From the NCBI RefSeq assembly GCF_000011005.1, contig NC_013665.1, positions 1,713,501 to 1,777,500 of the forward strand: a DNA stretch of 64,000 nt, read 5' to 3'. Positions within the stretch are counted from its first letter, which is position 1, and every line of letters starts with the position of its first letter. The translations under genes were made by a program, and so were the position numbers. A model generated the notes under the pieces. The model did no database searches and had not been told where the DNA came from. It saw only the letters and a program-made list of their open reading frames with translations. This DNA comes from Methanocella paludicola SANAE (GTDB lineage: Archaea; Halobacteriota; Methanocellia; Methanocellales; Methanocellaceae). Below, in pieces: positions 1 to 64,000 of the stretch.

Positions 1-107
1 ATGCCGTTCTCCTTCGCGACGTTCGCGTCGGTCGTGTCGAACACGGCGCCGTTCTGGAGCTTGCCGGTGTATGAGAGCTTGATGAAATCTCCTTTCTGTA
101 CTGCCAT
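1..107 (-). CDS. FKBP-type peptidyl-prolyl isomerase, N-terminal fragment
   Basis: Only the first 35 codons are in the window; the gene runs off the left edge. The readable start is MAVQKGDFIKLSYTGKLQNG followed by AVFDTT, which matches the opening of archaeal SlyD-like FKBP prolyl isomerases (a chaperone/isomerase fold where the first strand carries the ligand-site Tyr and Asp). The ATG is at 105-107 on the minus strand. It is divergent from the lipoprotein gene at 303. The family assignment is from this short N-terminus only, so insert-in-flap architecture and activity cannot be judged. Confidence 0.72.
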   Translation of the reverse strand, partial: MAVQKGDFIKLSYTGKLQNGAVFDTTDANVAKENG

Positions 108-247
108 TAAATGACACCTTCTAAATGAGTATTGTAGTCTTAAAGATATTATGATGTCATAATGTTTACGGTGAGCGGGAAGAACAATGTGATGATTTTT
201 TTAAGCGGCCTGGCCTGGTCTTTAATGGCTATGCGCTTTGTGACCAA

Positions 248-298
248 TGGTATAAATATCAATAGAAAATAGTTTTCAGTACTAATCCTGGAGGTCAA
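248..298 (+). promoter_or_regulatory. TATA box and Shine-Dalgarno for the lipoprotein gene
   Basis: A TATA-like element (TATAAATAT, about 250-258) lies roughly 45-50 nt upstream of the ATG at 303, and a strong ribosome binding site (GGAGGTC, about 290-296) sits 6 nt before it. The pair supports 303 as the start and transcription away from the FKBP gene. Confidence 0.6.
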
Positions 299-302
299 GG
301 AT

Positions 303-914
303 ATGAAGTTCGTTTTACCCTGTACGATGGTACTCTGTATCATGTTGATTGCGTCTGTTTCTGGTTGTATATCGTGTCCATTTACTAACACGGTTACATA
401 CCCCACGCCTACGCCGACAGCCACTGCCACTGCCACGCCGCCTCCGCCCCCGCCGCCATCTCAGGCGACGGTCACGGCTACGGCGACTGCAACGCCCACA
501 CCAACGCCCACACCTACACCTACACCGATGCCGACGCTGACGCCCACACCTACAGCAACTCCGACGCCCACTCCGACACGAACGCCGACGGCCAAACCTA
601 TTCAATTATCAACGCCGGGGCTCGTAAGCCCTGCAAATAATCAAACATTCGAAAATCCCCCTAATACCGTGGCTTTTAATTGGAGACCCGTATCGAACGC
701 TGCTTCATATAAGCTCGAAGTGGAGGTGCAGAACGCGTCTGTCTGGGTAAATAAGATAAACGCCCAAGTCAAGGGCACGAACTATAATACGACCATAGGC
801 TATGCACCGTCACAGTGGAGATGGCGTGTTACAGCATTGGGTACAGGAGCTTATACGAATTCAGCGCCCAGCCAGTGGCGATACTTTAGTTTTAGATATG
901 CCATCCTAAGATAA
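303..914 (+). CDS. Secreted Thr/Pro-linker lipoprotein with C-terminal beta-sandwich domain
   Basis: The 203-residue product starts with a hydrophobic signal peptide ending in a lipobox-like SGC at residues 20-22, so Cys22 is the likely lipidated anchor. Residues about 35-98 are an almost pure Thr-Pro/Ala-Thr repeat, a typical extended, probably glycosylated cell-surface linker. Residues about 105-203 contain a SPANNQTF...FNWRPVSNAASYKLEV pattern resembling fibronectin type III-like domains found in archaeal surface proteins. It is a single-gene unit with its own TATA box, SD and downstream terminator hairpin. The ligand or partner is unknown. The alternative frames across the repeat are low-complexity shadows. 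Confidence 0.72.
   Translation: MKFVLPCTMVLCIMLIASVSGCISCPFTNTVTYPTPTPTATATATPPPPPPPSQATVTATATATPTPTPTPTPTPMPTLTPTPTATPTPTPTRTPTAKPIQLSTPGLVSPANNQTFENPPNTVAFNWRPVSNAASYKLEVEVQNASVWVNKINAQVKGTNYNTTIGYAPSQWRWRVTALGTGAYTNSAPSQWRYFSFRYAILR
400..596 (+). repeat. Low-complexity Thr-Pro coding microsatellite
   Basis: Imperfect 6-bp units (CCNACN with ACG/ACA/ACT codons) tandemly encode Thr-Pro inside the lipoprotein gene. Codons vary at third positions, so the repeat is maintained at protein level rather than being a recent slippage expansion. Confidence 0.7.
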
Positions 915-919
915 AATCC

Positions 920-945
920 CGGGTCGGATTGACCCGTTTTTATTT
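920..945 (+). terminator. Hairpin followed by T-run
   Basis: CGGGTC and GACCCG form a 6-bp stem with a 5-nt loop, followed directly by TTTTTATTT. It lies 6 nt past the lipoprotein stop and fits an intrinsic terminator for that gene. Confidence 0.6.
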
Positions 946-976
946 ATAAACAAAGCTGTCAAGTTACTTTAGGGAC

Positions 977-1516
977 TTAAATGCCCCGGCCATTTTGAGG
1001 ACGGGTCGTTTTTTCTTCCCACTCTTCAACGCTTACGGAAGTCTTATTAAAATACGCCCACGCCACGAAGACGAGCGCGATGCCCGCGGCGACCGCCGCT
1101 GCCTCATACATGTACATGAACTCGTCGGGCTTGTGGCTGTACCGGAAGACCATGGTCAGGAACTCGATAGATAGCGAGATCATGATCACTGTCATGAACC
1201 GTGATATGAAGTGCCGTATCTTGCGCGGGGCGTTCATCCTCACCCGGCTCTTGAGCTCCTCATCGAACATGGTCCTTGCAAGCTCGAATACGGCCGACGA
1301 GACGGTCGTGAACCCGATGGCCTCGAAGAGTGTGTCGAGCTTGACAGTGGGCAATGCCTGGACCGTGACCCGGAGGCTGTTAAAGGCGAGAAAGATCATG
1401 AAGGCCGAGATAAGAATAAAGAGCAGGATGACAATATAAAAGATGGCTCTCGATAAGATGGCCAGTATAATATCCGCTATCCGTATATCAGGAGGCATGT
1501 CGTGCCTGTCGGGCAT
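977..1516 (-). CDS. Hypothetical membrane protein
   Basis: A 179-residue protein with about three strongly hydrophobic segments (near residues 14-45, 105-127 and 136-158) joined by charged loops; the C-terminus (KTSVSVEEWEEKTTRPQNG) is hydrophilic and likely cytosolic. No catalytic motif is recognisable. A second Met at residue 7 (1498) is an equally possible start; no convincing SD separates the two. It is followed upstream on the same strand by another hypothetical (1567-2244), so the two may be co-transcribed. Function unknown. Confidence 0.55.
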   Translation of the reverse strand: MPDRHDMPPDIRIADIILAILSRAIFYIVILLFILISAFMIFLAFNSLRVTVQALPTVKLDTLFEAIGFTTVSSAVFELARTMFDEELKSRVRMNAPRKIRHFISRFMTVIMISLSIEFLTMVFRYSHKPDEFMYMYEAAAVAAGIALVFVAWAYFNKTSVSVEEWEEKTTRPQNGRGI

Positions 1517-1566
1517 AAGAACAGGTCGGCATTCATGATGATAATGGTTTTATGCGCTTTTCACCC

Positions 1567-2244
1567 TCATGCGGCTGCTTTTTTCAGCCAGTTATCAGCC
1601 CTGCTCAGCTTGCTGAAAGCCTCGATGCGGTCCTTTTCCGCCGCCGCGAAGTCGGTACGCCCATCCAGATTTAAGAGCCGCAGGAACGTGGACTTTGCCC
1701 AACTGTCCAGCCTTATCGCTTCGGCCTTGCCCCTGCTGTCCGGCGCCTTATCAAGGCGCTTTTCTATGGCACACGCGATGGAGTAGCCCTCGGACGCGGT
1801 CGGCAGCATTTTCACTGCATGCCACATCTTCAGGTCGACCTCTTTCTCGAACGATGCGCGGTCTCTGGCCGATATAAAAGCTTTTTTATTCATTTTAAGC
1901 CAGCTTACACCTGAGTCCAGCCTGCCATGCAGCATTGACCGTTCCTTTCCTGTCAGGTCCGCCGCATCGATGCGGCTCCTTGCCAGCGCCAGCCTGGATA
2001 AGGTCTTATCAACGCTAGCAGCATAGTAGAGTTTTTCAGTTTCCAGGATCGACGCCGTATCAGCCTCATCGTTGCCCGAGATATACCGCATGATGCCGCC
2101 GGGCGAGATGTCAATGCCCTCGTTTGTCCAGTGTACCATGCCCCCTGCCATTTTGCTATGTGACGGTAATGCCATGAGCAGGCCGGCGGACAGTGATACG
2201 ACTTTCCCCATAATAAGGAATGATTTGAATGCCGTACATATCAT
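1567..2244 (-). CDS. Hypothetical alpha-helical protein with N-terminal hydrophobic segment
   Basis: The 225-residue product begins with a hydrophobic stretch (about residues 10-27) that could be a signal or anchor, followed by an Ala/Leu/Lys/Arg/Glu-rich, apparently all-helical body (residues 65-225). No known domain or metal site can be read. Alternative start at Met12 (2211). It precedes the membrane protein at 977-1516 on the same strand with a 50-nt gap. The amino-acid composition and third-position GC match neighbouring genes, which is the main reason to accept it as coding. Confidence 0.5.
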   Translation of the reverse strand: MICTAFKSFLIMGKVVSLSAGLLMALPSHSKMAGGMVHWTNEGIDISPGGIMRYISGNDEADTASILETEKLYYAASVDKTLSRLALARSRIDAADLTGKERSMLHGRLDSGVSWLKMNKKAFISARDRASFEKEVDLKMWHAVKMLPTASEGYSIACAIEKRLDKAPDSRGKAEAIRLDSWAKSTFLRLLNLDGRTDFAAAEKDRIEAFSKLSRADNWLKKAAA

Positions 2245-2304
2245 GCCTTTTCACGGATTGGGCGACGCCCGGATGAAAGGATTATATCCGAAGCATCTGA
2301 TTGT

Positions 2305-2838
2305 ATGCTGATGATCGAAATCGAGATCAAAGCCAGGGCGGACCATGATGCCCTTAAAAATAGGCTTAAGCAAGAAGGGGCCGACTATGAAAAGACAGTC
2401 GAGCAGACCGATATTTACTTTAACGCTCCTGACCGTGATTTTGGCGAGACGGACGAGGCGCTGAGGCTCCGGAACGAGGGCGGGCAGGTCTTTATGACGT
2501 ATAAGGGTCCGAAGCTCGACCCCTTGAGCAAGACCCGGAAGGAAGTGGATGTGGAGGTCGCCGATTTCGATAAGATGGAGGAGCTCATCCGCTGCCTGAG
2601 GTATAAGGAGACGCTGCGTGTTCGTAAGATGAGGGAGATCTATCATCTTGATGGTGCCCTCGTGTGCCTGGATAAGGTGGATGGACTGGGCGAGTTTGTG
2701 GAGCTTGAGACACTGGCCGTGGATGAAGGTGCTATTGCACCGAGGCGGGACTTTTTGGTCGGGACGCTGCGGCACCTGGGTGTCATGGGTGAGTTGATAA
2801 GGGAATCGTACCTTGAGATGCTCCTTGCGAAAAAATAA
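2305..2838 (+). CDS. cyaB: CYTH-domain protein, class IV adenylate cyclase (CyaB)-like
   Basis: The N-terminal signature EIEIKAR is the ExExK motif of the CYTH superfamily (class IV adenylate cyclases and triphosphate tunnel phosphatases). Further conserved pieces are ALRLRNEGGQVFMTYKGPK (residues about 51-69), KTRKEVDVEV, and the C-terminal VCLDKVDGLGEFVELE, giving the charged residues that line the triphosphate tunnel. Its 177-residue length is usual for archaeal CyaB. The second in-frame ATG at 2311 (MIEIEI) is the more family-like start. Whether it makes cAMP or hydrolyses a triphosphate cannot be decided from sequence. Confidence 0.85.
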   Translation: MLMIEIEIKARADHDALKNRLKQEGADYEKTVEQTDIYFNAPDRDFGETDEALRLRNEGGQVFMTYKGPKLDPLSKTRKEVDVEVADFDKMEELIRCLRYKETLRVRKMREIYHLDGALVCLDKVDGLGEFVELETLAVDEGAIAPRRDFLVGTLRHLGVMGELIRESYLEMLLAKK

Positions 2839-2888
2839 TTTGTATTTCATTGTTAGCGCCTTTCTTTGATTTGTTCGGTTTTATAAAA

Positions 2889-3434
2889 TGCGACTCACGT
2901 ACAGCCCTTCGGTTTCAGACACGAAGACACAAAACTTTTTTTTAAAGTTTTAACACAAAATCATGAAAGCACTGTAAACACAATTAAACCATGAAACCAT
3001 GAAGTCCCTATTAAGCGAATTAAGCCGCTAAAGCACGGTTATTAAGACACGAACGAATGACGTAAATCACGAAGTGCCACCAAATTAAGACAAAAAGGGA
3101 ACGCCAGCCCAGGTATCCATTAGTTGCCTATCGTTTTTAATATCGATCCAAAAATAGCCAGGCATCGCTCGCTATTATACTCGTTATTCTATTTGTCTTA
3201 TTTTTGTGGCACTTCGTGATTTACGTCGTTCGTTCGTGTCTTCGAAACCGTGGGCTGGGTGTTTTAATTCGCTTAATGGAGGCTTTGAGTTTTCATGGTT
3301 TAATAGTGTTTACAGTGTCTTCACGATTTAGTGTTCGTAAAATCTAAAAAAAAATTTTGGGTCTTCGTGTCCGAAACCGAACAAATCAGCGAAATGCACA
3401 AACTGTAAAACCGAGGGGCTGTACGTGAGTCGCA
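2889..3434. repeat. Long imperfect inverted repeat (LIR-1)
   Basis: This fills the gap between two convergent genes. A perfect 19-bp inverted pair closes it (2889-2907 with 3416-3434). Further paired blocks lie inside: CGGTTTCAGACACGAAGAC (from about 2910) against its near-complement at 3361-3379, and about 40 nt around 3045-3085 against about 3200-3243 with only a few mismatches. Arms are made of recurring words such as CACGAAG and CATGAAACC. No convincing coding frame is present; transcribed, it would form a very long hairpin. Confidence 0.85.
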
Positions 3435-3479
3435 GGCCATCATATCGAACAGATCAGTACAGTAAAAAATTAAAGAAAA

Positions 3480-3995
3480 TCACCATTTCCCCCAATGCTC
3501 GGTCGCCTCGCCCATCCTCGGCGGCACTTCGGGCGACTCGTCGGGATAACCGATAGGTATTAAAGCAACGGGCCGCACCCCGGCCGGCAGGCTCAAAAGC
3601 TGCGTCACAGCCGCCTCATTAAATGCGCCCACCCAGCAGGTGCCCAGTCCCAGGTCCTGCGCCATAAGCATCATGTTCATGATAGCGGCTGAGGAATCCT
3701 GCACGGCATAGAGCTCGCCTCGCTTCCCGTAACGGGCGGAAGAACGACTAACGTTAGCGCAAACAACGATACACACCGGGGCGGCCATTATGAAGTACTG
3801 GTTCAGGGCGGCCATGCACAGCAATTCCTTAACAGCATTATCCTTGATAATAATGAGATCGCGGCCCTGAAGGTTCCCGGCAGACGGCGCCATATGGGCG
3901 GCCCGCAGGACCTCCTTAAGCATGCCCTCAGGTATTTCCTTGTTCTTAAAACGGCGTATAGAGCGCCTTAACTCAATGGCGTCGGCAACTTCCAT
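3480..3995 (-). CDS. Nitroreductase family FMN protein
   Basis: A 171-residue nitroreductase-fold protein, the compact version frequent in methanogens. The N-terminal AIELRRSIRRFKNKEIPEGM is the canonical FMN phosphate-binding RRS/RRF segment; APSAGNLQGRDLIIIKD follows as the second flavin contact; ALIPIGYPDESPEVPPR near the C-terminus is the usual (I)GYP motif. These proteins are FMN-dependent NAD(P)H or F420H2-linked oxidoreductases of variable substrate; the substrate here is not predictable. It is convergent with cyaB across LIR-1 and divergent from the ACT-homoserine dehydrogenase pair. Confidence 0.88.
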   Translation of the reverse strand: MEVADAIELRRSIRRFKNKEIPEGMLKEVLRAAHMAPSAGNLQGRDLIIIKDNAVKELLCMAALNQYFIMAAPVCIVVCANVSRSSARYGKRGELYAVQDSSAAIMNMMLMAQDLGLGTCWVGAFNEAAVTQLLSLPAGVRPVALIPIGYPDESPEVPPRMGEATEHWGKW

Positions 3996-4097
3996 CTGAC
4001 CACCAATACATTTATATCAGGACATCATATTAAGCAATATCGAACCGTTATATAGGGCTGTAAGCCTATCAATGGTTCACATTTTGGTGAATCGCTT

Positions 4098-4598
4098 ATG
4101 AGAATAACGATGGACCTTGAGCTAAAGGATATTCCCGGCCAGCTTGTGAAGGCGCTCGAGCCCATTTCGGACGCGGGCGGCAATATTGTCAGCGTGGTGC
4201 ACCACCACGAGCAGCGCACTAACCGGGGCACTATTCCCCTCCAGGTGGTCTTCGAGATGGACGACGGCCTGGGCGCGCTGAAAGAGAAGCTGGAATCGAG
4301 GGGCATCAAGGTCGTCCGGTTCAACGAGATGCGGCTGCTTGAGAGGAAGACGGTCGTGCTCGTGGGCCACATCATTCACTCGGATATTCGCGACACCATC
4401 GAGCATATCGACTCGACGGGCTATGCCGAGGTCGTGGACCTGTCCATGAGCATGCCCGGCATCTCGTTAAAATCATCGGCCCGCATCGGCATCAGCGCCA
4501 CGGGCAAGGCGGAGATGAAGAAGGCGCTCAAGCTCCTCCGGGACATCGCAATGGAGAAGGACCTGCTCGTGATCGAGCCGATAGGGGAGGAAGCGTAA
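4098..4598 (+). CDS. ACT-domain regulatory protein coupled to homoserine dehydrogenase
   Basis: The 166-residue protein starts with a recognisable ACT fold: LELKDIPGQLVKALEPISDAGGNI, the beta-alpha turn that binds amino acids in allosteric regulators. The second half (LERKTVVLVGHIIHSDIRDTIEHID) looks like another ACT-like unit. Its stop overlaps the next ATG by one base (TAATG), so it is translationally coupled to homoserine dehydrogenase. This gene pair is common in Euryarchaeota, and the ACT protein is presumed to give threonine or methionine feedback to the pathway; that is inference. Confidence 0.82.
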   Translation: MRITMDLELKDIPGQLVKALEPISDAGGNIVSVVHHHEQRTNRGTIPLQVVFEMDDGLGALKEKLESRGIKVVRFNEMRLLERKTVVLVGHIIHSDIRDTIEHIDSTGYAEVVDLSMSMPGISLKSSARIGISATGKAEMKKALKLLRDIAMEKDLLVIEPIGEEA

Positions 4599-5584
4599 TG
4601 TCCCTTAAAGTCGCCATAATTGGCTTTGGCAGTGTCGGTAAGGGCGTCATCAAGGTCCTTTCTGAGCGTAAGGACGATAAGTTCCAGGTCGTCGCTATCA
4701 CCGATTCTAAAGGCGCGGTCCTGGACGATAAGGGTCTGGACCTGGCGGACGTGCTGAAAAAGAAAAATAACGGTGACCTTAAAAGGGTAAACAAGTCCAG
4801 CATGGATGTCGTTAAGGAATGTGATTACGATATCCTCGTCGAAGTCACCCCTACAGATGCAAAGACAGGGCAGCCAGGCCTCTCATATATCATCGAGGCG
4901 CTAAAGCGGGGCAAGCACGTCGTCACCTCGAACAAGGGCCCGGTAGCGCTTAAGTATAAAGAATTAAAGGAACTCGCGAAAAAGAATAACGTGCAATTCC
5001 TCTTCGAGGCCACCGTTGGCGGATCCATGCCAGTCTTTAACCTAATGCGGGGCCCTCTTGCGGGCAACGAGATCAACAGCATCGAGGGCATCTTCAATGG
5101 CACCTGCAATTACATTCTTACTCGAATGGCCAGCGAGGGGTTGCCCTACGATATGGTCCTTTCCGAGGCAAAAGAGCTTGGCATCGCCGAGGCCGACCCC
5201 ACGTACGATGTGGAAGGCATCGACACGGCCCTGAAGATGGTAATTCTCGCTAACTCGGTCTTCGGCATGGACGTAGGGCTCGACGATGTGGACCGCGTCG
5301 GGATCTCCAGCGTATGCCTGGAAGCGCTCAAGCTGGCCGGCGAGGCCGACATGGTCATAAAGCTTATAGGCGAAGTTCACCCGAACGGCGAGGAAAGGGT
5401 CCTTAAGGTGAGCCCGAGGCTGGTGCCGAAGACGCACCCGCTGGCCGTGCAGGGCACGCTCAACGCCGCCCTCATCCGGACTAAGCTTGCGGGCGATATC
5501 TTCGTCATCGGCAAGGGTGCCGGCTCCGTCGAGACCGCCAGTGCCATCCTGAGCGACATGCTCTATATAGCGTCTTTGCAGTAA
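4598..5584 (+). CDS. hom: Homoserine dehydrogenase
   Basis: The 328-residue enzyme reduces aspartate semialdehyde to homoserine for threonine and methionine synthesis. Visible features are the Rossmann loop IGFGSVGKGVIKVL at residues 8-21, the TSNKGPVAL segment (about 110-118) and the substrate-domain signature EGIFNGTCNYILTRM (about 163-177), followed by AEADPTYDVEGIDTALK. Length fits the short archaeal form without its own ACT domain, agreeing with a separate ACT protein encoded immediately upstream. Start is fixed by the TAATG overlap. Confidence 0.93.
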   Translation: MSLKVAIIGFGSVGKGVIKVLSERKDDKFQVVAITDSKGAVLDDKGLDLADVLKKKNNGDLKRVNKSSMDVVKECDYDILVEVTPTDAKTGQPGLSYIIEALKRGKHVVTSNKGPVALKYKELKELAKKNNVQFLFEATVGGSMPVFNLMRGPLAGNEINSIEGIFNGTCNYILTRMASEGLPYDMVLSEAKELGIAEADPTYDVEGIDTALKMVILANSVFGMDVGLDDVDRVGISSVCLEALKLAGEADMVIKLIGEVHPNGEERVLKVSPRLVPKTHPLAVQGTLNAALIRTKLAGDIFVIGKGAGSVETASAILSDMLYIASLQ

Positions 5585-5800
5585 TTACCAGAAGCCCGCG
5601 TTGCCGTAATTATTGAAAAAGCCCTGCGATGTCAGAGTGCAGAAAGCGTTCGCGAACGTCGGCCCCATCCACCGTAATGGCTTGAAAGGCCACGTACATG
5701 CCGGTCCGAACTGCGCCACCACGGGCATCATCATTAGGTACGACACGCCGACAAGGAAAAACAACAATATACTTTTTAATCGTCCCATTTCCACTACCAT
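5585..5800 (-). CDS. Small hypothetical exported or membrane peptide
   Basis: A 71-residue ORF whose stop abuts the homoserine dehydrogenase stop. The N-terminal half has one hydrophobic helix (residues about 9-28, ILLFFLVGVSYLMMMPVV), followed by a polar Trp/Pro/Asn/Phe-rich tail ending GNAGFW. This looks like a small exported protein. An alternative start at Met5 (5788) would remove four residues. No family is recognised; coding status rests on the coherent signal-like N-terminus. Confidence 0.42.
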   Translation of the reverse strand: MVVEMGRLKSILLFFLVGVSYLMMMPVVAQFGPACTWPFKPLRWMGPTFANAFCTLTSQGFFNNYGNAGFW

Positions 5801-5828
5801 TTAAGAGAAGGCCAGCATAGCTTTTAAC

Positions 5829-6185
5829 ATGACTTATGGATACAGCGGAAACAGGCCCAGAGTAAAAGATATCATAGAAAACGGCCATGTAAAGCATATG
5901 CCCGAAATCCAGACATCCGAAGTGACCCGCCTGCGCATCAGAGAGTTCAACAAGATAAAAGTAGGAGAAGGCGTACGGCTTCTCAAGTGCGAGGCATGCG
6001 GCAAGCTCACCGACAGCGGCATCATCATCGATCGGGACATTGTCGAAGAGGGCGCATCCGGGTATCTCGAGAAGACCGGGTACGAGCGGTGGACACTGTG
6101 CCCTGAGTGCTCTACAGCGGTCATAGAAAAAACACGGGCTTTTACCGATGGTATCCTGGAAGATATCGGCAAGCTCTTAAAATAA
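5829..6185 (+). CDS. Hypothetical protein with paired CxxC motifs
   Basis: The 118-residue product contains CEAC (residues about 56-59) and CPEC (about 90-93), two CxxC knuckles separated by about 30 residues, which suggests one structural zinc site. The remainder is mixed alpha/beta and charged, and the protein is probably cytosolic. Met24 (MPEIQTSEV) is an alternative start. It is a single gene upstream of tRNA-Gln on the opposite strand. No family can be named. Confidence 0.6.
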   Translation: MTYGYSGNRPRVKDIIENGHVKHMPEIQTSEVTRLRIREFNKIKVGEGVRLLKCEACGKLTDSGIIIDRDIVEEGASGYLEKTGYERWTLCPECSTAVIEKTRAFTDGILEDIGKLLK

Positions 6186-6203
6186 TATATTAAAAAGAAA
6201 CAA

Positions 6204-6276
6204 TAGCCCCGTTCGGATTCGAACCGAAGTCCAGGGATCCAGAGTCCCCGATGATTGACCACTACACTACGGGGCT
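6204..6276 (-). tRNA. tRNA-Gln (anticodon CUG)
   Basis: On the minus strand AGCCCCG pairs with CGGGGCT as a 7-bp acceptor stem. The anticodon stem GGGGA/TCCCT encloses the loop CTCTGGA, so the anticodon is CUG (Gln, codon CAG). The T arm is TTCGG-TTCGAAT-CCGAA. CCA is not encoded. 73 nt including the discriminator A. Confidence 0.95.
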
Positions 6277-6395
6277 ATTTTGCAACCAATTACGCAATAA
6301 ATTTTGCAACCATAATGTAGTATGCTACAATATAATGTTTTCGCTTAGCCCGGATTATACGTAAACCCGATTCCCGATAAGTAAAATAGAAATGT

Positions 6396-6425
6396 AGTTA
6401 TATATTTTATGTTAAATATATTAAT
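6396..6425 (+). promoter_or_regulatory. TATA box of lipA, probably near-leaderless transcript
   Basis: TTATATATTTTA lies at about 6398-6409, centred roughly 22-27 nt before the lipA ATG at 6426. There is no SD between them, so transcription would start about at the ATG. This would drive the lipA-pdhABC-lpd operon. Confidence 0.5.
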
Positions 6426-7295
6426 ATGCAGGAGTTCTCACCACAAAAGCCCGGCTGGCTAAAGGTCAGGCCGCCTAAGACCGAGAAATATCATATCGTC
6501 AAAAAAACACTGGCCGACCTGGGACTCAATACTGTGTGCACGAGCGCAAAGTGTCCCAACACTTTTGAATGTTGGGACCGCGGCTCGCTCACCTTCATGA
6601 TATTAGGCAATGTGTGCACTCGCGCCTGCCGTTTCTGCGCCGTCGCCCACGCAAGGCGGGGGCAGGAGTTAGACCCGGAGGAGCCTGCATTAGTGGCCGA
6701 GGCGGCGCACAGGCTTGGATTATCATACGTGGTCATTACGTCCGTGGACAGGGATGACCTGGACGATTACGGGGCGGAACATTACGTTGCCTGCATACAG
6801 GAAATAAAAAAGCGCAACCCGGGCGCCAGGGTCGAGGCAATAATCCCCGATTTTTCCGGCAATGTGTACTACTTGAGAAAGGTCATCGACGCCGGGCCGG
6901 ACGTCATCGCCCACAACGTGGAGACCGTGGAAAGGACGTCGCCGACCGTAAGGGACCGGCGGGCAGGGTATTATCGCTCCATCGACGTTCTCAGGAATGT
7001 CAAGCGCTATGAGCCGGGGGTGAAGACGAAATCATCCATCATGCTCGGGCTGGGCGAAGAGGAGGATGAGGTAAAAGAGACTATAAGGAGGATGCACGAG
7101 GCTCGCGTGGACGTGCTCACCATGGGCCAGTATCTGTGCCCGGGAGAGACATGCCTGCCCGTCCAGCGCTATGTGCCGCCGGAGGAGTTCGAGCGGCTCA
7201 AGGACTTCGCGGAATCTCTGGGCTTCGGGGCCGTCGCGGCGGGGCCGTTCGTCAGGAGCTCCTATCGCGCTGCCGACTATTTTAGGGAACGATGA
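6426..7295 (+). CDS. lipA: Lipoyl synthase (radical SAM)
   Basis: LipA inserts two sulfurs into a protein-bound octanoyl chain to make lipoyl groups, here presumably on the E2 encoded downstream. The auxiliary [4Fe-4S] cluster motif CTSAKCPNTFEC (C-x4-C-x5-C, residues about 39-50), the radical SAM motif CTRACRFC (about 65-72) and the C-terminal RSSYRA (serine ligand) are all present. 289 residues is the normal length. The stop overlaps the pdhA ATG (ATGA), so it is the first gene of a coupled operon. Finding canonical LipA here means the cell can mature its own PDH if it can attach octanoate. Confidence 0.96.
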   Translation: MQEFSPQKPGWLKVRPPKTEKYHIVKKTLADLGLNTVCTSAKCPNTFECWDRGSLTFMILGNVCTRACRFCAVAHARRGQELDPEEPALVAEAAHRLGLSYVVITSVDRDDLDDYGAEHYVACIQEIKKRNPGARVEAIIPDFSGNVYYLRKVIDAGPDVIAHNVETVERTSPTVRDRRAGYYRSIDVLRNVKRYEPGVKTKSSIMLGLGEEEDEVKETIRRMHEARVDVLTMGQYLCPGETCLPVQRYVPPEEFERLKDFAESLGFGAVAAGPFVRSSYRAADYFRER

Positions 7296-8386
7296 CGATG
7301 ATCGACGATAAGTACCTCTACAGGCTCGAGAAGGGCGAGACCTTTCACATTTTAGATCAGGACGGCTCGGCGAACGAGCTTGACCCGAAGCTGCCTCCGG
7401 ACGTGCTCCTGAAGATATACCGGATGATGGTGCAGGCCAGGGCTTTCGACGAGAAGGCGCTCAAGCTCCAGAGGGCAGGGCGTATGGGCACGTACCCGCC
7501 GCTGAGCGGGCAGGAAGCCGTGCAGATAGGCAGCGCCTTCGCGCTGGATAAAAGCGACTGGATGGTGCCCTCATACCGTGAGGCCGGGGCTATGATGGTC
7601 AAGGGAGTGCCCATGAAGCTCCAGTACATGCTCTGGATGGGTAACGACTGGGGTAACCGCATTCCCGATGGCGTGAATTGTCTTCCTGTTTCTATTCCGG
7701 TCGGTAGTCAGACGCTTCATGCGACAGGCATGGCCTGGGCCGCGAACGTCCGGAAAGAGAAAAACGCTTTCTTATGCTATTTTGGCGATGGGGCTACCTC
7801 CCGTGGCGACTTTCACGAAAGCCTGAACTTTGCCGGTGTGTTCCAGGTGCCCGCGGTCTTCCTTTGCTCTAATAACGGCTTTGCTATCTCGACCCCGGTC
7901 GTTCTGCAAACGCATGCGGAGACGATCGCGCAAAAGGCCATTGCCTACGGCATCCGGGGGTATCGCCTCGATGGCATGGACGTGCTGGCCTCGTACGTTC
8001 TGGCAAAGGACGCCCTCGACAGGGCGAAAAAGGGAGAGGGGCCGACGCTCATCGAAGCGCTATGCTATAGGTTCGGCCCGCACACCACGGCGGATAATCC
8101 GGACCTTTATCGTGAGAAGGAAGAGGTCGAGCGTATAAAAAAAGAAAAGGACCCCATAGCCAGGTTCCGAAATTATCTCGTGAAGAGGAAGCTCTGGGAC
8201 GATCAAAAGGAGAAGGCGCTCATAGAGGAGATCGACAGGCTGGTCGATGCCGCTGCTAAAGAGGCAGAAAAGGCTCCCGTGCCGACGTTCGAAGATCTGG
8301 TAAGGAACGTGTTCGCAGAGACGCCCCCGTATCTTGAGGATGAGTTGAATTATTTTAAGAAGGTTTCCGGGGGCGGCAAGCCATGA
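7292..8386 (+). CDS. pdhA: Pyruvate dehydrogenase E1 component, alpha subunit
   Basis: The 364-residue protein is the thiamine-diphosphate-binding half of the E1 alpha2-beta2 heterotetramer that decarboxylates a 2-oxo acid. The ThDP motif begins GDGATSRGDFHESLNFAG (residues about 166-183) and ends with SNN about 28 residues later. PSYREAG, TLIEALCYRFGPHTTADNP and the phosphorylation-loop region are typical of the branched E1-alpha family. The 4-bp overlap with both lipA and pdhB points to one transcript. A pyruvate rather than branched-chain substrate is the likeliest reading from the gene set but cannot be proven from sequence. Confidence 0.92.
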   Translation: MTMIDDKYLYRLEKGETFHILDQDGSANELDPKLPPDVLLKIYRMMVQARAFDEKALKLQRAGRMGTYPPLSGQEAVQIGSAFALDKSDWMVPSYREAGAMMVKGVPMKLQYMLWMGNDWGNRIPDGVNCLPVSIPVGSQTLHATGMAWAANVRKEKNAFLCYFGDGATSRGDFHESLNFAGVFQVPAVFLCSNNGFAISTPVVLQTHAETIAQKAIAYGIRGYRLDGMDVLASYVLAKDALDRAKKGEGPTLIEALCYRFGPHTTADNPDLYREKEEVERIKKEKDPIARFRNYLVKRKLWDDQKEKALIEEIDRLVDAAAKEAEKAPVPTFEDLVRNVFAETPPYLEDELNYFKKVSGGGKP

Positions 8387-9357
8387 TGATGAACAATGTG
8401 CAGGCAGTGAACGATGCCCTGATGTACGAGATGGGCCGCGATCCTACGGTCATGATGATGGGCGAGGATGTGGGCCGGGAAGGGGGAGTGTTTCGGGCGA
8501 CGACAGGCTTGCAGCAGAAGTATGGTAAGGCCCGGGTGGTCGATACGCCGCTCTCTGAGAATGGCATTGTGGGCACTGCGGTCGGGCTGGCGCTGAACGG
8601 GATGAAGCCCGTCGCGGAGATACAGTTCTCGGGATTCGTGTTTGCGGCCTACGACCAGCTTATTTCGCACGCTTCCCGCATGCGGCAGCGCTCCATGGGC
8701 CGGTATCATGTGCCAATGGTCGTACGCATGCCCTTCGGCGGAGGCGTGCGGGCGCTGGAGCACCACAGCGAAAGCGACGAGACCATCTATACCCAGATAC
8801 CGGGCTTAAAGGTGGTCGCGGCGTGTACGCCGACCGATATGAAGGGCCTGCTCATCTCTGCTATCAGGGATCCCGACCCGATCATTTTCCTGGAGCATAT
8901 TCGACTATACCGGGCTTTCCGGGAGGAGGTGCCCGAAGGCGAGTTCACCCTGCCCATTGGAAAGGCCCGCGTCGCCCTGCAGGGAAATGACCTGACGATC
9001 CTGGCATGGGGCGCAATGGTGAACGTTTCGCTGGAGGCCGCGAAGCAGCTCCAGAAAGAAGGCATCAATGCGGAAGTCATAGACCTGAGAACGCTGAAGC
9101 CCCTGGACAAGGAAGCAGTACTGAATTCGGTTAAGAGGACGGGCAGGGTAGTCATCGTAGAAGAAGCCCACAGGATATCCGGATTTGGCTCGGACCTCGG
9201 CGCGATCATCGCGGAGGACGCGATGCTGTACCTGAAAGCGCCCATCATAAGGGTATCCGGGTACGACATCCGGTTCCCGCTCTACAAGCTCGAAGACGAG
9301 TACCTGCCCGACCCGCACAGGGTCGCCGTGGCGGCAAAGGAAGTCATGAATTTTTGA
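8383..9357 (+). CDS. pdhB: Pyruvate dehydrogenase E1 component, beta subunit
   Basis: The 324-residue E1-beta starts with NVQAVNDALMYEMGRDPTV and the MGEDVGREGGVFRAT segment typical of the family, then the DTPLSENGIVGTAVGLALNG and EIQFSGF blocks that form the active-site glutamate region, and the transketolase C-terminal domain (DLTILAWGAMVNVSLEAA, EVIDLRTLKPLD). The length is standard. Start overlaps pdhA by 4 bp and E2 follows after 10 bp. Together with pdhA it would form the alpha2-beta2 E1. Confidence 0.93.
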   Translation: MMMNNVQAVNDALMYEMGRDPTVMMMGEDVGREGGVFRATTGLQQKYGKARVVDTPLSENGIVGTAVGLALNGMKPVAEIQFSGFVFAAYDQLISHASRMRQRSMGRYHVPMVVRMPFGGGVRALEHHSESDETIYTQIPGLKVVAACTPTDMKGLLISAIRDPDPIIFLEHIRLYRAFREEVPEGEFTLPIGKARVALQGNDLTILAWGAMVNVSLEAAKQLQKEGINAEVIDLRTLKPLDKEAVLNSVKRTGRVVIVEEAHRISGFGSDLGAIIAEDAMLYLKAPIIRVSGYDIRFPLYKLEDEYLPDPHRVAVAAKEVMNF

Positions 9358-9367
9358 AGGTGAAAGA

Positions 9368-10585
9368 TTGGCGTACGAGTTCAAGCTGCCGGACCTGGGC
9401 GAGGGCATCACGTCCGGCGAGATCAAGAAGTGGCACGTAAGGAAGGGCCAGAAGGTCGAGGAGGACCAGACTATCGCCGAGGTCGAGACCGATAAGGCCG
9501 TGGTCGAGCTCCCGTCCCCCGTTACTGGTATCGTCGAGGACATAAAGGCTCCCGAAGGCGGTAAGGTCAACGTCGGGGAAGTTATCGCTGTCATAAAAGA
9601 AGAAGGGGCGCCGGAGGCGCCCCCACAGCCGAAGGCGGCGGAGAAGGCGCAGGAAGCCCGTAAGCCCGAAGTTCCTGCGCCTAAGGCGGAAGCGCAAAAG
9701 GTACCGGTACTGGCCACCCCGGCGACGCGTATGCTGGCTAAACAGCTAGGCGTTAATATCGATTCTGTTAAAGGGACCGGGCCCATGGGCCGCATAACCG
9801 ACGAGGACGTGAGGAGCGCTGCACAGAAGCCGGCTGCCAAGCCCGCGGAGGCCCCTGTGCCGGCCCCGGCAATGAAAGCCGCAGGAAAAGAGGAGCGCAT
9901 ACCCTTCCGCGGCATCCGCAGGACCATATCCGAGAACATGATACGGTCCGTATCAAAAACAGCCCAGGTAACGCTCGTCGACGATGCGGACCTGACGAGG
10001 CTCGTCGAGTTCCGGGAGCGTATTAATAAGAAGCTGGGCGGAGAGGTCAAGATCAGTTACCTTGCCTTATTCGTCAAGGCCGTGGTCGCCGCGCTCATCG
10101 CTCACCCTACTTTGAATTCCAGCCTGGACGAGGAGAAGGGCGAGATTGTCCTAAAAAAATATTACAATATCGGCATTGCAGTTGATACGGACAGGGGCCT
10201 CATCGTTCCGGTGCTCAAGGATGCCGATAAGAAAAGCCTCATAGATATTTCTAAGGAACTCGTACACATCATCGAGCTAACGAGGGATGGCAGGATAGGC
10301 ATCGAGCAGCTCAAGGGCAACACGTTCACGATCGCCAACATCGGCAGCGTCGGCGGGCTCTTTTCCACCCCGATCATTAATTATCCGGATGTGGCTATCC
10401 TCGAGATGCAGCAGATCCGGGATATGCCGAGGGTCGTGGACGGCAGCATCGTCATCCGGAAGGTCATGTACCTGCCGCTCACCATCGATCACCGCATCGT
10501 GGACGGCGCCGAAGGCCAGCGTTTCATGAACGACCTGAAGCGGTTCCTGGAAGACCCGGAGCAATTGCTCGTGAGCATGGTCTAG
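9368..10585 (+). CDS. pdhC: Dihydrolipoamide acyltransferase (E2)
   Basis: The 405-residue E2 core has one lipoyl domain (residues 1-78) with lipoyl Lys43 in VETDKAVVEL, an Ala/Pro-rich linker (about 80-115), a peripheral subunit-binding domain (TPATRMLAKQLGVNIDSVKG to RITDEDV, about 118-150), a second linker and the catalytic domain ending in DHRIVDGAEG with the His/Asp pair. It starts at a TTG (9368) preceded by GAAGGTGAAAG, which fits as SD. It would carry acyl groups between E1 and CoA, with lipA and lpl genes in the locus supplying the cofactor. Confidence 0.93.
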   Translation: MAYEFKLPDLGEGITSGEIKKWHVRKGQKVEEDQTIAEVETDKAVVELPSPVTGIVEDIKAPEGGKVNVGEVIAVIKEEGAPEAPPQPKAAEKAQEARKPEVPAPKAEAQKVPVLATPATRMLAKQLGVNIDSVKGTGPMGRITDEDVRSAAQKPAAKPAEAPVPAPAMKAAGKEERIPFRGIRRTISENMIRSVSKTAQVTLVDDADLTRLVEFRERINKKLGGEVKISYLALFVKAVVAALIAHPTLNSSLDEEKGEIVLKKYYNIGIAVDTDRGLIVPVLKDADKKSLIDISKELVHIIELTRDGRIGIEQLKGNTFTIANIGSVGGLFSTPIINYPDVAILEMQQIRDMPRVVDGSIVIRKVMYLPLTIDHRIVDGAEGQRFMNDLKRFLEDPEQLLVSMV

Positions 10586-10593
10586 GTGTTCTC

Positions 10594-12003
10594 ATGGTCG
10601 TCGGGGACATTGAAGTAGGGACGGATGTCCTGGTCGTGGGTGCAGGGCCCGCGGGCTATACCTGCGCCATCTCTGCCGCACGCCAGGGCCTTGACGTTAC
10701 ACTCGTAAATAAGAGCGAGCTGGGCGGCGTGTGCCTGCATAAGGGCTGTATACCCGTCAAGACGCTCATCAACGTTTACAGGCTGGCCGAGGACATTAAG
10801 ATCGCTTCTACGATGGGCCTTAAGGCGGAAGGCGCATCCGTCGACCGCCGGAAAGCGTATGAGTGGAAAGATACGGTCGTCGGGAAACTGGAGGCCGGCA
10901 TCCGGGAGCTTTGCAGGGGCAGCGGCGTCCAGATGATGGAGGGCTCCTGCTCGTTCCTTTCTTCATCCAGGGCGGTCGTCTCTGGCCCATCCGGCATCCA
11001 GCATGTCATTTTCAAGAGGGCCGTCATCGCTGCCGGGGGGCGGCATAAGCCTTTGCCGGGCATTCCATTCGACGGTAGCCTGGTCATCAACCCTGACGAA
11101 GCGCTGGACATGCCAGACGAAGGTACGGCCATCCTGGGCGGCGGCTATGCGGCCATAACCATTGCAGCGCTCATGGCATCACAGAATAAGAAGTTCACGA
11201 TCATCCATAAAAAGGAGCATATATTAACGTTTCTAGATGAAGAGATGTTAAGGCCCGTGATGAGGCGTTTTCAAGAGAAGGGCGTGGCCGTTCACGCCGC
11301 CTCATCGTGGACCGTTAAAAGAATGGGCGATAGAGTACGGGTCGAGCTGGACATAGAGGATAAAAAAGAGACCCTGGAGGCGAAGAAGCTCGTCCCGGAT
11401 AACGGGATGATCGCGAACACGGATGGCCTGGGCCTGGAAAATACGGCCGTAAAGACCCGTAAGGACGGCTTCATCATAACCGGTGAGAATTACCGGACCG
11501 ACGACCCTTCGATCTATGCCATCGGCGACGTCTGTGGCATGCACGGTAATGCCAGCACGGCATACCGGGAGGGGGAATCTCTGGCCGATATTCTTGCCGG
11601 GAAGACCGGCCTTCCGGATACCATCGTGACACCGCTTACAATGTCCACTGATCCCGAGATCGCGTCTGCCGGGTACACCGAAACAAAAGCCCGTGAAGCC
11701 GGCATCGACGTTATCGTGGGGCGATTCCCGTTCACCGCTAACGGCAAGGCCGTTTCGATAGGGAAGACCACGGGCTTCGTGAAAGTCGTCGCTGAAAAAA
11801 GCTCCCACCGGATACTTGGCATGCATGCCGTCGGATATGAAGCGTTCGATATTTTGCAGGAGGGCGTCCTCGCGATAGAGATGGGCGCCCGGCTGGAGGA
11901 CGTGGTTTTGACGTTGCACCCTCACCCGACCTTATGCGAGGCGGTGCGAGAGGCATGTGCCGATGCTCTCGGCGAGTCGACTAACATCCGGGAGAACAAA
12001 TAA
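10594..12003 (+). CDS. lpd: Dihydrolipoamide dehydrogenase (E3)
   Basis: The 469-residue flavoprotein reoxidises dihydrolipoamide with NAD+. It shows the FAD-binding VVGAGPAGYTCAISAARQG (residues about 11-29), the redox-active disulfide GGVCLHKGCIPVKT (about 44-57), the NAD-binding region beginning ILGGGYAAIT, the FAD segment IYAIGDVCG (about 307-315) and the C-terminal HPHPTLCEAV with the active-site His. It is the last gene of the lipA-pdh operon and converges on lplA with 5 nt between stops. Confidence 0.95.
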   Translation: MVVGDIEVGTDVLVVGAGPAGYTCAISAARQGLDVTLVNKSELGGVCLHKGCIPVKTLINVYRLAEDIKIASTMGLKAEGASVDRRKAYEWKDTVVGKLEAGIRELCRGSGVQMMEGSCSFLSSSRAVVSGPSGIQHVIFKRAVIAAGGRHKPLPGIPFDGSLVINPDEALDMPDEGTAILGGGYAAITIAALMASQNKKFTIIHKKEHILTFLDEEMLRPVMRRFQEKGVAVHAASSWTVKRMGDRVRVELDIEDKKETLEAKKLVPDNGMIANTDGLGLENTAVKTRKDGFIITGENYRTDDPSIYAIGDVCGMHGNASTAYREGESLADILAGKTGLPDTIVTPLTMSTDPEIASAGYTETKAREAGIDVIVGRFPFTANGKAVSIGKTTGFVKVVAEKSSHRILGMHAVGYEAFDILQEGVLAIEMGARLEDVVLTLHPHPTLCEAVREACADALGESTNIRENK

Positions 12004-12007
12004 GGTA

Positions 12008-12748
12008 TTACCGGGAAAAATTCCACTCATAGCTATCGTATTTCCGCATAGCATCCTTAACCCGTGTCCACTCCTCGCCGTTCAGCGCCCCGAACTCCCA
12101 GTCCTTTCCTTCAGTAAACCCGTTCAACAGCGCATCGTATAGCTCTTCCATGGATGCGCTGCACAATTCACGCACGCAGGCGACGCCCTCGCCAAATGAA
12201 GCAGCAGGCTTGTCGGAAAGCTTCAGCTTCGAAGGCTTGAGCACGGAGAACATGGTCGAGCGGTCCAGGCCGTAGAGGATGGTGCCATGCTGTGTCAGCA
12301 CGCCCTGTCTCCGCATCTGGGCGCTGCCCGAAATTTTTCGGCCGCCAACGATAACGTCGTTGATAGGCCTGAACGAGGCATCGATGCCCACATCGGCCAG
12401 CCCTCGAATAATACAAGAACAGATCTCCCTGTAGGATTCACGAATATCTTTCGAGAAGAGCGATTCTGGGGCGATGACACTATAGGTGATCTCGCCCGCC
12501 GGGTCATGGTAGACCGCCCCGCCCCCGGTGGCCCGTCTCACGAATTCGATGCCCAGCCGGTGGCAGGCGTCAAGGTCGACCTCGTCGCCCACGCACTGGA
12601 AACAGCCGATGGTCACTGCACCAGGCGACCAGCGATAAAAGCGGATAGTCGGCGGCGACCGGCCCTCTTTAACCAGAGCGGAAATGGCCTCGTCAATGGC
12701 CATGTTCTCGGCCGCAGAATAAGCGTTAAGGCCTATGACCCGCCACAT
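12008..12748 (-). CDS. lplA: Lipoate-protein ligase, catalytic domain (LplA-N type)
   Basis: The 246-residue product is the adenylation/transfer half of lipoate ligase: RRATGGGAVYHDPAGEITYS (about residues 68-87) is the family signature and a Lys in the GGRKISGSAQ segment is the expected catalytic residue. I place the start at 12748 (MWRVIGLNAY), because upstream in-frame codons overlap the preceding gene and do not resemble the family. The usual C-terminal accessory domain is missing here and is encoded by the gene just upstream, so the enzyme is two-part as in Thermoplasma. It should attach lipoate or octanoate to pdhC. Confidence 0.9.
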   Translation of the reverse strand: MWRVIGLNAYSAAENMAIDEAISALVKEGRSPPTIRFYRWSPGAVTIGCFQCVGDEVDLDACHRLGIEFVRRATGGGAVYHDPAGEITYSVIAPESLFSKDIRESYREICSCIIRGLADVGIDASFRPINDVIVGGRKISGSAQMRRQGVLTQHGTILYGLDRSTMFSVLKPSKLKLSDKPAASFGEGVACVRELCSASMEELYDALLNGFTEGKDWEFGALNGEEWTRVKDAMRKYDSYEWNFSR

Positions 12749-13007
12749 CGACCGTACCCCTGTATAACCGGGCGATAACGGGCACATCGAGGCCCACGAG
12801 CTGTAGCCCGTTCTCCCGGACCGCTCTCTCCAGGGCAGATTCGATGGCCTCAAGGGGCTCATCACCCCGAAACCCGGAAAGCACGTTCTCAATGACCAGT
12901 ATACCCTCTTCGGGATAAATAAAAAAATCTCCTGACAGCCTGACCGCACCATCACTGAAAATGCGCAGGCGGACCAGCTTACCCCCGGGCACCTTCGCTT
13001 CCATCAC
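12726..13007 (-). CDS. lplB: Lipoate-protein ligase accessory (C-terminal) domain protein
   Basis: A 93-residue protein matching the detached LplA C-terminal domain: KVPGGKLVRLRIFSDGAVRLSGDFFIYPE at residues 4-32 is the start typical of LplB/CTD proteins needed for lipoyl-AMP formation in two-part ligases. The gene precedes lplA, overlapping it by 23 nt, and is itself overlapped by 4 nt by the rhodanese gene, so the three are one translation-coupled unit. Function is by family analogy with the Thermoplasma system. Confidence 0.8.
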   Translation of the reverse strand: MMEAKVPGGKLVRLRIFSDGAVRLSGDFFIYPEEGILVIENVLSGFRGDEPLEAIESALERAVRENGLQLVGLDVPVIARLYRGTVDVAGHRP

Positions 13008-13339
13008 GAACTCTCAGTAGGCAGGCCGCCCATCTTCCACTCACGGACGCCGCCCTTATAGTCCCGGACATTATGGAAGCCCATGCCGGCCAGCATCTTA
13101 GCGGCGCTGCTGCTCGCCGAACAAACGAAGCTGTCACAGTACACGATAATAAGCTCGTCGGGCTTGAAAAGCGATTTCGCCCTGTCGAGATCGTCGAGAG
13201 GAAGGGACATAGCGCCCTTTATATGCTCTTTATCGTAGTCCTCCTTTCCGCGAACGTCGACGAGCCGGTAGGGCTCGCTGCCCTCCATGACCCGCTTTAA
13301 GTGCTGCATACTGATGAACTTGATCTGCTCTGTCGCCAT
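13004..13339 (-). CDS. Rhodanese-like sulfurtransferase
   Basis: The 111-residue single rhodanese domain has the hallmark LVDVRGKEDYDKEHIKGAMSL (residues about 25-45) and an active-site loop VYCDSFVCSASS with a candidate persulfide Cys (about 69-74). The C-terminal GGVREWKMGGLP is also typical. It is the first gene of the rhodanese-lplB-lplA unit. A sulfur-handling protein beside lipoate genes might serve cluster repair or sulfur supply for LipA; this is only inference from position. Confidence 0.85.
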   Translation of the reverse strand: MATEQIKFISMQHLKRVMEGSEPYRLVDVRGKEDYDKEHIKGAMSLPLDDLDRAKSLFKPDELIIVYCDSFVCSASSSAAKMLAGMGFHNVRDYKGGVREWKMGGLPTESS

Positions 13340-13484
13340 AATATCACTATAATTAGTATATATGTGACTATATAATAAATCTGAGGCTTATCGGAAAACA
13401 GTTGAAGTCGCATTAATAAATGCCAATTTTCACAAATGATATAAAACATAAAAGAGGGCGATCCCTCAAAGACGTTATAAGAGG

Positions 13485-15194
13485 TTAAGCTGTCTTGATC
13501 TTAGCCACGTCTTCCAGGCCAAGCTCTTTTGTAGAGATCTCCCTCATCTTATACTTCTGGATCTTCCCGGAAATAGTCATGGGGAACTCGTCCGCGAACT
13601 TAATGTAGCGGGGGATCTTGTAGTGGGCGATCTTGCCCTTACAGAACGCCTTGATCTCGTCCGGGGTCATGACCGAGCCGTTCTTTAGCTTTATCCATGC
13701 GCAGAGCTCCTCGCCGTACTTCATGTCGGGCACGCCGATGACCTGCACATCGCTGATGGCCGGGTGTTCGTAGAGGAACTCTTCTACTTCTCTCGGGTAG
13801 ATGTTCTCGCCGCCCCTGATCACCATGTCTTTCAGGCGGCCGGTGATCTTGCAGTAGTCCTCATCGTCCAGGGTGCCAAGGTCTCCGGTATGGAGCCAGC
13901 CCTCTTCATCGACGGCCAGGTCCGTGGCTTCCTTATTCTTGTAATAGCCCCGCATGATCATGTAGCCCCGGGCGCATATCTCGCCGGGCTGACCCCGCGG
14001 GACCATCTTGCCCGTCTTGGGGTCGACGATCTTGAGCTCGCAGTGGGGCATGGGCTGACCGACGGTAGAGACGCGCTTCTCCAGCGGGTCGTGCGTCGAT
14101 GACATCGTGAGGCCGGGAGACGACTCCGTCTGGCCATATGTAATGACGATCTCGCTCATGTTCATGAGCGTGCTTACCTTGCGCATGTACTCGATGGGGC
14201 AGGGCGAGCCCGCCATGATGCCCGTGCGCAGCGTCTTCAGGTTGAACTTATTAAAGTCAGGATGCTCCAGCTCGGCGATGAACATCGTGGGCACGCCGTG
14301 GACGGCCGTGCAGCGCTCCTTCTCGATGGCCGTGAGCGTCGAGATTGGGTCGAAGTACTCGGCCGGGATGACCATGGTGGCACCGTGGGTCATACAGGCC
14401 AGGTTGGAGAGCACCATGCCGAAGCAGTGATAGAATGGTACGGGGATGCAGAGCCGGTCTTTATCGGTGAACCTCATGCATTCGCCGATGAAGTACCCGT
14501 TGTTCACCAGGTTATGGTGCGTGAGCACGACGCCCTTGGGGAAGCCGGTCGTGCCCGAGGTGTACATGATATTGATAGGGTCGTCGAAATCCAGGGAACA
14601 CTGCAGGCCGCAGAGCACTCCGTCCGGCAGCTCGTCGCCCATCTTCAGGAACTCGTCCCAGGTAAGCATGCCGGGCTGCTTCTCGCCCCTGATGAGGATG
14701 ACCGTCTTCAGGAAGGGCAGATTCTCGCAGTTGAGCTGTCCCGGCTTAGAGGTCTTCAGCTCCGGGCAGACCTCGTTGACCATGCCGACGTAGTCGGACG
14801 TCTTGAAACGGTCGATGAGTAACAGAGCCTGGGTCTCGGACTGGCTCAGCACGTACTCGAGCTCGTGGGTCCTGTATGCCGGGTTGACGTTGATCATGAT
14901 GATGCCGGCTTTGGCGGTCGCGACCTGGACCATCACCCACTCGGCGATGTTCGTCGCCCATATCGCGACCCGGTCCCCTTTCTTAAAGCCTAAGCTTAAT
15001 AATCCCTTAGCTATCCGATTGGTCTCTTTCTGGAATTCGCGATAGGTGTACCGCTTACCCTGCTGTAGCGATACCATTGCGTCGTTATCGGGGTAAGTCT
15101 CGGCGATCTCGTCGAACATGTCGCCGATGGTCTTGCCGATCAGCGGCTTTTCCGAACCCCTGAACGCATAGCTTTGGGATATTTTTCCGGGCAT
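13485..15194 (-). CDS. AMP-forming acyl-CoA synthetase (FadD/medium-chain type)
   Basis: A 569-residue member of the ANL adenylating superfamily. Key motifs: P-loop-like YTSGTTGFPKGVVLTH (A3, residues about 211-226), TYGQTESSPG (A5), GWLHTGDLG (A7), GRLKDMVIRGGENIYPREVE (A8) and the catalytic Lys in ISGKIQKYK (A10). It activates a carboxylic acid to acyl-AMP and then acyl-CoA. The similarity pattern is of the AcsM/FadD-like family acting on fatty or aromatic acids rather than acetate. It is divergent from a second CoA ligase, suggesting a shared role in organic-acid uptake or recycling. Confidence 0.9.
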   Translation of the reverse strand: MPGKISQSYAFRGSEKPLIGKTIGDMFDEIAETYPDNDAMVSLQQGKRYTYREFQKETNRIAKGLLSLGFKKGDRVAIWATNIAEWVMVQVATAKAGIIMINVNPAYRTHELEYVLSQSETQALLLIDRFKTSDYVGMVNEVCPELKTSKPGQLNCENLPFLKTVILIRGEKQPGMLTWDEFLKMGDELPDGVLCGLQCSLDFDDPINIMYTSGTTGFPKGVVLTHHNLVNNGYFIGECMRFTDKDRLCIPVPFYHCFGMVLSNLACMTHGATMVIPAEYFDPISTLTAIEKERCTAVHGVPTMFIAELEHPDFNKFNLKTLRTGIMAGSPCPIEYMRKVSTLMNMSEIVITYGQTESSPGLTMSSTHDPLEKRVSTVGQPMPHCELKIVDPKTGKMVPRGQPGEICARGYMIMRGYYKNKEATDLAVDEEGWLHTGDLGTLDDEDYCKITGRLKDMVIRGGENIYPREVEEFLYEHPAISDVQVIGVPDMKYGEELCAWIKLKNGSVMTPDEIKAFCKGKIAHYKIPRYIKFADEFPMTISGKIQKYKMREISTKELGLEDVAKIKTA

Positions 15195-15527
15195 TTATGT
15201 ACCGTCCAATTCTTTTTATGCTTTAACAGGCCGCCGCTAGGGGGCGAACGCCTGATATATGACAGCATATGTCATTCTATCGATATGGCTCCCCGTATTT
15301 AAATTTACCCTTAATTTCCATATATAAAATATCGCACCCCATGCGGCCAGAGAGCGTTATGGATTTTAGAAAAATAACCATTATATATCTTTCGCCTGCC
15401 AAGCACGATAGTTAATATTTATTTAGCAAATCTTTAATTATTATTCGTTATGTTATGTGCCTGGCGTGTGCAGTGGCAACCTATCGCACGGAAGCCGTTA
15501 AATAGTAATTATTTTATCTTGTTTGTG
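15195..15527. promoter_or_regulatory. Divergent promoter region between two CoA ligases
   Basis: This 333-bp AT-rich spacer has no supported gene. Several TATA-like runs are present (for example TATATAAAATAT near 15320 and ATTATATATC near 15382), consistent with divergent transcription of the two ligases. An ORF extension upstream of 15525 on the plus strand does not look like protein of this family. Confidence 0.4.
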
Positions 15528-16913
15528 GTGAATCCGACCGTGCATAAACATGACTCCCAGTACTGGAACAAGGCGCAGGAGACGATGAAGCCTGAAGAGC
15601 GCGAGAAAAAGATCTTAAAACGCATAAAGTATCAGCTGAACTACGTCTACGATTCTGTACCTTTCTATCGAAAATTGTACGATTCAAAGGGCTTCAAGCC
15701 CGAAATGGTAAGGACGCTCGAGGATTTCACCAGAAAAGTACCGATCGTAAAGAAGAGCATGCTGAGGGAGAGCCAGGCTCAGCACCCTCCTTTTGGAGAT
15801 TACCAGGGAAGCCCGGACGTTTTCCGTATCCATGGCTCGTCGGGCACGACGGGCATGCCCACGCTGTACTCGATCTCGCGGCATGACTGGGAGCATACCG
15901 CCCAGGTCCAGGCCATGTGTTACTGGTGCGGCGGCGTGCGGCCGACCGACACCGTCCAGGTATCGATGCTCCTGAGCCTGTTCATGGGCGGCTGGGGCGC
16001 GGTCCTGGCATCGGAGACCATTGGGGCGAAGACGTTCCCCATCGGGGCGGGCAGCACCGAGCAGCAGGCCACCCTGATGACCCGGCTGAGGCCGACCGTG
16101 CTGACCTGCACGCCCACCTATGCCATTCACCTGGCCATGGTGGCGCAAAAGATGGGCATCGATCCGAAGTCGCTTGGCCTCCGGACCGGCATCTTCCTGG
16201 GCGAGCCCGGGGCCGGCATACCTTCCATCAAGAAAAAGATGGAGGAACTCTGGGATATCAAGGCCATTGATAGCGGCTCGACCTCCGAGATGACCCCCTG
16301 GGCCACGAACACGGAGTGTGAAGAGCGCTGCGGCATGCATAACTTCATCGACGAAGTCTATACCGAGATCGTGGACGTCGACGACCCGAACGTGCCCATG
16401 GCTTACGGTGAAGAGGGCGCGGTCATCTATACTCACCTGGGCCGCGATTCGCAGCCCATGATCCGCTTCTGGTCCGGCGATAAGTCGGTCATGACCATGG
16501 AGAAGTGCAACTGCGGCCGCACGTACCCGAGAATGCCCAAGGGCATCTTCGGCCGGCTGGATGACATGCTCATCATCCGGGGCGTGAACACCTTCCCGAG
16601 CACCATCGAGGAAGCCGTCCGGCGCTGCCGTGATGCGGGCACGGAGTTCCGCATCGTCGTTACGCGCCCGAAGGACATGGATGTCGTGACCCTCCAGGTG
16701 GAGCACCGGGACGGCCTGTTCGATGGCCTGAATACCCTGGAGGCCGAAGCCATATGCCTGAGCTTAAAGGGCGAGATCTCCCGCAGCGTGAAGGCCGTCT
16801 GCGGCATCAGCGCCGGCGTCGAGATCGTGGGTCCGCATACGCTGCCGAGGGCGGAGATCAAGGCCCGGCGGGTGGTCGATAAGCGCGTCGGCGTGTGGGC
16901 GGATAAAAAATAA
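15528..16913 (+). CDS. Phenylacetate-CoA ligase family protein (PaaK)
   Basis: The body (about 460 residues) matches PaaK: QYWNKAQETM near the start, KIKYQL-YDSVPFYRK, the ATP loop GSSGTTGMPTLYSI, DSGSTSEMTPW, and the C-terminal GRLDDMLIIRGVNTFPSTIEE with a final EIKARRVVDKR. It forms aryl-acetyl-CoA from ATP and an arylacetate; archaeal relatives often recycle phenylacetate or indoleacetate from amino-acid metabolism. No ATG is near the conserved start; GTG codons at 15525, 15528 and 15540 are candidates, and I choose 15528. Upstream in-frame codons look non-coding. Confidence 0.88.
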   Translation: MNPTVHKHDSQYWNKAQETMKPEEREKKILKRIKYQLNYVYDSVPFYRKLYDSKGFKPEMVRTLEDFTRKVPIVKKSMLRESQAQHPPFGDYQGSPDVFRIHGSSGTTGMPTLYSISRHDWEHTAQVQAMCYWCGGVRPTDTVQVSMLLSLFMGGWGAVLASETIGAKTFPIGAGSTEQQATLMTRLRPTVLTCTPTYAIHLAMVAQKMGIDPKSLGLRTGIFLGEPGAGIPSIKKKMEELWDIKAIDSGSTSEMTPWATNTECEERCGMHNFIDEVYTEIVDVDDPNVPMAYGEEGAVIYTHLGRDSQPMIRFWSGDKSVMTMEKCNCGRTYPRMPKGIFGRLDDMLIIRGVNTFPSTIEEAVRRCRDAGTEFRIVVTRPKDMDVVTLQVEHRDGLFDGLNTLEAEAICLSLKGEISRSVKAVCGISAGVEIVGPHTLPRAEIKARRVVDKRVGVWADKK

Positions 16914-17206
16914 ATTTTTCCCGCATTTTCCCGTTATGCCGTCTTAGGCGTGTCCTCAACCACAGAGGCGCAGAGCGCACGGAGTTCACAGAGTTTTTCT
17001 TAATAATTTGAGACACGGAGTAAGCGGAGCACGGTTTATTGACTTACCTGGGGCATAGGGATTATTGAGGCTCGGTTGACCAATAAACATTTAACCGGTT
17101 TATCCTCGCCAGTGCCTCTCAAATCTCTGTGCCCCAGGAAAGTATAAAACCATTCTCCGTGCCCTCTGAGCCTCCATCTTTAAAAAATCTCTGTCCGTAG
17201 TTCCGA

Positions 17207-18522
17207 GGTTGTTTTGTTAGGGGTTGTGGTGGTAGAATAAGTTTTAGTATTTAAGGGCGGGGGTGTAAGGGGCTTGTTGGTAAGAATGAAAACTCCTCAC
17301 AGTCCCCGCGTTTGTAGCGTTAGGCATGTTGATATAAATCTTTTCGCGCGCCGGTTCGCAAGCCTGTTTGATTTTCCCCGAAGCATGGGTTATGCAAGGT
17401 GTCTTGTTAACGCGTCCGTGAGAATGAAGAGCCTGGAATCTGTGTATAACAATTACGGGGGGCTCCCTCCGGACAGTTTCTTCCAGTTTTTCAAGTACTC
17501 CATGGACGATGTGATACGGGGAGCTGACTGGTTCTTCGAGTGTCAGGCCAAATTGGTGGACCTGCATGGCTGTGCTATTGCCATCGACTTGAACGATGTG
17601 GAGCACTGGGGAGTGGAGGACGAGTACGTGCACCCTAAAAAGGGCCTTAACAAGAACACGTACGTCCTCCGGTACGCCGTGGCCTCCCTTGTAGACGAGA
17701 GCCGCAAGCTCGCTCTGGCATGTATGCCCGTCACTACGAACGATAAACTCTCGGACATTGTACGAGTCCTCCTTGAAAAGACAATGAGCCATGTCCTGGT
17801 TGACGTCGTCCTGTTCGACCGGGGATTCTACAATGCCACCATCCTCAAAACCGTGGATGACTTGGGCATGCAATTCGTGATCCCCCTCAGGAAAAGCATG
17901 ACATCGGACAATGTCTGGGAGGAATCGAAAAAACGGGGAGAATACAAATTACGGTATACAGTAAAGGGCGAAACAGACCAGGTACGGGCATGGCTATACC
18001 TCGAAGAGAAAAAGAAAGAGAAAAAAGAGGATGGTAGAAAAGAAAAGGGCAAAAGAAAGGGACGGAACAAGAGCAAGAAGAAGCGAGAAAGGGAGTACGT
18101 GGGAGTGATCAGCAATATGGACGTGTGCCCGGAACTGGTCCAGAATTTCATGGACTGGTACTTCGTAAGGAACAACGTGGAAACAGGTTTTAAAGAGAAG
18201 AACCAGTACAAGATACGAACATGCAGCACCGACAAAGCCTACCGATACCTTATCTATTGCATCAGCCTTTACCTGATGAACCTCGTACAGGTCGTAAGAA
18301 TGGTTAACAACACCTTTTTCAGGAACGACGAGATGAAAAAACTCGTAAAACAATTACTGAGACTTGAAGGATCGCTGATAGGAGAGCACAGGCTCTCAAG
18401 AACCCTGATAGTGATTGCTTAGCGACAACCCGATAGCCCAAGCTATCAAAAAACATTGAAAAACCCCCGCTATTCAGCCAATTCTAACAATAACAACCAA
18501 CAAACCCCACAACAAAACAACC
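17207..18522 (+). mobile_element. Insertion sequence with single DDE transposase (ISH3-like)
   Basis: About 1316 bp bounded by imperfect terminal inverted repeats: left GGTTGTTTTGTTAGGGGTTG (17207 onward), right, read on the minus strand from 18522, GGTTGTTTTGTTGTGGGGTT. One transposase fills it. No clear target duplication was seen at the ends. It sits in non-coding inverted-repeat DNA between convergent genes, so no host gene is broken. Confidence 0.75.
17286..18422 (+). CDS. DDE transposase
   Basis: About 378 residues. Candidate catalytic acids are Asp in AIAIDLNDVEHWG (about residue 100), Asp in VVLFDRGFYNATI (about 179), and Glu in the C-terminal YFVRNNVETGFKEKN, a Y-x2-R-x3-E signature as in IS4-clan/ISH3 transposases. 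A highly basic Lys/Arg/Glu insert (about 240-275) is unusual and probably a surface loop. An ATG at 17286 is preferred to the TTG at 17274. The frame is intact, so the element may be active. Confidence 0.82.
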   Translation: MKTPHSPRVCSVRHVDINLFARRFASLFDFPRSMGYARCLVNASVRMKSLESVYNNYGGLPPDSFFQFFKYSMDDVIRGADWFFECQAKLVDLHGCAIAIDLNDVEHWGVEDEYVHPKKGLNKNTYVLRYAVASLVDESRKLALACMPVTTNDKLSDIVRVLLEKTMSHVLVDVVLFDRGFYNATILKTVDDLGMQFVIPLRKSMTSDNVWEESKKRGEYKLRYTVKGETDQVRAWLYLEEKKKEKKEDGRKEKGKRKGRNKSKKKREREYVGVISNMDVCPELVQNFMDWYFVRNNVETGFKEKNQYKIRTCSTDKAYRYLIYCISLYLMNLVQVVRMVNNTFFRNDEMKKLVKQLLRLEGSLIGEHRLSRTLIVIA

Positions 18523-18642
18523 ACTTAGATAACAGCCCAAAAAAGACCACATCGGAAGTACGGTCTGTGAAACTCTGAGCTCTCCGTGCCCCTGTGGTTG
18601 GACCACTCCGAGACGGCAGAGGTAAAAAGTAAATATAAAAAA

Positions 18643-19239
18643 TTATTCCACGAGCAATAGCGTAAAAGTCGGTAACTGCTCAGGTTTCATGATCTCTTTA
18701 TCCTGCACGACCTCGGTGTACATGCCGGCGTTCTTGGCAGTCTGGAACACATCGATGCCCGCGGACTCGAGGGAGGGCCGGGTGTCTTTCGGGAACCGAC
18801 AGCCCTTTCCACCCTGGACGACTTCGCAGACATCGCACTTGCGGCAGCGGTGTGCCCCATAGGAGAAGGCCTTGTAGTAGCCCGAAAGGAAGGCATGCCG
18901 CTCCATGTCGAAGGCCGCCTTACAGACGTGAAGGCTCAGCTCGTCCATAGCGTCAGGGAGGCGTTTTGGCGGGTACTCGTCGAACCCCAGGAAGCCCTCG
19001 TACTTTATAAGATAAGCTTTCGAGTACTCGTCGAGCACCTGCCGGGTGGCCTCGGGCGTGGGGCTGTGCGGCGGGCACGTATACCTCGTACCGTAATTCT
19101 TGCAGCCGAACTGGCACTTGAGGCGCACCCAGTGCGCCGTTATAACTTCAGAAGGTTTAATGAACCTGAGATCCGAGGCCCCGCTCTCCCGGGCCATACT
19201 TCTTAATTCGTTCTCTAACGTTTCGACCGGCTTCGGCAT
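18643..19239 (-). CDS. DUF2284 cysteine-rich metal-binding protein
   Basis: The 198-residue protein has the DUF2284 pattern: KCQFGCKNYGTRYTCPPHSPTP (Cys residues about 43, 47 and 55), and a second cluster CRKCDVCEVVQGGKGCRFP (about 133-151). Spacing of the cysteines suggests iron-sulfur or other metal binding. Such proteins are common in methanogens and anaerobes and have no proven function. It lies just beyond the LIR-2/IS region. Confident of the family, not of the role. Confidence 0.85.
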   Translation of the reverse strand: MPKPVETLENELRSMARESGASDLRFIKPSEVITAHWVRLKCQFGCKNYGTRYTCPPHSPTPEATRQVLDEYSKAYLIKYEGFLGFDEYPPKRLPDAMDELSLHVCKAAFDMERHAFLSGYYKAFSYGAHRCRKCDVCEVVQGGKGCRFPKDTRPSLESAGIDVFQTAKNAGMYTEVVQDKEIMKPEQLPTFTLLLVE

Positions 19240-19347
19240 ATGAAATCCACTTCAATTAGCAAACGACATTGAAAGAATATAAGCTTATTTTCAGGCAGGG
19301 GAGGGTTTAAGTATTTACAGGAGAAATAGGCGAATGGTAGGGTAATT

Positions 19348-19575
19348 ATGGTAGACTTAAGGGTCATCAGCGACATGAGCAGGCAGCGAAAGCTCCAGGG
19401 CCTGACCGGGTGCCTGGCCGTCTTCGGGATCGGCCTCTGGTACTTCAACGTGAAGATATTCTCGGTGAGCCCGGGCGAGTTCATCGCCGCGCTGGCCATC
19501 ATCTTCTTCGCCATCGCCACCATCCACTGGTTCGACGACGAGGAGAAGCTCGAAGAGGAAGGCCTGAAAAAGTAG
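19348..19575 (+). CDS. Small hypothetical membrane protein
   Basis: The 75-residue product has two hydrophobic helices (about residues 19-35 and 42-59) and an acidic C-terminal tail WFDDEEKLEEEGLKK. Good third-position GC and an upstream GGTAGGGTAATT spacer support coding. It converges with the small basic protein at 19584. No family recognised. Confidence 0.6.
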   Translation: MVDLRVISDMSRQRKLQGLTGCLAVFGIGLWYFNVKIFSVSPGEFIAALAIIFFAIATIHWFDDEEKLEEEGLKK

Positions 19576-19583
19576 ACTAAGGT

Positions 19584-19829
19584 TCAGCCTTTTAATTTTT
19601 TCTGCACGGGCGAGACCTTAGACTTGCCCTCGATCCACTTTACTTTCTGTTCCGCATCGGGATCGTCCTTCCATTCTGCAGGGACCTTTCTCTGCCTGAC
19701 CAGGGCGTCCGTCCACCGCTCGAACCGCTTCTGGTTCTCCGACTTCGTCTTATCCTCTTTGTAGAGCGTGGCGGCGCTTTTGAAGGGTGAGTCGAATACT
19801 GCGGGTACTTTCTTTTTCGGCGGAGTCAC
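19584..19829 (-). CDS. Small basic hypothetical protein
   Basis: The 81-residue, Lys/Arg-rich protein (MTPPKKKVPAVF at the start, KSKVSPVQKKLKG at the end) has no hydrophobic segment and a helix-like middle (SENQKRFERWTDALVRQRK). It could bind nucleic acid, but there is no recognisable motif. Convergent with the gene ending at 19575. Confidence 0.52.
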   Translation of the reverse strand: MTPPKKKVPAVFDSPFKSAATLYKEDKTKSENQKRFERWTDALVRQRKVPAEWKDDPDAEQKVKWIEGKSKVSPVQKKLKG

Positions 19830-19922
19830 AATAAGCCTTCTCCCGCCGGTCCGACAAATAGTTTACGATACCTGCGAAAGTATATAACCGATAAACAGGA
19901 AAAAGCCATTAAGAGGCAAGAT

Positions 19923-20165
19923 ATGGCCGATATTAGGATCTTTTCTCAACCGACCTGCCCGGCATGCAACGAAGTAAAGGAATACCTCAAGGGCAAGGGC
20001 GTACCATTCACCGACTACAATATACTGGAAGACGATAAGGCGCTCGAGGAGATGCTCCACGTCCATAAGGTCCGTGTTACCCCGCTGATCATTATCAACG
20101 ATAAGAAAAAGATCATAGGCTTCGACGTGGAAGAGATTGAAAAAGCCCTCGCCGAAAATCAATGA
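19923..20165 (+). CDS. Glutaredoxin-like protein (NrdH type)
   Basis: The 80-residue thioredoxin-fold protein has the dithiol active site QPTCPACNEVKEYL with Cys14 and Cys17 (CPAC), and the cis-Pro region VRVTPLIIIND, followed by GFDVEEIEKAL. This is the usual size for archaeal glutaredoxin/NrdH redoxins that receive electrons from thioredoxin-reductase-like enzymes. Single gene. Confidence 0.88.
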   Translation: MADIRIFSQPTCPACNEVKEYLKGKGVPFTDYNILEDDKALEEMLHVHKVRVTPLIIINDKKKIIGFDVEEIEKALAENQ

Positions 20166-20218
20166 CGCTAATCCTTCATCTATTTATTTATATTAGTTAA
20201 GATGTATTGGCTGCCAGT

Positions 20219-21493
20219 ATGGAGCTTAAAAGACAGCAGATACTCATCCTCGCCGTGGCGAACGTCATATTCACGCTCGGTTTCGGCATCATCATACCCG
20301 TCCTGCCATACTATTCCAGGAACCTGGGCGCCGACGCCTTTATCCTCGGCCTGCTCATGGCGTCCTTCTCGCTGATGCAGTTCATCTTCGCCCCGTACTG
20401 GGGCATGCTGTCTGACCGCATCGGGCGCAAGCCGGTGCTCGCCATCGGCCTGGCGGGCTTCGGGCTGTCATTTATCATATTCGGATTATCCACACAGCTC
20501 TGGATGCTTTTCGTGTCTCGCATCGTGGGCGGCATCCTGTCGGCCGGTATCTTCCCGGCATCGTTCGCGCTTATCGCCGACATCACCGAGCCGGGCGAGC
20601 GCGGCAAGATCATGGGCTGGATGGGCGCAGCGGCGGGGCTTGGCATCATCTTCGGGCCGGCCATCTGCGGAGTGTTCGTGCCCTTCGGCATGTCCGTACC
20701 GTTCTTTGTGGCGGGCGCGATTGCGCTAGTCACGGTCGTGGCACTATATGCCGTCATGCCCGAATCAAGGGCCGTAACCATAGACATGCACGCTAAAAAG
20801 ACATCCATCGCAGACTCGTTCAAGGCGATCGCAACATCCCTGAAGACGCCGATCGGCGTATTTTTACTCCTGACCATGCTGATCAACTTCGCACTGGCAT
20901 GCTACGAAGGTACCTTCTCGTATTTCCTGATGGACCGGTTCCATCTTACCTCGGAAGCCCTCTCGTCGGTGCCGCTGCTCGCGTTCCTGGACATCTCCAT
21001 CGACGCCACCGGCCCAACGCTCATGGCCTTCCTGTTTACCGCGATGGGCATCGTCATGCTCTTCGGGCAGGGCATACTCGTGGGCATGGCGCTCAAGCGC
21101 CTGAAGGAAGAAAAGACGGTCATCGCCGGCCTTCTCCTGTCCTGCGCTGGCCTGGTGGCCGTACTTGTGGCTCCCGATTTTGTCACGCTGCTCCTGGCGG
21201 CCTGCGTCATAGGCGTCGGCAGCGGCCTTGTGATGCCCAGTCTCAGCTCGTACATTTCAGGCCGGACCGATAAGGATACGCAGGGGTCTGCGCTGGGCGT
21301 CATGGGCTCCTATAACAGCCTGGGCAGGATCGTCGGGCCGCCCGTCGGCGGGTTCGCCTACGACGTGAACATGATATTCCCGTACATATCTTCGTCCATC
21401 CTGCTGGCCCTCGGGGCGCTCTCCGTCGTGTTCATCATGCGGGCCTCGAAAAAGGAAGAAGCGGAAATTATTGCGGTCAAACCCCCCGTATAA
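20219..21493 (+). CDS. Major facilitator superfamily transporter
   Basis: About 424 residues with 12 predicted membrane helices. The MFS loop 2-3 motif is visible as GMLSDRIGRKPVLAIG (about residues 61-76), plus a PESRAVT linker after helix 6. The central loop carries MHAKKTSIADSF. Topology resembles drug:proton antiporters of the MdtG/TetA type, but the substrate cannot be told. I prefer ATG 20219 over the TTG at 20207. Confidence 0.88.
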   Translation: MELKRQQILILAVANVIFTLGFGIIIPVLPYYSRNLGADAFILGLLMASFSLMQFIFAPYWGMLSDRIGRKPVLAIGLAGFGLSFIIFGLSTQLWMLFVSRIVGGILSAGIFPASFALIADITEPGERGKIMGWMGAAAGLGIIFGPAICGVFVPFGMSVPFFVAGAIALVTVVALYAVMPESRAVTIDMHAKKTSIADSFKAIATSLKTPIGVFLLLTMLINFALACYEGTFSYFLMDRFHLTSEALSSVPLLAFLDISIDATGPTLMAFLFTAMGIVMLFGQGILVGMALKRLKEEKTVIAGLLLSCAGLVAVLVAPDFVTLLLAACVIGVGSGLVMPSLSSYISGRTDKDTQGSALGVMGSYNSLGRIVGPPVGGFAYDVNMIFPYISSSILLALGALSVVFIMRASKKEEAEIIAVKPPV

Positions 21494-21659
21494 CGTGTTA
21501 GTCTCCGCCGTACGCCCTATACGATATTTACCGCCGATATAATACGCTGATAACGCGATGAAGCTTAGCTATTCTCGCCTTTTTTTACGACATGTGATAA
21601 GTATCAAGTAAAATATAACAAATTTTACTTTAACGCTTTAAAAATAAACGGTGATACAA

Positions 21660-21806
21660 ATGGAACAGAGATATGCTACTAATACTGACAATGGCGAGAA
21701 GGCATATACAGCTAAGAACTACTGTGTCAACACTAACCGCACCTACGTCTACGAGATCAAGAACGGCCAGATCATTAATGAGCGTAAAGTCCATGGGGAG
21801 GATTAA
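21660..21806 (+). CDS. 48-residue hypothetical protein
   Basis: An intact small ORF starts MEQRYATNTDNGEKAYTAKN, continues with a single Cys and TYVYEIKNGQIINERK, and ends GED. It is polar and resembles a small beta-rich cytosolic protein. It lies alone in a 390-bp gap between the MFS gene and the siroheme protein. A TTTTT run flanked by AAGCC/GGCTT just after the stop (about 21806-21818) looks like a terminator. Confidence 0.5.
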   Translation: MEQRYATNTDNGEKAYTAKNYCVNTNRTYVYEIKNGQIINERKVHGED

Positions 21807-21882
21807 GCCTTTTTGGCTTTGACCACAATTTTATTTGGATTAGTTATATAATTTCTAATTTTAGTATCTTCCTTGTGTTGTT

Positions 21883-22557
21883 ATGGCTAAGACCGATCTT
21901 TTAGACAAGGGGGCTATTTTGCAGAGGGATAAAGAGACTTACGCGATCGCGCCCCATCTACCCGGGGGCATCTGCAGCCCCGATACGTTAAGGAAGCTGG
22001 CGGACGTCGCTGAGAAGTACCATGCGGCCACGCTGAAGGTCACGGGCGCCCAGCGCATCGCCATCGTCGGCCTCAGGGAAGAGGACCTGGATAATGTCTG
22101 GATAGAACTGGGCCTGAGCCCCGGCGCCGCCGTAGGCATGTGTGTCCGGAGCATCAAGGTCTGCCCGGGAACGACTTTCTGTAAGCGCGGCGTGCAGGAC
22201 AGCGTCGGCCTCGGGCTGGCCCTGGATAAGGCGTATCACGGGCTTACGACGCCGTCCAAGTTTAAGATCGGTGTCTCGGGCTGCCCCAATAATTGCGGCG
22301 AAGCCTGGCTGAAGGACCTGGGCTTCTTCGGCACCGTCAAGGGTTTCACCTGTGTCGTCGGCGGCGAGGCCGGCAGGACCCCCCGTATCGGCCGGGAACT
22401 CGCCACCGGGCTTAACGTCGACCAGAGCAAAGATCTGGCCGATAAGGTCATCCAGTATTACCGCCAGAACGCAAAGCCCCGTGAGCGCATGGGTGCGTTC
22501 ATCGAGCGGATCACCTTCGAAAAGTTCGCCGAGGACGTGCGGGAGCGACGCAAATAA
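21883..22557 (+). CDS. Small siroheme/[4Fe-4S] sulfite-reductase-like protein (Dsr-LP)
   Basis: The 224-residue protein is a single nitrite/sulfite reductase module. The cluster and siroheme motif is complete: CPGTTFC (C-x5-C, about residues 94-100) and GCPNNC (C-x3-C, about 132-137). It also has the ferredoxin-like N-terminal half with HLPGGICSPDTLRKLADVA. Methanogens commonly carry such dissimilatory sulfite reductase-like proteins, some of which act on sulfite or in sulfur assimilation; activity of this group is mostly unproven. The convergent flavodoxin-rubredoxin gene could be an electron partner. Confidence 0.85.
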   Translation: MAKTDLLDKGAILQRDKETYAIAPHLPGGICSPDTLRKLADVAEKYHAATLKVTGAQRIAIVGLREEDLDNVWIELGLSPGAAVGMCVRSIKVCPGTTFCKRGVQDSVGLGLALDKAYHGLTTPSKFKIGVSGCPNNCGEAWLKDLGFFGTVKGFTCVVGGEAGRTPRIGRELATGLNVDQSKDLADKVIQYYRQNAKPRERMGAFIERITFEKFAEDVRERRK

Positions 22558-22572
22558 AAAAGCTGGGCCCGC

Positions 22573-23349
22573 TTACTCGCAGCTGGGCCTTATGTCCATT
22601 TTGCTCTCGACGCCTAACCTGGAAAAAGAGACGACGTTGTGCGTCACGTTCTTCACGTACTCTTCCATGAGCTTGTCCTCTTTAAAGTATGCGTGGTCGG
22701 TCTCGCTCTGGTAAGCCCGCCCATGGGTCGAGTAGGCGATGCCGTAAGGGGCCAGGATATAGCCCAGATTCTGGAAGACCATGAAAATGTCAAAGGCCGT
22801 CTTATAAGCGCCGTCCTCGTGGCCGTTCACGATGATGCCTACGGTGCGCCCGGCGAGCGGCGTGGACTTATCGATCAGGTACATGTTCTCGATGCAGGTG
22901 AGCCGGTCCAGGAATGCCTTAAGCCGCGACGGTATGCCATTCCAGTTGATCGGGCTGACGACGATGATCGCCTTCGCGCCCATGATCATCTCATGGAGCT
23001 TATGCACGTCATCAAAAGCGTTCCGGCACGGGTATCGGCACATATCCTCCTTCATGCTATAGCAGCACCAGCAGTGCTCGACGTTATAGTCGTTAAGGTG
23101 CAATAGCTTGCAGGAAACGCCGTATTCGCTGGCTGCCCGCTCCGCGATAGTGGCAAAATAGGCGGTGTTATGCGCCCGGTGCTTCGAGCCGTTGATAATG
23201 AGTAGTTCAGGCCTCTCGTCAAGCCTGTCTTTAGGGCGCTTTCCCTTTTCATAGAACTCATCTTTGAACGAGCCGCAGGAAGGGCAGTCATCGGGAGGCG
23301 AATCCCCGTCCATCTCGTAGCCGCAGACGCCGCATTTCCACTTTGCCAT
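22573..23349 (-). CDS. Rubredoxin-flavodoxin fusion (NAD(P)H/FMN reductase family)
   Basis: The 258-residue protein starts with a rubredoxin-like zinc/iron knuckle: WKCGVCGYEMDGDSPPDDCP followed by SCG (Cys at about 5, 8, 22, 25). Residues 48-258 form an iron-sulfur-flavoprotein-like flavodoxin fold (LLIINGSKHRAHNT for FMN phosphate, CWCCYSMKEDMCRYPC with several Cys, VVSPINWNGIPSRLKAFLDR). The Cys group could hold a [4Fe-4S] cluster. Such fusions move electrons between NADH or ferredoxin and small partners; here it ends next to the siroheme protein, which is suggestive only. Confidence 0.85.
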   Translation of the reverse strand: MAKWKCGVCGYEMDGDSPPDDCPSCGSFKDEFYEKGKRPKDRLDERPELLIINGSKHRAHNTAYFATIAERAASEYGVSCKLLHLNDYNVEHCWCCYSMKEDMCRYPCRNAFDDVHKLHEMIMGAKAIIVVSPINWNGIPSRLKAFLDRLTCIENMYLIDKSTPLAGRTVGIIVNGHEDGAYKTAFDIFMVFQNLGYILAPYGIAYSTHGRAYQSETDHAYFKEDKLMEEYVKNVTHNVVSFSRLGVESKMDIRPSCE

Positions 23350-23436
23350 ATAGAACCAGAATAATTGTTGGGAGGCTCATAGTAAAATCTTTTCGGGAAC
23401 ATGTAATTACATATAGCCTAAAGTAATTACTATATA

Positions 23437-23757
23437 ATGATGAGAAAGCTCGTGAGGGACAGGGTGCCGGACATCATCCGCAAGAGTGGCCGGGAGCCGG
23501 ACGTGGAGCGTGTGTCCGGCGAATGGCTCAGGCTGGCGCTGAAGGATAAGCTCGTGGAAGAGGCTTGCGAGCTGCGTGCATCGGAAGACGTATACGAGGA
23601 ACTCGCGGACGTCCTGGAAGTGGTGGACGCGATCGCCGAATACTGGGGTATCGACCGGCAGAAGCTCGAGAACATAAAAAAGGAAAAGCTGGACAGGGCC
23701 GGAGGATTCAAGGAAGGCTACGTGCTCCGGGACGATGGCGAAAAGCATTTGGCGTAG
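23437..23757 (+). CDS. MazG-like nucleotide pyrophosphohydrolase
   Basis: The 106-residue protein matches the small MazG-related/phosphoribosyl-ATP pyrophosphohydrolase-like family: KLVRDRVPDIIRKSG at the start and the metal-binding helices KLVEEACELRAS and YEELADVLEVVDAIAEYWG, giving the EExxE/ExxD pattern. It probably hydrolyses non-canonical nucleoside triphosphates. Met2 is an alternative start. The following zinc-ribbon gene starts 26 bp downstream, so they may be co-transcribed. Confidence 0.82.
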   Translation: MMRKLVRDRVPDIIRKSGREPDVERVSGEWLRLALKDKLVEEACELRASEDVYEELADVLEVVDAIAEYWGIDRQKLENIKKEKLDRAGGFKEGYVLRDDGEKHLA

Positions 23758-23783
23758 GGCGGATAAATTTAAAGGAGAAGACG

Positions 23784-24197
23784 ATGGCCACAAAGTACAA
23801 GCTCAAGACCGACCCGGTGGGCATGGTCGGAAGGGATTGCCCCCGGCAGTCGTGTAAAGCCTATTTCAAGGTCAGGGAGGCCGACGTGTACGGGGACGTG
23901 GAGCTGACCTGCCCGAACTGCGGCAGCCAGGCCAATGTGAAAAAATACACGACGGAGGAGCAGATCAAATACATCAATTCCCTCATCTTCCACCACAACG
24001 AATGTCCCGTCGACTTCAATTATTCAAAGACCACCCCGTGCTACGATTACGTGGAAAGGCCCGCGCACTGCACGTTCAGCTGCGACTCCTGTAAGAATAA
24101 GTTCGGCTACGACGCGAAGCCCAACTATTGCCCGTACTGCGGGGCTACGCATGAGCACCTGCACGTCGATGGCACGTGCGAGCTGAAGGAGCCGTGA
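23784..24197 (+). CDS. Multi zinc-ribbon hypothetical protein
   Basis: 137 residues with four Cys pairs: CPRQSC, CPNC, CDSC and CPYC, so two or more zinc ribbons at about residues 16-40 and 90-115. The ATG at 23784 is preceded by AAAGGAGAAG, a clear SD, and removes the GC-rich frame extension that overlaps the MazG-like gene. No named family; the fold suggests nucleic-acid or protein binding. Confidence 0.68.
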   Translation: MATKYKLKTDPVGMVGRDCPRQSCKAYFKVREADVYGDVELTCPNCGSQANVKKYTTEEQIKYINSLIFHHNECPVDFNYSKTTPCYDYVERPAHCTFSCDSCKNKFGYDAKPNYCPYCGATHEHLHVDGTCELKEP

Positions 24198-24217
24198 GTA
24201 CGGGGAAAAATCCGGGT

Positions 24218-24283
24218 GCATGGGACTACACGAAGGGGTCTCGGTTTGTGGTCACGCTGCCGGCATTTGAAAAATGGTATAAA
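24218..24283 (+). pseudogene. C-terminal remnant of a histidine kinase ATPase domain
   Basis: A short in-frame stretch reads WDYTKGSRFVVTLPAFEKW, nearly identical to the last residues of the full sensor kinase at 40965 (DHTKGAKFVVMLPAIEK). Nothing of the rest of the kinase is present before it. It is best explained as a leftover tail after deletion. Confidence 0.6.
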
Positions 24284-24332
24284 CCAAATTTTAACTTAAA
24301 GCCAAATTATGATCCTATCAGGCTGAATGCCC

Positions 24333-25154
24333 TTACCGCCCGAGCTTCTCCCGGACCAGCTCGTAGAACTTATCGCCGAACTTCACGAACAGGGCGGGCG
24401 TGTCGCACCGCGTGAACGTCAGCACGTCGCTCTTCCGGACGCTTGCCGTATACTGGCCGTCCACAACGACCATCGACTCCTTATCCTCTTTCATCAGCTC
24501 GAGCCTGACCACGCTCTCTCCCGGGACTACCCAGGGCCTGGCGGACAGCTTATACGGCGCAAGCGGCACAACAATGATGCCGTCGACACGCGGGTCAAGG
24601 ATGGGGCCGCCGGCGCTCATGGCATAGGCCGTCGAGCCGGTCGGGGTGGCGATCACAACGCCATCCGCCCTGAAGTCCTCCATGAACTTGCCGTCGACGT
24701 GTATCTTGAACTGCGATATCTTGGCCGGCCTCGACGTGATGATGACCGCCTCGTTCATGGCGCATGGAAGCTCGAAGTCGTTCAGCTTCACGGCCAGCCT
24801 CGCCCTCTCGACGACCTCGTAATTATCCAGTACGTCGTCGATCATGTAGAACGCCGTCTCCGGGTCCACTACGGTCAGGAACCCGACCTCGCCCATGTTG
24901 ATGCCCAGGATAGGCGTGGGCTTGGGCAGTAATTGTAAAGAGCGTAATATCGTGCCGTCGCCGCCGAAAATGAGTATAAGGTCGGCGTATATCTCGTCGA
25001 TCTCCGTTGCCTCGGCGACCCCCGCCAGCGACGCCGTCACCGGGTCCAGGAACAGCTTCACCTTGTACGACAGCTTCTTGACCATGTCCGCTATGTAGCC
25101 CTTCGGGTCCTTCACGTCCAGCCGGGAGATGATGCCTACGGAGTTCGCCTTCAT
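24333..25154 (-). CDS. nadK: NAD kinase
   Basis: Phosphorylates NAD+ to NADP+. The 273-residue protein carries the diagnostic FGGDGTILRSLQLL (about residues 67-80), GINMGEVGFLTVVDPE, and the second motif TPTGSTAYAMSAGGPILDP (about 169-187). Met at 25154 (MKANSVGII) is the more family-like start than 25163. Single gene on the minus strand. Confidence 0.93.
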   Translation of the reverse strand: MKANSVGIISRLDVKDPKGYIADMVKKLSYKVKLFLDPVTASLAGVAEATEIDEIYADLILIFGGDGTILRSLQLLPKPTPILGINMGEVGFLTVVDPETAFYMIDDVLDNYEVVERARLAVKLNDFELPCAMNEAVIITSRPAKISQFKIHVDGKFMEDFRADGVVIATPTGSTAYAMSAGGPILDPRVDGIIVVPLAPYKLSARPWVVPGESVVRLELMKEDKESMVVVDGQYTASVRKSDVLTFTRCDTPALFVKFGDKFYELVREKLGR

Positions 25155-25246
25155 CCGGAACAATATTGTGCACTTATGGGCTATAAGCCCTTTGGGGAGA
25201 GCACTATAGTTTTTTACTATTAAATGCCTTAATCAAGGGAGAAGTT

Positions 25247-25624
25247 ATGGATCAAAATAATTATGAGACGATCGATGAGTACATTTTACAATTTTCTCCT
25301 GAGGTCCGGGATAAGCTAAGTAAGTTAAGAAAAGTTATCAAAGAGGCGGCGCCTGAGGCTGAAGAGAAGATAAGCTATCGGATGCCTGCTTTTGCGCAAA
25401 ACGGCATACTGGTTTATTTTGCAGCCTTTAAAGAACATATTGGTTTCTTCCCTACGAGTAGCGGAATTGCCAAATTTAAAGATGAGCTGTCGAGGTATAA
25501 GGGAGGAAAGGGATCGGTGCAGTTTCCCCTGGATAAGCCTCTGCCTTATGAGCTGGTAAGCAGGATAGTTAAGTTCCGCATTGCCGAGAATATGGGAAAG
25601 GCAAAGGGCGGTAAAAGGAAGTAA
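25247..25624 (+). CDS. DUF1801/YdhG-like protein
   Basis: The 125-residue product matches the YdhG/DUF1801 family: YETIDEYILQFSPEVRDKLSKLRKVI, AAPEAEEKISYRMPAFAQNG and HIGFFPTSSGI. Bacterial relatives of this family have been proposed as frataxin-like iron chaperones; the archaeal function is unknown. It has a strong SD (AGGGAGAAGTT) before the ATG. LIR-3 begins about 5 bp after the stop. Confidence 0.85.
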   Translation: MDQNNYETIDEYILQFSPEVRDKLSKLRKVIKEAAPEAEEKISYRMPAFAQNGILVYFAAFKEHIGFFPTSSGIAKFKDELSRYKGGKGSVQFPLDKPLPYELVSRIVKFRIAENMGKAKGGKRK

Positions 25625-25628
25625 TATT

Positions 25629-26125
25629 GTTCGGTCGGTATCACGAACATCTCCAAAGGAAATAAACCACGAATTTTTCTTTTTAGATTTTTCTCACGAA
25701 GCCTCGAATGCTCTAGAACACCGTCAATGCCCGAACTCTCAAACACTCTGGGCAGTGCTCTAAGTCTCTAACGCGCTAACCCGAAAAGAAGGCTCTAAAG
25801 CTCGAATACACGTTCGAAACGCTAAACGATGGAGCACTAACACTCTAAGAGTCCGGTCATTCCCCAGAATTTTTGGGTGTTTGTGGCATTGGCGATTTAG
25901 CCGAGCTTTGGAGGGTTAGTGCTATGTCGTTTAGCGTTTCAAACGTGCATTCGAGCTTTAGAGCCTTCTTTTTGGGTTTGAGGCTTCGGGCGTTCGTGCA
26001 ATGCCCCGAGTATTAGAGAGTTCGGGCATTGACGGTGAGTTCGAGGCTTAGGGGTTTCGTGAGTAAAATCTAAAAGAAAAATTCGTGGTTTAATTCCTTT
26101 GGAGAGGTTCGAGATACCGACCGAA
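25629..26125. repeat. Long imperfect inverted repeat (LIR-3)
   Basis: Outer arms GTTCGGTCGGTATC (25629-25642) and GATACCGACCGAAC (26112-26125) are perfect complements, followed by near-complementary blocks: CTCCAAAGGAAATAAACCAC vs GTGGTTTAATTCCTTTGGAG, GCTCGAATACACGTTCGAAA vs its complement near 25950, and CACTAACACTCTAA in the centre. Arms of about 240 bp each with only scattered mismatches. Fills the 690-bp gap before eIF5A; no gene seen in it. Confidence 0.85.
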
Positions 26126-26317
26126 CTGATTTGCTAAGAGCCGCTGATAACGGCCCTGGGGGACCAGGCGGCACGAGGCCAGGCGGGATTAAGTATTTAT
26201 AAGGGTTGGGGAGTATAGTAGCTCAAGTTTGGCTTTGTGAAAATGAAATAAACACGCGCAGAGCCCTTAATATTCATGATGCGTTAACGAACGCTCGCTT
26301 AAGCGGAGGATAACACA

Positions 26318-26704
26318 ATGAAGCAGCAAACTGAGATCAAGACCCTCAAGGAGGGCAAGTTCGTGATCATAGACGATGAGCCGTGCACCATCGTATCCGT
26401 GCAGCACTCGAAGCCCGGAAAGCACGGCGCCGCCAAGGCCAGGATCGACGCCATCGGCCTGTTCGACGGCCAGAAGCGGTCCATCGTCAACCCGGTGGAC
26501 GCCAAGGTATACGTCCCCATCGTTGAGAGAAAGAGCGCCCAGGTACTGTCCATCGCGGGCAGCACGGCCCAGCTCATGGATTCCTCGGACTACTCGACCT
26601 TCGAGCTCACCATCCCGGATGAGCTGAAGGACAAGGTCAAGCAGGGCGAAGAGATCTCCTACATCGCTGCCATGGGCAAGATGAAGATCCAGATGAGAGG
26701 GTGA
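26318..26704 (+). CDS. eif5A: Translation initiation factor 5A (aIF5A)
   Basis: The 128-residue factor relieves ribosome stalling at proline-rich stretches. The modification loop SKPGKHGAAK places Lys35 as the hypusine/deoxyhypusine site, and the C-terminal OB domain (VDAKVYVPIVERKSAQVLSI) follows. A TATA box (TATTTATAAG near 26193-26202) lies well upstream and an SD (GCGGAGGATAAC) precedes the ATG. The next gene is agmatinase, 80 bp downstream, which makes a precursor of the modification. Confidence 0.95.
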   Translation: MKQQTEIKTLKEGKFVIIDDEPCTIVSVQHSKPGKHGAAKARIDAIGLFDGQKRSIVNPVDAKVYVPIVERKSAQVLSIAGSTAQLMDSSDYSTFELTIPDELKDKVKQGEEISYIAAMGKMKIQMRG

Positions 26705-26782
26705 ACCTCAAAAGAGAGGGGGAACCTCCGGATCGAGGTTAAAGCCCTTCTCATTATGCTTTTTGGAGGCTTGTTTTTGAAC

Positions 26783-27643
26783 ATGAATCTTTTCGCCGAC
26801 GCCTGTAGCTCTTTTGAAGAGGCGGAATTTGTCCTGTACGGTGTCCCTTTCGACGCTACGTCATCCTACCGTAAAGGCTCCAAGTGGGCGCCGCTGGAGA
26901 TGAGGAAGGCCTCGTATAATTTTGAGACTTATAACGGGGATCTGGACGTCGACCTGGCGGACGTGCCCATCCACGACATGGGCGACTGCGACGTATGCTG
27001 TGCCGTAGATGATACTCTTAATGAGGTCTACGACGTGGCCTCGTCCATCGTCAAGGCGAAAAAGATCCCCATCATGATGGGCGGAGAGCACTCGCTCACA
27101 TATCCCTGCGTCAAGGCATATAAAGAAAAGATAGGATTTGTCGTCATGGACGCGCATTATGACCTGCGGGAAGAGTACGAGGGCGTCCGGAACAGCCATG
27201 CCTGCGTCTCCCGGCACATTATCGATGACATCACCGACAAGTACGTGTCCATCGGGATCCGCAGCGGGCCGAAGGAAGAGTACGAGTATGTCAAAAAGAA
27301 CAAAAAGATCCGCTCGTACACGGCTAACGATGTCGACGGGATGGGCATTGACAGAATATTGAACGAAACCGAGACGTACCTCAAGGACTGCGACAGGATC
27401 TACCTCTCGCTCGACATGGATGCCATCGACCCTGCCTATGCGCCGGGGCTGGGCACGCCCGAGCCGTTCGGCATGACCCCGCGGCAGGTAAGGTCGGTCA
27501 TACGCCGCCTGGCACCGAAGACCGTGGGCTTCGACGTCGTCGAGATCTCGCCCGAGTACGACCAGGGCATCACTGCCCAGCTGGGGGCCAAGCTCATCCG
27601 GGACTTCATCGCCGCTAAATGGAAGTCCATGCAAAAAATATAA
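26783..27643 (+). CDS. speB: Agmatinase
   Basis: Hydrolyses agmatine to putrescine and urea. Manganese ligands are visible in GGEHSLTYP, DAHYDLREEY (DAHxD) and SLDMDAIDPAYAPG (DxD), typical of the ureohydrolase family; NSHACVSRH supplies another conserved His. I use ATG 26783 (MNLFADA), as the ORF upstream lacks family features. Putrescine feeds spermidine, the source of the aminobutyl group in hypusine, so location just after eIF5A makes functional sense. Confidence 0.92.
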   Translation: MNLFADACSSFEEAEFVLYGVPFDATSSYRKGSKWAPLEMRKASYNFETYNGDLDVDLADVPIHDMGDCDVCCAVDDTLNEVYDVASSIVKAKKIPIMMGGEHSLTYPCVKAYKEKIGFVVMDAHYDLREEYEGVRNSHACVSRHIIDDITDKYVSIGIRSGPKEEYEYVKKNKKIRSYTANDVDGMGIDRILNETETYLKDCDRIYLSLDMDAIDPAYAPGLGTPEPFGMTPRQVRSVIRRLAPKTVGFDVVEISPEYDQGITAQLGAKLIRDFIAAKWKSMQKI

Positions 27644-27652
27644 GCGGCCTTT

Positions 27653-27943
27653 TTATTTCTTTTCCTCGGATTCCTTACCCTCTTCGATGAGCTTCTTGAC
27701 CTTCTGTCCGCCCTTGTGCCCGATCTCCTCGTAGAACTCCTTGCCGCGGGTCCCGGCGACCTTCTCGCCGCCCTTGTGGCCGATCTCCTGGTAGAACTCG
27801 TGGCCGTGGGTCTCTGCGGTCTTCTCGCCGCCCTTGTGCCCGATCTCCTCGTAGAACTCTTTTCCGTGGGTCCCGGCGACTTTCTCGCCGCCTTTCTGGC
27901 CGGCCTCCCGTACGGTCATTCCCTTCTTCTTTTCCTCTGCCAT
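27653..27943 (-). CDS. KGG-repeat stress protein (Em/LEA group 1-like)
   Basis: The 96-residue hydrophilic protein holds repeats of about 20 residues built on GKEFYEEIGHKGGEKVAGTH, with four KGG motifs (QKGGEK, HKGGEK, HKGGEK, HKGGQK). This is the bacterial GsiB/plant Em-type KGG domain associated with desiccation or general stress tolerance. The repeats are also visible in DNA. Converges on agmatinase with 10 bp between stops. Confidence 0.85.
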   Translation of the reverse strand: MAEEKKKGMTVREAGQKGGEKVAGTHGKEFYEEIGHKGGEKTAETHGHEFYQEIGHKGGEKVAGTRGKEFYEEIGHKGGQKVKKLIEEGKESEEKK

Positions 27944-28193
27944 TACATCACCCGTCCAGAACCTTTCATCGCGATTGCATTAATGTAACGTGCGGAAAAT
28001 TTACAAAACAGCAGGCCGTACGGTTTTATCGGCAGTCATCTTCCCGGCTGGCCCGGGGGATATCCAAGTGGCCATGCAAGCCGTTTTAGTATAAATTCAT
28101 ATATTAGTATATTAAGACAAAATAGATCAGATTACTTCATGTGAGTTCTGGCAATGAGGCTAAACTCGATAAGGCTACGCATGCTGGCGGTCA

Positions 28194-28412
28194 TTGTGGC
28201 ATAGCCCGGGCATACCGGACGATATCAAAGCCCGCATATTCGACCGCATGATCCGGGGCGAGACAAAGGCGAAGGGCACCGGCCTCGGCCTATACCTTGT
28301 GAAGACGCTGGTGAGATCGTTCAACGGAAAGGTCTGGGTAGAGAACCGGGTCGCGGGAGACCATACGAAAGGGAGCCGGTTCATTGTGCGGCTTCCCGCC
28401 ATTAAAAATTAG
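28194..28412 (+). pseudogene. Truncated histidine kinase, ATPase C-terminal half
   Basis: The 72-codon fragment starts mid-domain at PGIPDDIKARIFDRMIRGE, keeps the G2 box GTGLGLYLVKTLV and ends AGDHTKGSRFIVRLPA followed by a stop. The His box, N box and the start of the G1 box (DNG) are missing, and there is no plausible start codon context. It closely matches the intact kinase at 40965-42572. A deletion remnant. Confidence 0.72.
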
Positions 28413-28546
28413 TACCATGGGCGATATTTGCTTCGACGTAGCCAAAAATTATATAAGCAGGCTCACATATTGTAGGTACGTCTTCGCCACAGACATTAAT
28501 TAACTCATACACATCAAACCGTAACAATGATCCAAGAGGGTAATAA

Positions 28547-29005
28547 ATGGCTAAAATGCATACAAGAAGGAAGGGAAGGGCAAGGTCCGTAAGGCCCATA
28601 AGGAAGACCCCACCCACCTGGTTAACGATCAAGAAGGACGAAGTAGAAAAGCTCGTGCTCAGCCTCAACGCTCAGAACGTCCCCCAGGCCCAGATCGGCC
28701 TCGTCTTAAGGGACAAGTACGGCGTTCCCGACATCACGCAGGTCACCGGAAGGAAGGTCCAGAAGATCCTGAAGGAGAACAACGCGGCGCCCAAGGTGCC
28801 CGAAGACCTGACGAACCTCATCAAGAAGGCCATCGGCTTACACAAGCACCTCGACGTCAACGCGCACGACCTCCACAACAAGAGGGCCCTGCAGCTGACC
28901 GAGTCCAAGATCCGCAGGCTTTTAAAGTACTACCACGCGAGCGGCGTCCTGCCCCAGGACTGGGTTTACACGCCCAGCACGGCCGAGATCCTTATCTCCA
29001 GATAA
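28547..29005 (+). CDS. rps15: 30S ribosomal protein S15
   Basis: The 152-residue protein is the archaeal S15 (eukaryotic S13e type), with [20 protein letters not shown] at the start (archaeal N-terminal extension) and the rRNA-binding core including [27 protein letters not shown] before the ATG; TATA-like TTATATAAGC near 28449. First gene of the rps15-recJ-pcc1 cluster widespread in archaea. Confidence 0.96.
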
Positions 29006-29034
29006 GCATCTCAACGGCCCCGGGTGGCTTCGTT

Positions 29035-30342
29035 ATGAGCGACATGTCGAAGCTGGACGAACTCTCGAGCCTCACAAGGCCCGCGGTTAACAAGATCAAG
29101 GCGCAGCAGTTCGTCCGGGTCGTGTCACACCACGACGCGGACGGCATCACTGCATGCGGCATCATCTGCCACATGCTGCAGCGCCTTAATATTCCTTTTC
29201 AAGCGACCATTGTCAGTAACCTTGACCATTCTATCGAAAAACTGATCGAGCCCGGCGAGTTCGTCATCTTTTGCGACATGGGCTCCGGCCAGCCGGACAT
29301 TGTTAATAAGTACCAGGCGGTCATCCTGGACCACCACATGGTCCTGGACGGTCAAAAGCAGATACATGTGAACCCCCACCTCATCGGCATCGACGGAGGC
29401 TCCGAGGTATCAGGCTCCGGCGTCGCCTATTCGCTTGCCCGCATGATGGGCAAGAACGCCGACCTGGCAGGCCTCGCCATTTCCGGCGCCATCGGCGACA
29501 AGCAGAAGATGGTCAGCGTCAACAAGGATATTCTTAATGAGGGCGTCAACTCGGGCGCCATTACTGTCCAGAAAGGGCTAAAGCTCGGCAAGGGCCCCCT
29601 GGAAAAGGTGCTCTCCTGCTCCACGGACCCGTACTTCGACTTTTCCGGGCGCCCCGAAGAGGCAAAAAAGTTCATCGATGAGCTCGGGCTCAAGGGCAGC
29701 ATCGAATCGCTGTCCCCTGAAGAGCTCAAGAGGCTATCCAGCGCCCTGACCCTGAAGCTCCTGAAAAAGTCCCCGCCCGACACGATCGATTCGCTTCTGG
29801 GCGACACGTACATCCTTAACGACGAATTGATCAAGGACGTTTACGATTTTTCTAACACCGTCAATTCCTGCGGCAAGCTTGGCGTCCCCGGCCTGGGGCT
29901 GTCAGTCTGCCTGCGCTACCGGCCTTCGGTCGAGGAGGCCGAGCACAGGCGCTTCGACTACTCTGAGCAGATATTAAAGGCGCTTCACGACGCCATATCA
30001 AGCGTGCAGGAATGCGGGTCCTTAAGGTATCTGGATATTTGCTGCTCTGACGTCACGGGCGCGATCGCATCGACGATAATACGGTACGTGATGCCGGACA
30101 AGCCCATCATCGTCCTTAACACCGAGGACGGCAACGTAAAAATTTCTGCCCGCGGCACGGCCGACCTCATCGGCAGGGGCCTCGACCTGTCCGTGGCAAT
30201 AAGAGAGAGCGCTAAGCAGGCCGGCGGCAGCGGCGGAGGGCATAAGATCGCCTCCGGCGGCATGATCCCCCGCGGCACCGAGAAAACGTTCCTGGCCTCC
30301 GCGGACGCCATTATAGGGAGGCAGTTGAATGGTAGCTTGTAA
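29035..30342 (+). CDS. DHH-family RecJ-like single-strand exonuclease
   Basis: The 435-residue protein has the DHH phosphoesterase motifs HHDADGITACGI (about residues 34-45), CDMGSG, and VILDHHMV (about 95-102), and a DHHA1-type C-terminal GGSGGGHKIASGGMIP (about 395-410). It is the archaeal RecJ/GAN family that associates with GINS and the replisome and degrades ssDNA or RNA primers. Overlaps pcc1 by 14 nt and follows rps15, as in other archaeal genomes. Confidence 0.9.
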   Translation: MSDMSKLDELSSLTRPAVNKIKAQQFVRVVSHHDADGITACGIICHMLQRLNIPFQATIVSNLDHSIEKLIEPGEFVIFCDMGSGQPDIVNKYQAVILDHHMVLDGQKQIHVNPHLIGIDGGSEVSGSGVAYSLARMMGKNADLAGLAISGAIGDKQKMVSVNKDILNEGVNSGAITVQKGLKLGKGPLEKVLSCSTDPYFDFSGRPEEAKKFIDELGLKGSIESLSPEELKRLSSALTLKLLKKSPPDTIDSLLGDTYILNDELIKDVYDFSNTVNSCGKLGVPGLGLSVCLRYRPSVEEAEHRRFDYSEQILKALHDAISSVQECGSLRYLDICCSDVTGAIASTIIRYVMPDKPIIVLNTEDGNVKISARGTADLIGRGLDLSVAIRESAKQAGGSGGGHKIASGGMIPRGTEKTFLASADAIIGRQLNGSL

Positions 30343-30571
30343 GGCCCGCCTGTCCATCGAGTCCTGCGATGCCAGGTCGCTGGCAAAGTCTATTTGCGCC
30401 GATAATATCTCGTACGTGAAGACCCGCTATGAGGGCGGCTTCGTGGTGACCGATGTCGAAGTGGATAGCGTCGGCTCGATGCTCGTCACGCTGGACGATA
30501 TCCTGGTTAACCTTAAGGTGGCCAACGACGTCCTGTGCGGGCGCAACGCCGACGAGGACTTAAAAGAGTAG
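30329..30571 (+). CDS. pcc1: KEOPS complex subunit Pcc1
   Basis: The 80-residue product has the Pcc1 signature: ARLSIESCDARSLAKSICADN and MLVTLDDILVNLKVANDVL. Pcc1 dimerises and binds Kae1 in the KEOPS complex that makes tRNA t6A. The overlap with the RecJ-like gene and the rps15 context support identity; the S3Ae gene often found next is absent here. Confidence 0.85.
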   Translation: MVACKARLSIESCDARSLAKSICADNISYVKTRYEGGFVVTDVEVDSVGSMLVTLDDILVNLKVANDVLCGRNADEDLKE

Positions 30572-30692
30572 CACTATTTTTCAAAAATTTGGATAAAAAC
30601 GGCTGATTCTCCAGTTGAAGCCGGGGGAATATATAAACTGCACTGCCGCGGTACCGAAAACTCTTTAAGTTCCTCAAGCGGCTTATTCTGCC

Positions 30693-31070
30693 ATGAACAA
30701 TAGATTCGCCCCGGGTGAAGAGATTTGGGGCTTAGAGGCAAGCCTTGACATTCATGGCTGTAACGGTAAGATCGACAATGCGGATGCGGTTAAAATTTAT
30801 GTAGCCGAGCTCTGCGAGCTTATAAAGATGAAGCGGTACGGGCCCTGCCTGGTCGAGCGCTTTGGCGCCCCCGGCACTGACCTCGAAGGCCTCTCGATGT
30901 TCCAGTTTATCGAGACGTCCTGTATCAGCGGCCATTTCTCTCCCTCGACTAAGAGCGCCTACATAAACGTTTTCAGCTGCGCCGACTACGACCCCGAGGT
31001 CGTCAGGAAGTTCACAGAGAAATACTTTGGTGCCCACGATACGAAGATGCTGGTGAACCCCCGCAAATAA
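30693..31070 (+). CDS. S-adenosylmethionine decarboxylase family protein (pyruvoyl enzyme)
   Basis: The 125-residue protein is of the class I prokaryotic AdoMetDC fold. Aligning the cleavage region, IETSCISGHF gives Ser76 as predicted pyruvoyl serine, His81 at +5 and Cys96 (VFSC) at +20, the same spacing as Ser63, His68 and Cys83 of the Thermotoga enzyme. The usual ESH cleavage sequence is TSC here, so the Glu before the serine and the following His are replaced. Some AdoMetDC homologues have been shown to be arginine or ornithine decarboxylases; this one could be either type. Nearby agmatinase and eIF5A would fit a role in agmatine or spermidine synthesis. Confidence 0.78.
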   Translation: MNNRFAPGEEIWGLEASLDIHGCNGKIDNADAVKIYVAELCELIKMKRYGPCLVERFGAPGTDLEGLSMFQFIETSCISGHFSPSTKSAYINVFSCADYDPEVVRKFTEKYFGAHDTKMLVNPRK

Positions 31071-31284
31071 GCGGGCCAACAATTTATTATTCTCTTTTCT
31101 GTCGTTAGCGTTAGCTTTTTATGCCGCTCTAAGCCGAATAAGCGATCCCGAAGACTTTTTAAGCACAAAGCCACTCGTAGCGTGCCGGAAGCTACTCAAA
31201 GATTATAATAAACTATAGCTATCTCCATTTTTTTAATGTTTGTTTTCCTTCGTGTAATATATGCCTGCTTAGATATCGTTTTCT

Positions 31285-31575
31285 CACCACAAAGTCACAA
31301 TGGCACAAAGGCTCACGGAGTTTATTTTAAATGTAAGTCACAAAGTTCACAAAGCCCGGTTCATTGGGTTATAAGGCACAAAGGGGACAATGGCACAATG
31401 GAATGAACATGCGAACACTTTTTGCCATCGTGCTATTGTCCCCTTTGTGCCTTATATATTCAAAAAGCATGCTCTGTGGGCTTAGTGACTTACATTTAAA
31501 AGAAAGCTTTGTGAAACTCTGTGACGTTGTGCCTTTGTGGTTCAAAACTGAGGGGAATGCACGTGAGTCGCACAC
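31285..31575. repeat. Long imperfect inverted repeat (LIR-4)
   Basis: Lies between convergent genes. Outer arms ACCACAAAGTCACAATGGCA and the complement around 31520-31540; middle arms TAAATGTAAGTCAC vs GTGACTTACATTTA; inner arms ATAAGGCACAAAGGGGACAA (31369 onward) against the complement ending about 31458. Words of CACAAAG type recur. ACGTGAGTCGCA at 31561-31572 also closes LIR-1. The rest of the gap 31071-31284 shows no gene. Confidence 0.82.
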
Positions 31576-31690
31576 ATTGAACAAGAAAATAGAATTAAAA
31601 ATATGGAGAAGAATTAAAAAATGCTTAGTGACGCTTTCAGACAGCTTTGAGAACTTTGAGCTGAAAACGTCTTCGTATAACTTATACTTT

Positions 31691-33001
<1,311 letters not shown>

Positions 33002-33110
33002 TTATCGGTAAATGGTGAAAGAAAAAAATTAAGGTGCCACCCGCCTTTCCCCGTTGATGGCCCGCCAGCGATAAAGACAAAAGCAATGACGCAGAATAAT
33101 ATTGGTCATT

Positions 33111-33830
33111 ATGCCAGTAAAAGCCATCAAGATCATAAAGCAGGGCAACTTAAGCTGGGAAGCGTTCGAGGAGCCGGAGATCCACATCATGGCCATGAAG
33201 CGCCTTACGGGGACAGGGGGCGGCTCCACGGTCACATACATCGAGTCGGACGCTAAAATACTGGTCGACACCGGTTTCGAATACGAGAGCGACCGCAGCG
33301 CTGAGAACGTGAAGCGTAATAAGAAAAACCTCGTCCACGCGCTCAAGGATATGGACCTGAAGCCTTCCGACATCGACATCGTTTTCATCACTCACTGGCA
33401 CTACGACCACTTCGGTAACCTGGGCGCCTTTAAGAAAAGCCGTATCCTGGCGAGCAAGCCGCTGGAGGGCTTTAAAGTGGAGGCCGTAAAGGATGGTGAG
33501 GCTATCGCCGACGGAGTCCAGGTCGTATACACGCCCGGCCATACGGCAGAGCACGCGTCGCTGCTCCTTAAGACCGAAAAGCTCCGGTATAGTATGCGCA
33601 ACGAGCGCGGCGGAGGCTCCATCATGGGCATAGGCAGCGTCGAGGTCGCCGTGGCGGGCGATGCCATAATAGCGCCCTCCTACTACATGATGGACCGGCT
33701 ATGGGACCGAAACCCCAATTTCCACTCGACGGAAAAGGGGATCGAGAGCGTCAGAAAGCTGGAGGAGAAAGCCGACTATATCATCCCCGGCCACGGCGGC
33801 ATCTTTAAGAACGTAAAAAAGGCTTCATAA
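33111..33830 (+). CDS. Metallo-beta-lactamase fold hydrolase
   Basis: The 239-residue protein has all core metal ligands: ITHWHYDHFGNL (HxHxDH), TPGHTAEHAS, VAGDAIIAP and the terminal IIPGHGG. Family members include glyoxalase II-like and quinolone-signal-like hydrolases; the substrate is unknown. I prefer the ATG at 33111 to the TTG at 33102. It overlaps the convergent phosphodiesterase gene by 6 bp. Confidence 0.86.
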   Translation: MPVKAIKIIKQGNLSWEAFEEPEIHIMAMKRLTGTGGGSTVTYIESDAKILVDTGFEYESDRSAENVKRNKKNLVHALKDMDLKPSDIDIVFITHWHYDHFGNLGAFKKSRILASKPLEGFKVEAVKDGEAIADGVQVVYTPGHTAEHASLLLKTEKLRYSMRNERGGGSIMGIGSVEVAVAGDAIIAPSYYMMDRLWDRNPNFHSTEKGIESVRKLEEKADYIIPGHGGIFKNVKKAS

Positions 33831-35075
33831 TTCCCATGCCAGGAATGGGATCTCCATTTCCTGTTTTGTGAGCCCGCCATGGTGCCCTAAAAAGTCGATC
33901 TCGAACAGGCCTTTCTCGTACCACCAGACGCAGTGGCCGTCGAAGGGCAGTATGACGAGGTTGCCAAGCCGCCCCGCCAGCACCGGCGATATGTGCCTGT
34001 CGCCGAAATAGCCGTTCTCGATAAGCTCCTTTATCTTTACGACTGCTGCCCGGTCACTTAGTTTATCCGTAAGCAAATGATAAGCATCGTCGAGGCAGTC
34101 GTCTTTGATGTAGAGGAACATGTCGCGACAGGAGCCGGCTGGAGCCAGATAACGCCCGCTCTTCGACATTTTTATCATATCCTTGATCCCGGGGAACTCA
34201 ACATTCAGGTAGACGCACTTCGCCGGGTCGATAGTGGCCTGCCCGTGGTCGGCGGTCATCAAAAAGAGCACATTATCGACCTTATCCTTGACCCGGTCCC
34301 AGAATAGATGCTCAAGCGCCAGGAAAAACACCTCTGCTTCGGCCATGGCCTCCTTCGAGCCCGGCCCGTATTTGTGGGAGAGCGAATCCACCTTATCAAA
34401 ATAAAAGTAATAATAGGCCTTCGCGGGCTCATCGACCACCGCGCGGGCCAGGTTCACCAGGCCATCGGCCACGGATAAAAAGCCATAGCGCTTTGCCCCG
34501 TCGAAGACGATATCCGTATACTCGGATTCTGCATACTCCGAGTCCTGGAACGAGAAGCACCGGACCCCGTGTTTGATCAGCTCTCGATACAGGCTCTGTT
34601 TCGGGTATATGGCTTCAGGCGTCACGGCTTTATCATCTTTTAAAGAGTCACGCTCACGGATGCACTCGCCATACGAGTAAAGGAGAGGGGAGATGATCTC
34701 TCCCGCCACGGGCTCATAATAGAACCACTCGAAGAGGCCGTGCTGTGCAACACTGACGCCCGTATTGAGAGTAGTGACATTGCAGGCCGTCGTCGACGGG
34801 AACTGCGTGCCCAGTTGCATGAAATTACCCTGCCGGCGAAGCTCTCGAAGAAACGGGCTGCGGCCCATTAGATCCTTAAAATGGTCCAGGCCCAGTCCGT
34901 CTACCACAAAAAGAACGACTTTATCATATTTATTGGAAAGCCCTCCAAGCGCATCGTCGGGCAGCATTTGCGCAGGCGTTTCAGGGGTTAGCGCAGAAAG
35001 TATCGTGCCGGGGATAGACGGGAGACTGTAGGCGCCATAGGATGCGGGATCAACGAGATACGGGGATAGCCTCAT
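33825..35075 (-). CDS. Alkaline phosphatase-superfamily phosphodiesterase/nucleotide pyrophosphatase
   Basis: About 416 residues. The type I phosphodiesterase/NPP pattern is visible: VVLFVVDGLGLDHFKDL (first metal Asp), GTQFPSTTACNVTTLNTG with a likely Thr nucleophile, FYFDKVDSLSHKYGPGS, MTADHGQATID (metal Asp/His), and PFDGHCVWWYEK. Start 35075 (MRLSPYLVDP) is favoured, 35108 possible. Substrate unknown; such proteins also transfer phospholipid-type head groups. Confidence 0.82.
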   Translation of the reverse strand: MRLSPYLVDPASYGAYSLPSIPGTILSALTPETPAQMLPDDALGGLSNKYDKVVLFVVDGLGLDHFKDLMGRSPFLRELRRQGNFMQLGTQFPSTTACNVTTLNTGVSVAQHGLFEWFYYEPVAGEIISPLLYSYGECIRERDSLKDDKAVTPEAIYPKQSLYRELIKHGVRCFSFQDSEYAESEYTDIVFDGAKRYGFLSVADGLVNLARAVVDEPAKAYYYFYFDKVDSLSHKYGPGSKEAMAEAEVFFLALEHLFWDRVKDKVDNVLFLMTADHGQATIDPAKCVYLNVEFPGIKDMIKMSKSGRYLAPAGSCRDMFLYIKDDCLDDAYHLLTDKLSDRAAVVKIKELIENGYFGDRHISPVLAGRLGNLVILPFDGHCVWWYEKGLFEIDFLGHHGGLTKQEMEIPFLAWEL

Positions 35076-35142
35076 GGTGACCTGTATAAAAGGACGTCTC
35101 CGGGGCATATAAGCTGCCCCAAAAAAATCGTGAAAGAAAAGG

Positions 35143-35547
35143 TCAATGAAGCAAATATTTCTTTACGAAGGGCACGACCCAGTCGACCATGTCCATGGAA
35201 AGAAGCTCCTCGACAGTAGCCCATGTAAGCCCTTCGTGCTCCTCGCTGATGGCCGGCGTGCCGCGAGCCTCAACTTCCAGGATGAGCTGAATAGCGTTCA
35301 CGTGCGGCAGCTTCACCTCCGCCGCCCCGATATAGCGCTTGATATGCCCGCTCATGCCCGTCTCTTCCCGGACCTCCCGGACCAGGGCATCGTCGAAACG
35401 CTCGTTCCTGTCGACCTTGCCGCCTGGAAACTCCCACCTGCCGGGATAATTCCTGGACGCCATGGACCGCTTTAAAAGGAGAATGCGCCCGCTCTCATCG
35501 TAAATGACCGCCCGGACGGTCAACCCGTATGGCTTTGCCGACTCCAT
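35143..35547 (-). CDS. NUDIX hydrolase
   Basis: The 134-residue protein contains an intact Nudix box: GGKVDRNERFDDALVREVRE followed by ETGM (residues about 42-65), matching GX5EX7REUXEEXGU. ILLLKRSMASRNYPGRWEFPGG before it is typical of MutT-like pyrophosphohydrolases. It may clean oxidised nucleotides or act on a nucleotide sugar. Single gene. Confidence 0.9.
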   Translation of the reverse strand: MESAKPYGLTVRAVIYDESGRILLLKRSMASRNYPGRWEFPGGKVDRNERFDDALVREVREETGMSGHIKRYIGAAEVKLPHVNAIQLILEVEARGTPAISEEHEGLTWATVEELLSMDMVDWVVPFVKKYLLH

Positions 35548-35583
35548 TCGAATCCCAGTAGCGGCTAATTCGGGCTGATAATA

Positions 35584-35973
35584 TTAATTTTTATCGTCAT
35601 CGAGGCGCTTTTTTAATGCCTGTTTGATCGCCCCGATGAACTCCGCCCTCGAGAATGGTTTCCTTAGTATGGAGGCCCCGGATAGCTCGGGCGGCATGTC
35701 CGAGTTATAGACCTGTTCGGCGGTAACGAAAATGATCTTTGCCCCGCGGTCGTACCGCCGGATCTCCCTCGCCGCCGAAATGCCGTCCAGCTCCGGCATA
35801 TTCACGTCCATCAGGACGAGATCGGGCTTCTTTTTAAGCTTCTTGTACTTAATGACCGCGTCCCGCCCGTTGCCGGCCATGCCCGCTATATCGTACTTTC
35901 CCTGGACGGAAAGCATCTTTTTATACAGGCAAAGCAGCTCGATATTATCGTCTACGATAAGTAGCCTATCCAA
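35584..35973 (-). CDS. CheY-like response regulator (receiver only)
   Basis: The 129-residue receiver domain has the acidic pair in LLIVDDN (residues 4-10), phospho-acceptor Asp in VLMDVNMPELDG (about residue 53-56), the Thr in IFVTAEQ and the conserved Lys in SILRKPFSRAEF. No output domain. No kinase is adjacent; the histidine kinase at 40965-42572 is the nearest candidate partner, without evidence. Confidence 0.92.
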   Translation of the reverse strand: MDRLLIVDDNIELLCLYKKMLSVQGKYDIAGMAGNGRDAVIKYKKLKKKPDLVLMDVNMPELDGISAAREIRRYDRGAKIIFVTAEQVYNSDMPPELSGASILRKPFSRAEFIGAIKQALKKRLDDDKN

Positions 35974-36123
35974 TCCACTCCAACCCCTTGTTTATATTAC
36001 CCATATTATAACTGGGCCAAATATACATAAACTTTCCTTATTACCGTAGAAGCAATGGCTGTAAGTTAAATCTTAAGTACGAAAACTACATAGTAGTGAA
36101 AAAACGTTTACATATGTGATACC

Positions 36124-36516
36124 ATGGCCCGAAGAAAAAACGTCTCCGGCATTGCCCGGGATGCCCTAGCGTTCATCCTTGAGGCGAGCAGGTCCACGCA
36201 TCCCCACGAGTTCGCGGGATTGCTGCGCTCGGACGGCCGCCTCATATCCGAGGTAGTGCTGGTGCCGGGCACGACGTCGGACGAGGGCTCCGCGCGCATG
36301 CTACTGGACATGATGCCCCTCGATATGTCTATCGTCGGGTCCGTCCATAGCCACCCCGTGAGGGACCTCCGCTTCTCAGAAGCGGACATCGACATGTTCG
36401 GCGCCAAAGGCTATTACAATATCATCGTCGCTTATCCTTATACTGATAAAGACTGGGTTTGCTATAGCCCTGACGGGGAGAAGGTCAGCCTGCCGGTCGT
36501 GGAGGCAGACCAATGA
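36124..36516 (+). CDS. JAMM/MPN (Mov34) metalloprotease-like protein
   Basis: The 130-residue protein carries the JAMM zinc motif: HSHPVRDLRFSEAD gives H-x-H-x7-S-x2-D (residues about 78-91), with Glu in HPHEFAGLL (about 30-37) as the catalytic acid. JAMM enzymes in archaea cleave ubiquitin-like SAMP conjugates or release sulfur-carrier proteins. Its stop overlaps ribL by 4 nt, so it is co-translated with a flavin enzyme; any functional link is unknown. Confidence 0.85.
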   Translation: MARRKNVSGIARDALAFILEASRSTHPHEFAGLLRSDGRLISEVVLVPGTTSDEGSARMLLDMMPLDMSIVGSVHSHPVRDLRFSEADIDMFGAKGYYNIIVAYPYTDKDWVCYSPDGEKVSLPVVEADQ

Positions 36517-36932
36517 CACGGGTCGTGGCCACCGGTACCTTCGATATCCTGCACCCGGGCCATGTGCTGTACCTGAGCGAGGCAGGAAAGCTGGGCGACG
36601 AGCTCTATGTCATCGTGGCCCGGGATAGCACCATAAAGCATAAGCGCAAGCCTCTCGTGCCCGAGAACCAGCGGCTCTTCATGGTAAGAGCACTAAAATG
36701 CGTCGACCACGCGATGCTGGGCAGCGAAGATGACATGTTCAAGCCCATCCGCGAGATCGACCCGGACATCATCACTATCGGCTTCAACCAGCACTGGGAC
36801 GAGGAAGCCCTGCAAAGACAGCTGATAGAGAGGGGGCTGAAAGCTAAAGTGGTGCGCATCACGAAGTGCGATACGGCGCCCTACGCGTCGAGCCGCCACA
36901 TCAGGGAAAAGATAAAGGAAAGCGACTGCTAA
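36513..36932 (+). CDS. ribL: FAD synthase (archaeal RibL type)
   Basis: The 139-residue nucleotidyltransferase has the signature ATGTFDILHPGHVLYLSEAG (HxGH), KHKRKPLVPENQRLFMVRAL, and the C-terminal TPYASSRHIREK-like APYASSRHIRE. In methanogens RibL converts FMN to FAD. Length and motifs match. Start overlaps the JAMM gene (ATGA). Confidence 0.92.
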   Translation: MTRVVATGTFDILHPGHVLYLSEAGKLGDELYVIVARDSTIKHKRKPLVPENQRLFMVRALKCVDHAMLGSEDDMFKPIREIDPDIITIGFNQHWDEEALQRQLIERGLKAKVVRITKCDTAPYASSRHIREKIKESDC

Positions 36933-36971
36933 AGCAGTGAAGTTAAATTCATCAATGGTGGAGAGTCTACT

Positions 36972-37979
36972 ATGTTACGAGTCGGTATAATCGGCGGCAC
37001 CGGATATGTCGGTGGCGAGCTGCTGCGGCTTCTGTGCGTTCACCCAAAAGCTGAGGTAACCGTGGTCACGTCCAGGAGCCACGCGGGAAAGCCCGTTGAC
37101 GCGATGCACCCCAACCTGAAGGGCCTGCTGGACCTGAAGTTCGAAGACGTTGACCCGTCGGCCATCGCCCATAAATGCGACCTTGTCTTTACGGCCGTGC
37201 CCCACGGGGCCGCGATGAACGTGGTGCCCGGATTAGTGGATGCCGGGCTTAAGGTCATCGACATGAGCGCGGACTACCGGCTGCCGGCAGATGTGTTCGA
37301 GTCGGTCTACAATAAGAAGCACGCCGACCCAAGGCCGACAGTCTACGGCCTGCCCGAATTACATGCAGAAGAAGTGAAGAATGCCACAGTAGTAGGCAAC
37401 CCCGGGTGCTACCCGACAGGGGCCATACTAACGGCAGCTCCGCTGGTAGCGGCAGGGGTCGTGGACCGCATCGTGTTCGACTCCAAATCCGGCATATCGG
37501 GCTCGGGCCAGGAGCCCAGCGAGACCACGCACTACCCGAACGTCGCCGAGAACGTCCGCCCCTATAACATTACCACGCACCGCCATAAGTCGGAGATCGA
37601 CCAGGAGCTTCGCGCGTTAAACAATAAAGTGAAGATCCACTTTACTCCGCATGTCATTCCATCGGTCAGGGGCATCCTGACCACGGCACACGCATTTATC
37701 AATAAGCCGCTCACCGACGACCAGGTGCGGGCCATTTACAACGAGTTCTACGCCGGGAAGCCATTCATTCGCATGAGCAAGCCAACGCTGGCCAACGTGC
37801 GAGGCTCCAACTTCTGCGACATCGCGTTCGAGATCGAGAAGGGCACCGACCGCATCGTGATCGTCTCCGCGATCGACAACATGGTAAAAGGCTCGGCCGG
37901 CGAGGCCATACAGAACATGAACATCATGTACGGCTTCGACGAACGCACAGGCATATGGATGAGCGGGCTGCCCCCGTGA
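36972..37979 (+). CDS. argC: N-acetyl-gamma-glutamyl-phosphate reductase
   Basis: The 335-residue arginine-biosynthesis enzyme has the NADP loop IGGTGYVGGELLRLL, active-site Cys in GNPGCYPTGAILTAAPL, HRHKSEIDQEL and the late HVIPSVRGI. SD GGTGGAGAG precedes the ATG. It leads a cluster argC-CBS-argJ-hisS on one strand. Confidence 0.95.
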   Translation: MLRVGIIGGTGYVGGELLRLLCVHPKAEVTVVTSRSHAGKPVDAMHPNLKGLLDLKFEDVDPSAIAHKCDLVFTAVPHGAAMNVVPGLVDAGLKVIDMSADYRLPADVFESVYNKKHADPRPTVYGLPELHAEEVKNATVVGNPGCYPTGAILTAAPLVAAGVVDRIVFDSKSGISGSGQEPSETTHYPNVAENVRPYNITTHRHKSEIDQELRALNNKVKIHFTPHVIPSVRGILTTAHAFINKPLTDDQVRAIYNEFYAGKPFIRMSKPTLANVRGSNFCDIAFEIEKGTDRIVIVSAIDNMVKGSAGEAIQNMNIMYGFDERTGIWMSGLPP

Positions 37980-37984
37980 GGTAT

Positions 37985-38467
37985 ATGATGAAAGTTTCCG
38001 AAGTCATGACGAAGGACGTCATCACCTGCAGGCCGTCCGACCCCGTGGACGGCGTCGTAAAGCTGATGAGCGAGAAGGACATCAGCGGCCTTCCTGTCGT
38101 GGACGGCGAAAAGGTCGTCGGCATGGTGACCGAGGCGGATATCATGCGCCTGCTGGTCGTCCCCGAGCCTTCCCGCACGCTGTGGATGCCAAGCCCCCTC
38201 GAAGTATTGATCGAGATACCGTTGAAAGAGATCATTCAGCTCAGGCGCCTGCAGCAGTCCGTCAAGGACGCGGGCGGGCAGAACGTCGGCAGCATCATGC
38301 AAAAGGATGTCCTGTCCATATCCCCGGACGACGACATCGAGGATGCGGCCTCGGCCATGGTGAAGCATAAGGTTAATAGGCTGGTAGTCCTTAAGGATGG
38401 AAAGCTCGTCGGCATCATTACTCGTGATGATATCATCCACGGGCTCGGAGGATCTGCTAATACATGA
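37985..38467 (+). CDS. Protein with two CBS domains
   Basis: About 160 residues, tandem CBS domains: KVSEVMTKDVITCRPSDPVD and GLPVVDGEKVVGMVTEADIM in the first, SIMQKDVLSISPDDDIEDAA and RLVVLKDGKLVGIITRDDII in the second. CBS pairs bind adenosyl nucleotides and regulate partners. Two ATGs (37985, 37988) follow argC by 5 bp; it overlaps argJ by 4 bp, so it is likely part of an arginine/histidine operon, possibly as an energy sensor. That link is inferred. Confidence 0.9.
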   Translation: MMKVSEVMTKDVITCRPSDPVDGVVKLMSEKDISGLPVVDGEKVVGMVTEADIMRLLVVPEPSRTLWMPSPLEVLIEIPLKEIIQLRRLQQSVKDAGGQNVGSIMQKDVLSISPDDDIEDAASAMVKHKVNRLVVLKDGKLVGIITRDDIIHGLGGSANT

Positions 38468-39645
38468 AGACCATTGAGGGCGGCATTTGCGCCGTTAAGG
38501 GCGTCAGGGCTTACGGCATTAAAGAGGGTAAGATGGGTCTTGCGGTCATGCTGGCCAAGGGTCCGGCGGCCGCTGTGTTCACGTTGAATAAGGTCCGTGC
38601 AGCCCCGGTTTTAGTCACGAAGGATCACCTGAAAACGAATGGTGCCCTTTTTAATGGCATCATCGCCAACAGCGGCTGCGCTAATGCTTTTACACATGAG
38701 CAGGGCATCAAGGACGCCATCGGGATGGCGAATATCTTGGCAGCCCGGCTTAACGTAGATCCCCATACGATCGGTGTTGCATCGACGGGCGTCATCGGCA
38801 GGCCCCTGAACATGGCCTGGATCAAGGACCACTTTAACGAAGTCTTCGAAAAGGCATGTACGGGCCCCGAGTGCAGCCTCGCTACCAACAAGGCCGTCAT
38901 GACCACCGACCTCGCGCCGAAGTCATACGCTGTCGAAATAGAAGGCGGCGTCCGCATCGGCGCCATCGCGAAGGGCTCCGGCATGATCGAGCCCAACATG
39001 GGCACCATGCTATCATTCATATTTACGGACGCGGACATACCCCACGCCTCATTGCAAAAATGCCTGAAGAAGGCCGTGGACAAGAGCTACAACATGGTCG
39101 TCGTGGACGGCGATACGAGCACGAACGATACGGTCACGCTCATCGCTACCGGCGAAGCCGGTAAGCCTAAAATGAAAAAGTTCCAGGAAGGCCTGGAAAA
39201 GGTCTGCATGGAGATCGCCAAGAAGATAGCCCGGGACGGAGAAGGTGCCACGAAGCTGATCGAAGCTACGGTCGAGGGCGCCAGGACCGTCAGGGATGCC
39301 AGGAAAGGGGCAAAGGCCATCGTGCGCTCTCCGCTCTTTAAATCGGCCGTCTACGGCACCGACCCCAACTGGGGCAGGGCCGTATGCGCCATCGGCTACT
39401 CATCCTGCGACGTGGACCCTGCCAGGGTCACGCTCATCTTCTCGAATGGCAAGGAATCGGTCGCGCTGGTCGATAACGGCATGCCGAAGAGCGACGAGGC
39501 GACGCTGGCAAAGGCCAAGGCCATCATGGGCGGCGATACGCTCTACGTGACCGCCAGGCTCGGGCTGGGAAGGGCGAAGGCGACCGCATGGGGCTGCGAC
39601 CTGACGCACAAGTACGTCGACATCAACGCCTCGTACACGACTTAA
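38464..39645 (+). CDS. argJ: Glutamate N-acetyltransferase/ornithine acetyltransferase
   Basis: The 393-residue bifunctional enzyme recycles the acetyl group from N-acetylornithine. The self-cleavage region is KGSGMIEPNMGTMLSF with Thr as the new N-terminal nucleophile; NSGCANAFTHEQG, GDTSTNDTV, and GTDPNWGRAVCAIGYS are also diagnostic. It overlaps the CBS gene (ATGA) and precedes hisS by a few bases. Confidence 0.95.
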   Translation: MKTIEGGICAVKGVRAYGIKEGKMGLAVMLAKGPAAAVFTLNKVRAAPVLVTKDHLKTNGALFNGIIANSGCANAFTHEQGIKDAIGMANILAARLNVDPHTIGVASTGVIGRPLNMAWIKDHFNEVFEKACTGPECSLATNKAVMTTDLAPKSYAVEIEGGVRIGAIAKGSGMIEPNMGTMLSFIFTDADIPHASLQKCLKKAVDKSYNMVVVDGDTSTNDTVTLIATGEAGKPKMKKFQEGLEKVCMEIAKKIARDGEGATKLIEATVEGARTVRDARKGAKAIVRSPLFKSAVYGTDPNWGRAVCAIGYSSCDVDPARVTLIFSNGKESVALVDNGMPKSDEATLAKAKAIMGGDTLYVTARLGLGRAKATAWGCDLTHKYVDINASYTT

Positions 39646-39654
39646 GGGATGTTC

Positions 39655-40953
39655 ATGAGATTTCAATCGCTCAAGGGGTTCAGGGACTTCTATCCCGAAG
39701 AGATGTCCGCCCGCCGGAAGGTGCTGGACAAGATCTTCGAGACTGTCCGGCCTTACGGTTTCCGTGAGGTAGACTCGCCGAGCCTGGAAATGCTGGAATT
39801 GTTCCGGGTTAAAAGTGGCGACGAGATACTTACTCAAACCTTTAATTTTGCGGACAAGGGCAAACGTGACGTGACTCTCATCCCCGAGCTTACTCCGACG
39901 ATGGCCCGCATGGTCGTTGAGCGTGAGAAGTCGCTTAAAAGGCCGATAAAATGGTTCTCGATGCCCAAGATGTGGCGTTATGAGGAGCCGCAGTCGGGCC
40001 GCCTCCGCGAGTTTTACCAGCTTAACGTGGACATTTTTGGCGTGCCGGGGCCTGAAGCGGATGCCGAAGTACTGGCGGCCGGCATCGATATAATGTTAAA
40101 GCTGGATCTCGAAGGGCAGTTCATTTTTAAGGTGAGCGACAGGAGGCTCATGCAGGGCGTGCTCGAGAGCATGGGCATCGCGGACCGGAGAGAAGCCGTC
40201 TTCGCCGCTATCGATAAGCGCTACAAGGTCACGCACTCCGAGTTCAAAGAATTACTTGCCAAAGCTGACCTGGACGATCTGAAGATCGGGCAGCTACTAT
40301 CGATCCTGGACTCCAGGGGCCCCATGCTTGAGGCCCTCCAGAAGCTTAGGGGCTTAATATCTTTAGAGAACGAGCAGACCCGGGCGGGCTATGAAAGCCT
40401 GGAAAAGCTGACAGACCTCCTGGTCATGTACCACATGGAGCAGTACTGTGAGCTGGACCCGTCGGTCATCAGGGGCCTGGCATATTATACTGGCACTGTG
40501 TTCGAGTGCTATGACACGAAGGGCGAGCTACGAGCCATATTCGGCGGCGGGCGCTACGATAAGATCATCGAGCTGTTCGGCGGGGAGCCGATGCCGGCCG
40601 TGGGCTTCGGCATGGGCGACGCAGTGCTCGAGATCCTCATGCGCCGTGCAAAAGTGTGGCCCGAAGAGAAGCTTACGACGGATTATTTCATCCTTACGAC
40701 TTCAGCGCAGTACATGGAAACTGCACTGTTTTTGGCGCAGGCGCTGCGTGAGAAGGAATTTATTGTAGAGACTGACCTGCTGGGCCGCAACTTCGGCAAC
40801 CAGATGAAGTACGCCAACAGCATAGGCGCAAAGTACGTACTCATCCTGGGCGAGAAGGAGATGGCCGGCGGACAGGTCTCGGTCAAGGACATGAAGACCG
40901 GGGAACAGCGGACCGAAGAGGTCATCAGGTTCCTGGATAGCGTGACGAAATAA
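39655..40953 (+). CDS. hisS: Histidyl-tRNA synthetase
   Basis: Class II synthetase of about 432 residues. Motif 1 (LRKVLDKIFETVRPYGFREVDSP-like region), motif 2 MWRYEEPQSGRLREFYQLN (about 110-128), the His-specific RGLAYYTGTVFECYD, motif 3 AVGFGMGDAVLEI and a C-terminal anticodon-binding domain are readable. SD AAGGGA fits ATG 39655 (MRFQSLKGF) better than 39649. Confidence 0.95.
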   Translation: MRFQSLKGFRDFYPEEMSARRKVLDKIFETVRPYGFREVDSPSLEMLELFRVKSGDEILTQTFNFADKGKRDVTLIPELTPTMARMVVEREKSLKRPIKWFSMPKMWRYEEPQSGRLREFYQLNVDIFGVPGPEADAEVLAAGIDIMLKLDLEGQFIFKVSDRRLMQGVLESMGIADRREAVFAAIDKRYKVTHSEFKELLAKADLDDLKIGQLLSILDSRGPMLEALQKLRGLISLENEQTRAGYESLEKLTDLLVMYHMEQYCELDPSVIRGLAYYTGTVFECYDTKGELRAIFGGGRYDKIIELFGGEPMPAVGFGMGDAVLEILMRRAKVWPEEKLTTDYFILTTSAQYMETALFLAQALREKEFIVETDLLGRNFGNQMKYANSIGAKYVLILGEKEMAGGQVSVKDMKTGEQRTEEVIRFLDSVTK

Positions 40954-40964
40954 TCGAACGACGA

Positions 40965-42572
40965 TCATTTTTCTATGGCAGGCAGCATGACCACGAACTT
41001 GGCACCCTTCGTATGGTCGCCGGGCACCCGGTCCTCCACCCATATACGGCCATGAAAATCGCGCACGAGCGTCTTCACCAGGTAGAGGCCCAGGCCTTTA
41101 CCCTTAGCCCGGGTATTGCCGCGCTCGAACCGGTTGAAGACCCGGGTCTTCATCTCATCCGGTATGCCGGGGCCATTATCCTCGATGATGACCTTGTGAT
41201 ATCTCTCGTCGATGCCGTAGACGTGGGTCTGGGTGATATCGATCTCCAGGGGCTTGACCGCGTCCGAATGCTTGACCGCGTTCCCGACGATGTTGATGAA
41301 CACGTCCTTGACCAGCTCCGTAGCCAGGACATGGCTCTCTGTCGGCGTATAATTGATGGTGATGCGGCGGCCGTTGACCCGGGAGAACTGCTCCTTTACG
41401 CTCTCGAGAATTTCCCTCAGGTCGATGGGCTGGAACTGGAATTCCATAGACCTTGCCGACCGGATCTTTCGCACGTTATCGATGAGGCGGGTGCTGTCCT
41501 GGATCGACATGAGGGACTTTTCCAGGAGCTCGGCATCCTCCTTCTCGATCCTGCCCTCCTCCTTCAATGTATCGAGGGCGATCTCCAGGTACCCCATGCT
41601 CACCTGGTTCATGTTATTGATATCATGGCCCATAAGGTCCAGATACAGCTCGGCCTGCGCACGGGCTTCGGCCAGTCCGGCTTCGGCACGCTTACGCTCT
41701 TCTATTTGCCTTAAGAGCTCCTCGTTCTTGGAGCTGAGCTCCCGGGACTGGGCTTCAAGCGTCTCCTTCTTTTCCTGTAAGGCTTTTTCAGTCTGCATAC
41801 GCCGGGAGATCTCGTTCTCCAGGTCCATCTTTGAAGCGGTAACGGCTTTCAAGCGAGTTACCATCCGGTTAAATGAGCTCGTCAGGTCTCCGATCTCATC
41901 ATCGGGGTTTTTCACCGGGATGACATGGTCGAGATTACCGGAACCGATTATCCTCGTTCCCGCCTGGAGATCTGCGATCGACCGGACCGTGTTCCCGAAG
42001 ATCAATAGATAATCGATCAACAGAAATACGATAAACGCCCCCAGCATAGTGAATATCAGCAGCGTATTCGTTTGCTTTACTTGATTTTTTTCGTCGCCTA
42101 TCATATGCGACAGGCGGGAGGTATCGTAGGCGATCGCCTGCGTTTGGACCTCGATCCGGCTCCACGATATACGGGCATAGGCCAGGTCATCGGCCGTATT
42201 ATCGTTTTGATGCGCGCTCCGGATAGTCGACGCCACATCGTTGAAGACTTCCTTCAGCCGCTGCTGATTCGCCCGGATGCTATCGAGAAGCACCTGCTGC
42301 TCGGGGGTGTCCACGGATATATTCATTATATCATCCGAGAGCGCAGCATATTTTGAGTTCCATCGGTTTAGCTGCGGGCTTTCCGGGTGCAGGAGATAAT
42401 CATTCGATAGATAGCCAAGCTCACCGGCCCCGAGCTGAATGGAATTGACAAGCTCTTCCTGCTTGCTCAACCTATCTACCTGCTGATCCGTGAGTATCAC
42501 CGATGTGGTGATCACGATCAGAGCTAAGATAAAGAGGATTATGCTCAGTATCAGCTGTGTCCGGATCTTCAT
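40965..42572 (-). CDS. Sensor histidine kinase (4-helix sensor, HAMP, HATPase)
   Basis: About 535 residues: TM1 (about 7-27), an extracellular helical domain (about 30-170), TM2 (about 175-197), HAMP (about 198-250), a coiled coil rich in Glu/Lys/Arg (about 250-310), phospho-acceptor His in LDLMGHDINNMNQVS, N box NIVGNAVKHSD, G1 box EDNGPGIPDE, G2 box GKGLGLYLVKTLV, ending KFVVMLPAIEK. Start at ATG 42572 with SD CGAGGA; the SBP gene ends 12 nt before it. Two tail fragments of such kinases are elsewhere in the window. Confidence 0.9.
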   Translation of the reverse strand: MKIRTQLILSIILFILALIVITTSVILTDQQVDRLSKQEELVNSIQLGAGELGYLSNDYLLHPESPQLNRWNSKYAALSDDIMNISVDTPEQQVLLDSIRANQQRLKEVFNDVASTIRSAHQNDNTADDLAYARISWSRIEVQTQAIAYDTSRLSHMIGDEKNQVKQTNTLLIFTMLGAFIVFLLIDYLLIFGNTVRSIADLQAGTRIIGSGNLDHVIPVKNPDDEIGDLTSSFNRMVTRLKAVTASKMDLENEISRRMQTEKALQEKKETLEAQSRELSSKNEELLRQIEERKRAEAGLAEARAQAELYLDLMGHDINNMNQVSMGYLEIALDTLKEEGRIEKEDAELLEKSLMSIQDSTRLIDNVRKIRSARSMEFQFQPIDLREILESVKEQFSRVNGRRITINYTPTESHVLATELVKDVFINIVGNAVKHSDAVKPLEIDITQTHVYGIDERYHKVIIEDNGPGIPDEMKTRVFNRFERGNTRAKGKGLGLYLVKTLVRDFHGRIWVEDRVPGDHTKGAKFVVMLPAIEK

Positions 42573-42583
42573 GGTTCCTCGGT

Positions 42584-43594
42584 TCAAATTACGATATTAA
42601 CCGACTCAGGCTTAACCGCATTCATGCCAGTGAGATAGATATTGTCCTGATAGTCGGGGACCACGTTCACGTCGGTGAGACCATTATTGATCATCCACCG
42701 CCCTTCATCGTCCATGGCCACGATGAGCGACTGGTCGAGCGAGAGCCCGAACTGGGTGTTATTCCATACGGACGCGACATACTTATCGTCCGCGTTCAAC
42801 CGCTTTTGTACGATCGTCTTCGATTCGGCGGTATGGTATATCGTATATTTTTCCGCCCGGTCGATCGATCTCAGGAATCGGTTGACGAGCTCCGGATGCT
42901 GTGCCGCCCAGTCATCCCTGCATATCGCGTTCCAGTATCCTAACTGGCCACTTTGGGCCGGCCAGATGGTCGCATTGGCCCCCAGCTGATCTTTAATGGG
43001 TTCAACATAGGGCTCCCATACGATGATCGCGTCGACCGACCCGTTTACGATGGCGTCGGTATATTGTGCCGGCCGGACATCGACGAGAGTTACTTCCGGC
43101 AGGTTAATGGCCCGCAGCTCGAGATATCGGCCGAGATAAAATTCCCCCGAGGTTCCCCGGGCAAAACCGATCCTTTTTCCCCGGAGGTCGGAAAAATTCT
43201 CGACGCCCCGGTCCTTTCTGCCGATAATATAATGGGTCTGGTATTTTGCGATACTGCCGATGCTGCAAATTTTTTCCCGGTTCAACGCCTTACCGACCAG
43301 GACGATCTCGGTGGCTACCGCAATATCACTATTACCCTTCAGCATGTCGTCGACGGCATACAAGCCGGCATCATACTCTTTTATCGTTACGTTAAGGCCG
43401 ATATCGGTAAAAAAGCCCTGATCGTCAGCGATATAGACGAGCGCGGAAGAATCGAACATCCGCGGGACCCCGATGGTTATCGATTCGGGCGGACCCGCAT
43501 CGAGCTTTTGCGAGCTCTGAACATACCATGCGGCGTATACCGATGCCGCAATAACGGCGATGACAATGACGAGAGCGATGATGAACTTTTTCAT
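42584..43594 (-). CDS. Anchored NitT/TauT-type substrate-binding protein
   Basis: About 336 residues with one N-terminal membrane helix (residues about 3-25) and then a NMT1/THI5-like periplasmic binding fold: ITIGVPRMFDSSALVYIADD, QGFFTDIGLNVTIKEY, SDIAVATEIVLVG, LRGKRIGFARGTSGEFYLGR, VNGSVDAIIVWEPYV. Usually such proteins feed an ABC importer, but here no permease or ATPase is adjacent and the kinase follows directly. It may present a ligand to the kinase. ATG 43594 has GGAG upstream. Confidence 0.86.
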   Translation of the reverse strand: MKKFIIALVIVIAVIAASVYAAWYVQSSQKLDAGPPESITIGVPRMFDSSALVYIADDQGFFTDIGLNVTIKEYDAGLYAVDDMLKGNSDIAVATEIVLVGKALNREKICSIGSIAKYQTHYIIGRKDRGVENFSDLRGKRIGFARGTSGEFYLGRYLELRAINLPEVTLVDVRPAQYTDAIVNGSVDAIIVWEPYVEPIKDQLGANATIWPAQSGQLGYWNAICRDDWAAQHPELVNRFLRSIDRAEKYTIYHTAESKTIVQKRLNADDKYVASVWNNTQFGLSLDQSLIVAMDDEGRWMINNGLTDVNVVPDYQDNIYLTGMNAVKPESVNIVI

Positions 43595-43753
43595 GTTCGT
43601 ACTCCAAGCCCATATACCCATATACCGATTATCCTAATACATTTTAATATTATTGGACTAAATGCTGGATATACTATTATAAATAGTTTATAATAAACTT
43701 ATTAAACCCCGATACTGACATAAAACAATAAAGATCGGCTATCCGTCATCCCG

Positions 43754-45304
43754 TTACCTTATTTGCGGCGCCTTATAGATCACGGCATTTTCGGGGTCCA
43801 GCCCGCTCCACTTGACCGTATAGCCGAGGATATTCAAGACGGGATCGACGGCCGTAACGCTCTTCGAGCGGATCTGCGCGGAAGCCTGCGAATAAGGCAT
43901 TTTGGCGGACAGTGACGTACGGATCGATCTTAGCAGTCCATCGGAGAGCAGCTCATCGCCGGCCAGCGTATAGCCGGCCACGCCGCGCTCTTCGATATAC
44001 CTGCGGACGGCATCCGCGCCGATGCCCGTTTTGGATACGATGTCCTCGAGGCGGACGATGTCGCCTTCCGGCGACAGCCCTGAGGCGTCCAGCTTTGCCA
44101 CGCCATCGGCCACTTTTCGCTCATCCCAGACTTTGAGCCGGTCCAGCACTTCCTTCAGCGGGATCTTCCTGTCGAAGAGGATGACGTTCTCCGTGATGCC
44201 CTTGAAGGCGTCGCACGAGGACCGCGTGCTGGCAAGCACTATCAGGTTGACGTCTTTTAGTTCGCCGAGCTTCGCCACCTTTCGCTTTAAATATTCGGCC
44301 GTCCAGAAGCCGGCGATCTCAACGTAGACCCTTGTGCCGTCCTTTTCCAGTAAAAAGTCGGGTATGTACAGGTAGCGTCCGGCTATGAGCGGCTCCGGCT
44401 CGCGGACAATGGTCCATCCCGTGCCGGCGTTCGCGAGCGAATCATAAAAACGCTCCTCGGGCTCACTATCGAATTCCAGGTCTTCATAAGTCCCCGCCGC
44501 GTCCCCGAAGAGATGCCCGTGCGCATGCTCGCTCATGCTGAACCGGTACAGCCGGGGGTTGCCATTGAAATCCTTACGCACGATGGATGCGTCCATTCCC
44601 CAGCCCGGCGAGGCGACGATGAACGGCAGCAGCTTTGCCAGGGAAGTGCCATACCGCTCAGTAGACTTAATGGCGGACAGCGGCCCGTCTATCGTGATGT
44701 CGAGCCTGCCCGTATCATACCCTGCCGTATACATGAGGCCCAGGCGCTTCACGGACCGCAGGACTTCCTTATGCTTCGCTGAAGCCTTGAACCTCATTTC
44801 CGTGGCCTTGAACAAGAGGGTCTGGGCCAGCGAAAGGTTGTATTCTTCTAATAGCGCCACTGGCTTCGGAGGGTTGAAGCGGCTGATGATCAGCTCGCTC
44901 TCCAGGTCGGCGAACATCGATGCCTCTGCGGCTTCCGGCGACAGGCCCAGCTTTTCGGCAGCGGCCGCTATCGCCTTTGACCGCACTTCGGGAGTCAGCG
45001 CAGGGGATTTTACCTGCGTAAAGACCTCCCGCCGGACCAGCTCAGGGGAACCGGCGCTATCAACGGTAAGAGTACACCGCCGCTCCAGCAGCGCCACAAG
45101 CCCCCGGACAAGGCGATAATCGAAGCCCTGGTCCTCCATCTCCGCCAGAATATCCTTCAGCTCGCCCAGCTTCTTTCCGGTATGGTCACTGAATGCCTGG
45201 ATGATGTCCTCTGCGAGAGCCAGGCTATCGCCGTCAGCCTCGACGAATGCGGGCATGATGCGGTCGCCCTTCACCCGGGTCTTCAGCAAGTCAGCGCTAA
45301 GCAT
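43754..45304 (-). CDS. bax1: Bax1 nuclease (DUF790)
   Basis: The 516-residue protein matches DUF790/Bax1, the XPF-like nuclease partner of archaeal XPB. Recognisable parts: MLSADLLKTRVKGDRIMPAF at the start, FMSEHAHGHLFGDAAGTYEDL-like segment (residues about 255-275), and the nuclease-like YIPDFLLEKDGTRVYVEIAGFW (about 313-334). XPB starts the operon and its stop shares a TAATG overlap with the bax1 ATG, indicating co-translation. Confidence 0.88.
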   Translation of the reverse strand: MLSADLLKTRVKGDRIMPAFVEADGDSLALAEDIIQAFSDHTGKKLGELKDILAEMEDQGFDYRLVRGLVALLERRCTLTVDSAGSPELVRREVFTQVKSPALTPEVRSKAIAAAAEKLGLSPEAAEASMFADLESELIISRFNPPKPVALLEEYNLSLAQTLLFKATEMRFKASAKHKEVLRSVKRLGLMYTAGYDTGRLDITIDGPLSAIKSTERYGTSLAKLLPFIVASPGWGMDASIVRKDFNGNPRLYRFSMSEHAHGHLFGDAAGTYEDLEFDSEPEERFYDSLANAGTGWTIVREPEPLIAGRYLYIPDFLLEKDGTRVYVEIAGFWTAEYLKRKVAKLGELKDVNLIVLASTRSSCDAFKGITENVILFDRKIPLKEVLDRLKVWDERKVADGVAKLDASGLSPEGDIVRLEDIVSKTGIGADAVRRYIEERGVAGYTLAGDELLSDGLLRSIRTSLSAKMPYSQASAQIRSKSVTAVDPVLNILGYTVKWSGLDPENAVIYKAPQIR

Positions 45305-46665
45305 TAGCGCTCCACCTCTTCAGCATGAAGAGCCTTATGCCTTCGATAAGACGTATCGACCTCGTTGGTGCTGCCCGACACGATCTCGTAGAGCACGGCC
45401 TTCTTATCGCCCTTTTTTCGCAGGATGCGGCCCAGGCGCTGGACGAACTCCCGCTTGCTTCCGCTGCCGCTCAGGATGATGCCCACGTTGGCGTCGGGCA
45501 CGTCCACGCCCTCGTCCAGCACCTTGGACGTGACGAGCGCCCGGTAGTTGCCGGCCCTGAACTCCGCCATGTTCCGGCTGCGCTCGTCCTTGCCGGTCGT
45601 ATACGTGATGAACGGTATGAGGAACTGCTTCGAGATCCGGTATACCAGGTCGTTGTGCTCGGTGAAAATGATGATCTTGTCTTCGGGCCCCGCGTGCTTC
45701 TGCAGCACATCGGCCAGCGCCTCTAACTTGGAAGACGAGTTGAGCGCCGTAACGCGGGCCCTGTGACGGGCCAGTATCGCCTCCCTGGCCCCTTTATCAC
45801 GGCCGCTCCTCATGACCAGGCGCTCGAAATCCCGGGGCGTCCTCAGTATCAGGTTATTATCCCGCAAATAGTTCTTGTAAATGTCCATGTCCCGAAGGTA
45901 TTGCTCCTCTTCGTCCGCCGTAAGCTTCACGTAGATACGCCGGAGGTCGAATGGGGCGAGATGTATCCCCTCCATGCTCTCCACGTTGCGCTCGAAGACC
46001 TTGCCGCCCACCAGCCTGGGTAATTCTTTATGGCGCCCGTCCTCGCGCTCGTACGTAGCGGTCAGCCCCAGCCTCGCCGGGCAGGCGAACATCTCGGCGA
46101 TGCTCATGTACCCCGGCGATGGCAGGTGGTGGACCTCATCGAAAACGACAAGCCTGAACTTATTACCCAGCTCGGCGGCCCGGATATATGCCGTATCATA
46201 AGTCGCCACGGTTACAGGCCCTAAACGATGCTCATCGCCGCTGTAAACACCAGTATCGATGCCGAACTCATCATCCAGGCGCTCCTTCCACTGGGCCAAA
46301 AGGTCCAGCGTAGGCACGATAACGATGGCCGGGCTCGCTAAGGAAATGGCTTTCATGGCGACGTGCGTCTTTCCCGAGCCCGTCGGAAGAACCACGATAC
46401 CCCACGAACCGGCCCGGTCCCACGCCTGGACGGCACGCTCCTGGTAGTCACGAAGCACCGTCCTCATGGTCAGCACAGGCGATGGCACGAGGTCGAGCAC
46501 GTCGTCCTTACAGGAAAAACCGGACGAATCCACGTACGACCGGATATCCTTGTACAGGAAAGCCGGTGCCCGGTAAGCGCCCGCCCGCGAATCCCAGGCC
46601 GAGCCGGGCACCCGGACGTTGCCGTACACGAGAATAGTGCCCCGGTCGTAGGTGAGGTGTATCAT
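45304..46665 (-). CDS. xpb: XPB/Rad25-type DNA helicase
   Basis: About 453 residues, superfamily 2 helicase for nucleotide excision repair. Walker A PTGSGKTHVAMK, DEVH box VVFDEVHHLPSPG, GLTATYEREDGRHKEL (motif III with the XPB RED motif), motif V VLDEGVDVPDANVG and motif VI QRLGRILRKKGDKKA. The archaeal N-terminal damage-recognition region (VYGNVRVPGSAWDSR) is present. Start Met at 46665. Confidence 0.92.
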   Translation of the reverse strand: MIHLTYDRGTILVYGNVRVPGSAWDSRAGAYRAPAFLYKDIRSYVDSSGFSCKDDVLDLVPSPVLTMRTVLRDYQERAVQAWDRAGSWGIVVLPTGSGKTHVAMKAISLASPAIVIVPTLDLLAQWKERLDDEFGIDTGVYSGDEHRLGPVTVATYDTAYIRAAELGNKFRLVVFDEVHHLPSPGYMSIAEMFACPARLGLTATYEREDGRHKELPRLVGGKVFERNVESMEGIHLAPFDLRRIYVKLTADEEEQYLRDMDIYKNYLRDNNLILRTPRDFERLVMRSGRDKGAREAILARHRARVTALNSSSKLEALADVLQKHAGPEDKIIIFTEHNDLVYRISKQFLIPFITYTTGKDERSRNMAEFRAGNYRALVTSKVLDEGVDVPDANVGIILSGSGSKREFVQRLGRILRKKGDKKAVLYEIVSGSTNEVDTSYRRHKALHAEEVER

Positions 46666-46811
46666 CGTTACCAGAATGCGGGGTATATAAATAATCATTC
46701 TGGTCAGCGCCCGGTATTTCAGGGCACTGTACGCCGTTAATGGCCATAAAAAGGGGATATTTCGATAACTTTATGTCGGTAATAAGCGTATAGGCAGTAG
46801 AGGCGGGCAGT

Positions 46812-47069
46812 ATGAAGATAATGTACAGGATATTGATCGTTGGAGTCCTGCTTGCGGTAGTGCTATTAACGTTCATTGATTATTTTGCCTTTCATGGCTC
46901 GATCGTATTAGGCGGCCTGGCGGACGGCCGGATCGTAAGCGTTCTGGATGATTTCATGGGCCTTTTCGAGGGGCCGCAGGGTAATTCCAACATTCTATAC
47001 ATGACCATCTTCGGAGCCTGCGCCACGGTGGGCATCGTCGCCATATTGTATAAGTTCATCAAGGGCTGA
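46812..47069 (+). CDS. Small hypothetical membrane protein
   Basis: 85 residues with two hydrophobic helices (about 3-22 and 60-82) joined by a polar loop. No known family. Preceded by AGGCGGGCAGT, an acceptable SD. It may be co-transcribed with the following membrane protein 45 bp downstream. Confidence 0.6.
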   Translation: MKIMYRILIVGVLLAVVLLTFIDYFAFHGSIVLGGLADGRIVSVLDDFMGLFEGPQGNSNILYMTIFGACATVGIVAILYKFIKG

Positions 47070-47113
47070 CCATGTGATGTCGCCGACGCTTGCCGAAAGA
47101 CCATAAGCTTTAA

Positions 47114-47542
47114 ATGCATCGCGGGCTAATAGGAAATATCATGTTCGGCTTCGAGGAGTCAGACCCGGTCGTTGTCATCGGCAGAGCGCTGGGCGTTTCG
47201 GTCGTCATATCGGCGCTGATGCTGCTCACGAGCCTGGGCTTCATGTACCTGTTCTCGGGCATGAGCCTGCCGCTCTCCCTGGCCATCATCCTCGTGGTCT
47301 TTGCGATTTCTTTTATCGCTGCAACGGTTCTCCTGGATAAGGCGAGCAACGACCTGCTGGCCGCTTTCATGGGGGGCGCCGCCGTCGCCCTGAGCGTTAC
47401 CGTGTTCGTCATCGCCCTGGTCTCCGGAGCATACTTTTTTATCGATAAGATGAAGATGCCGGGCCTGGACGTGCTCCTGACCGGCTTCGCCATATGCCTC
47501 ATCGCCAGCCTGATCATAAATCGCCTGACGCTGAAGGTATAG
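47114..47542 (+). CDS. Hypothetical four-helix membrane protein
   Basis: 142 residues with about four to five hydrophobic segments (residues 17-36, 44-62, 72-90 with a gap, 95-115, 122-138). No conserved polar motif. Part of the short plus-strand unit with 46812-47069. No function assigned. Confidence 0.6.
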   Translation: MHRGLIGNIMFGFEESDPVVVIGRALGVSVVISALMLLTSLGFMYLFSGMSLPLSLAIILVVFAISFIAATVLLDKASNDLLAAFMGGAAVALSVTVFVIALVSGAYFFIDKMKMPGLDVLLTGFAICLIASLIINRLTLKV

Positions 47543-47644
47543 TCCGCTGGAAAAATTTTGAACTAAATTCTAATTTATCCAAAAGTATACGCTTGCTTAT
47601 CGACCGGTCCAGCAAGTATAAATATCTGTTAAAGCGTATATTAG

Positions 47645-47940
47645 CGTAGGGTTTGGATTGGAGTAGTTGAATGAGTAAAACTCATCGACACACGCTGATT
47701 TATCAGCGAAGGCCATCGATATGAGAGGCCTCGGATAATCTCCATTTTACACGCCCTTTCGGGCCGAGTCACTGGCCCACCCTCACATAAAATCGTCCGG
47801 TACTTACAAAACAGGGACGGCTTGAGCAAGTCAGCGAAAAAACGTTGTGAAAAACGCTTGAGGACGGAATGCTAAGATCGGGCAAAGGGCATCCACCCCA
47901 AACGGATGAAATGACCGCCCATAAAAGCATCCCGTCCATG
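47645..47940 (+). ncRNA. Candidate structured non-coding RNA upstream of ftsZ
   Basis: The 420-bp gap before ftsZ lacks a convincing ORF. A TATA box (TATAAATAT at about 47617-47625) places a start near 47645. Nested stems follow: GTTGAATGAG/CTCATCGAC (47666-47689), CGCTGA-TTTA-TCAGCG, GGCCTCG...CGAG...GGCC with an inner GCCC-TTTC-GGGC, CGTCC/GGACG, TCAGCG/CGCTTGA, and a 3' rod GGACGG-A-ATGC with GCAT-C-CCGTCC (47862-47937) enclosing GGGC/GCCC and CATCC/GGATG. A second TATA-like motif (47941) could serve ftsZ. No match to RNase P or SRP RNA motifs seen. Confidence 0.55.
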
Positions 47941-47965
47941 TATAAATTTGGGGATGGGAAATACA

Positions 47966-49117
47966 ATGGGAATAGATTCTGTTGTGCAAGAAGCACTGAA
48001 ATACACGGAAATGGAACGTGAGTACAGGAACGACAAAGGGGAGAACACCGTAGGCAACGATTTCGAGGACTTCGGGCTGCCCCAGATCAAGATCGTCGGG
48101 TGCGGCGGTGCCGGTAACAATACCATCAACCGTCTATACAACATCGGCGTCAACGGCGCTGAGACCATTGCCGTCAACACCGATAAGCAGCACCTGGACG
48201 TCATCAAGGCCGACAAGAAGATCCTGGTGGGCAAGTCCCTGACCAGGGGCCTCGGCGCAGGCGGCTTCCCGGAGATCGGAAAGAGGGCCGCGGAATTAGC
48301 CAGAAGCACGCTGCAGGAAGTCCTGAAGGACGCAGACCTGGTCTTCATCACGGCGGGCATGGGAGGAGGAACCGGTACCGGCACGGCACCCATCGTAGCG
48401 CAGGTCGCTAAGGAGCAGGGCGCCATCGTCGTAGGCATGGTTTCCACGCCGTTCAAGGTCGAAAGGGCCAGGATGGTCAAGGCAGAAGAGGGTATCGCAG
48501 ACTTAAGGTCGGCCGCTGACACGGTCATCGTGCTCGACAACAACAGGCTGCTCGAATATGTCCCGAACCTGCCCCTGGAGCAGTCGTTCTCCGTCATGGA
48601 CCAGCTTATCTCTGAAACGGTCAAGGGCATTTCCGAGACCATCACGAGGCCTTCGCTCATTAACCTCGACTTCGCCGACGTTCGCGCTATCATGAACGCG
48701 GGCGGCGTCGCCGTCATGCTCGTGGGCGAGACCAAGAGCCAGGACAAGTCCGACAACGTCGTAAGGAACGCTCTCAACCACCCGCTGCTCGACGTCGACT
48801 ACCGTGGCGCCACTGGTGCGTTAGTACATATCACCGGCGGCCCGGACCTGACGCTGAGAGAGGCGGAGAACATCGCCGAGTCGTTAACCTATGAGCTGGA
48901 CTCCCACGCCAATGTTATCTGGGGCGCAAGGGTCCAGAAGGACTACGAGGGCAAGGTCAGAGTGCTCGCCATCATGACCGGCGTACAGTCGCCGCAGATC
49001 ATGGGCAAGAACGCAAAGGGCTCCGCTATGGCATCGGACGAGATGCCGGCCGGCAGGATCCCGATGCGCGGCAACAACGCCAAGGCCTCTAAGTCCATCA
49101 TCGACGTGATCAAGTGA
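47966..49117 (+). CDS. ftsZ: Cell division protein FtsZ
   Basis: About 383 residues, the tubulin-like GTPase of the division ring. The nucleotide loop is [16 protein letters not shown], the tubulin signature [17 protein letters not shown]7-type [15 protein letters not shown], and a C-terminal [21 protein letters not shown]. It has the N-terminal extension common in archaeal FtsZ. ATG 47966 (MGIDSVVQE) preferred; 47948 (TTG) and 47954 are alternative starts. GGGGATGGG just upstream is SD-like. Confidence 0.96.
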
Positions 49118-49246
49118 AGGTGAACCCTTCACTTCCTTAAATTTTAAATTTTCGATATCCGTAAAAACGTAAAAGGGACGCCAAACCTTTTCTTTTTTAA
49201 TTTAGAGTATGTTTTATTATTCGTAGAAGCCTATACTGTTATTCAT

Positions 49247-49801
49247 ATGGATATCCAGTACCCGGAGATCGGCATATGCGGCCTATCCTGCCGGCTGTGT
49301 CCCCGGTATCATACGGAGGGCGAGAGCCGGTGCTTCGGATGTAAGACAGAGTCGAGGATGGCCGCCGGCTGCCCGTTCATCACCTGTGCCATAAAGAAGA
49401 AACACGTCGAGTTTTGCGGGGATTGCGAGGACAGCCTCTCGTGCGATAAATGGAAAAAGCACCGGGAGGCCGGGAAGTCGCACGATTCGTTCAAGTGTTA
49501 TCAAAAGCTCGAGGACGACATCGCCTGCATTCAAGAACATGGCATCCTGCAATTCGTCGAATCCCAGAAAGTACGTGAGGAATTACTGAAGGTCATGCTG
49601 CAGGAGTTCAACGAGGGCCGCTCTAAAAGCTATTATTGCATAGCCGCTACGGTACTTACTCCCGATGAGCTTCGTGATGCGCTGGAGGAAGCAAGGAGAA
49701 AGGCGGGCGGCGCAGATGTTAAGTCACGGTCTATTGCGCTTCATGCAGCGCTGGATAAGGCCGCGGCCGGTAAGGGTCGCATCCTGCGACTGAGAAAATA
49801 G
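49247..49801 (+). CDS. DUF3795 cysteine-rich protein
   Basis: The 184-residue protein has the DUF3795 pattern: GICGLSCRLCPRYHTEG, SRCFGCKTES, then CPFITC, FCGDCEDSLSC, about a dozen cysteines in the first 80 residues. This suggests binding of iron-sulfur or zinc. The C-terminal part is helical. Common in methanogens and clostridia, function unknown. Single gene. Confidence 0.85.
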   Translation: MDIQYPEIGICGLSCRLCPRYHTEGESRCFGCKTESRMAAGCPFITCAIKKKHVEFCGDCEDSLSCDKWKKHREAGKSHDSFKCYQKLEDDIACIQEHGILQFVESQKVREELLKVMLQEFNEGRSKSYYCIAATVLTPDELRDALEEARRKAGGADVKSRSIALHAALDKAAAGKGRILRLRK

Positions 49802-49852
49802 GCCATACGGCTAATTATTTATCGAAGTATGGCTTACCATACGCTGATACGT

Positions 49853-50569
49853 ATGGCGGCGATCACGACCAGGGGATTGGTTAAGAGGTATGGCAGCCTC
49901 GAGGCGCTGAGCGACCTGAACGTTACGGTGGAAGAGGGCGAGTCTTTTTGTCTGTTAGGGCCGAACGGGTCGGGGAAGACTACTACGATCGGCATCCTGA
50001 CGGGCTCGCTGGCCCCCACGGCCGGGACTGCCATGGTCATGGGGATCGACGTCATGGCGGACCCGATAGGCGTTAAAAGGAAGATCGGCATTGTGCCTGA
50101 GATGGAATACCCTCCCAGCTTCCTGACGGTACGCGAGTATCTTGACCTGGCGTGCAGCCTCCGTAAGGTCGCCGACCCTAAACCTAAGATAGACAGGTGG
50201 ATCCAGTTTTTCGGGCTGGAGAGCAAGGAGAACGTGCTCTGCAAGGACTTGAGCAAGGGTACAAAAAAGAAGGTCATGCTATCGACTGCGTTCGTTCATG
50301 AGCCGAAATTGCTCTTCCTGGACGAGCCGTTCCTGGACCTGGACCCCATTGTGCAGCGCAACACACGTGAATATTTACGCACCTACGTCAAGGAGGGCGG
50401 CACCATCTTCCTCTCGACACACATCCTCGAGATCGCCGAAAAGCTCTGCGACCGCGTGGGCATCCTCTATAACGGCAGGCTCATCGCCAGCGGCAGGCTC
50501 GCCGAGCTCAAGCATTCCCGGGAAAGCCTGGAGGACGTGTTCATGAGGCTGGTGGTGGAGGCCGCATAA
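49853..50569 (+). CDS. ABC transporter ATP-binding protein
   Basis: About 238 residues. Walker A LLGPNGSGKTTTIGIL, signature LSKGTKKKVMLS (the usual LSGGQ is altered to LSKGT), Walker B LLFLDEPFLDLDP, and H-loop IFLSTHILEIAEK. Start ATG 49853 (MAAITTRGL) is likely; 49829 also in frame. It overlaps the permease by one base (TAATG), forming an ABC-2-type exporter. Confidence 0.9.
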   Translation: MAAITTRGLVKRYGSLEALSDLNVTVEEGESFCLLGPNGSGKTTTIGILTGSLAPTAGTAMVMGIDVMADPIGVKRKIGIVPEMEYPPSFLTVREYLDLACSLRKVADPKPKIDRWIQFFGLESKENVLCKDLSKGTKKKVMLSTAFVHEPKLLFLDEPFLDLDPIVQRNTREYLRTYVKEGGTIFLSTHILEIAEKLCDRVGILYNGRLIASGRLAELKHSRESLEDVFMRLVVEAA

Positions 50570-52023
50570 TGGAGTTCCGCCCGAATTTGTTCCTATTGCT
50601 CATAAAGGAGGAATACCGGGCGCAGTCCTCCATGTTCCGCAGCTCGTTCCTCGTCTATCCCCTCATGATGCTGACCATATCGCTCGTCATGGGCTTTATG
50701 CTCCTGCCGATGCGTACGGCCCTCTCCGTCAAGGATATCGTCATCGTGGGCCATGTGGGAGTCCTCGTCGCGGGCATGCTCGTGGGAGGCTTCGCCATGT
50801 TCCAGGACCCCATCCTCGAGCGGCGCATGGGCGGCATGCGGATGCTCCTGGGCACGCCCGGCACGCTGCCGATAACCTACAAAGAGATATTCTCGTATTT
50901 TTACGTCAAGGACATCGTCTACTACCTGCTCATTAACATTTTACCGGTGGTGCTGGGCGTTTACATATCCACGCTCTTCACGGGCCTGTACGTCAATTTA
51001 TTTATGGCGACGATCACATTCACGGCGGCTTTCCTCATGGGCGTTTCTCTGACGTTCGCCCTTTCGACTATTCTAATCAGGAGCAGGGCTGCGCTGGCCG
51101 CTATCGGCGTCGCGATCATCGCTGTAGTTGCCTGGCTGTCCATGCAGTACGGCATACTGGACACGCTGGGGATGCTCGTGCCCCCGGCTGGCGCCTACCT
51201 TGATAATACGTGGGGCGGCGTCCTCATCGCTCTCGCCGTATTCGTCGTGCTCTCGGCGTTCTCGCTCCTGGCAATCCGCGAGAAGCCCGCCCCTGCCGCC
51301 GAAAAACGCTACACCAGCCACTTCCTGGAAACGGAGAGGCGCTTTTCCATCTTTGGAAAATATGGCACCCTGGCCGCAAAAGAGTGGATAGACCTCGTAA
51401 GAAGTGGCTCTCTAGGATATGTCATATTCAGCTTCCTCATCCCGCTATTATTCCTCTGGGGCTTCCTGTGGCTCTTCCCTGTCGCTCTCACCTTCCTGAT
51501 GGGGGGAGCGATGATAAGCTTCGGCTTCAACACCATCTTCTACTCGGTCGTCATCGGGTTCTTCGCCTCTGAGCTGTATGGCTGGCTGAACCGGATGGAT
51601 ACGATAGAGTGCTACAAGACGCTGCCTATTAAAATGTCCGAGGTGATCAAGGCGAAGCTGATCATATTCATGATCCTTAACGTGGCAGTGTCCACCGTGT
51701 ATCTGGCGCTGATATGCATAAGCAGGGGCGAGTACGGGCTCTTCCCGTACGCATTCTACACGATGCTCATGGTCTCGGGCTATGTGGCGGCCGTCATCGC
51801 CTACATGACCGGCGTTTATACGAACTCGCTATTGTTCGATTATAAGGTGCTTTTAACCTACTGGCTGGCCGTCGCGCCGGTGCTCATCGTGCTCATCCTT
51901 ACGTCGTTCGCGGAGTGGCTGCTTTGGCCCGGCATTATCATCGCTACCGCCGCCGGCGCCATTGCATTATTACTGTTAAGAAGAATAGATGCTAAATGGG
52001 GACGGGAGGAGTTCAAAGCATGA
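50569..52023 (+). CDS. ABC exporter permease
   Basis: The 484-residue protein has about 11-12 hydrophobic segments with few charged residues between. The layout (LLIKEEYRAQSSMF at the start, a central loop KPAPAAEKRYTSHFLETERRF at about residues 241-261, then a second half) resembles archaeal ABC-2-type two-bundle permeases. Coupled to the upstream ATPase and overlapping the YjbQ gene by 4 nt. Substrate unknown. Confidence 0.82.
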   Translation: MEFRPNLFLLLIKEEYRAQSSMFRSSFLVYPLMMLTISLVMGFMLLPMRTALSVKDIVIVGHVGVLVAGMLVGGFAMFQDPILERRMGGMRMLLGTPGTLPITYKEIFSYFYVKDIVYYLLINILPVVLGVYISTLFTGLYVNLFMATITFTAAFLMGVSLTFALSTILIRSRAALAAIGVAIIAVVAWLSMQYGILDTLGMLVPPAGAYLDNTWGGVLIALAVFVVLSAFSLLAIREKPAPAAEKRYTSHFLETERRFSIFGKYGTLAAKEWIDLVRSGSLGYVIFSFLIPLLFLWGFLWLFPVALTFLMGGAMISFGFNTIFYSVVIGFFASELYGWLNRMDTIECYKTLPIKMSEVIKAKLIIFMILNVAVSTVYLALICISRGEYGLFPYAFYTMLMVSGYVAAVIAYMTGVYTNSLLFDYKVLLTYWLAVAPVLIVLILTSFAEWLLWPGIIIATAAGAIALLLLRRIDAKWGREEFKA

Positions 52024-52421
52024 TATGGAAAGAAGTCGGTGTTCCGACGAGCATGAGAGCGCAGATGGTGGACGTGACGTCTCAAGTAGTCTCTGAGCTC
52101 GCGTCGAGCGGCATAAAGTCGGGCATGTGTTATGTTTACGTGCCCCATACGACGGCAGGCGTGACCATCAACGAGAACGCGGACCCCGACGTGGTCACCG
52201 ACATCCTCAACGGCCTCGAAAGGCTCGTGCCCCTTAAAGGGAACTATCGCCATGCGGAAGGCAACTCGGACGCCCACATCAAAGCGTCGCTCATGGGATT
52301 TACTGTGGCGGTGCCGGTCATCGATGGCAGGCTTGCGCTGGGCACCTGGCAGGGCATCTATTTTTGCGAGTTCGATGGCCCAAGAAGGCGAAAAATGCTC
52401 ATAGGGATCGAAGGAAAATAG
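52020..52421 (+). CDS. YjbQ/UPF0047 family protein
   Basis: About 133 residues. The family pattern is complete: MVDVTSQVVSELASSGIKSG, VPHTTAGVTINENADPDVVTD (about residues 40-60), HAEGNSDAHIKASLMG and GTWQGIYFCEFDGPRRRK. This family has thiamine-phosphate synthase activity at a low level in some members. Overlap with the permease stop (ATGA) sets the start at 52020. Confidence 0.9.
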   Translation: MIWKEVGVPTSMRAQMVDVTSQVVSELASSGIKSGMCYVYVPHTTAGVTINENADPDVVTDILNGLERLVPLKGNYRHAEGNSDAHIKASLMGFTVAVPVIDGRLALGTWQGIYFCEFDGPRRRKMLIGIEGK

Positions 52422-52431
52422 CAACCATCAG

Positions 52432-52511
52432 GACCCCCGGGATAATATGAATCGCCTCTATTTACCTGACTAAATATGGTGGGATTGATATGTGTGTGGC
52501 TCCCGGGGGTC
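52432..52511. other. 11-bp perfect inverted repeat with 58-nt loop
   Basis: GACCCCCGGGA (52432-52442) and TCCCGGGGGTC (52501-52511) are exact complements between yjbQ and a regulator gene. GC-rich arms in an AT-rich spacer suggest a stable RNA stem or a protein site. No T-run follows. Function unknown. Confidence 0.55.
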
Positions 52512-52657
52512 TAATGGATACAATAGACCGAACTTTCGGACGTATATAGTTGTATATCTTCTGTATGGTATAATATATAGGTTTCGGTTAACAGTTATAC
52601 ATATGCAGTATAGATATTTATATACCAGTTCAACAAATACATTTTGGGGCATATAGC

Positions 52658-53572
52658 ATGGATAGCCGGAGCATACCCGACCAGATCAAAGAAGCACTGA
52701 GAACTAATCCCAGAGGCATGACGGTAAGCGACGTTGCCCGGAGCATCGGCATGAACAGCCAGTCCACAGGGCGGCATCTCGACGTGCTTGCGGCGTCGGG
52801 ACAGGTGGAGGTCAGGACATTCGGCCGGTCCAAAGTTTACTACTTATCACAGCGCGTACCCATCTTAGCCATGATCAACATGTCCCAGGACATGATCATC
52901 ATGCTGGATAATGACCTCAGGATCACGAACGTCAATAGTAAGTTCTACGAATTCACAGGCGTTAAAAAAGAAGACGTGTTGAACAAAAATATAGGTGACA
53001 GGTCGTTCCCCATCCGGTTCAGCCCTGACATCGCGCCGCATGCAGCACAGGCGCTGGAAGGCAAGCATTTCCGCATCGACGCTCGCTACCAGCGCGATGG
53101 CAGAGGCCTCTATTTCCGGATCAAGTTCGTACCGATGCTCTACGATAACGGCAATAACGGCGTCACCATTATATTCGAGGATATCACCGAGCGTAAAAAG
53201 ATAGAGGCAGAGCGCTCGTTCCTGGCCGCAATCGTCGAGTCCTCGAACGATGCCATCATCGGCAAGAGCCTGGACGGCACCATCACGAGCTGGAACAAGA
53301 GCGCCGAGCGTATCTACGGGTATACCGCGGCCGAGATGATCGGCCACGACCTGTCCGTCATCGTGCCGCCCGAGTTACTCGGCGAAGTGACCGGCATCCT
53401 TGAAAAAGTGAAAAACGGCGACCGTATCATGCACCACGAGACGGAGCGCATCCGGAAGGACGGAAAGAGGGTCACGGTCTCTCTTACGGTTTCGCCGATC
53501 ATCGATAGCGATGGCAGCGTACTTGGCGCCTCAACGATAGCATATGAGGTCTCAGGGTATGATAGGCCGTGA
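52658..53572 (+). CDS. Winged-helix regulator with two PAS domains
   Basis: 304 residues: N-terminal helix-turn-helix (residues about 5-68; GMTVSDVARSIGMNSQSTGR and HLDVLAASGQVEVR), PAS1 (about 75-180; MIIMLDNDLRITNVNSKFYE to IIFEDITERKK) and PAS2 (about 185-300; LDGTITSWNKSAERIYGYTA). There is no kinase or output enzyme domain, so it is probably a one-component transcription regulator sensing a ligand or redox state. The 230-bp upstream spacer is AT-rich with many TATA-like motifs and may be its own control region. Confidence 0.85.
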   Translation: MDSRSIPDQIKEALRTNPRGMTVSDVARSIGMNSQSTGRHLDVLAASGQVEVRTFGRSKVYYLSQRVPILAMINMSQDMIIMLDNDLRITNVNSKFYEFTGVKKEDVLNKNIGDRSFPIRFSPDIAPHAAQALEGKHFRIDARYQRDGRGLYFRIKFVPMLYDNGNNGVTIIFEDITERKKIEAERSFLAAIVESSNDAIIGKSLDGTITSWNKSAERIYGYTAAEMIGHDLSVIVPPELLGEVTGILEKVKNGDRIMHHETERIRKDGKRVTVSLTVSPIIDSDGSVLGASTIAYEVSGYDRP

Positions 53573-53645
53573 ATGGCGCGCTGGCCGTATCCAGCTACAT
53601 ATTTTTCGTCTTAGATTTATCGTTCCGTAGCGTATTGTTTTAGCT

Positions 53646-54533
53646 ATGAGCTTGAAAGAGATGATGGAGGAGATCGAGCGGCAGCGCCGTCGGGGCAACT
53701 TCAAGGGCTCGGAGAACCTGCTCCGGCTCGAACAGAAGCGCGCCTTGCTCGAGGGCGACGACCCTTACTACCACTTTTTCGGCGGGCTGCTTCTCTATTA
53801 TTTTAACTTCACAAAGGACGCTTACCTGAACCTTAATAATGCCCTGCTTACCGGCGACCACGACTCCTTCTACGTGGATAAGTACAAAGGCGTTATCTGC
53901 ATGGATAATGGGAGGTATGACCGTGCGCTGGAGCTTTTTGATAAAGCCTTGCTTACTGCTCAAAAAGCTGCCGACAGTGACTGGATCGCCTCCATGCATA
54001 ACGCCATTGGTAATGTGTATACGCGAATGGGCAAATTCGATAGGGCCCTGGAATCGTATTTTACCGCATTAAATACAGCTCAGGACACTAACAACAAGGA
54101 GTGGATGGAAACGAGCCTGTGTAACGTGGGCGTCGCCTGGAGTAACAAGGGCGACTACGAGGACTCCATCGAGTATTTCGAGGAATCTTACCGTATCGCC
54201 GGCGAGATCGGCGATGAGCGCGGCCAGCGCGTATGCCTGAATAACCTGGGCAGCGCTTACAATAACCTGGGTAAGCATAATGAGGCCCTGGATAAGTTCG
54301 AGGAGGCCCGGCGGCTGGCGCAAAAGATCGACGATAAGTATGGGCTGCGAGTGGTCTTTAATAATCTGGGCTTTACTTACCGGACGCTGGGTAAATTCAA
54401 GGAAGCCATGGAGTGCTATGAGCTGGCTTTGACCATCGCCCGGCAGATCGGCGATGACCAGGGTGCTGCAGTTGCCAAGTACTGGATCCTGGCCATTTAT
54501 GATGAGCTTGAAAAGGCGGCTGCCGCGCATTAA
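53646..54533 (+). CDS. TPR-repeat protein
   Basis: 295 residues with about five to six tetratricopeptide repeats from about residue 75 to 285, for example GRYDRALELFDKALLTAQKA, GNVYTRMGKFDRALESYFTA, GVAWSNKGDYEDSIEYFEES, NLGSAYNNLGKHNEALDKFE and LGFTYRTLGKFKEAMECYEL. TPR proteins are scaffolds; the partner is unknown. Single gene with an SD-like sequence weakly defined. Confidence 0.9.
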   Translation: MSLKEMMEEIERQRRRGNFKGSENLLRLEQKRALLEGDDPYYHFFGGLLLYYFNFTKDAYLNLNNALLTGDHDSFYVDKYKGVICMDNGRYDRALELFDKALLTAQKAADSDWIASMHNAIGNVYTRMGKFDRALESYFTALNTAQDTNNKEWMETSLCNVGVAWSNKGDYEDSIEYFEESYRIAGEIGDERGQRVCLNNLGSAYNNLGKHNEALDKFEEARRLAQKIDDKYGLRVVFNNLGFTYRTLGKFKEAMECYELALTIARQIGDDQGAAVAKYWILAIYDELEKAAAAH

Positions 54534-54651
54534 GAAAAAATGTCTTTATCAATTCTTTTTCTTGAGCTTGATGCGTTTTGTCTATAATAAGGGTGTGAGA
54601 AAAAATTAATGATACGCCGGCACATATTACCTTAAAGAGGGGGCTATCGTC

Positions 54652-55485
54652 TTGCTGAACAGGCTAAAGGGCATCCTGGGCAGCTCTGAAAAGAAGGAAG
54701 AGCAGCCAGCCGAACTACCAGTAGTGCAGCCATTCATCGGCACGGACGTGGAGACGGCGCCTGCGCCCATCCATAAGCCCGTCCGCGTCAAGGCGGACAT
54801 CGACCATGCTGGCCACATGCGGACGATCTCGCACAATGACGACGAGGCAAAAGCCCTCGAAGCCGAGGCGTTACGGGCCGCAAGAGAAAAGAAGACCGTT
54901 ATGTACGGCGAAGACGCGGTATCCGCATACCTATCGAACCTTCCCTGCCTGAAGCTCATTACGATAACGAAGAACGGGGAAACGCTGTGCAGCTTTCCGT
55001 TCTTCAACGCCGGCAGGCCTGTTGACTTGCGAATTACCGAGATAACGGAATGCAGGAACGGCTACGAGGGACAGCTCGAGGCATACGTAAAGGGCTCGAT
55101 CATCAACTTTTTCGACGCGGCATATTTCAAGAATAAGAACACCTATTTTCCGGGAAAGGAAGCCAGGGTGCTGTTAGCGGGCATAGCCTACGTTCTCTCA
55201 TGCAAGAGAGCGGATAAGAAGGCCCGTGAATCGGCCGACTCCGACCTGGCCTTCCACTACGAGAACGGCGACGTCGACGACTACGTATTCCGGGGAAAGG
55301 TCAAGGACGTACGCGAGTGCCAGGTACTGGGACGGAAAGCCCAGATAATACTGGTAGATTTCCGCACAGGCGCCGACTCAGTGATCGACATGTACGTATG
55401 CGCCACGGAGAACGCCATAAGGGAAAAGGTCCATAAGGGCGACCACGTGAGCGGCATCATATGGCTACAGGGGTTCACCATATAA
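54652..55485 (+). CDS. Hypothetical protein, possible OB-like C-terminal domain
   Basis: 277 residues starting at a TTG (54652, GAGGGGGC upstream). The N-terminus has a Glu/Pro/Ala linker (residues 10-45); the rest is a mixed alpha/beta body. The C-terminal part VFRGKVKDVRECQVLGRKAQ and IILVDFRT-like strands, ending GDHVSGIIWLQGFTI, read like a small beta-barrel. No family recognised. LIR-5 lies just after it. Confidence 0.6.
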   Translation: MLNRLKGILGSSEKKEEQPAELPVVQPFIGTDVETAPAPIHKPVRVKADIDHAGHMRTISHNDDEAKALEAEALRAAREKKTVMYGEDAVSAYLSNLPCLKLITITKNGETLCSFPFFNAGRPVDLRITEITECRNGYEGQLEAYVKGSIINFFDAAYFKNKNTYFPGKEARVLLAGIAYVLSCKRADKKARESADSDLAFHYENGDVDDYVFRGKVKDVRECQVLGRKAQIILVDFRTGADSVIDMYVCATENAIREKVHKGDHVSGIIWLQGFTI

Positions 55486-55513
55486 GCCACACAAAGACCT
55501 TATTTTAAGAATT

Positions 55514-55675
55514 CTCGAAGACGTTTTTCAGCCTCAAAGACCTCAAAGCTGGCCTGAAGTAACTCGAAGACTAATTTAAAAAAGATGGGGCATCAATTAA
55601 AATTATTTTTAAAATTCTTAGAGTCACTTCAGGCCAGCTTCGAGTCGCTTCGTGGCTGAAACCGCCTTCGAGCAG
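55514..55675. repeat. Imperfect inverted repeat (LIR-5)
   Basis: AGCTGGCCTGAAGTAACTC (55547-55565) and its near-complement GAGTCACTTCAGGCCAGCT (55621-55639) pair over 18 of 19 positions, and flanking CTCGAAGACG...CAGCC pairs more weakly with GGCTGAAACCGCCTTCGAG. Shortest member of the family, 140 bp before leuS. Confidence 0.75.
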
Positions 55676-55814
55676 GCTTTTTACTTTTAGTGTGTCTTGA
55701 TTAAAACCCTAAAGAGTATATATAAGAAGAAAAGCCTTATAGCTGTTGAAACACATAAGTCTGGAACAAGTTCAGAGACTGCGTTATAATCGTTTTATCA
55801 CCGAGGGTGTCATC

Positions 55815-58631
55815 ATGGATTTTAAGGCGATCGAAGAGAAGTGGCAAAAGCGTTACGAGGAAGCGAAGGCCTTCGAGCCGTCCGTCGAGCCGGGCAGGCC
55901 GAAGTACTTCATTACTTATCCGTATCCGTATATGAACGGGTATTTCCACATTGGCCGTGCCTTCAGCGGGCTGAGGGCCGAAGTGCTGGCCCGTTATAAA
56001 TTAATGCAGGGCTACAACGTGCTCTTCCCGTTCGCGTTCCACTGCACGGGCACGCCCATCGTCGCGGCCGCCGAGAGGATCGCCGAAGGCGAGAAGAAGC
56101 AGATGGACATCCTCAAGAAGGCGGGCATACCCGAAGAGGAGATCCCGAAGTTTGCGGATCCCGTCTACTGGACGGAGTACTTCTCGAGGACCACGAAGGA
56201 GGACCTGAAGAAGGTCGGCGCGGCCATCGACTGGTCACGCTCCTTCCGCACGACCGCGCTCAACCCTCACTACGACCGCTTCATCAAGTGGCAGTTTAGA
56301 AAGCTCAAGGAAGGCGGCTATGTAGTCATGGGCGAGCACCCCGTCGTCTGGTGCCCCCGCTGTAAGTCGCCTGTCGGCGACCACGCCCGCCTCGAGGGCG
56401 AAGGCGTCACCCCCGAAGAGATCTTTCTCATAAAATTTAAACTGGGCGAGGCCATCCTGCCCTGCGGCACGTATCGCCCCGAGACGTCGTTCGGCGTCAC
56501 CAACCTGTGGCTGAACCCGGAGGTCACCTACGTCCGGGCGAAGGTGAACGACGAGGAGTGGCTGGTCTCCGAGGAGACCGTGGAGAAGCTGGCCAACCAG
56601 AAGTACGTCGTCACCGTCATCGAGAAGGTTAAAGGAAAAGACCTCATTGGCAAGAAAGTCCTCAACCAGATCACTGGCCGTGAAGTGCCTATCCTGCCCG
56701 CCGTGTTCGTCGAGCCCGGCAGGGGCACAGGCGTTGTCATGTCAGTTCCGGCACACGCCCCATACGACTACGCCGCCCTTCGCGATATCGAAAGCAGCCC
56801 CGCGGATTTCGGCATCAGCCCCGACATCATCAAGGACATCCGGCTCATCCCGCTGATCACGATCGAAGGCTTCGGCAAGTTCCCGGCTAAGGAAATTATC
56901 GAGCAGATGAACATCAAGGACCAGAACGACCCGAGGCTCGAGGACGCGACCAAGGAGATCTACAAGAAAGAGTTCCACACGGGCGTCCTGAACGAGAATT
57001 GCGGCAAGTACGCTGGCAGCAAGGTCATGGAGGCCAAGCTGGAGCTGGAAAGCGACTTCGTCCACAGCGACATGGCCGCCATATTCTACGAGCTCCCGCA
57101 GCAGGTCGTCTGCCGGTGCCTCACGAAGTGCGTCGTCAAGATCGTCTCCGACCAGTGGTTCCTTAACTACAGCAACCCGATCTGGAAGGCGCAGGCGCAC
57201 AAGGCGCTGGACGCCATGACGCTGTACCCGGAGAAGGTCCGCAAGCAGTTCGACTACGTGCTCGACTGGCTGAAGGACTGGGCCTGCACCAGGGAATACG
57301 GCCTGGGCACGGAGCTTCCCTGGGATAAGCGCTGGATGATCGAATCCCTGTCCGATTCGACCATATACATGTCATATTACACGATATCGAAGTTCCTGCA
57401 GGACCCCCACTACGGCATCAAGCCCGAGCAGCTGACCGATGAGTTTTTCGACTTCGTGCTGCTGGATAAGGGCACCGTCGAGGACGTTTCGAAGAAGACG
57501 GGCATCATGCAGGGTCTCATCATGAAGATGAAGCAGGAGTTCGAGTACTGGTACCCGTTCGACATGCGGTGTAGCGGCAAGGACCTCGTGCAGAACCACC
57601 TGTCCTTCTGTATTTTCAACCATACGGCCATCTTCCCGGAGAAGTACTGGCCTCAAGGCATGGGCGTCAACGGCTTCCTGCAGCTTGACGGCCAGAAGAT
57701 GTCGTCGAGCAAGGGTAACATCTACACGCTCCGGCAGGTCACCGAAATGTACGGCGCCGACGCGACGAGGCTCACCCTCATGTACGGCGGCGAAGGCCTG
57801 GAGGACCCCAACTGGGATAGCGAGTTCGCCCGCACGGCCGGCCCGAAGCTGGCCCAGTGGTACGATTTCGCCCTGGAGAACTACGGCAGGGGCCGGGACG
57901 ACGAGAAGTACATCGACCTCTGGCTGGAATCGGTCGCTACCAAGACCATCAAGCTCACCAAAGAGGCCATGGACACCATGGACTTCCGTACAGCCATCCA
58001 GCGCGGCTACTTTGACATGCAGCGCTATCTGCGCTGGTACATCCGCCGCTCCCCGGTGCCCAACAAGAGGATCATCTCCTGGTTCATCGACGTCCAGACC
58101 AGGATCCTGGCGCCCTTCACCCCGCACATGTGCGAGGAGATCTGGCAGCAGATCGGCGGCCAGGGCTTCATCGCAAAGACCCCGTACCCGACCTGGGACG
58201 AAAAGATGATCGCCAACGAGACCATCGAGCGCTCCGAGGACTTCATCCGAAAGGTCATTGAGGATGCCCAGGAGATCATCACCGTGGCAAACCTGACCGA
58301 GGCGAAGGAGGCGTACATTTACACGTCGGACGACTGGAAGTATAAGGCGCTCCAGATCGCGGCCGGGAAGAACATGGGCGATGCTATGAAGGCCGTGATG
58401 GCCGACGAGGATATGCGTAAGCACGGCAAGGAGGTCAGTCGCTATATCCAGAAGATCATAAGCGAGCGCCTGGTGCCGAGCGGAGTCGATGAGCCCGCTA
58501 TACTGAAAGAGGCTCAGGAGTTCATCGCCGGCGAGATCGGCATGAAGGTCTCCGTGAACGCCGAGTTCGACCCGCAGAATAAGAAGAAGCACGCGATACC
58601 GGGCAGGCCTGCCATTTTCATTCAGTCGTGA
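55815..58631 (+). CDS. leuS: Leucyl-tRNA synthetase
   Basis: 938 residues, archaeal/eukaryal type. HIGH motif PYPYMNGYFHIGRAF near residue 35-48; zinc or CPI-type editing region with WCPRCKSPVGDHARLEG; KMSKS motif as GQKMSSSKGNIYTL; and VIAKTPYPTWDEKM-like C-terminal. TATA box AGTATATATAAGA near 55713 and SD GAGGG at 55803-55807 fix the start at 55815 rather than the upstream in-frame ATG at 55746. Confidence 0.96.
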   Translation: MDFKAIEEKWQKRYEEAKAFEPSVEPGRPKYFITYPYPYMNGYFHIGRAFSGLRAEVLARYKLMQGYNVLFPFAFHCTGTPIVAAAERIAEGEKKQMDILKKAGIPEEEIPKFADPVYWTEYFSRTTKEDLKKVGAAIDWSRSFRTTALNPHYDRFIKWQFRKLKEGGYVVMGEHPVVWCPRCKSPVGDHARLEGEGVTPEEIFLIKFKLGEAILPCGTYRPETSFGVTNLWLNPEVTYVRAKVNDEEWLVSEETVEKLANQKYVVTVIEKVKGKDLIGKKVLNQITGREVPILPAVFVEPGRGTGVVMSVPAHAPYDYAALRDIESSPADFGISPDIIKDIRLIPLITIEGFGKFPAKEIIEQMNIKDQNDPRLEDATKEIYKKEFHTGVLNENCGKYAGSKVMEAKLELESDFVHSDMAAIFYELPQQVVCRCLTKCVVKIVSDQWFLNYSNPIWKAQAHKALDAMTLYPEKVRKQFDYVLDWLKDWACTREYGLGTELPWDKRWMIESLSDSTIYMSYYTISKFLQDPHYGIKPEQLTDEFFDFVLLDKGTVEDVSKKTGIMQGLIMKMKQEFEYWYPFDMRCSGKDLVQNHLSFCIFNHTAIFPEKYWPQGMGVNGFLQLDGQKMSSSKGNIYTLRQVTEMYGADATRLTLMYGGEGLEDPNWDSEFARTAGPKLAQWYDFALENYGRGRDDEKYIDLWLESVATKTIKLTKEAMDTMDFRTAIQRGYFDMQRYLRWYIRRSPVPNKRIISWFIDVQTRILAPFTPHMCEEIWQQIGGQGFIAKTPYPTWDEKMIANETIERSEDFIRKVIEDAQEIITVANLTEAKEAYIYTSDDWKYKALQIAAGKNMGDAMKAVMADEDMRKHGKEVSRYIQKIISERLVPSGVDEPAILKEAQEFIAGEIGMKVSVNAEFDPQNKKKHAIPGRPAIFIQS

Positions 58632-58720
58632 GCCGGCCCTGCTTATTTTTCTTTTAAATCGCCCCAAACCGTTAGGTATATATGTCAGGAATCACTATGA
58701 AGTGCTGCGAATTTTTATTA

Positions 58721-58792
58721 GGGCACGTAGATCAGGGGTAGATCGCTTCCTTGGCATGGAAGAGGCCTCGGGTTCAATTCCCGACGTGTCCA
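58721..58792 (+). tRNA. tRNA-Ala (anticodon GGC), element attachment site
   Basis: GGGCACG pairs with CGTGTCC (one G-U) as acceptor stem; anticodon stem CTTCC/GGAAG with loop TTGGCAT gives GGC (Ala, codon GCC); T arm TCGGG-TTCAATT-CCCGA. Discriminator A, no encoded CCA. 72 nt. AT-rich DNA with an integrase begins right after it. Confidence 0.95.
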
Positions 58793-58862
58793 TTTTTCCA
58801 ATAATTGCCTTGATGTACTCCGATTTTGGTAAAAGGCACGTTTTACAATTCTCCCGACGTGT
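58779..58862 (+). repeat. 11-bp direct repeat of tRNA-Ala 3' end (att-like)
   Basis: TCCCGACGTGT occurs in the tRNA T-arm/acceptor (58779-58789) and again at 58852-58862, 73 bp on. The second copy is followed by ACCCGACGCATTCGGG, which contains a small inverted repeat. It could be a trace of a core attachment sequence or an integrase arm site. Confidence 0.45.
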
Positions 58863-58890
58863 AACCCGACGCATTCGGGAATGTGTCGAT

Positions 58891-59820
58891 ATGGAGAAAT
58901 TAAGATTCAAGAAAGTAGAAAGGAATAATACGACTTTTAAACCCGCTGACGTGCTAACTACAATCGAGAAAGTAAAAGAATACATGCTTTACGAACGTCG
59001 ATTAAGCCAATATAACACAAAACAGGCAGTAGCACTATTACGTAAGATTATTAATAATTATCGAGTCTTGAAGCCTTCTAGAGAATTAGGATATCGCATA
59101 GAGCACGATCTAGCAGATAAGGGCAGAAAGCCACGAACAATAAGGAATCATCTAACTGTGCTCGAATTATGGGCAGATGCATTTAAAATTAAAGACTCTG
59201 ACGGAAAGCTGCTCAAATTTAAAATGCCGAAAATCGACAGTCACAGGATAGACAGCTTAACATCTGAAGAAGCAAGAGCATTACTCGACTATGGAGCTTT
59301 AACGCTACGTGATAACGCTATATTGTACTTGCTTGTTTATTGTGCTATCCGTCCTAAAGAATTAATAAACGCAGATGTTGAAGATGTCGATCTCATTGAA
59401 CGTAAGTTCTATGTTAGGGCAAAATATGACGTAGATATCGAGAGTCCAGGTATTAAATCACACAGAGAAAGGGAAATACCGATAAGTCGTGAATGTGCAA
59501 AAGCTATTAGGACATATCTTGATGAAGGTAGGCCTAATTACCCTACAAAAGCGTTATTTTTCACAAATCTCGGCAATAGGATTGCAATAAGAACGCTTCA
59601 GGATATCGTCAGAGATGCGGCTAAAAGGGCAGGAATCAAGCGCAGGACATACCCATACTTATGCCGCCATAGTGGATGCACGTTAATGGTTGAGAGCAAC
59701 ATAAATTTGTTGTATATCAGTAAGATAATGGGCCATAGCACATTGGAACAGACTCGGGCTTATAGTCACCCTCAATGGAGGGCGATGAGAGAAGCGATAG
59801 ATAAAAATTTCGTGATATAA
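58891..59820 (+). CDS. int: Tyrosine recombinase/integrase
   Basis: 309 residues from the preferred ATG 58891 (MEKLRFKKVER); the open frame extends back through the tRNA, with ATG 58813 also possible. N-terminal SAM-like core-binding domain (about 15-105), then the catalytic domain: Arg in CAIRPKELINADVEDV, a Lys region, the H/R box as YPYLCRHSGCTLMVES, KIMGHSTLEQTRAYSHPQ with the terminal His and Tyr nucleophile. The first His of the usual HxxR box is not obvious. It is presumed to integrate the element at tRNA-Ala. Confidence 0.88.
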   Translation: MEKLRFKKVERNNTTFKPADVLTTIEKVKEYMLYERRLSQYNTKQAVALLRKIINNYRVLKPSRELGYRIEHDLADKGRKPRTIRNHLTVLELWADAFKIKDSDGKLLKFKMPKIDSHRIDSLTSEEARALLDYGALTLRDNAILYLLVYCAIRPKELINADVEDVDLIERKFYVRAKYDVDIESPGIKSHREREIPISRECAKAIRTYLDEGRPNYPTKALFFTNLGNRIAIRTLQDIVRDAAKRAGIKRRTYPYLCRHSGCTLMVESNINLLYISKIMGHSTLEQTRAYSHPQWRAMREAIDKNFVI

Positions 59821-59986
59821 AAGCTTTCAGCGAGTGTGTAAAAGCAAAATAAAAATTATTTAAATTTTATATTTTATCACCGCTTGGTATAACTAGACTT
59901 TTTTACAGATTTGTGAACCAGCTAATCTAGATAATGGATAACGTTAAAGTGTTTAAGCTTGTTTATTAGATACTATCGATTGAGCC

Positions 59987-61237
59987 ATGACCGAAGAAGA
60001 CTTACTTGATATTACACAATTTGGTAAAGTAATAAAAGAATACAAAGGCGTAGGTGATATAAATTGGATAGATGGGCAGTCTAACGAATGTACTTTAAAG
60101 TGTGGACAATTATTACGGGGAGATATCATTTGTAAATGCCTTGTAAGAGATTTAAGCGTAGGTGATGCCCTAATAAATTTAAAACCTATTATTAATATAA
60201 CTGGAAAGACAGATTCGGGGGATGCTTTTACTTTAACTCATTGTAGAATTGCATTTTACAGCTTACCAGGACCATTTGATATAACTATATTATCGCAGGA
60301 ATTAGCTATAGAAAAAAATATCGATATAAAAATAAATGAAATCAAGTTTTATCTTATTAATTGTTCATTTAATAAACCGATTTATTTAGAAATTGATAGT
60401 TATGATGTGTCAATTGAAAGTTTAAACGATCATAGAGAAAGAATGCATTATTTAAAAGTAACTTATGACGTTGCCATAACATCGATTCTAACATTTAAAA
60501 CATCCGGTCACGAAAAAAGTAATACTGAAATTATAAATGAAGTAAGGGAGATTGCAACAAATATATGCTATTTACTCTCTTTTGCAGAAGGCCATAAAAT
60601 TTCATGGCATTATTATGATGTTATCAATAAAAAAGGCGAATTGATTAGTAGTTACTTAAAAAAGACAAGAAAAATAACTCCATTTAATTCATGGTGGACA
60701 ATATTCCCTGATTATGATATCGATTCATTTTTAAGCCAATGCTATAATAATTTTATAAATCACAAACAGGTATATAATATTTTTGAAGTTCTAGATCAAT
60801 TCTTAAATTCTATATCAGAAACGAACTTTTTAGAGCTGAGAGGGCTTGGACTAGTGGCATTATTAGACCATGTGACAAAGTTAAAATACCCTAAATTGAC
60901 CGATTTACCGAGTAAATTAGAAAATTTAGCCACTCATCTGAAGCTGGATATAACTCGAGATGAATTTGATGAATTTAACGATATAAGAAATAATCTTGCC
61001 CATAAGTCTCGTTTCTTTGACCTGCATGAGCCTACAAGAATCAAAGATGGGAAAGTGGTTAGAATAAATGAAAGGACAATATTACAACAATATTATTTTG
61101 TATTGTCCGTAACACAACGGATACTGTTAGGGATATTAGGATATGAAGGATATTATTTTGACAGAAGATATTTTATTCCAAATACTTGGACAAGTGAAAA
61201 TGTTAGTGGAAGGGTTCGAATGGCATATAAAAAATAA
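59987..61237 (+). CDS. HEPN-domain protein, possibly ApeA-like defence protein
   Basis: 416 residues, AT-rich. The N-terminal 150 residues are beta-rich (CTLKCGQLLRGDIICKCLV; INITGKTDSGDAFTLTHCRI), resembling the N-terminal domain of ApeA-type proteins. The C-terminal region has a helical bundle with FNDIRNNLAHKSRF, whose R-N-x3-H is the catalytic HEPN RNase motif (about residues 337-342). Such proteins act as abortive-infection RNases. I infer defence from domain look and its location in an integrated element; a direct search is needed to confirm the family. Confidence 0.6.
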   Translation: MTEEDLLDITQFGKVIKEYKGVGDINWIDGQSNECTLKCGQLLRGDIICKCLVRDLSVGDALINLKPIINITGKTDSGDAFTLTHCRIAFYSLPGPFDITILSQELAIEKNIDIKINEIKFYLINCSFNKPIYLEIDSYDVSIESLNDHRERMHYLKVTYDVAITSILTFKTSGHEKSNTEIINEVREIATNICYLLSFAEGHKISWHYYDVINKKGELISSYLKKTRKITPFNSWWTIFPDYDIDSFLSQCYNNFINHKQVYNIFEVLDQFLNSISETNFLELRGLGLVALLDHVTKLKYPKLTDLPSKLENLATHLKLDITRDEFDEFNDIRNNLAHKSRFFDLHEPTRIKDGKVVRINERTILQQYYFVLSVTQRILLGILGYEGYYFDRRYFIPNTWTSENVSGRVRMAYKK

Positions 61238-61549
61238 TTATTTGTTCAAAGGTTTGAAAATTTGGACAATCTCGCCTATCTCATCCTTCCTTTCTAATTC
61301 TTCGCGGTATAATTTTTCTCGCTCGGCTGATGCATCCTTTTCCACCTGTTCCACACGGTTTACATATCCGAATCGGTCATATGAATGAATAGCGTTCATC
61401 TTGATATTACGTCTATTATTAATTTCAGCTTCGCATTTTTCTAGTAACCGTCTTCTGTAGTGCCATCGCAATGAATAAAGAATGATTACAGTCAGACCAA
61501 AAATTACGCTGACAACAAGTCCCGCTATAACAATTGAATCCACAGCCAT
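61238..61549 (-). CDS. Single-pass membrane protein with coiled-coil tail
   Basis: 103 residues: one TM helix (about 5-28) then a charged Arg/Glu/Lys-rich helical tail (about 29-103, HYRRRLLEKCEAEINNRRNI). Its stop abuts the HEPN stop, convergent. No family known. Confidence 0.6.
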   Translation of the reverse strand: MAVDSIVIAGLVVSVIFGLTVIILYSLRWHYRRRLLEKCEAEINNRRNIKMNAIHSYDRFGYVNRVEQVEKDASAEREKLYREELERKDEIGEIVQIFKPLNK

Positions 61550-61677
61550 GAATGAAAATAATTTCGTTTAAGAATAAAAGCTTACTGTAATTTATGGTTT
61601 TGTAATGTCGGAATTTTTTAACGGCAAGCAAATATTTAAGTCAAGATATTTTATATTGTTGGTTGGGGCAATATCGC

Positions 61678-61866
61678 TTGAGCTTAGTAGCAGACTTCGA
61701 ATTCATCAAGACCGTTCTAATAGTTGCTATATATACCGTGTATTTAATAGCGTACGCTGTGTGGGCGTTATTCAAGTGGAAGCTGATCATAGCCGTAGCA
61801 ATACCTGTGGCGGGATTGATTTATAAGTATCTGATAAGCCGCCCGCATATACGGAGTCGGTATTAA
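61678..61866 (+). CDS. Small hypothetical membrane protein
   Basis: About 62 residues from TTG 61678 (SLVADFEF; TTG 61663 also possible): two hydrophobic stretches (KTVLIVAIYTVYLIAYAVWA and LIIAVAIPVAGLIYKYL). The stop overlaps the ATG of the next gene (TAATG), so translation coupling is likely. No ATG start, so confidence is moderate. Confidence 0.5.
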   Translation: MSLVADFEFIKTVLIVAIYTVYLIAYAVWALFKWKLIIAVAIPVAGLIYKYLISRPHIRSRY

Positions 61867-62199
61867 TGACTGACTTTATCGCTAGTAAAATTTCGGCATT
61901 ATTCACGGTCATCATAACATTCGCATTCGGTCATCATAACATTCGCATTCTCCGCATTAGTGAGTGTCATAGGCGAGTTAAGATTTCACGTAATATCGAA
62001 CATTATTAGCTTTATAGGATCAATATTCGGTTGGGATGTATCGCCCATCCTAAACTCGCTATCGCTAATCTCACAAATCGCATCGATTATAGGGGATTTA
62101 GCTTATATCGGTGTCTTTTTAATCATTATTGGGATTTTGATTTCTATCGTTCTTGCCCCGTTTACATTTTTCATGGGGTTACTTAAAAACATAAAGTAG
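61866..62199 (+). pseudogene. Membrane protein frameshifted by a 22-bp tandem duplication
   Basis: The ATG at 61866 (TAATG overlap) opens MTDFIASKISALFTVIITFA, but after an exact 22-bp duplication the frame shifts and stops early. Removing one copy restores a continuous frame into SALVSVIGELRFHVISNIIS and on to FMGLLKNIK at 62199, a roughly 100-residue, mostly hydrophobic protein. So the gene is broken or phase-variable. Confidence 0.7.
61907..61950 (+). repeat. Exact 22-bp tandem duplication
   Basis: Units 61907-61928 and 61929-61950 are identical (starting GGTCATCATAAC). 22 is not a multiple of 3, so it shifts the reading frame of the membrane gene. Confidence 0.9.
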
Positions 62200-62204
62200 C
62201 ATGG

Positions 62205-62387
62205 CTGATTGCACCTACTTATATAACCTGCCACACCTGCAAGTACGAGTTCTCCGGATACTGCAACTTCCGGGTATTCATGGGCTTGGGAGACCGGATA
62301 AAAGTCAACCTGTGGCTAATCATGACCTACGAAGACTGCAACTGTTACCAACCATATGATAGCCTCCAACTCGATATCATTAAATGA
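62205..62387 (+). pseudogene. Cys-rich small protein, frame lacks a normal start
   Basis: The frame from 62205 reads LIAPTYITCHTCKYEFSGYC then NFRVFMGLGDRIKVNLWLIM and EDCNCYQPYD, with a C-x2-C-x7-C and CxC arrangement typical of a zinc-binding peptide. No ATG/GTG/TTG start is in frame before the first Cys. An ATG at 62201 in another frame (MADCTY) would join it if one base were removed. It is either frameshifted or an unusual start. Confidence 0.4.
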
Positions 62388-62521
62388 AAGAATAAGAGTA
62401 GAAATTAGGGTAATAAATTTGTTTTAAGTTATCACTTACCCCGTTATGAACTGGTATACCGTATTATAATAAGATAGATATATCAGTAAATCAACAATAA
62501 TTTTCTAGGTAAGTGGTTGCT

Positions 62522-64000
62522 GTGTTTGGTCTAGGAAAGCCTGATGTTAATAAATTGGAGTCGAGAAGGGATATAAACGGGTTAGTCAAAGCTTTAGATT
62601 ATAAAAATGATACGATTGTTCGACAAAATGCCATTAAAGCTTTAGCTAAAATAGGCGGCGACAGTGTAGTTGGATCAATTCTAACAGCGTTCAATGATAG
62701 GGATGCCCAGGTTCGCTGTGAGGCTGCCCGGGCGTTTAAAACGATAAGGAATTCTCGTGCGATTGACCCTTTAAAAAAATTACTTCGTGACGAAGAACCG
62801 AGTGTCAGGGCTTGTGCGGCTGAAACCCTTAAAAGTATGAATTGGATTCCCGGTAATGATGAATTATCAGCCCGTTTTTATATCGTTATATCCGACTGGG
62901 ATAAATGCGCCGATCTAGGGGCAATTGCAGTTGATCCCCTCATGTCCGTACTTAATAACTTGGATAAAGATGACCTTCGTCGGGTCAATATAATTAAGGC
63001 TCTCGGAAAAACTGGTAACGCCTATGCTATAGAGTCGGTTATTAAAGACCCGAAAAATTTTGATTATCTGGAAAAGGTTGCGAAGGCAATATTAAATGAA
63101 CCTAATCCAAGATATATTGAATTCTTAATTAAGTTGGTCGCCGAAGGGAACAAATCTGGATTGGCGTCAATTTCTATTGCTGCCGATTATGCGGCAAAGG
63201 CCCTGGGAAAAATCCATGATAAACGTGTCGTGCAGCTTTTAATAAATTACTTGGCAACTGATATTTATTTATCAAGGGCAACAAATGTTGTCAGAGCATT
63301 GGCCGAGATTGGGGACCCATCGGCTATCGAGCCCCTGGTGAACTTATTGGAACCTAAACGTTCAAGAAATTCGAATTCCGATCGGGATTTTCATGTGGGC
63401 GTTGCCTCGGCGCTTGAAAAGTTGCAATGGCAGCCTGGGAAAGATAGAAGCGGGGCTTATTATTGGGTGTGGAAAAAAAATTGGGCCAAGTGTGTTGAGA
63501 TTGGTTCACCGGCGGTTGAGCCATTATTAGCAGATTGCTCGACTCATTGGGAAGCGATTGAAGCATTGGGGCTAATAGGAGATAAAAGAGCAGTAATACC
63601 TTTGACTGGTGCTTTTGAAAATATTGGTTTAGGCGGCTGGGAAGGCGCAAAACTATGGTATGACGTATCTGCGAATGCTCTTGCTAGGATAGGTGACACC
63701 AGAGCGATAGAACCTTTATTTAAACTATATACCGGTAGATACTGGCGGGCAAAAACAGTTGGTGAAGCTATTGCAATTTTAATTAAAAAGGATCCACAGC
63801 CCCTAATCCGATATATGAACGTCAACGATAGATCTATAAGCGGAGATGCAGAAAAACTGCTTAGGATGGCTGGATACTCTGGTGTTCTTAATGCTTCAAC
63901 ACAGGCGTTAAATAATGGTGGTAGCAACGTAATAGAGCCAGCATCAGAAACTAATCATAAGATAACGGCTGGTAATACGCCAAAACTTGATAAAACGGTC
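62522..64000 (+). CDS. HEAT/PBS-lyase-like repeat protein, C-terminus off window
   Basis: An open frame from GTG 62522 (FGLGKPDVNKLESRRD...) runs 493 codons to the window end without stop. Repeated HEAT units read VRQNAIKALAKIGGDSVVGS, VRCEAARAFKTIRNSRAIDP, VRACAAETLKSMNW, VGVASALEKLQWQPGK and ALARIGDTRAIEPLFKLYTG. The start MFGLGKP..LIKAL-type pattern is usual for archaeal HEAT proteins. An alternative GTG is at 62513. Probable protein-interaction scaffold in the integrated element. The gap 62388-62521 is AT-rich, likely promoter. Confidence 0.82.
   Translation, partial: MFGLGKPDVNKLESRRDINGLVKALDYKNDTIVRQNAIKALAKIGGDSVVGSILTAFNDRDAQVRCEAARAFKTIRNSRAIDPLKKLLRDEEPSVRACAAETLKSMNWIPGNDELSARFYIVISDWDKCADLGAIAVDPLMSVLNNLDKDDLRRVNIIKALGKTGNAYAIESVIKDPKNFDYLEKVAKAILNEPNPRYIEFLIKLVAEGNKSGLASISIAADYAAKALGKIHDKRVVQLLINYLATDIYLSRATNVVRALAEIGDPSAIEPLVNLLEPKRSRNSNSDRDFHVGVASALEKLQWQPGKDRSGAYYWVWKKNWAKCVEIGSPAVEPLLADCSTHWEAIEALGLIGDKRAVIPLTGAFENIGLGGWEGAKLWYDVSANALARIGDTRAIEPLFKLYTGRYWRAKTVGEAIAILIKKDPQPLIRYMNVNDRSISGDAEKLLRMAGYSGVLNASTQALNNGGSNVIEPASETNHKITAGNTPKLDKTV

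Follow-up and report, generated by a model that had tools for sequence, protein, structure and literature searches.

Five intergenic gaps of a 64,000-nucleotide stretch of the Methanocella paludicola SANAE chromosome (contig NC_013665.1, positions 1,713,501 to 1,777,500; hereafter, the window) had been annotated as carrying long inverted repeats (LIR-1 to LIR-5), which raises the question of what such palindromes are and how they came to lie there. The best self-complementary alignment of each LIR was scored against 200 shuffles in which the dinucleotide composition was approximately kept. LIR-1 (307 bits; shuffle maximum, 36), LIR-3 (400 bits; maximum, 34), LIR-4 (161 bits; maximum, 45), and LIR-5 (77 bits; maximum, 28) all exceeded their shuffles and are real palindromes. 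This was not the case for LIR-2, which, minus its insert, does not pass by itself (43 bits, with a maximum of 48 in 200 shuffles), so that the initial annotation of five long inverted repeats holds by this test for four of them. The predicted RNA fold energy of LIR-2 is 5.8 SD under that of its shuffles, and most of the element can be aligned with unambiguous palindromes of its family at other sites in the genome; it is best read, from these alignments, as a member of a clear palindrome family that has decayed and been split by an IS. The split itself was confirmed, the two parts being separated by an insertion sequence of 1,316 bp that has terminal repeats of its own and encodes a DDE transposase. 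The coordinates first given for the other four LIRs proved nearly correct (Table 1), with weaker self-complementary matches widening LIR-4 to 31123-31700. The genome is a single contig of 2,957,635 bp, and its palindrome density was taken from 400 kb sampled at even spacing from the remaining sequence: 15 palindromes of at least 60 bits were found there, while 464 kb of shuffled DNA held no palindrome above 48 bits.

Table 1 Palindromes of the window and the modules associated with them (positions counted from the first letter of the window)
Feature	Coordinates	Strand	Copies in genome
LIR-1, imperfect palindrome	2852..3456, core 2908-3381	.	~7 long copies
LIR-1 left end module A, GCGACTCACGTACAGCCC	2890..2907	+	
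LIR-1 right end module A, inverted copy of 2890-2907	3416..3433	-	
End motif TTTGATTTGTTCGGT in LIR-1, common to LIR-3 family ends	2865..2879	+	
End motif GCTGATTTGTTCGGT (inverted) in LIR-1, common to LIR-3 family ends	3376..3390	-	
LIR-2 left part, decayed palindrome	16937..17206	.	family of >=41 copies
Insertion sequence within LIR-2, ends GGTTGTTTTGTTAGGGGTTGTGGTGGT / inverted; off palindrome centre	17207..18522	+	
DDE_Tnp_1 transposase ORF of the insertion sequence in LIR-2	17274..18422	+	
LIR-2 right part	18523..18618	.	
LIR-3, 498-bp palindrome	25629..26126	.	family of about 39 copies
LIR-4 palindrome core, divergent family member	31286..31541	.	~27 copies, ~325 bp each
End module A right of LIR-4, GCGACTCACGTGCATTCC on minus strand	31554..31571	-	
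LIR-5 palindrome	55514..55672	.	~27 copies, 170-200 bp

Genome searches, made with one query per family, placed every LIR in a dispersed family. The LIR-1 family has approximately 7 long copies, the LIR-2 family at least 41, and the LIR-3 family at least about 39, nearly all of which match on both strands and five of which are split by inserts; separate searches gave approximately 27 copies each for the LIR-4 and LIR-5 families. All five families consist of short non-coding elements in many copies, approximately 160-600 bp in length with arms of 80-270 bp. The core of the window's LIR-4 shares 81-83% identity with its relatives, whereas its right end differs from theirs. The initial annotation had described the elements as different from one another, which is true between families, but many homologues of each LIR lie at other genomic sites; the first observation was thus correct, yet understated. 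Long palindromes are usually considered unstable. Despite this presumed instability, the five families together account for at least 140 copies and approximately 50 kb, or approximately 1.7%, of this archaeal genome, and the sister species have sets of their own.

Local inverted duplication and template switching at replication forks commonly give rise to palindromes, and the LIRs might each have been made in place by such events. This explanation is extremely unlikely, as the homologous copies of each family are spread over unlinked sites, numbering from several to tens, and the ends are fixed where examined. It is largely refuted for the LIR families, although it could still explain the first origin of each master palindrome.

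Some of these palindromes lie within others. A LIR-3 copy near positions 1773-2324 of locus L072 (contig 1014500-1019000) is nested, onion-like, in a longer inverted repeat of at least approximately 60 bp on each side. A LIR-2-like palindrome (L098:15096-15522) is embedded in a different palindrome made of CGCGAAG words, and the outer palindrome at L084:5196-5417 resembles the latter.

The ends of the LIR-2 family bear the marks of transposition. Twenty-two copies are 93-98% identical, and the copies have fixed boundaries at the imperfect terminal repeats GGTTCTTGTGCGTTTTTGGGATGA / TCATCCCAAAACCGCGGAAGARTC. Exact direct repeats, 8 bp or longer, adjoin the element boundary in 12 of the 19 copies tested and occur anywhere in the flanks in 14 of the 19, compared with 21% of mismatched control pairs. 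These target duplications are 8 bp long and AT-rich (for example, AATTTAAC, AAATTTAT, and TAATTAAT). Together with the terminal repeats, they establish transposition for the LIR-2 family only: the same test found no excess of target duplications in the LIR-3, LIR-4, and LIR-5 families. Of the roles first suggested for the LIRs, that of replicating palindromic elements is therefore supported, both by the dispersed family to which every LIR belongs and by the terminal repeats and target duplications of LIR-2.

At the ends of LIR-3, an 8-bp target duplication formed by CTGATTTG/CAAATCAG was considered and rejected, as the pair was direct in 11 of 39 copies and inverted in 12 of 39, and a permutation test gave no excess. 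The 8-bp motif itself, as CTGATTTG or CAAATCAG, adjoins LIR-3 ends in either orientation, as if flipped (for example, at loci L033, L038, and L059).

We also searched for a mover. No transposase carrying LIR ends was found in approximately 1.08 Mb of loci (overlaps included) of the 2.96-Mb genome. RAYT enzymes were dismissed as candidates, since PF01797 (TnpA/RAYT, Y1_Tnp) has no match in this genome, while four of ten other genomes searched do match. LIRs that bear a transposase were rejected as autonomous parents too, as they contain several unrelated transposases, each with its own ends inside the palindrome, and excision restores the palindrome.

We consider it likely that the LIRs are non-autonomous, MITE/foldback-like mobile palindromes. 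They would be copied to new sites, would persist chiefly where promoters are left undisturbed, that is, in convergent gaps, and would afterwards decay, with no selection on base pairing apparent; the four families besides LIR-2 would also have been spread by a trans-acting enzyme. The homologous dispersed families, the transposition of LIR-2, the intergenic and convergent bias, the central insertions, and the lineage-specific presence of the elements all speak for these mobile palindromes. Against them stand the lack of target duplications in LIR-3, LIR-4, and LIR-5, the lack of a transposase with LIR ends in the loci examined, the absence of PF01797, and the absence of a shared neighbour gene beside the related palindromes of other phyla.

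Twelve insertions inside palindromes were found, and 11 of them lie at or near the centre, where rejoining the flanks restores the palindrome. Five of these central inserts derive from two related IS256-like elements, all five genomic copies of which are located in LIRs. The others are one further mutator-type element, one IS3-like element (rve), one 484-bp insert, and three LIR-2 copies within other palindromes. The distance from the insertion junction to the centre has a median of 6% and a maximum of 27% of the half-length (KS test, p = 4e-7, n = 11), the off-centre twelfth insertion, which is the insertion sequence in the LIR-2 of the window, being left out of this test. Such central clustering of independent insertions inside long palindromes (11/12) is a novel finding, and it amounts to a natural record of transposases meeting long palindromes in living cells. 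Two readings fit it equally. The tip of an extruded palindrome may be the preferred target, since a long palindrome extruded as a cruciform or hairpin would have an exposed tip that is bent or single-stranded; alternatively, a central insertion may stabilise the palindrome, so that centrally interrupted palindromes survive better. The 484-bp insert (contig 1634897-1635379, in locus L258) occupies the exact centre of a LIR-4 copy.

Three of the five LIRs of the window had been placed between convergent genes. Our open reading frame calls, which define genes throughout this analysis and do not draw on curated annotation, bear this out: LIR-1, LIR-2, and LIR-4 lie in convergent gaps, and LIR-3 and LIR-5 in tandem ones. 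Among the LIR-bearing gaps of the collected loci, 57 are convergent, 52 tandem, and 7 divergent, whereas 39 of 238 sampled LIR-free gaps are convergent and 60 of 238 divergent. Convergent gaps are thus enriched for LIRs (odds ratio 4.9, p = 3e-10), and divergent gaps are depleted of them (odds ratio 0.19, p = 5e-6). The orthologues of 19 LIR gaps were found in two sister genomes; about half of these are at most 180 bp long and palindrome-free, as expected of lineage-specific insertion. A palindrome of unrelated sequence occurs in 6 of the 19, compared with 1 of 37 orthologues of LIR-free gaps (p = 0.0045). When only convergent gaps are counted, these proportions become 3/9 and 1/4, and the positional association vanishes; a shared preference for this gene orientation may therefore explain where the sister palindromes lie.

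These observations bear on another proposed role, that of selected transcription barriers or bidirectional terminators, in which hairpins between convergent genes would block read-through and antisense RNA and the palindrome would be maintained while its sequence is free to change. The strong convergent enrichment is what such a role predicts, the unrelated palindromes in sister orthologues agree with it, and each genome examined repeats the same palindrome design. However, the enrichment also follows from selection against insertions in promoters, the sister association may be explained by orientation as described above, tandem gaps hold about half of the copies, roughly half of the orthologues in sister species are empty, and the arms of LIR-3 copies show no compensatory changes (see below). 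We regard selected barriers as unlikely.

The arms were examined for covariation in 34 correctly oriented LIR-3 copies, with column shuffling as the control. The mean pairwise identity of the copies is 0.846. The Watson-Crick fraction of the consensus pairs is 0.851 as observed and 0.850 after shuffling, and there are 69 double compensating changes, compared with 63.6 +- 5.7 after shuffling. The absence of covariation gives no sign of selection at the RNA level. The LIR-3 consensus is itself an imperfect palindrome, and the identity of the copies together with the absent covariation is the pattern expected if a single palindromic master was copied and the copies then decayed neutrally; to judge from the alignment, the LIR-3 copies seem to be heirs of one such master that have diverged without detectable selection for pairing.

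This leaves little room for the suggestion, made in the initial annotation, that the LIRs are substrates for RNA processing. If they were a source of structured or double-stranded RNA, they would be transcribed and the hairpin processed, and their predicted folds are indeed very stable (z of -4 to -16 relative to shuffles). Such folding is expected of any palindrome, and an Rfam search of the window returned only two tRNAs, with no match in the LIRs. Given also the lack of compensatory change in the 34 LIR-3 copies, the suggestion is unsupported, and an RNA source is very unlikely.

The families differ in their distribution along the chromosome. A Cdc6/Orc1 gene at 1.5 kb was taken to mark the main origin; a second, weaker match at 633 kb (contig 632679-632930) may represent another origin or belong to a mobile element. 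LIR-5 copies lie near the origin, with a median distance of 166 kb from coordinate 0 (Rayleigh p = 1e-5), although the single query behind this list itself lay near the origin, which can exaggerate the proximity. LIR-3 copies are distant from the origin (median, 1,004 kb; p = 2e-4), and the two families differ in their distance to the origin (p = 9e-7). LIR-2 is broadly spread, LIR-4 has no significant zonation, and a signal of local spreading is weakly visible for LIR-3 only. This family-specific zonation is not predicted for mobile palindromes. It would be accounted for if the LIRs were chromosome-organising sites, with different families marking different zones and binding an architectural or segregation protein; the repeated 7-bp words of fixed polarity described below do resemble protein-binding units. 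We nevertheless hold such sites to be quite improbable, as two families do not follow the zones, a regional subfamily could have biased copy lists built from one query per family, old local spreading would also yield zones, and the recent burst of LIR-2 transposition is unlike the behaviour of such sites.

How do mobile palindromes of this kind compare with known systems? Like MITEs, including those of the foldback type, LIRs are short, non-coding, high-copy, and intergenic, and the LIR-2 family has both terminal repeats and 8-bp target duplications. Unlike MITEs, in which short terminal repeats enclose a unique middle, a whole LIR is a single palindrome with arms of 80-270 bp; in addition, target duplications were not found in LIR-3, LIR-4, or LIR-5, nor was a parent insertion sequence found in the approximately 1.08 Mb examined. 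REP, BIME, and REPIN sequences are likewise dispersed extragenic palindromes that are hit by insertion sequences, and they are mobilised by RAYT transposases (PMC3116915, PMC2817692, PMC3733652). LIRs differ from them in length (160-600 bp, compared with 20-40 bp for a REP unit; PMC3733652) and in that their host genome lacks PF01797. The concentration of insertion sequences in LIRs recalls that reported for REP palindromic extragenic repeats (PMC1525189), but the LIR palindromes are much longer, and their centre is hit by several kinds of element (mutator/IS256-like, IS3-like rve, a LIR-2-type MITE, and the 484-bp insert).

Besides the central insertion hotspot, the most interesting part of this system is the recurrent inward grammar of its words. 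The 5' arm carries CACRRAG words that point inward: in the random genome sample together with the window, 83 such words are directed toward the palindrome centre and none outward, for a background expectation of approximately 1 per set of arms. These 7-bp words are repeated, mostly 8-10 bp apart, with fixed polarity. The palindromes of the two sister genomes have other sequences and an identical build, with inward and outward counts of 210 and 1 in one genome and 141 and 9 in the other. Among 295 genomes of the host phylum, 22 contain the degenerate word pattern and none contains the pattern read backward.

Palindromes with a similar word pattern also occur in many other bacteria and archaea. 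A search of representative genomes for an exact CACAGAG-word pattern with 23 fixed bases, ACCACAGAGNCACAGAGNNCACAGAG, gave 116 stretches or more. Those listed, 80 in number, of which 35 hold measurable palindromes, represent at least 15 phyla according to their record titles, isolates included, although some metagenome bins are possibly mis-assigned. In viral contigs, the exact pattern occurs in 68 stretches (L399-L466) and the backward control in none. Among the genes flanking related palindromes in other phyla, none recurred as a common neighbour. It should be noted that a limited literature search returned no relevant description of CACRRAG-type words, so that "undescribed" is not proven.

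The LIRs may, tentatively, exemplify a class of palindromic mobile DNA that spans domains and is defined by its grammar and not by its sequence, with arms of inward CACRRAG-like heptamers often 8-10 bp apart, renewed by trans-acting machinery, and with a centre that serves as a landing pad for other transposons. A binding protein common to these palindromes, or convergence in their build, could also account for the recurrent grammar. Because it recurs across at least 15 phyla, the grammar suggests a repeat type that is widespread and apparently still without a name, and whose mobilising enzyme can now be sought. In one of the sister genomes, a tandem array with a 35-bp period (G002:C1:108828-109028) contains CCACAGAGGCACAGAGGGACACAGAG.
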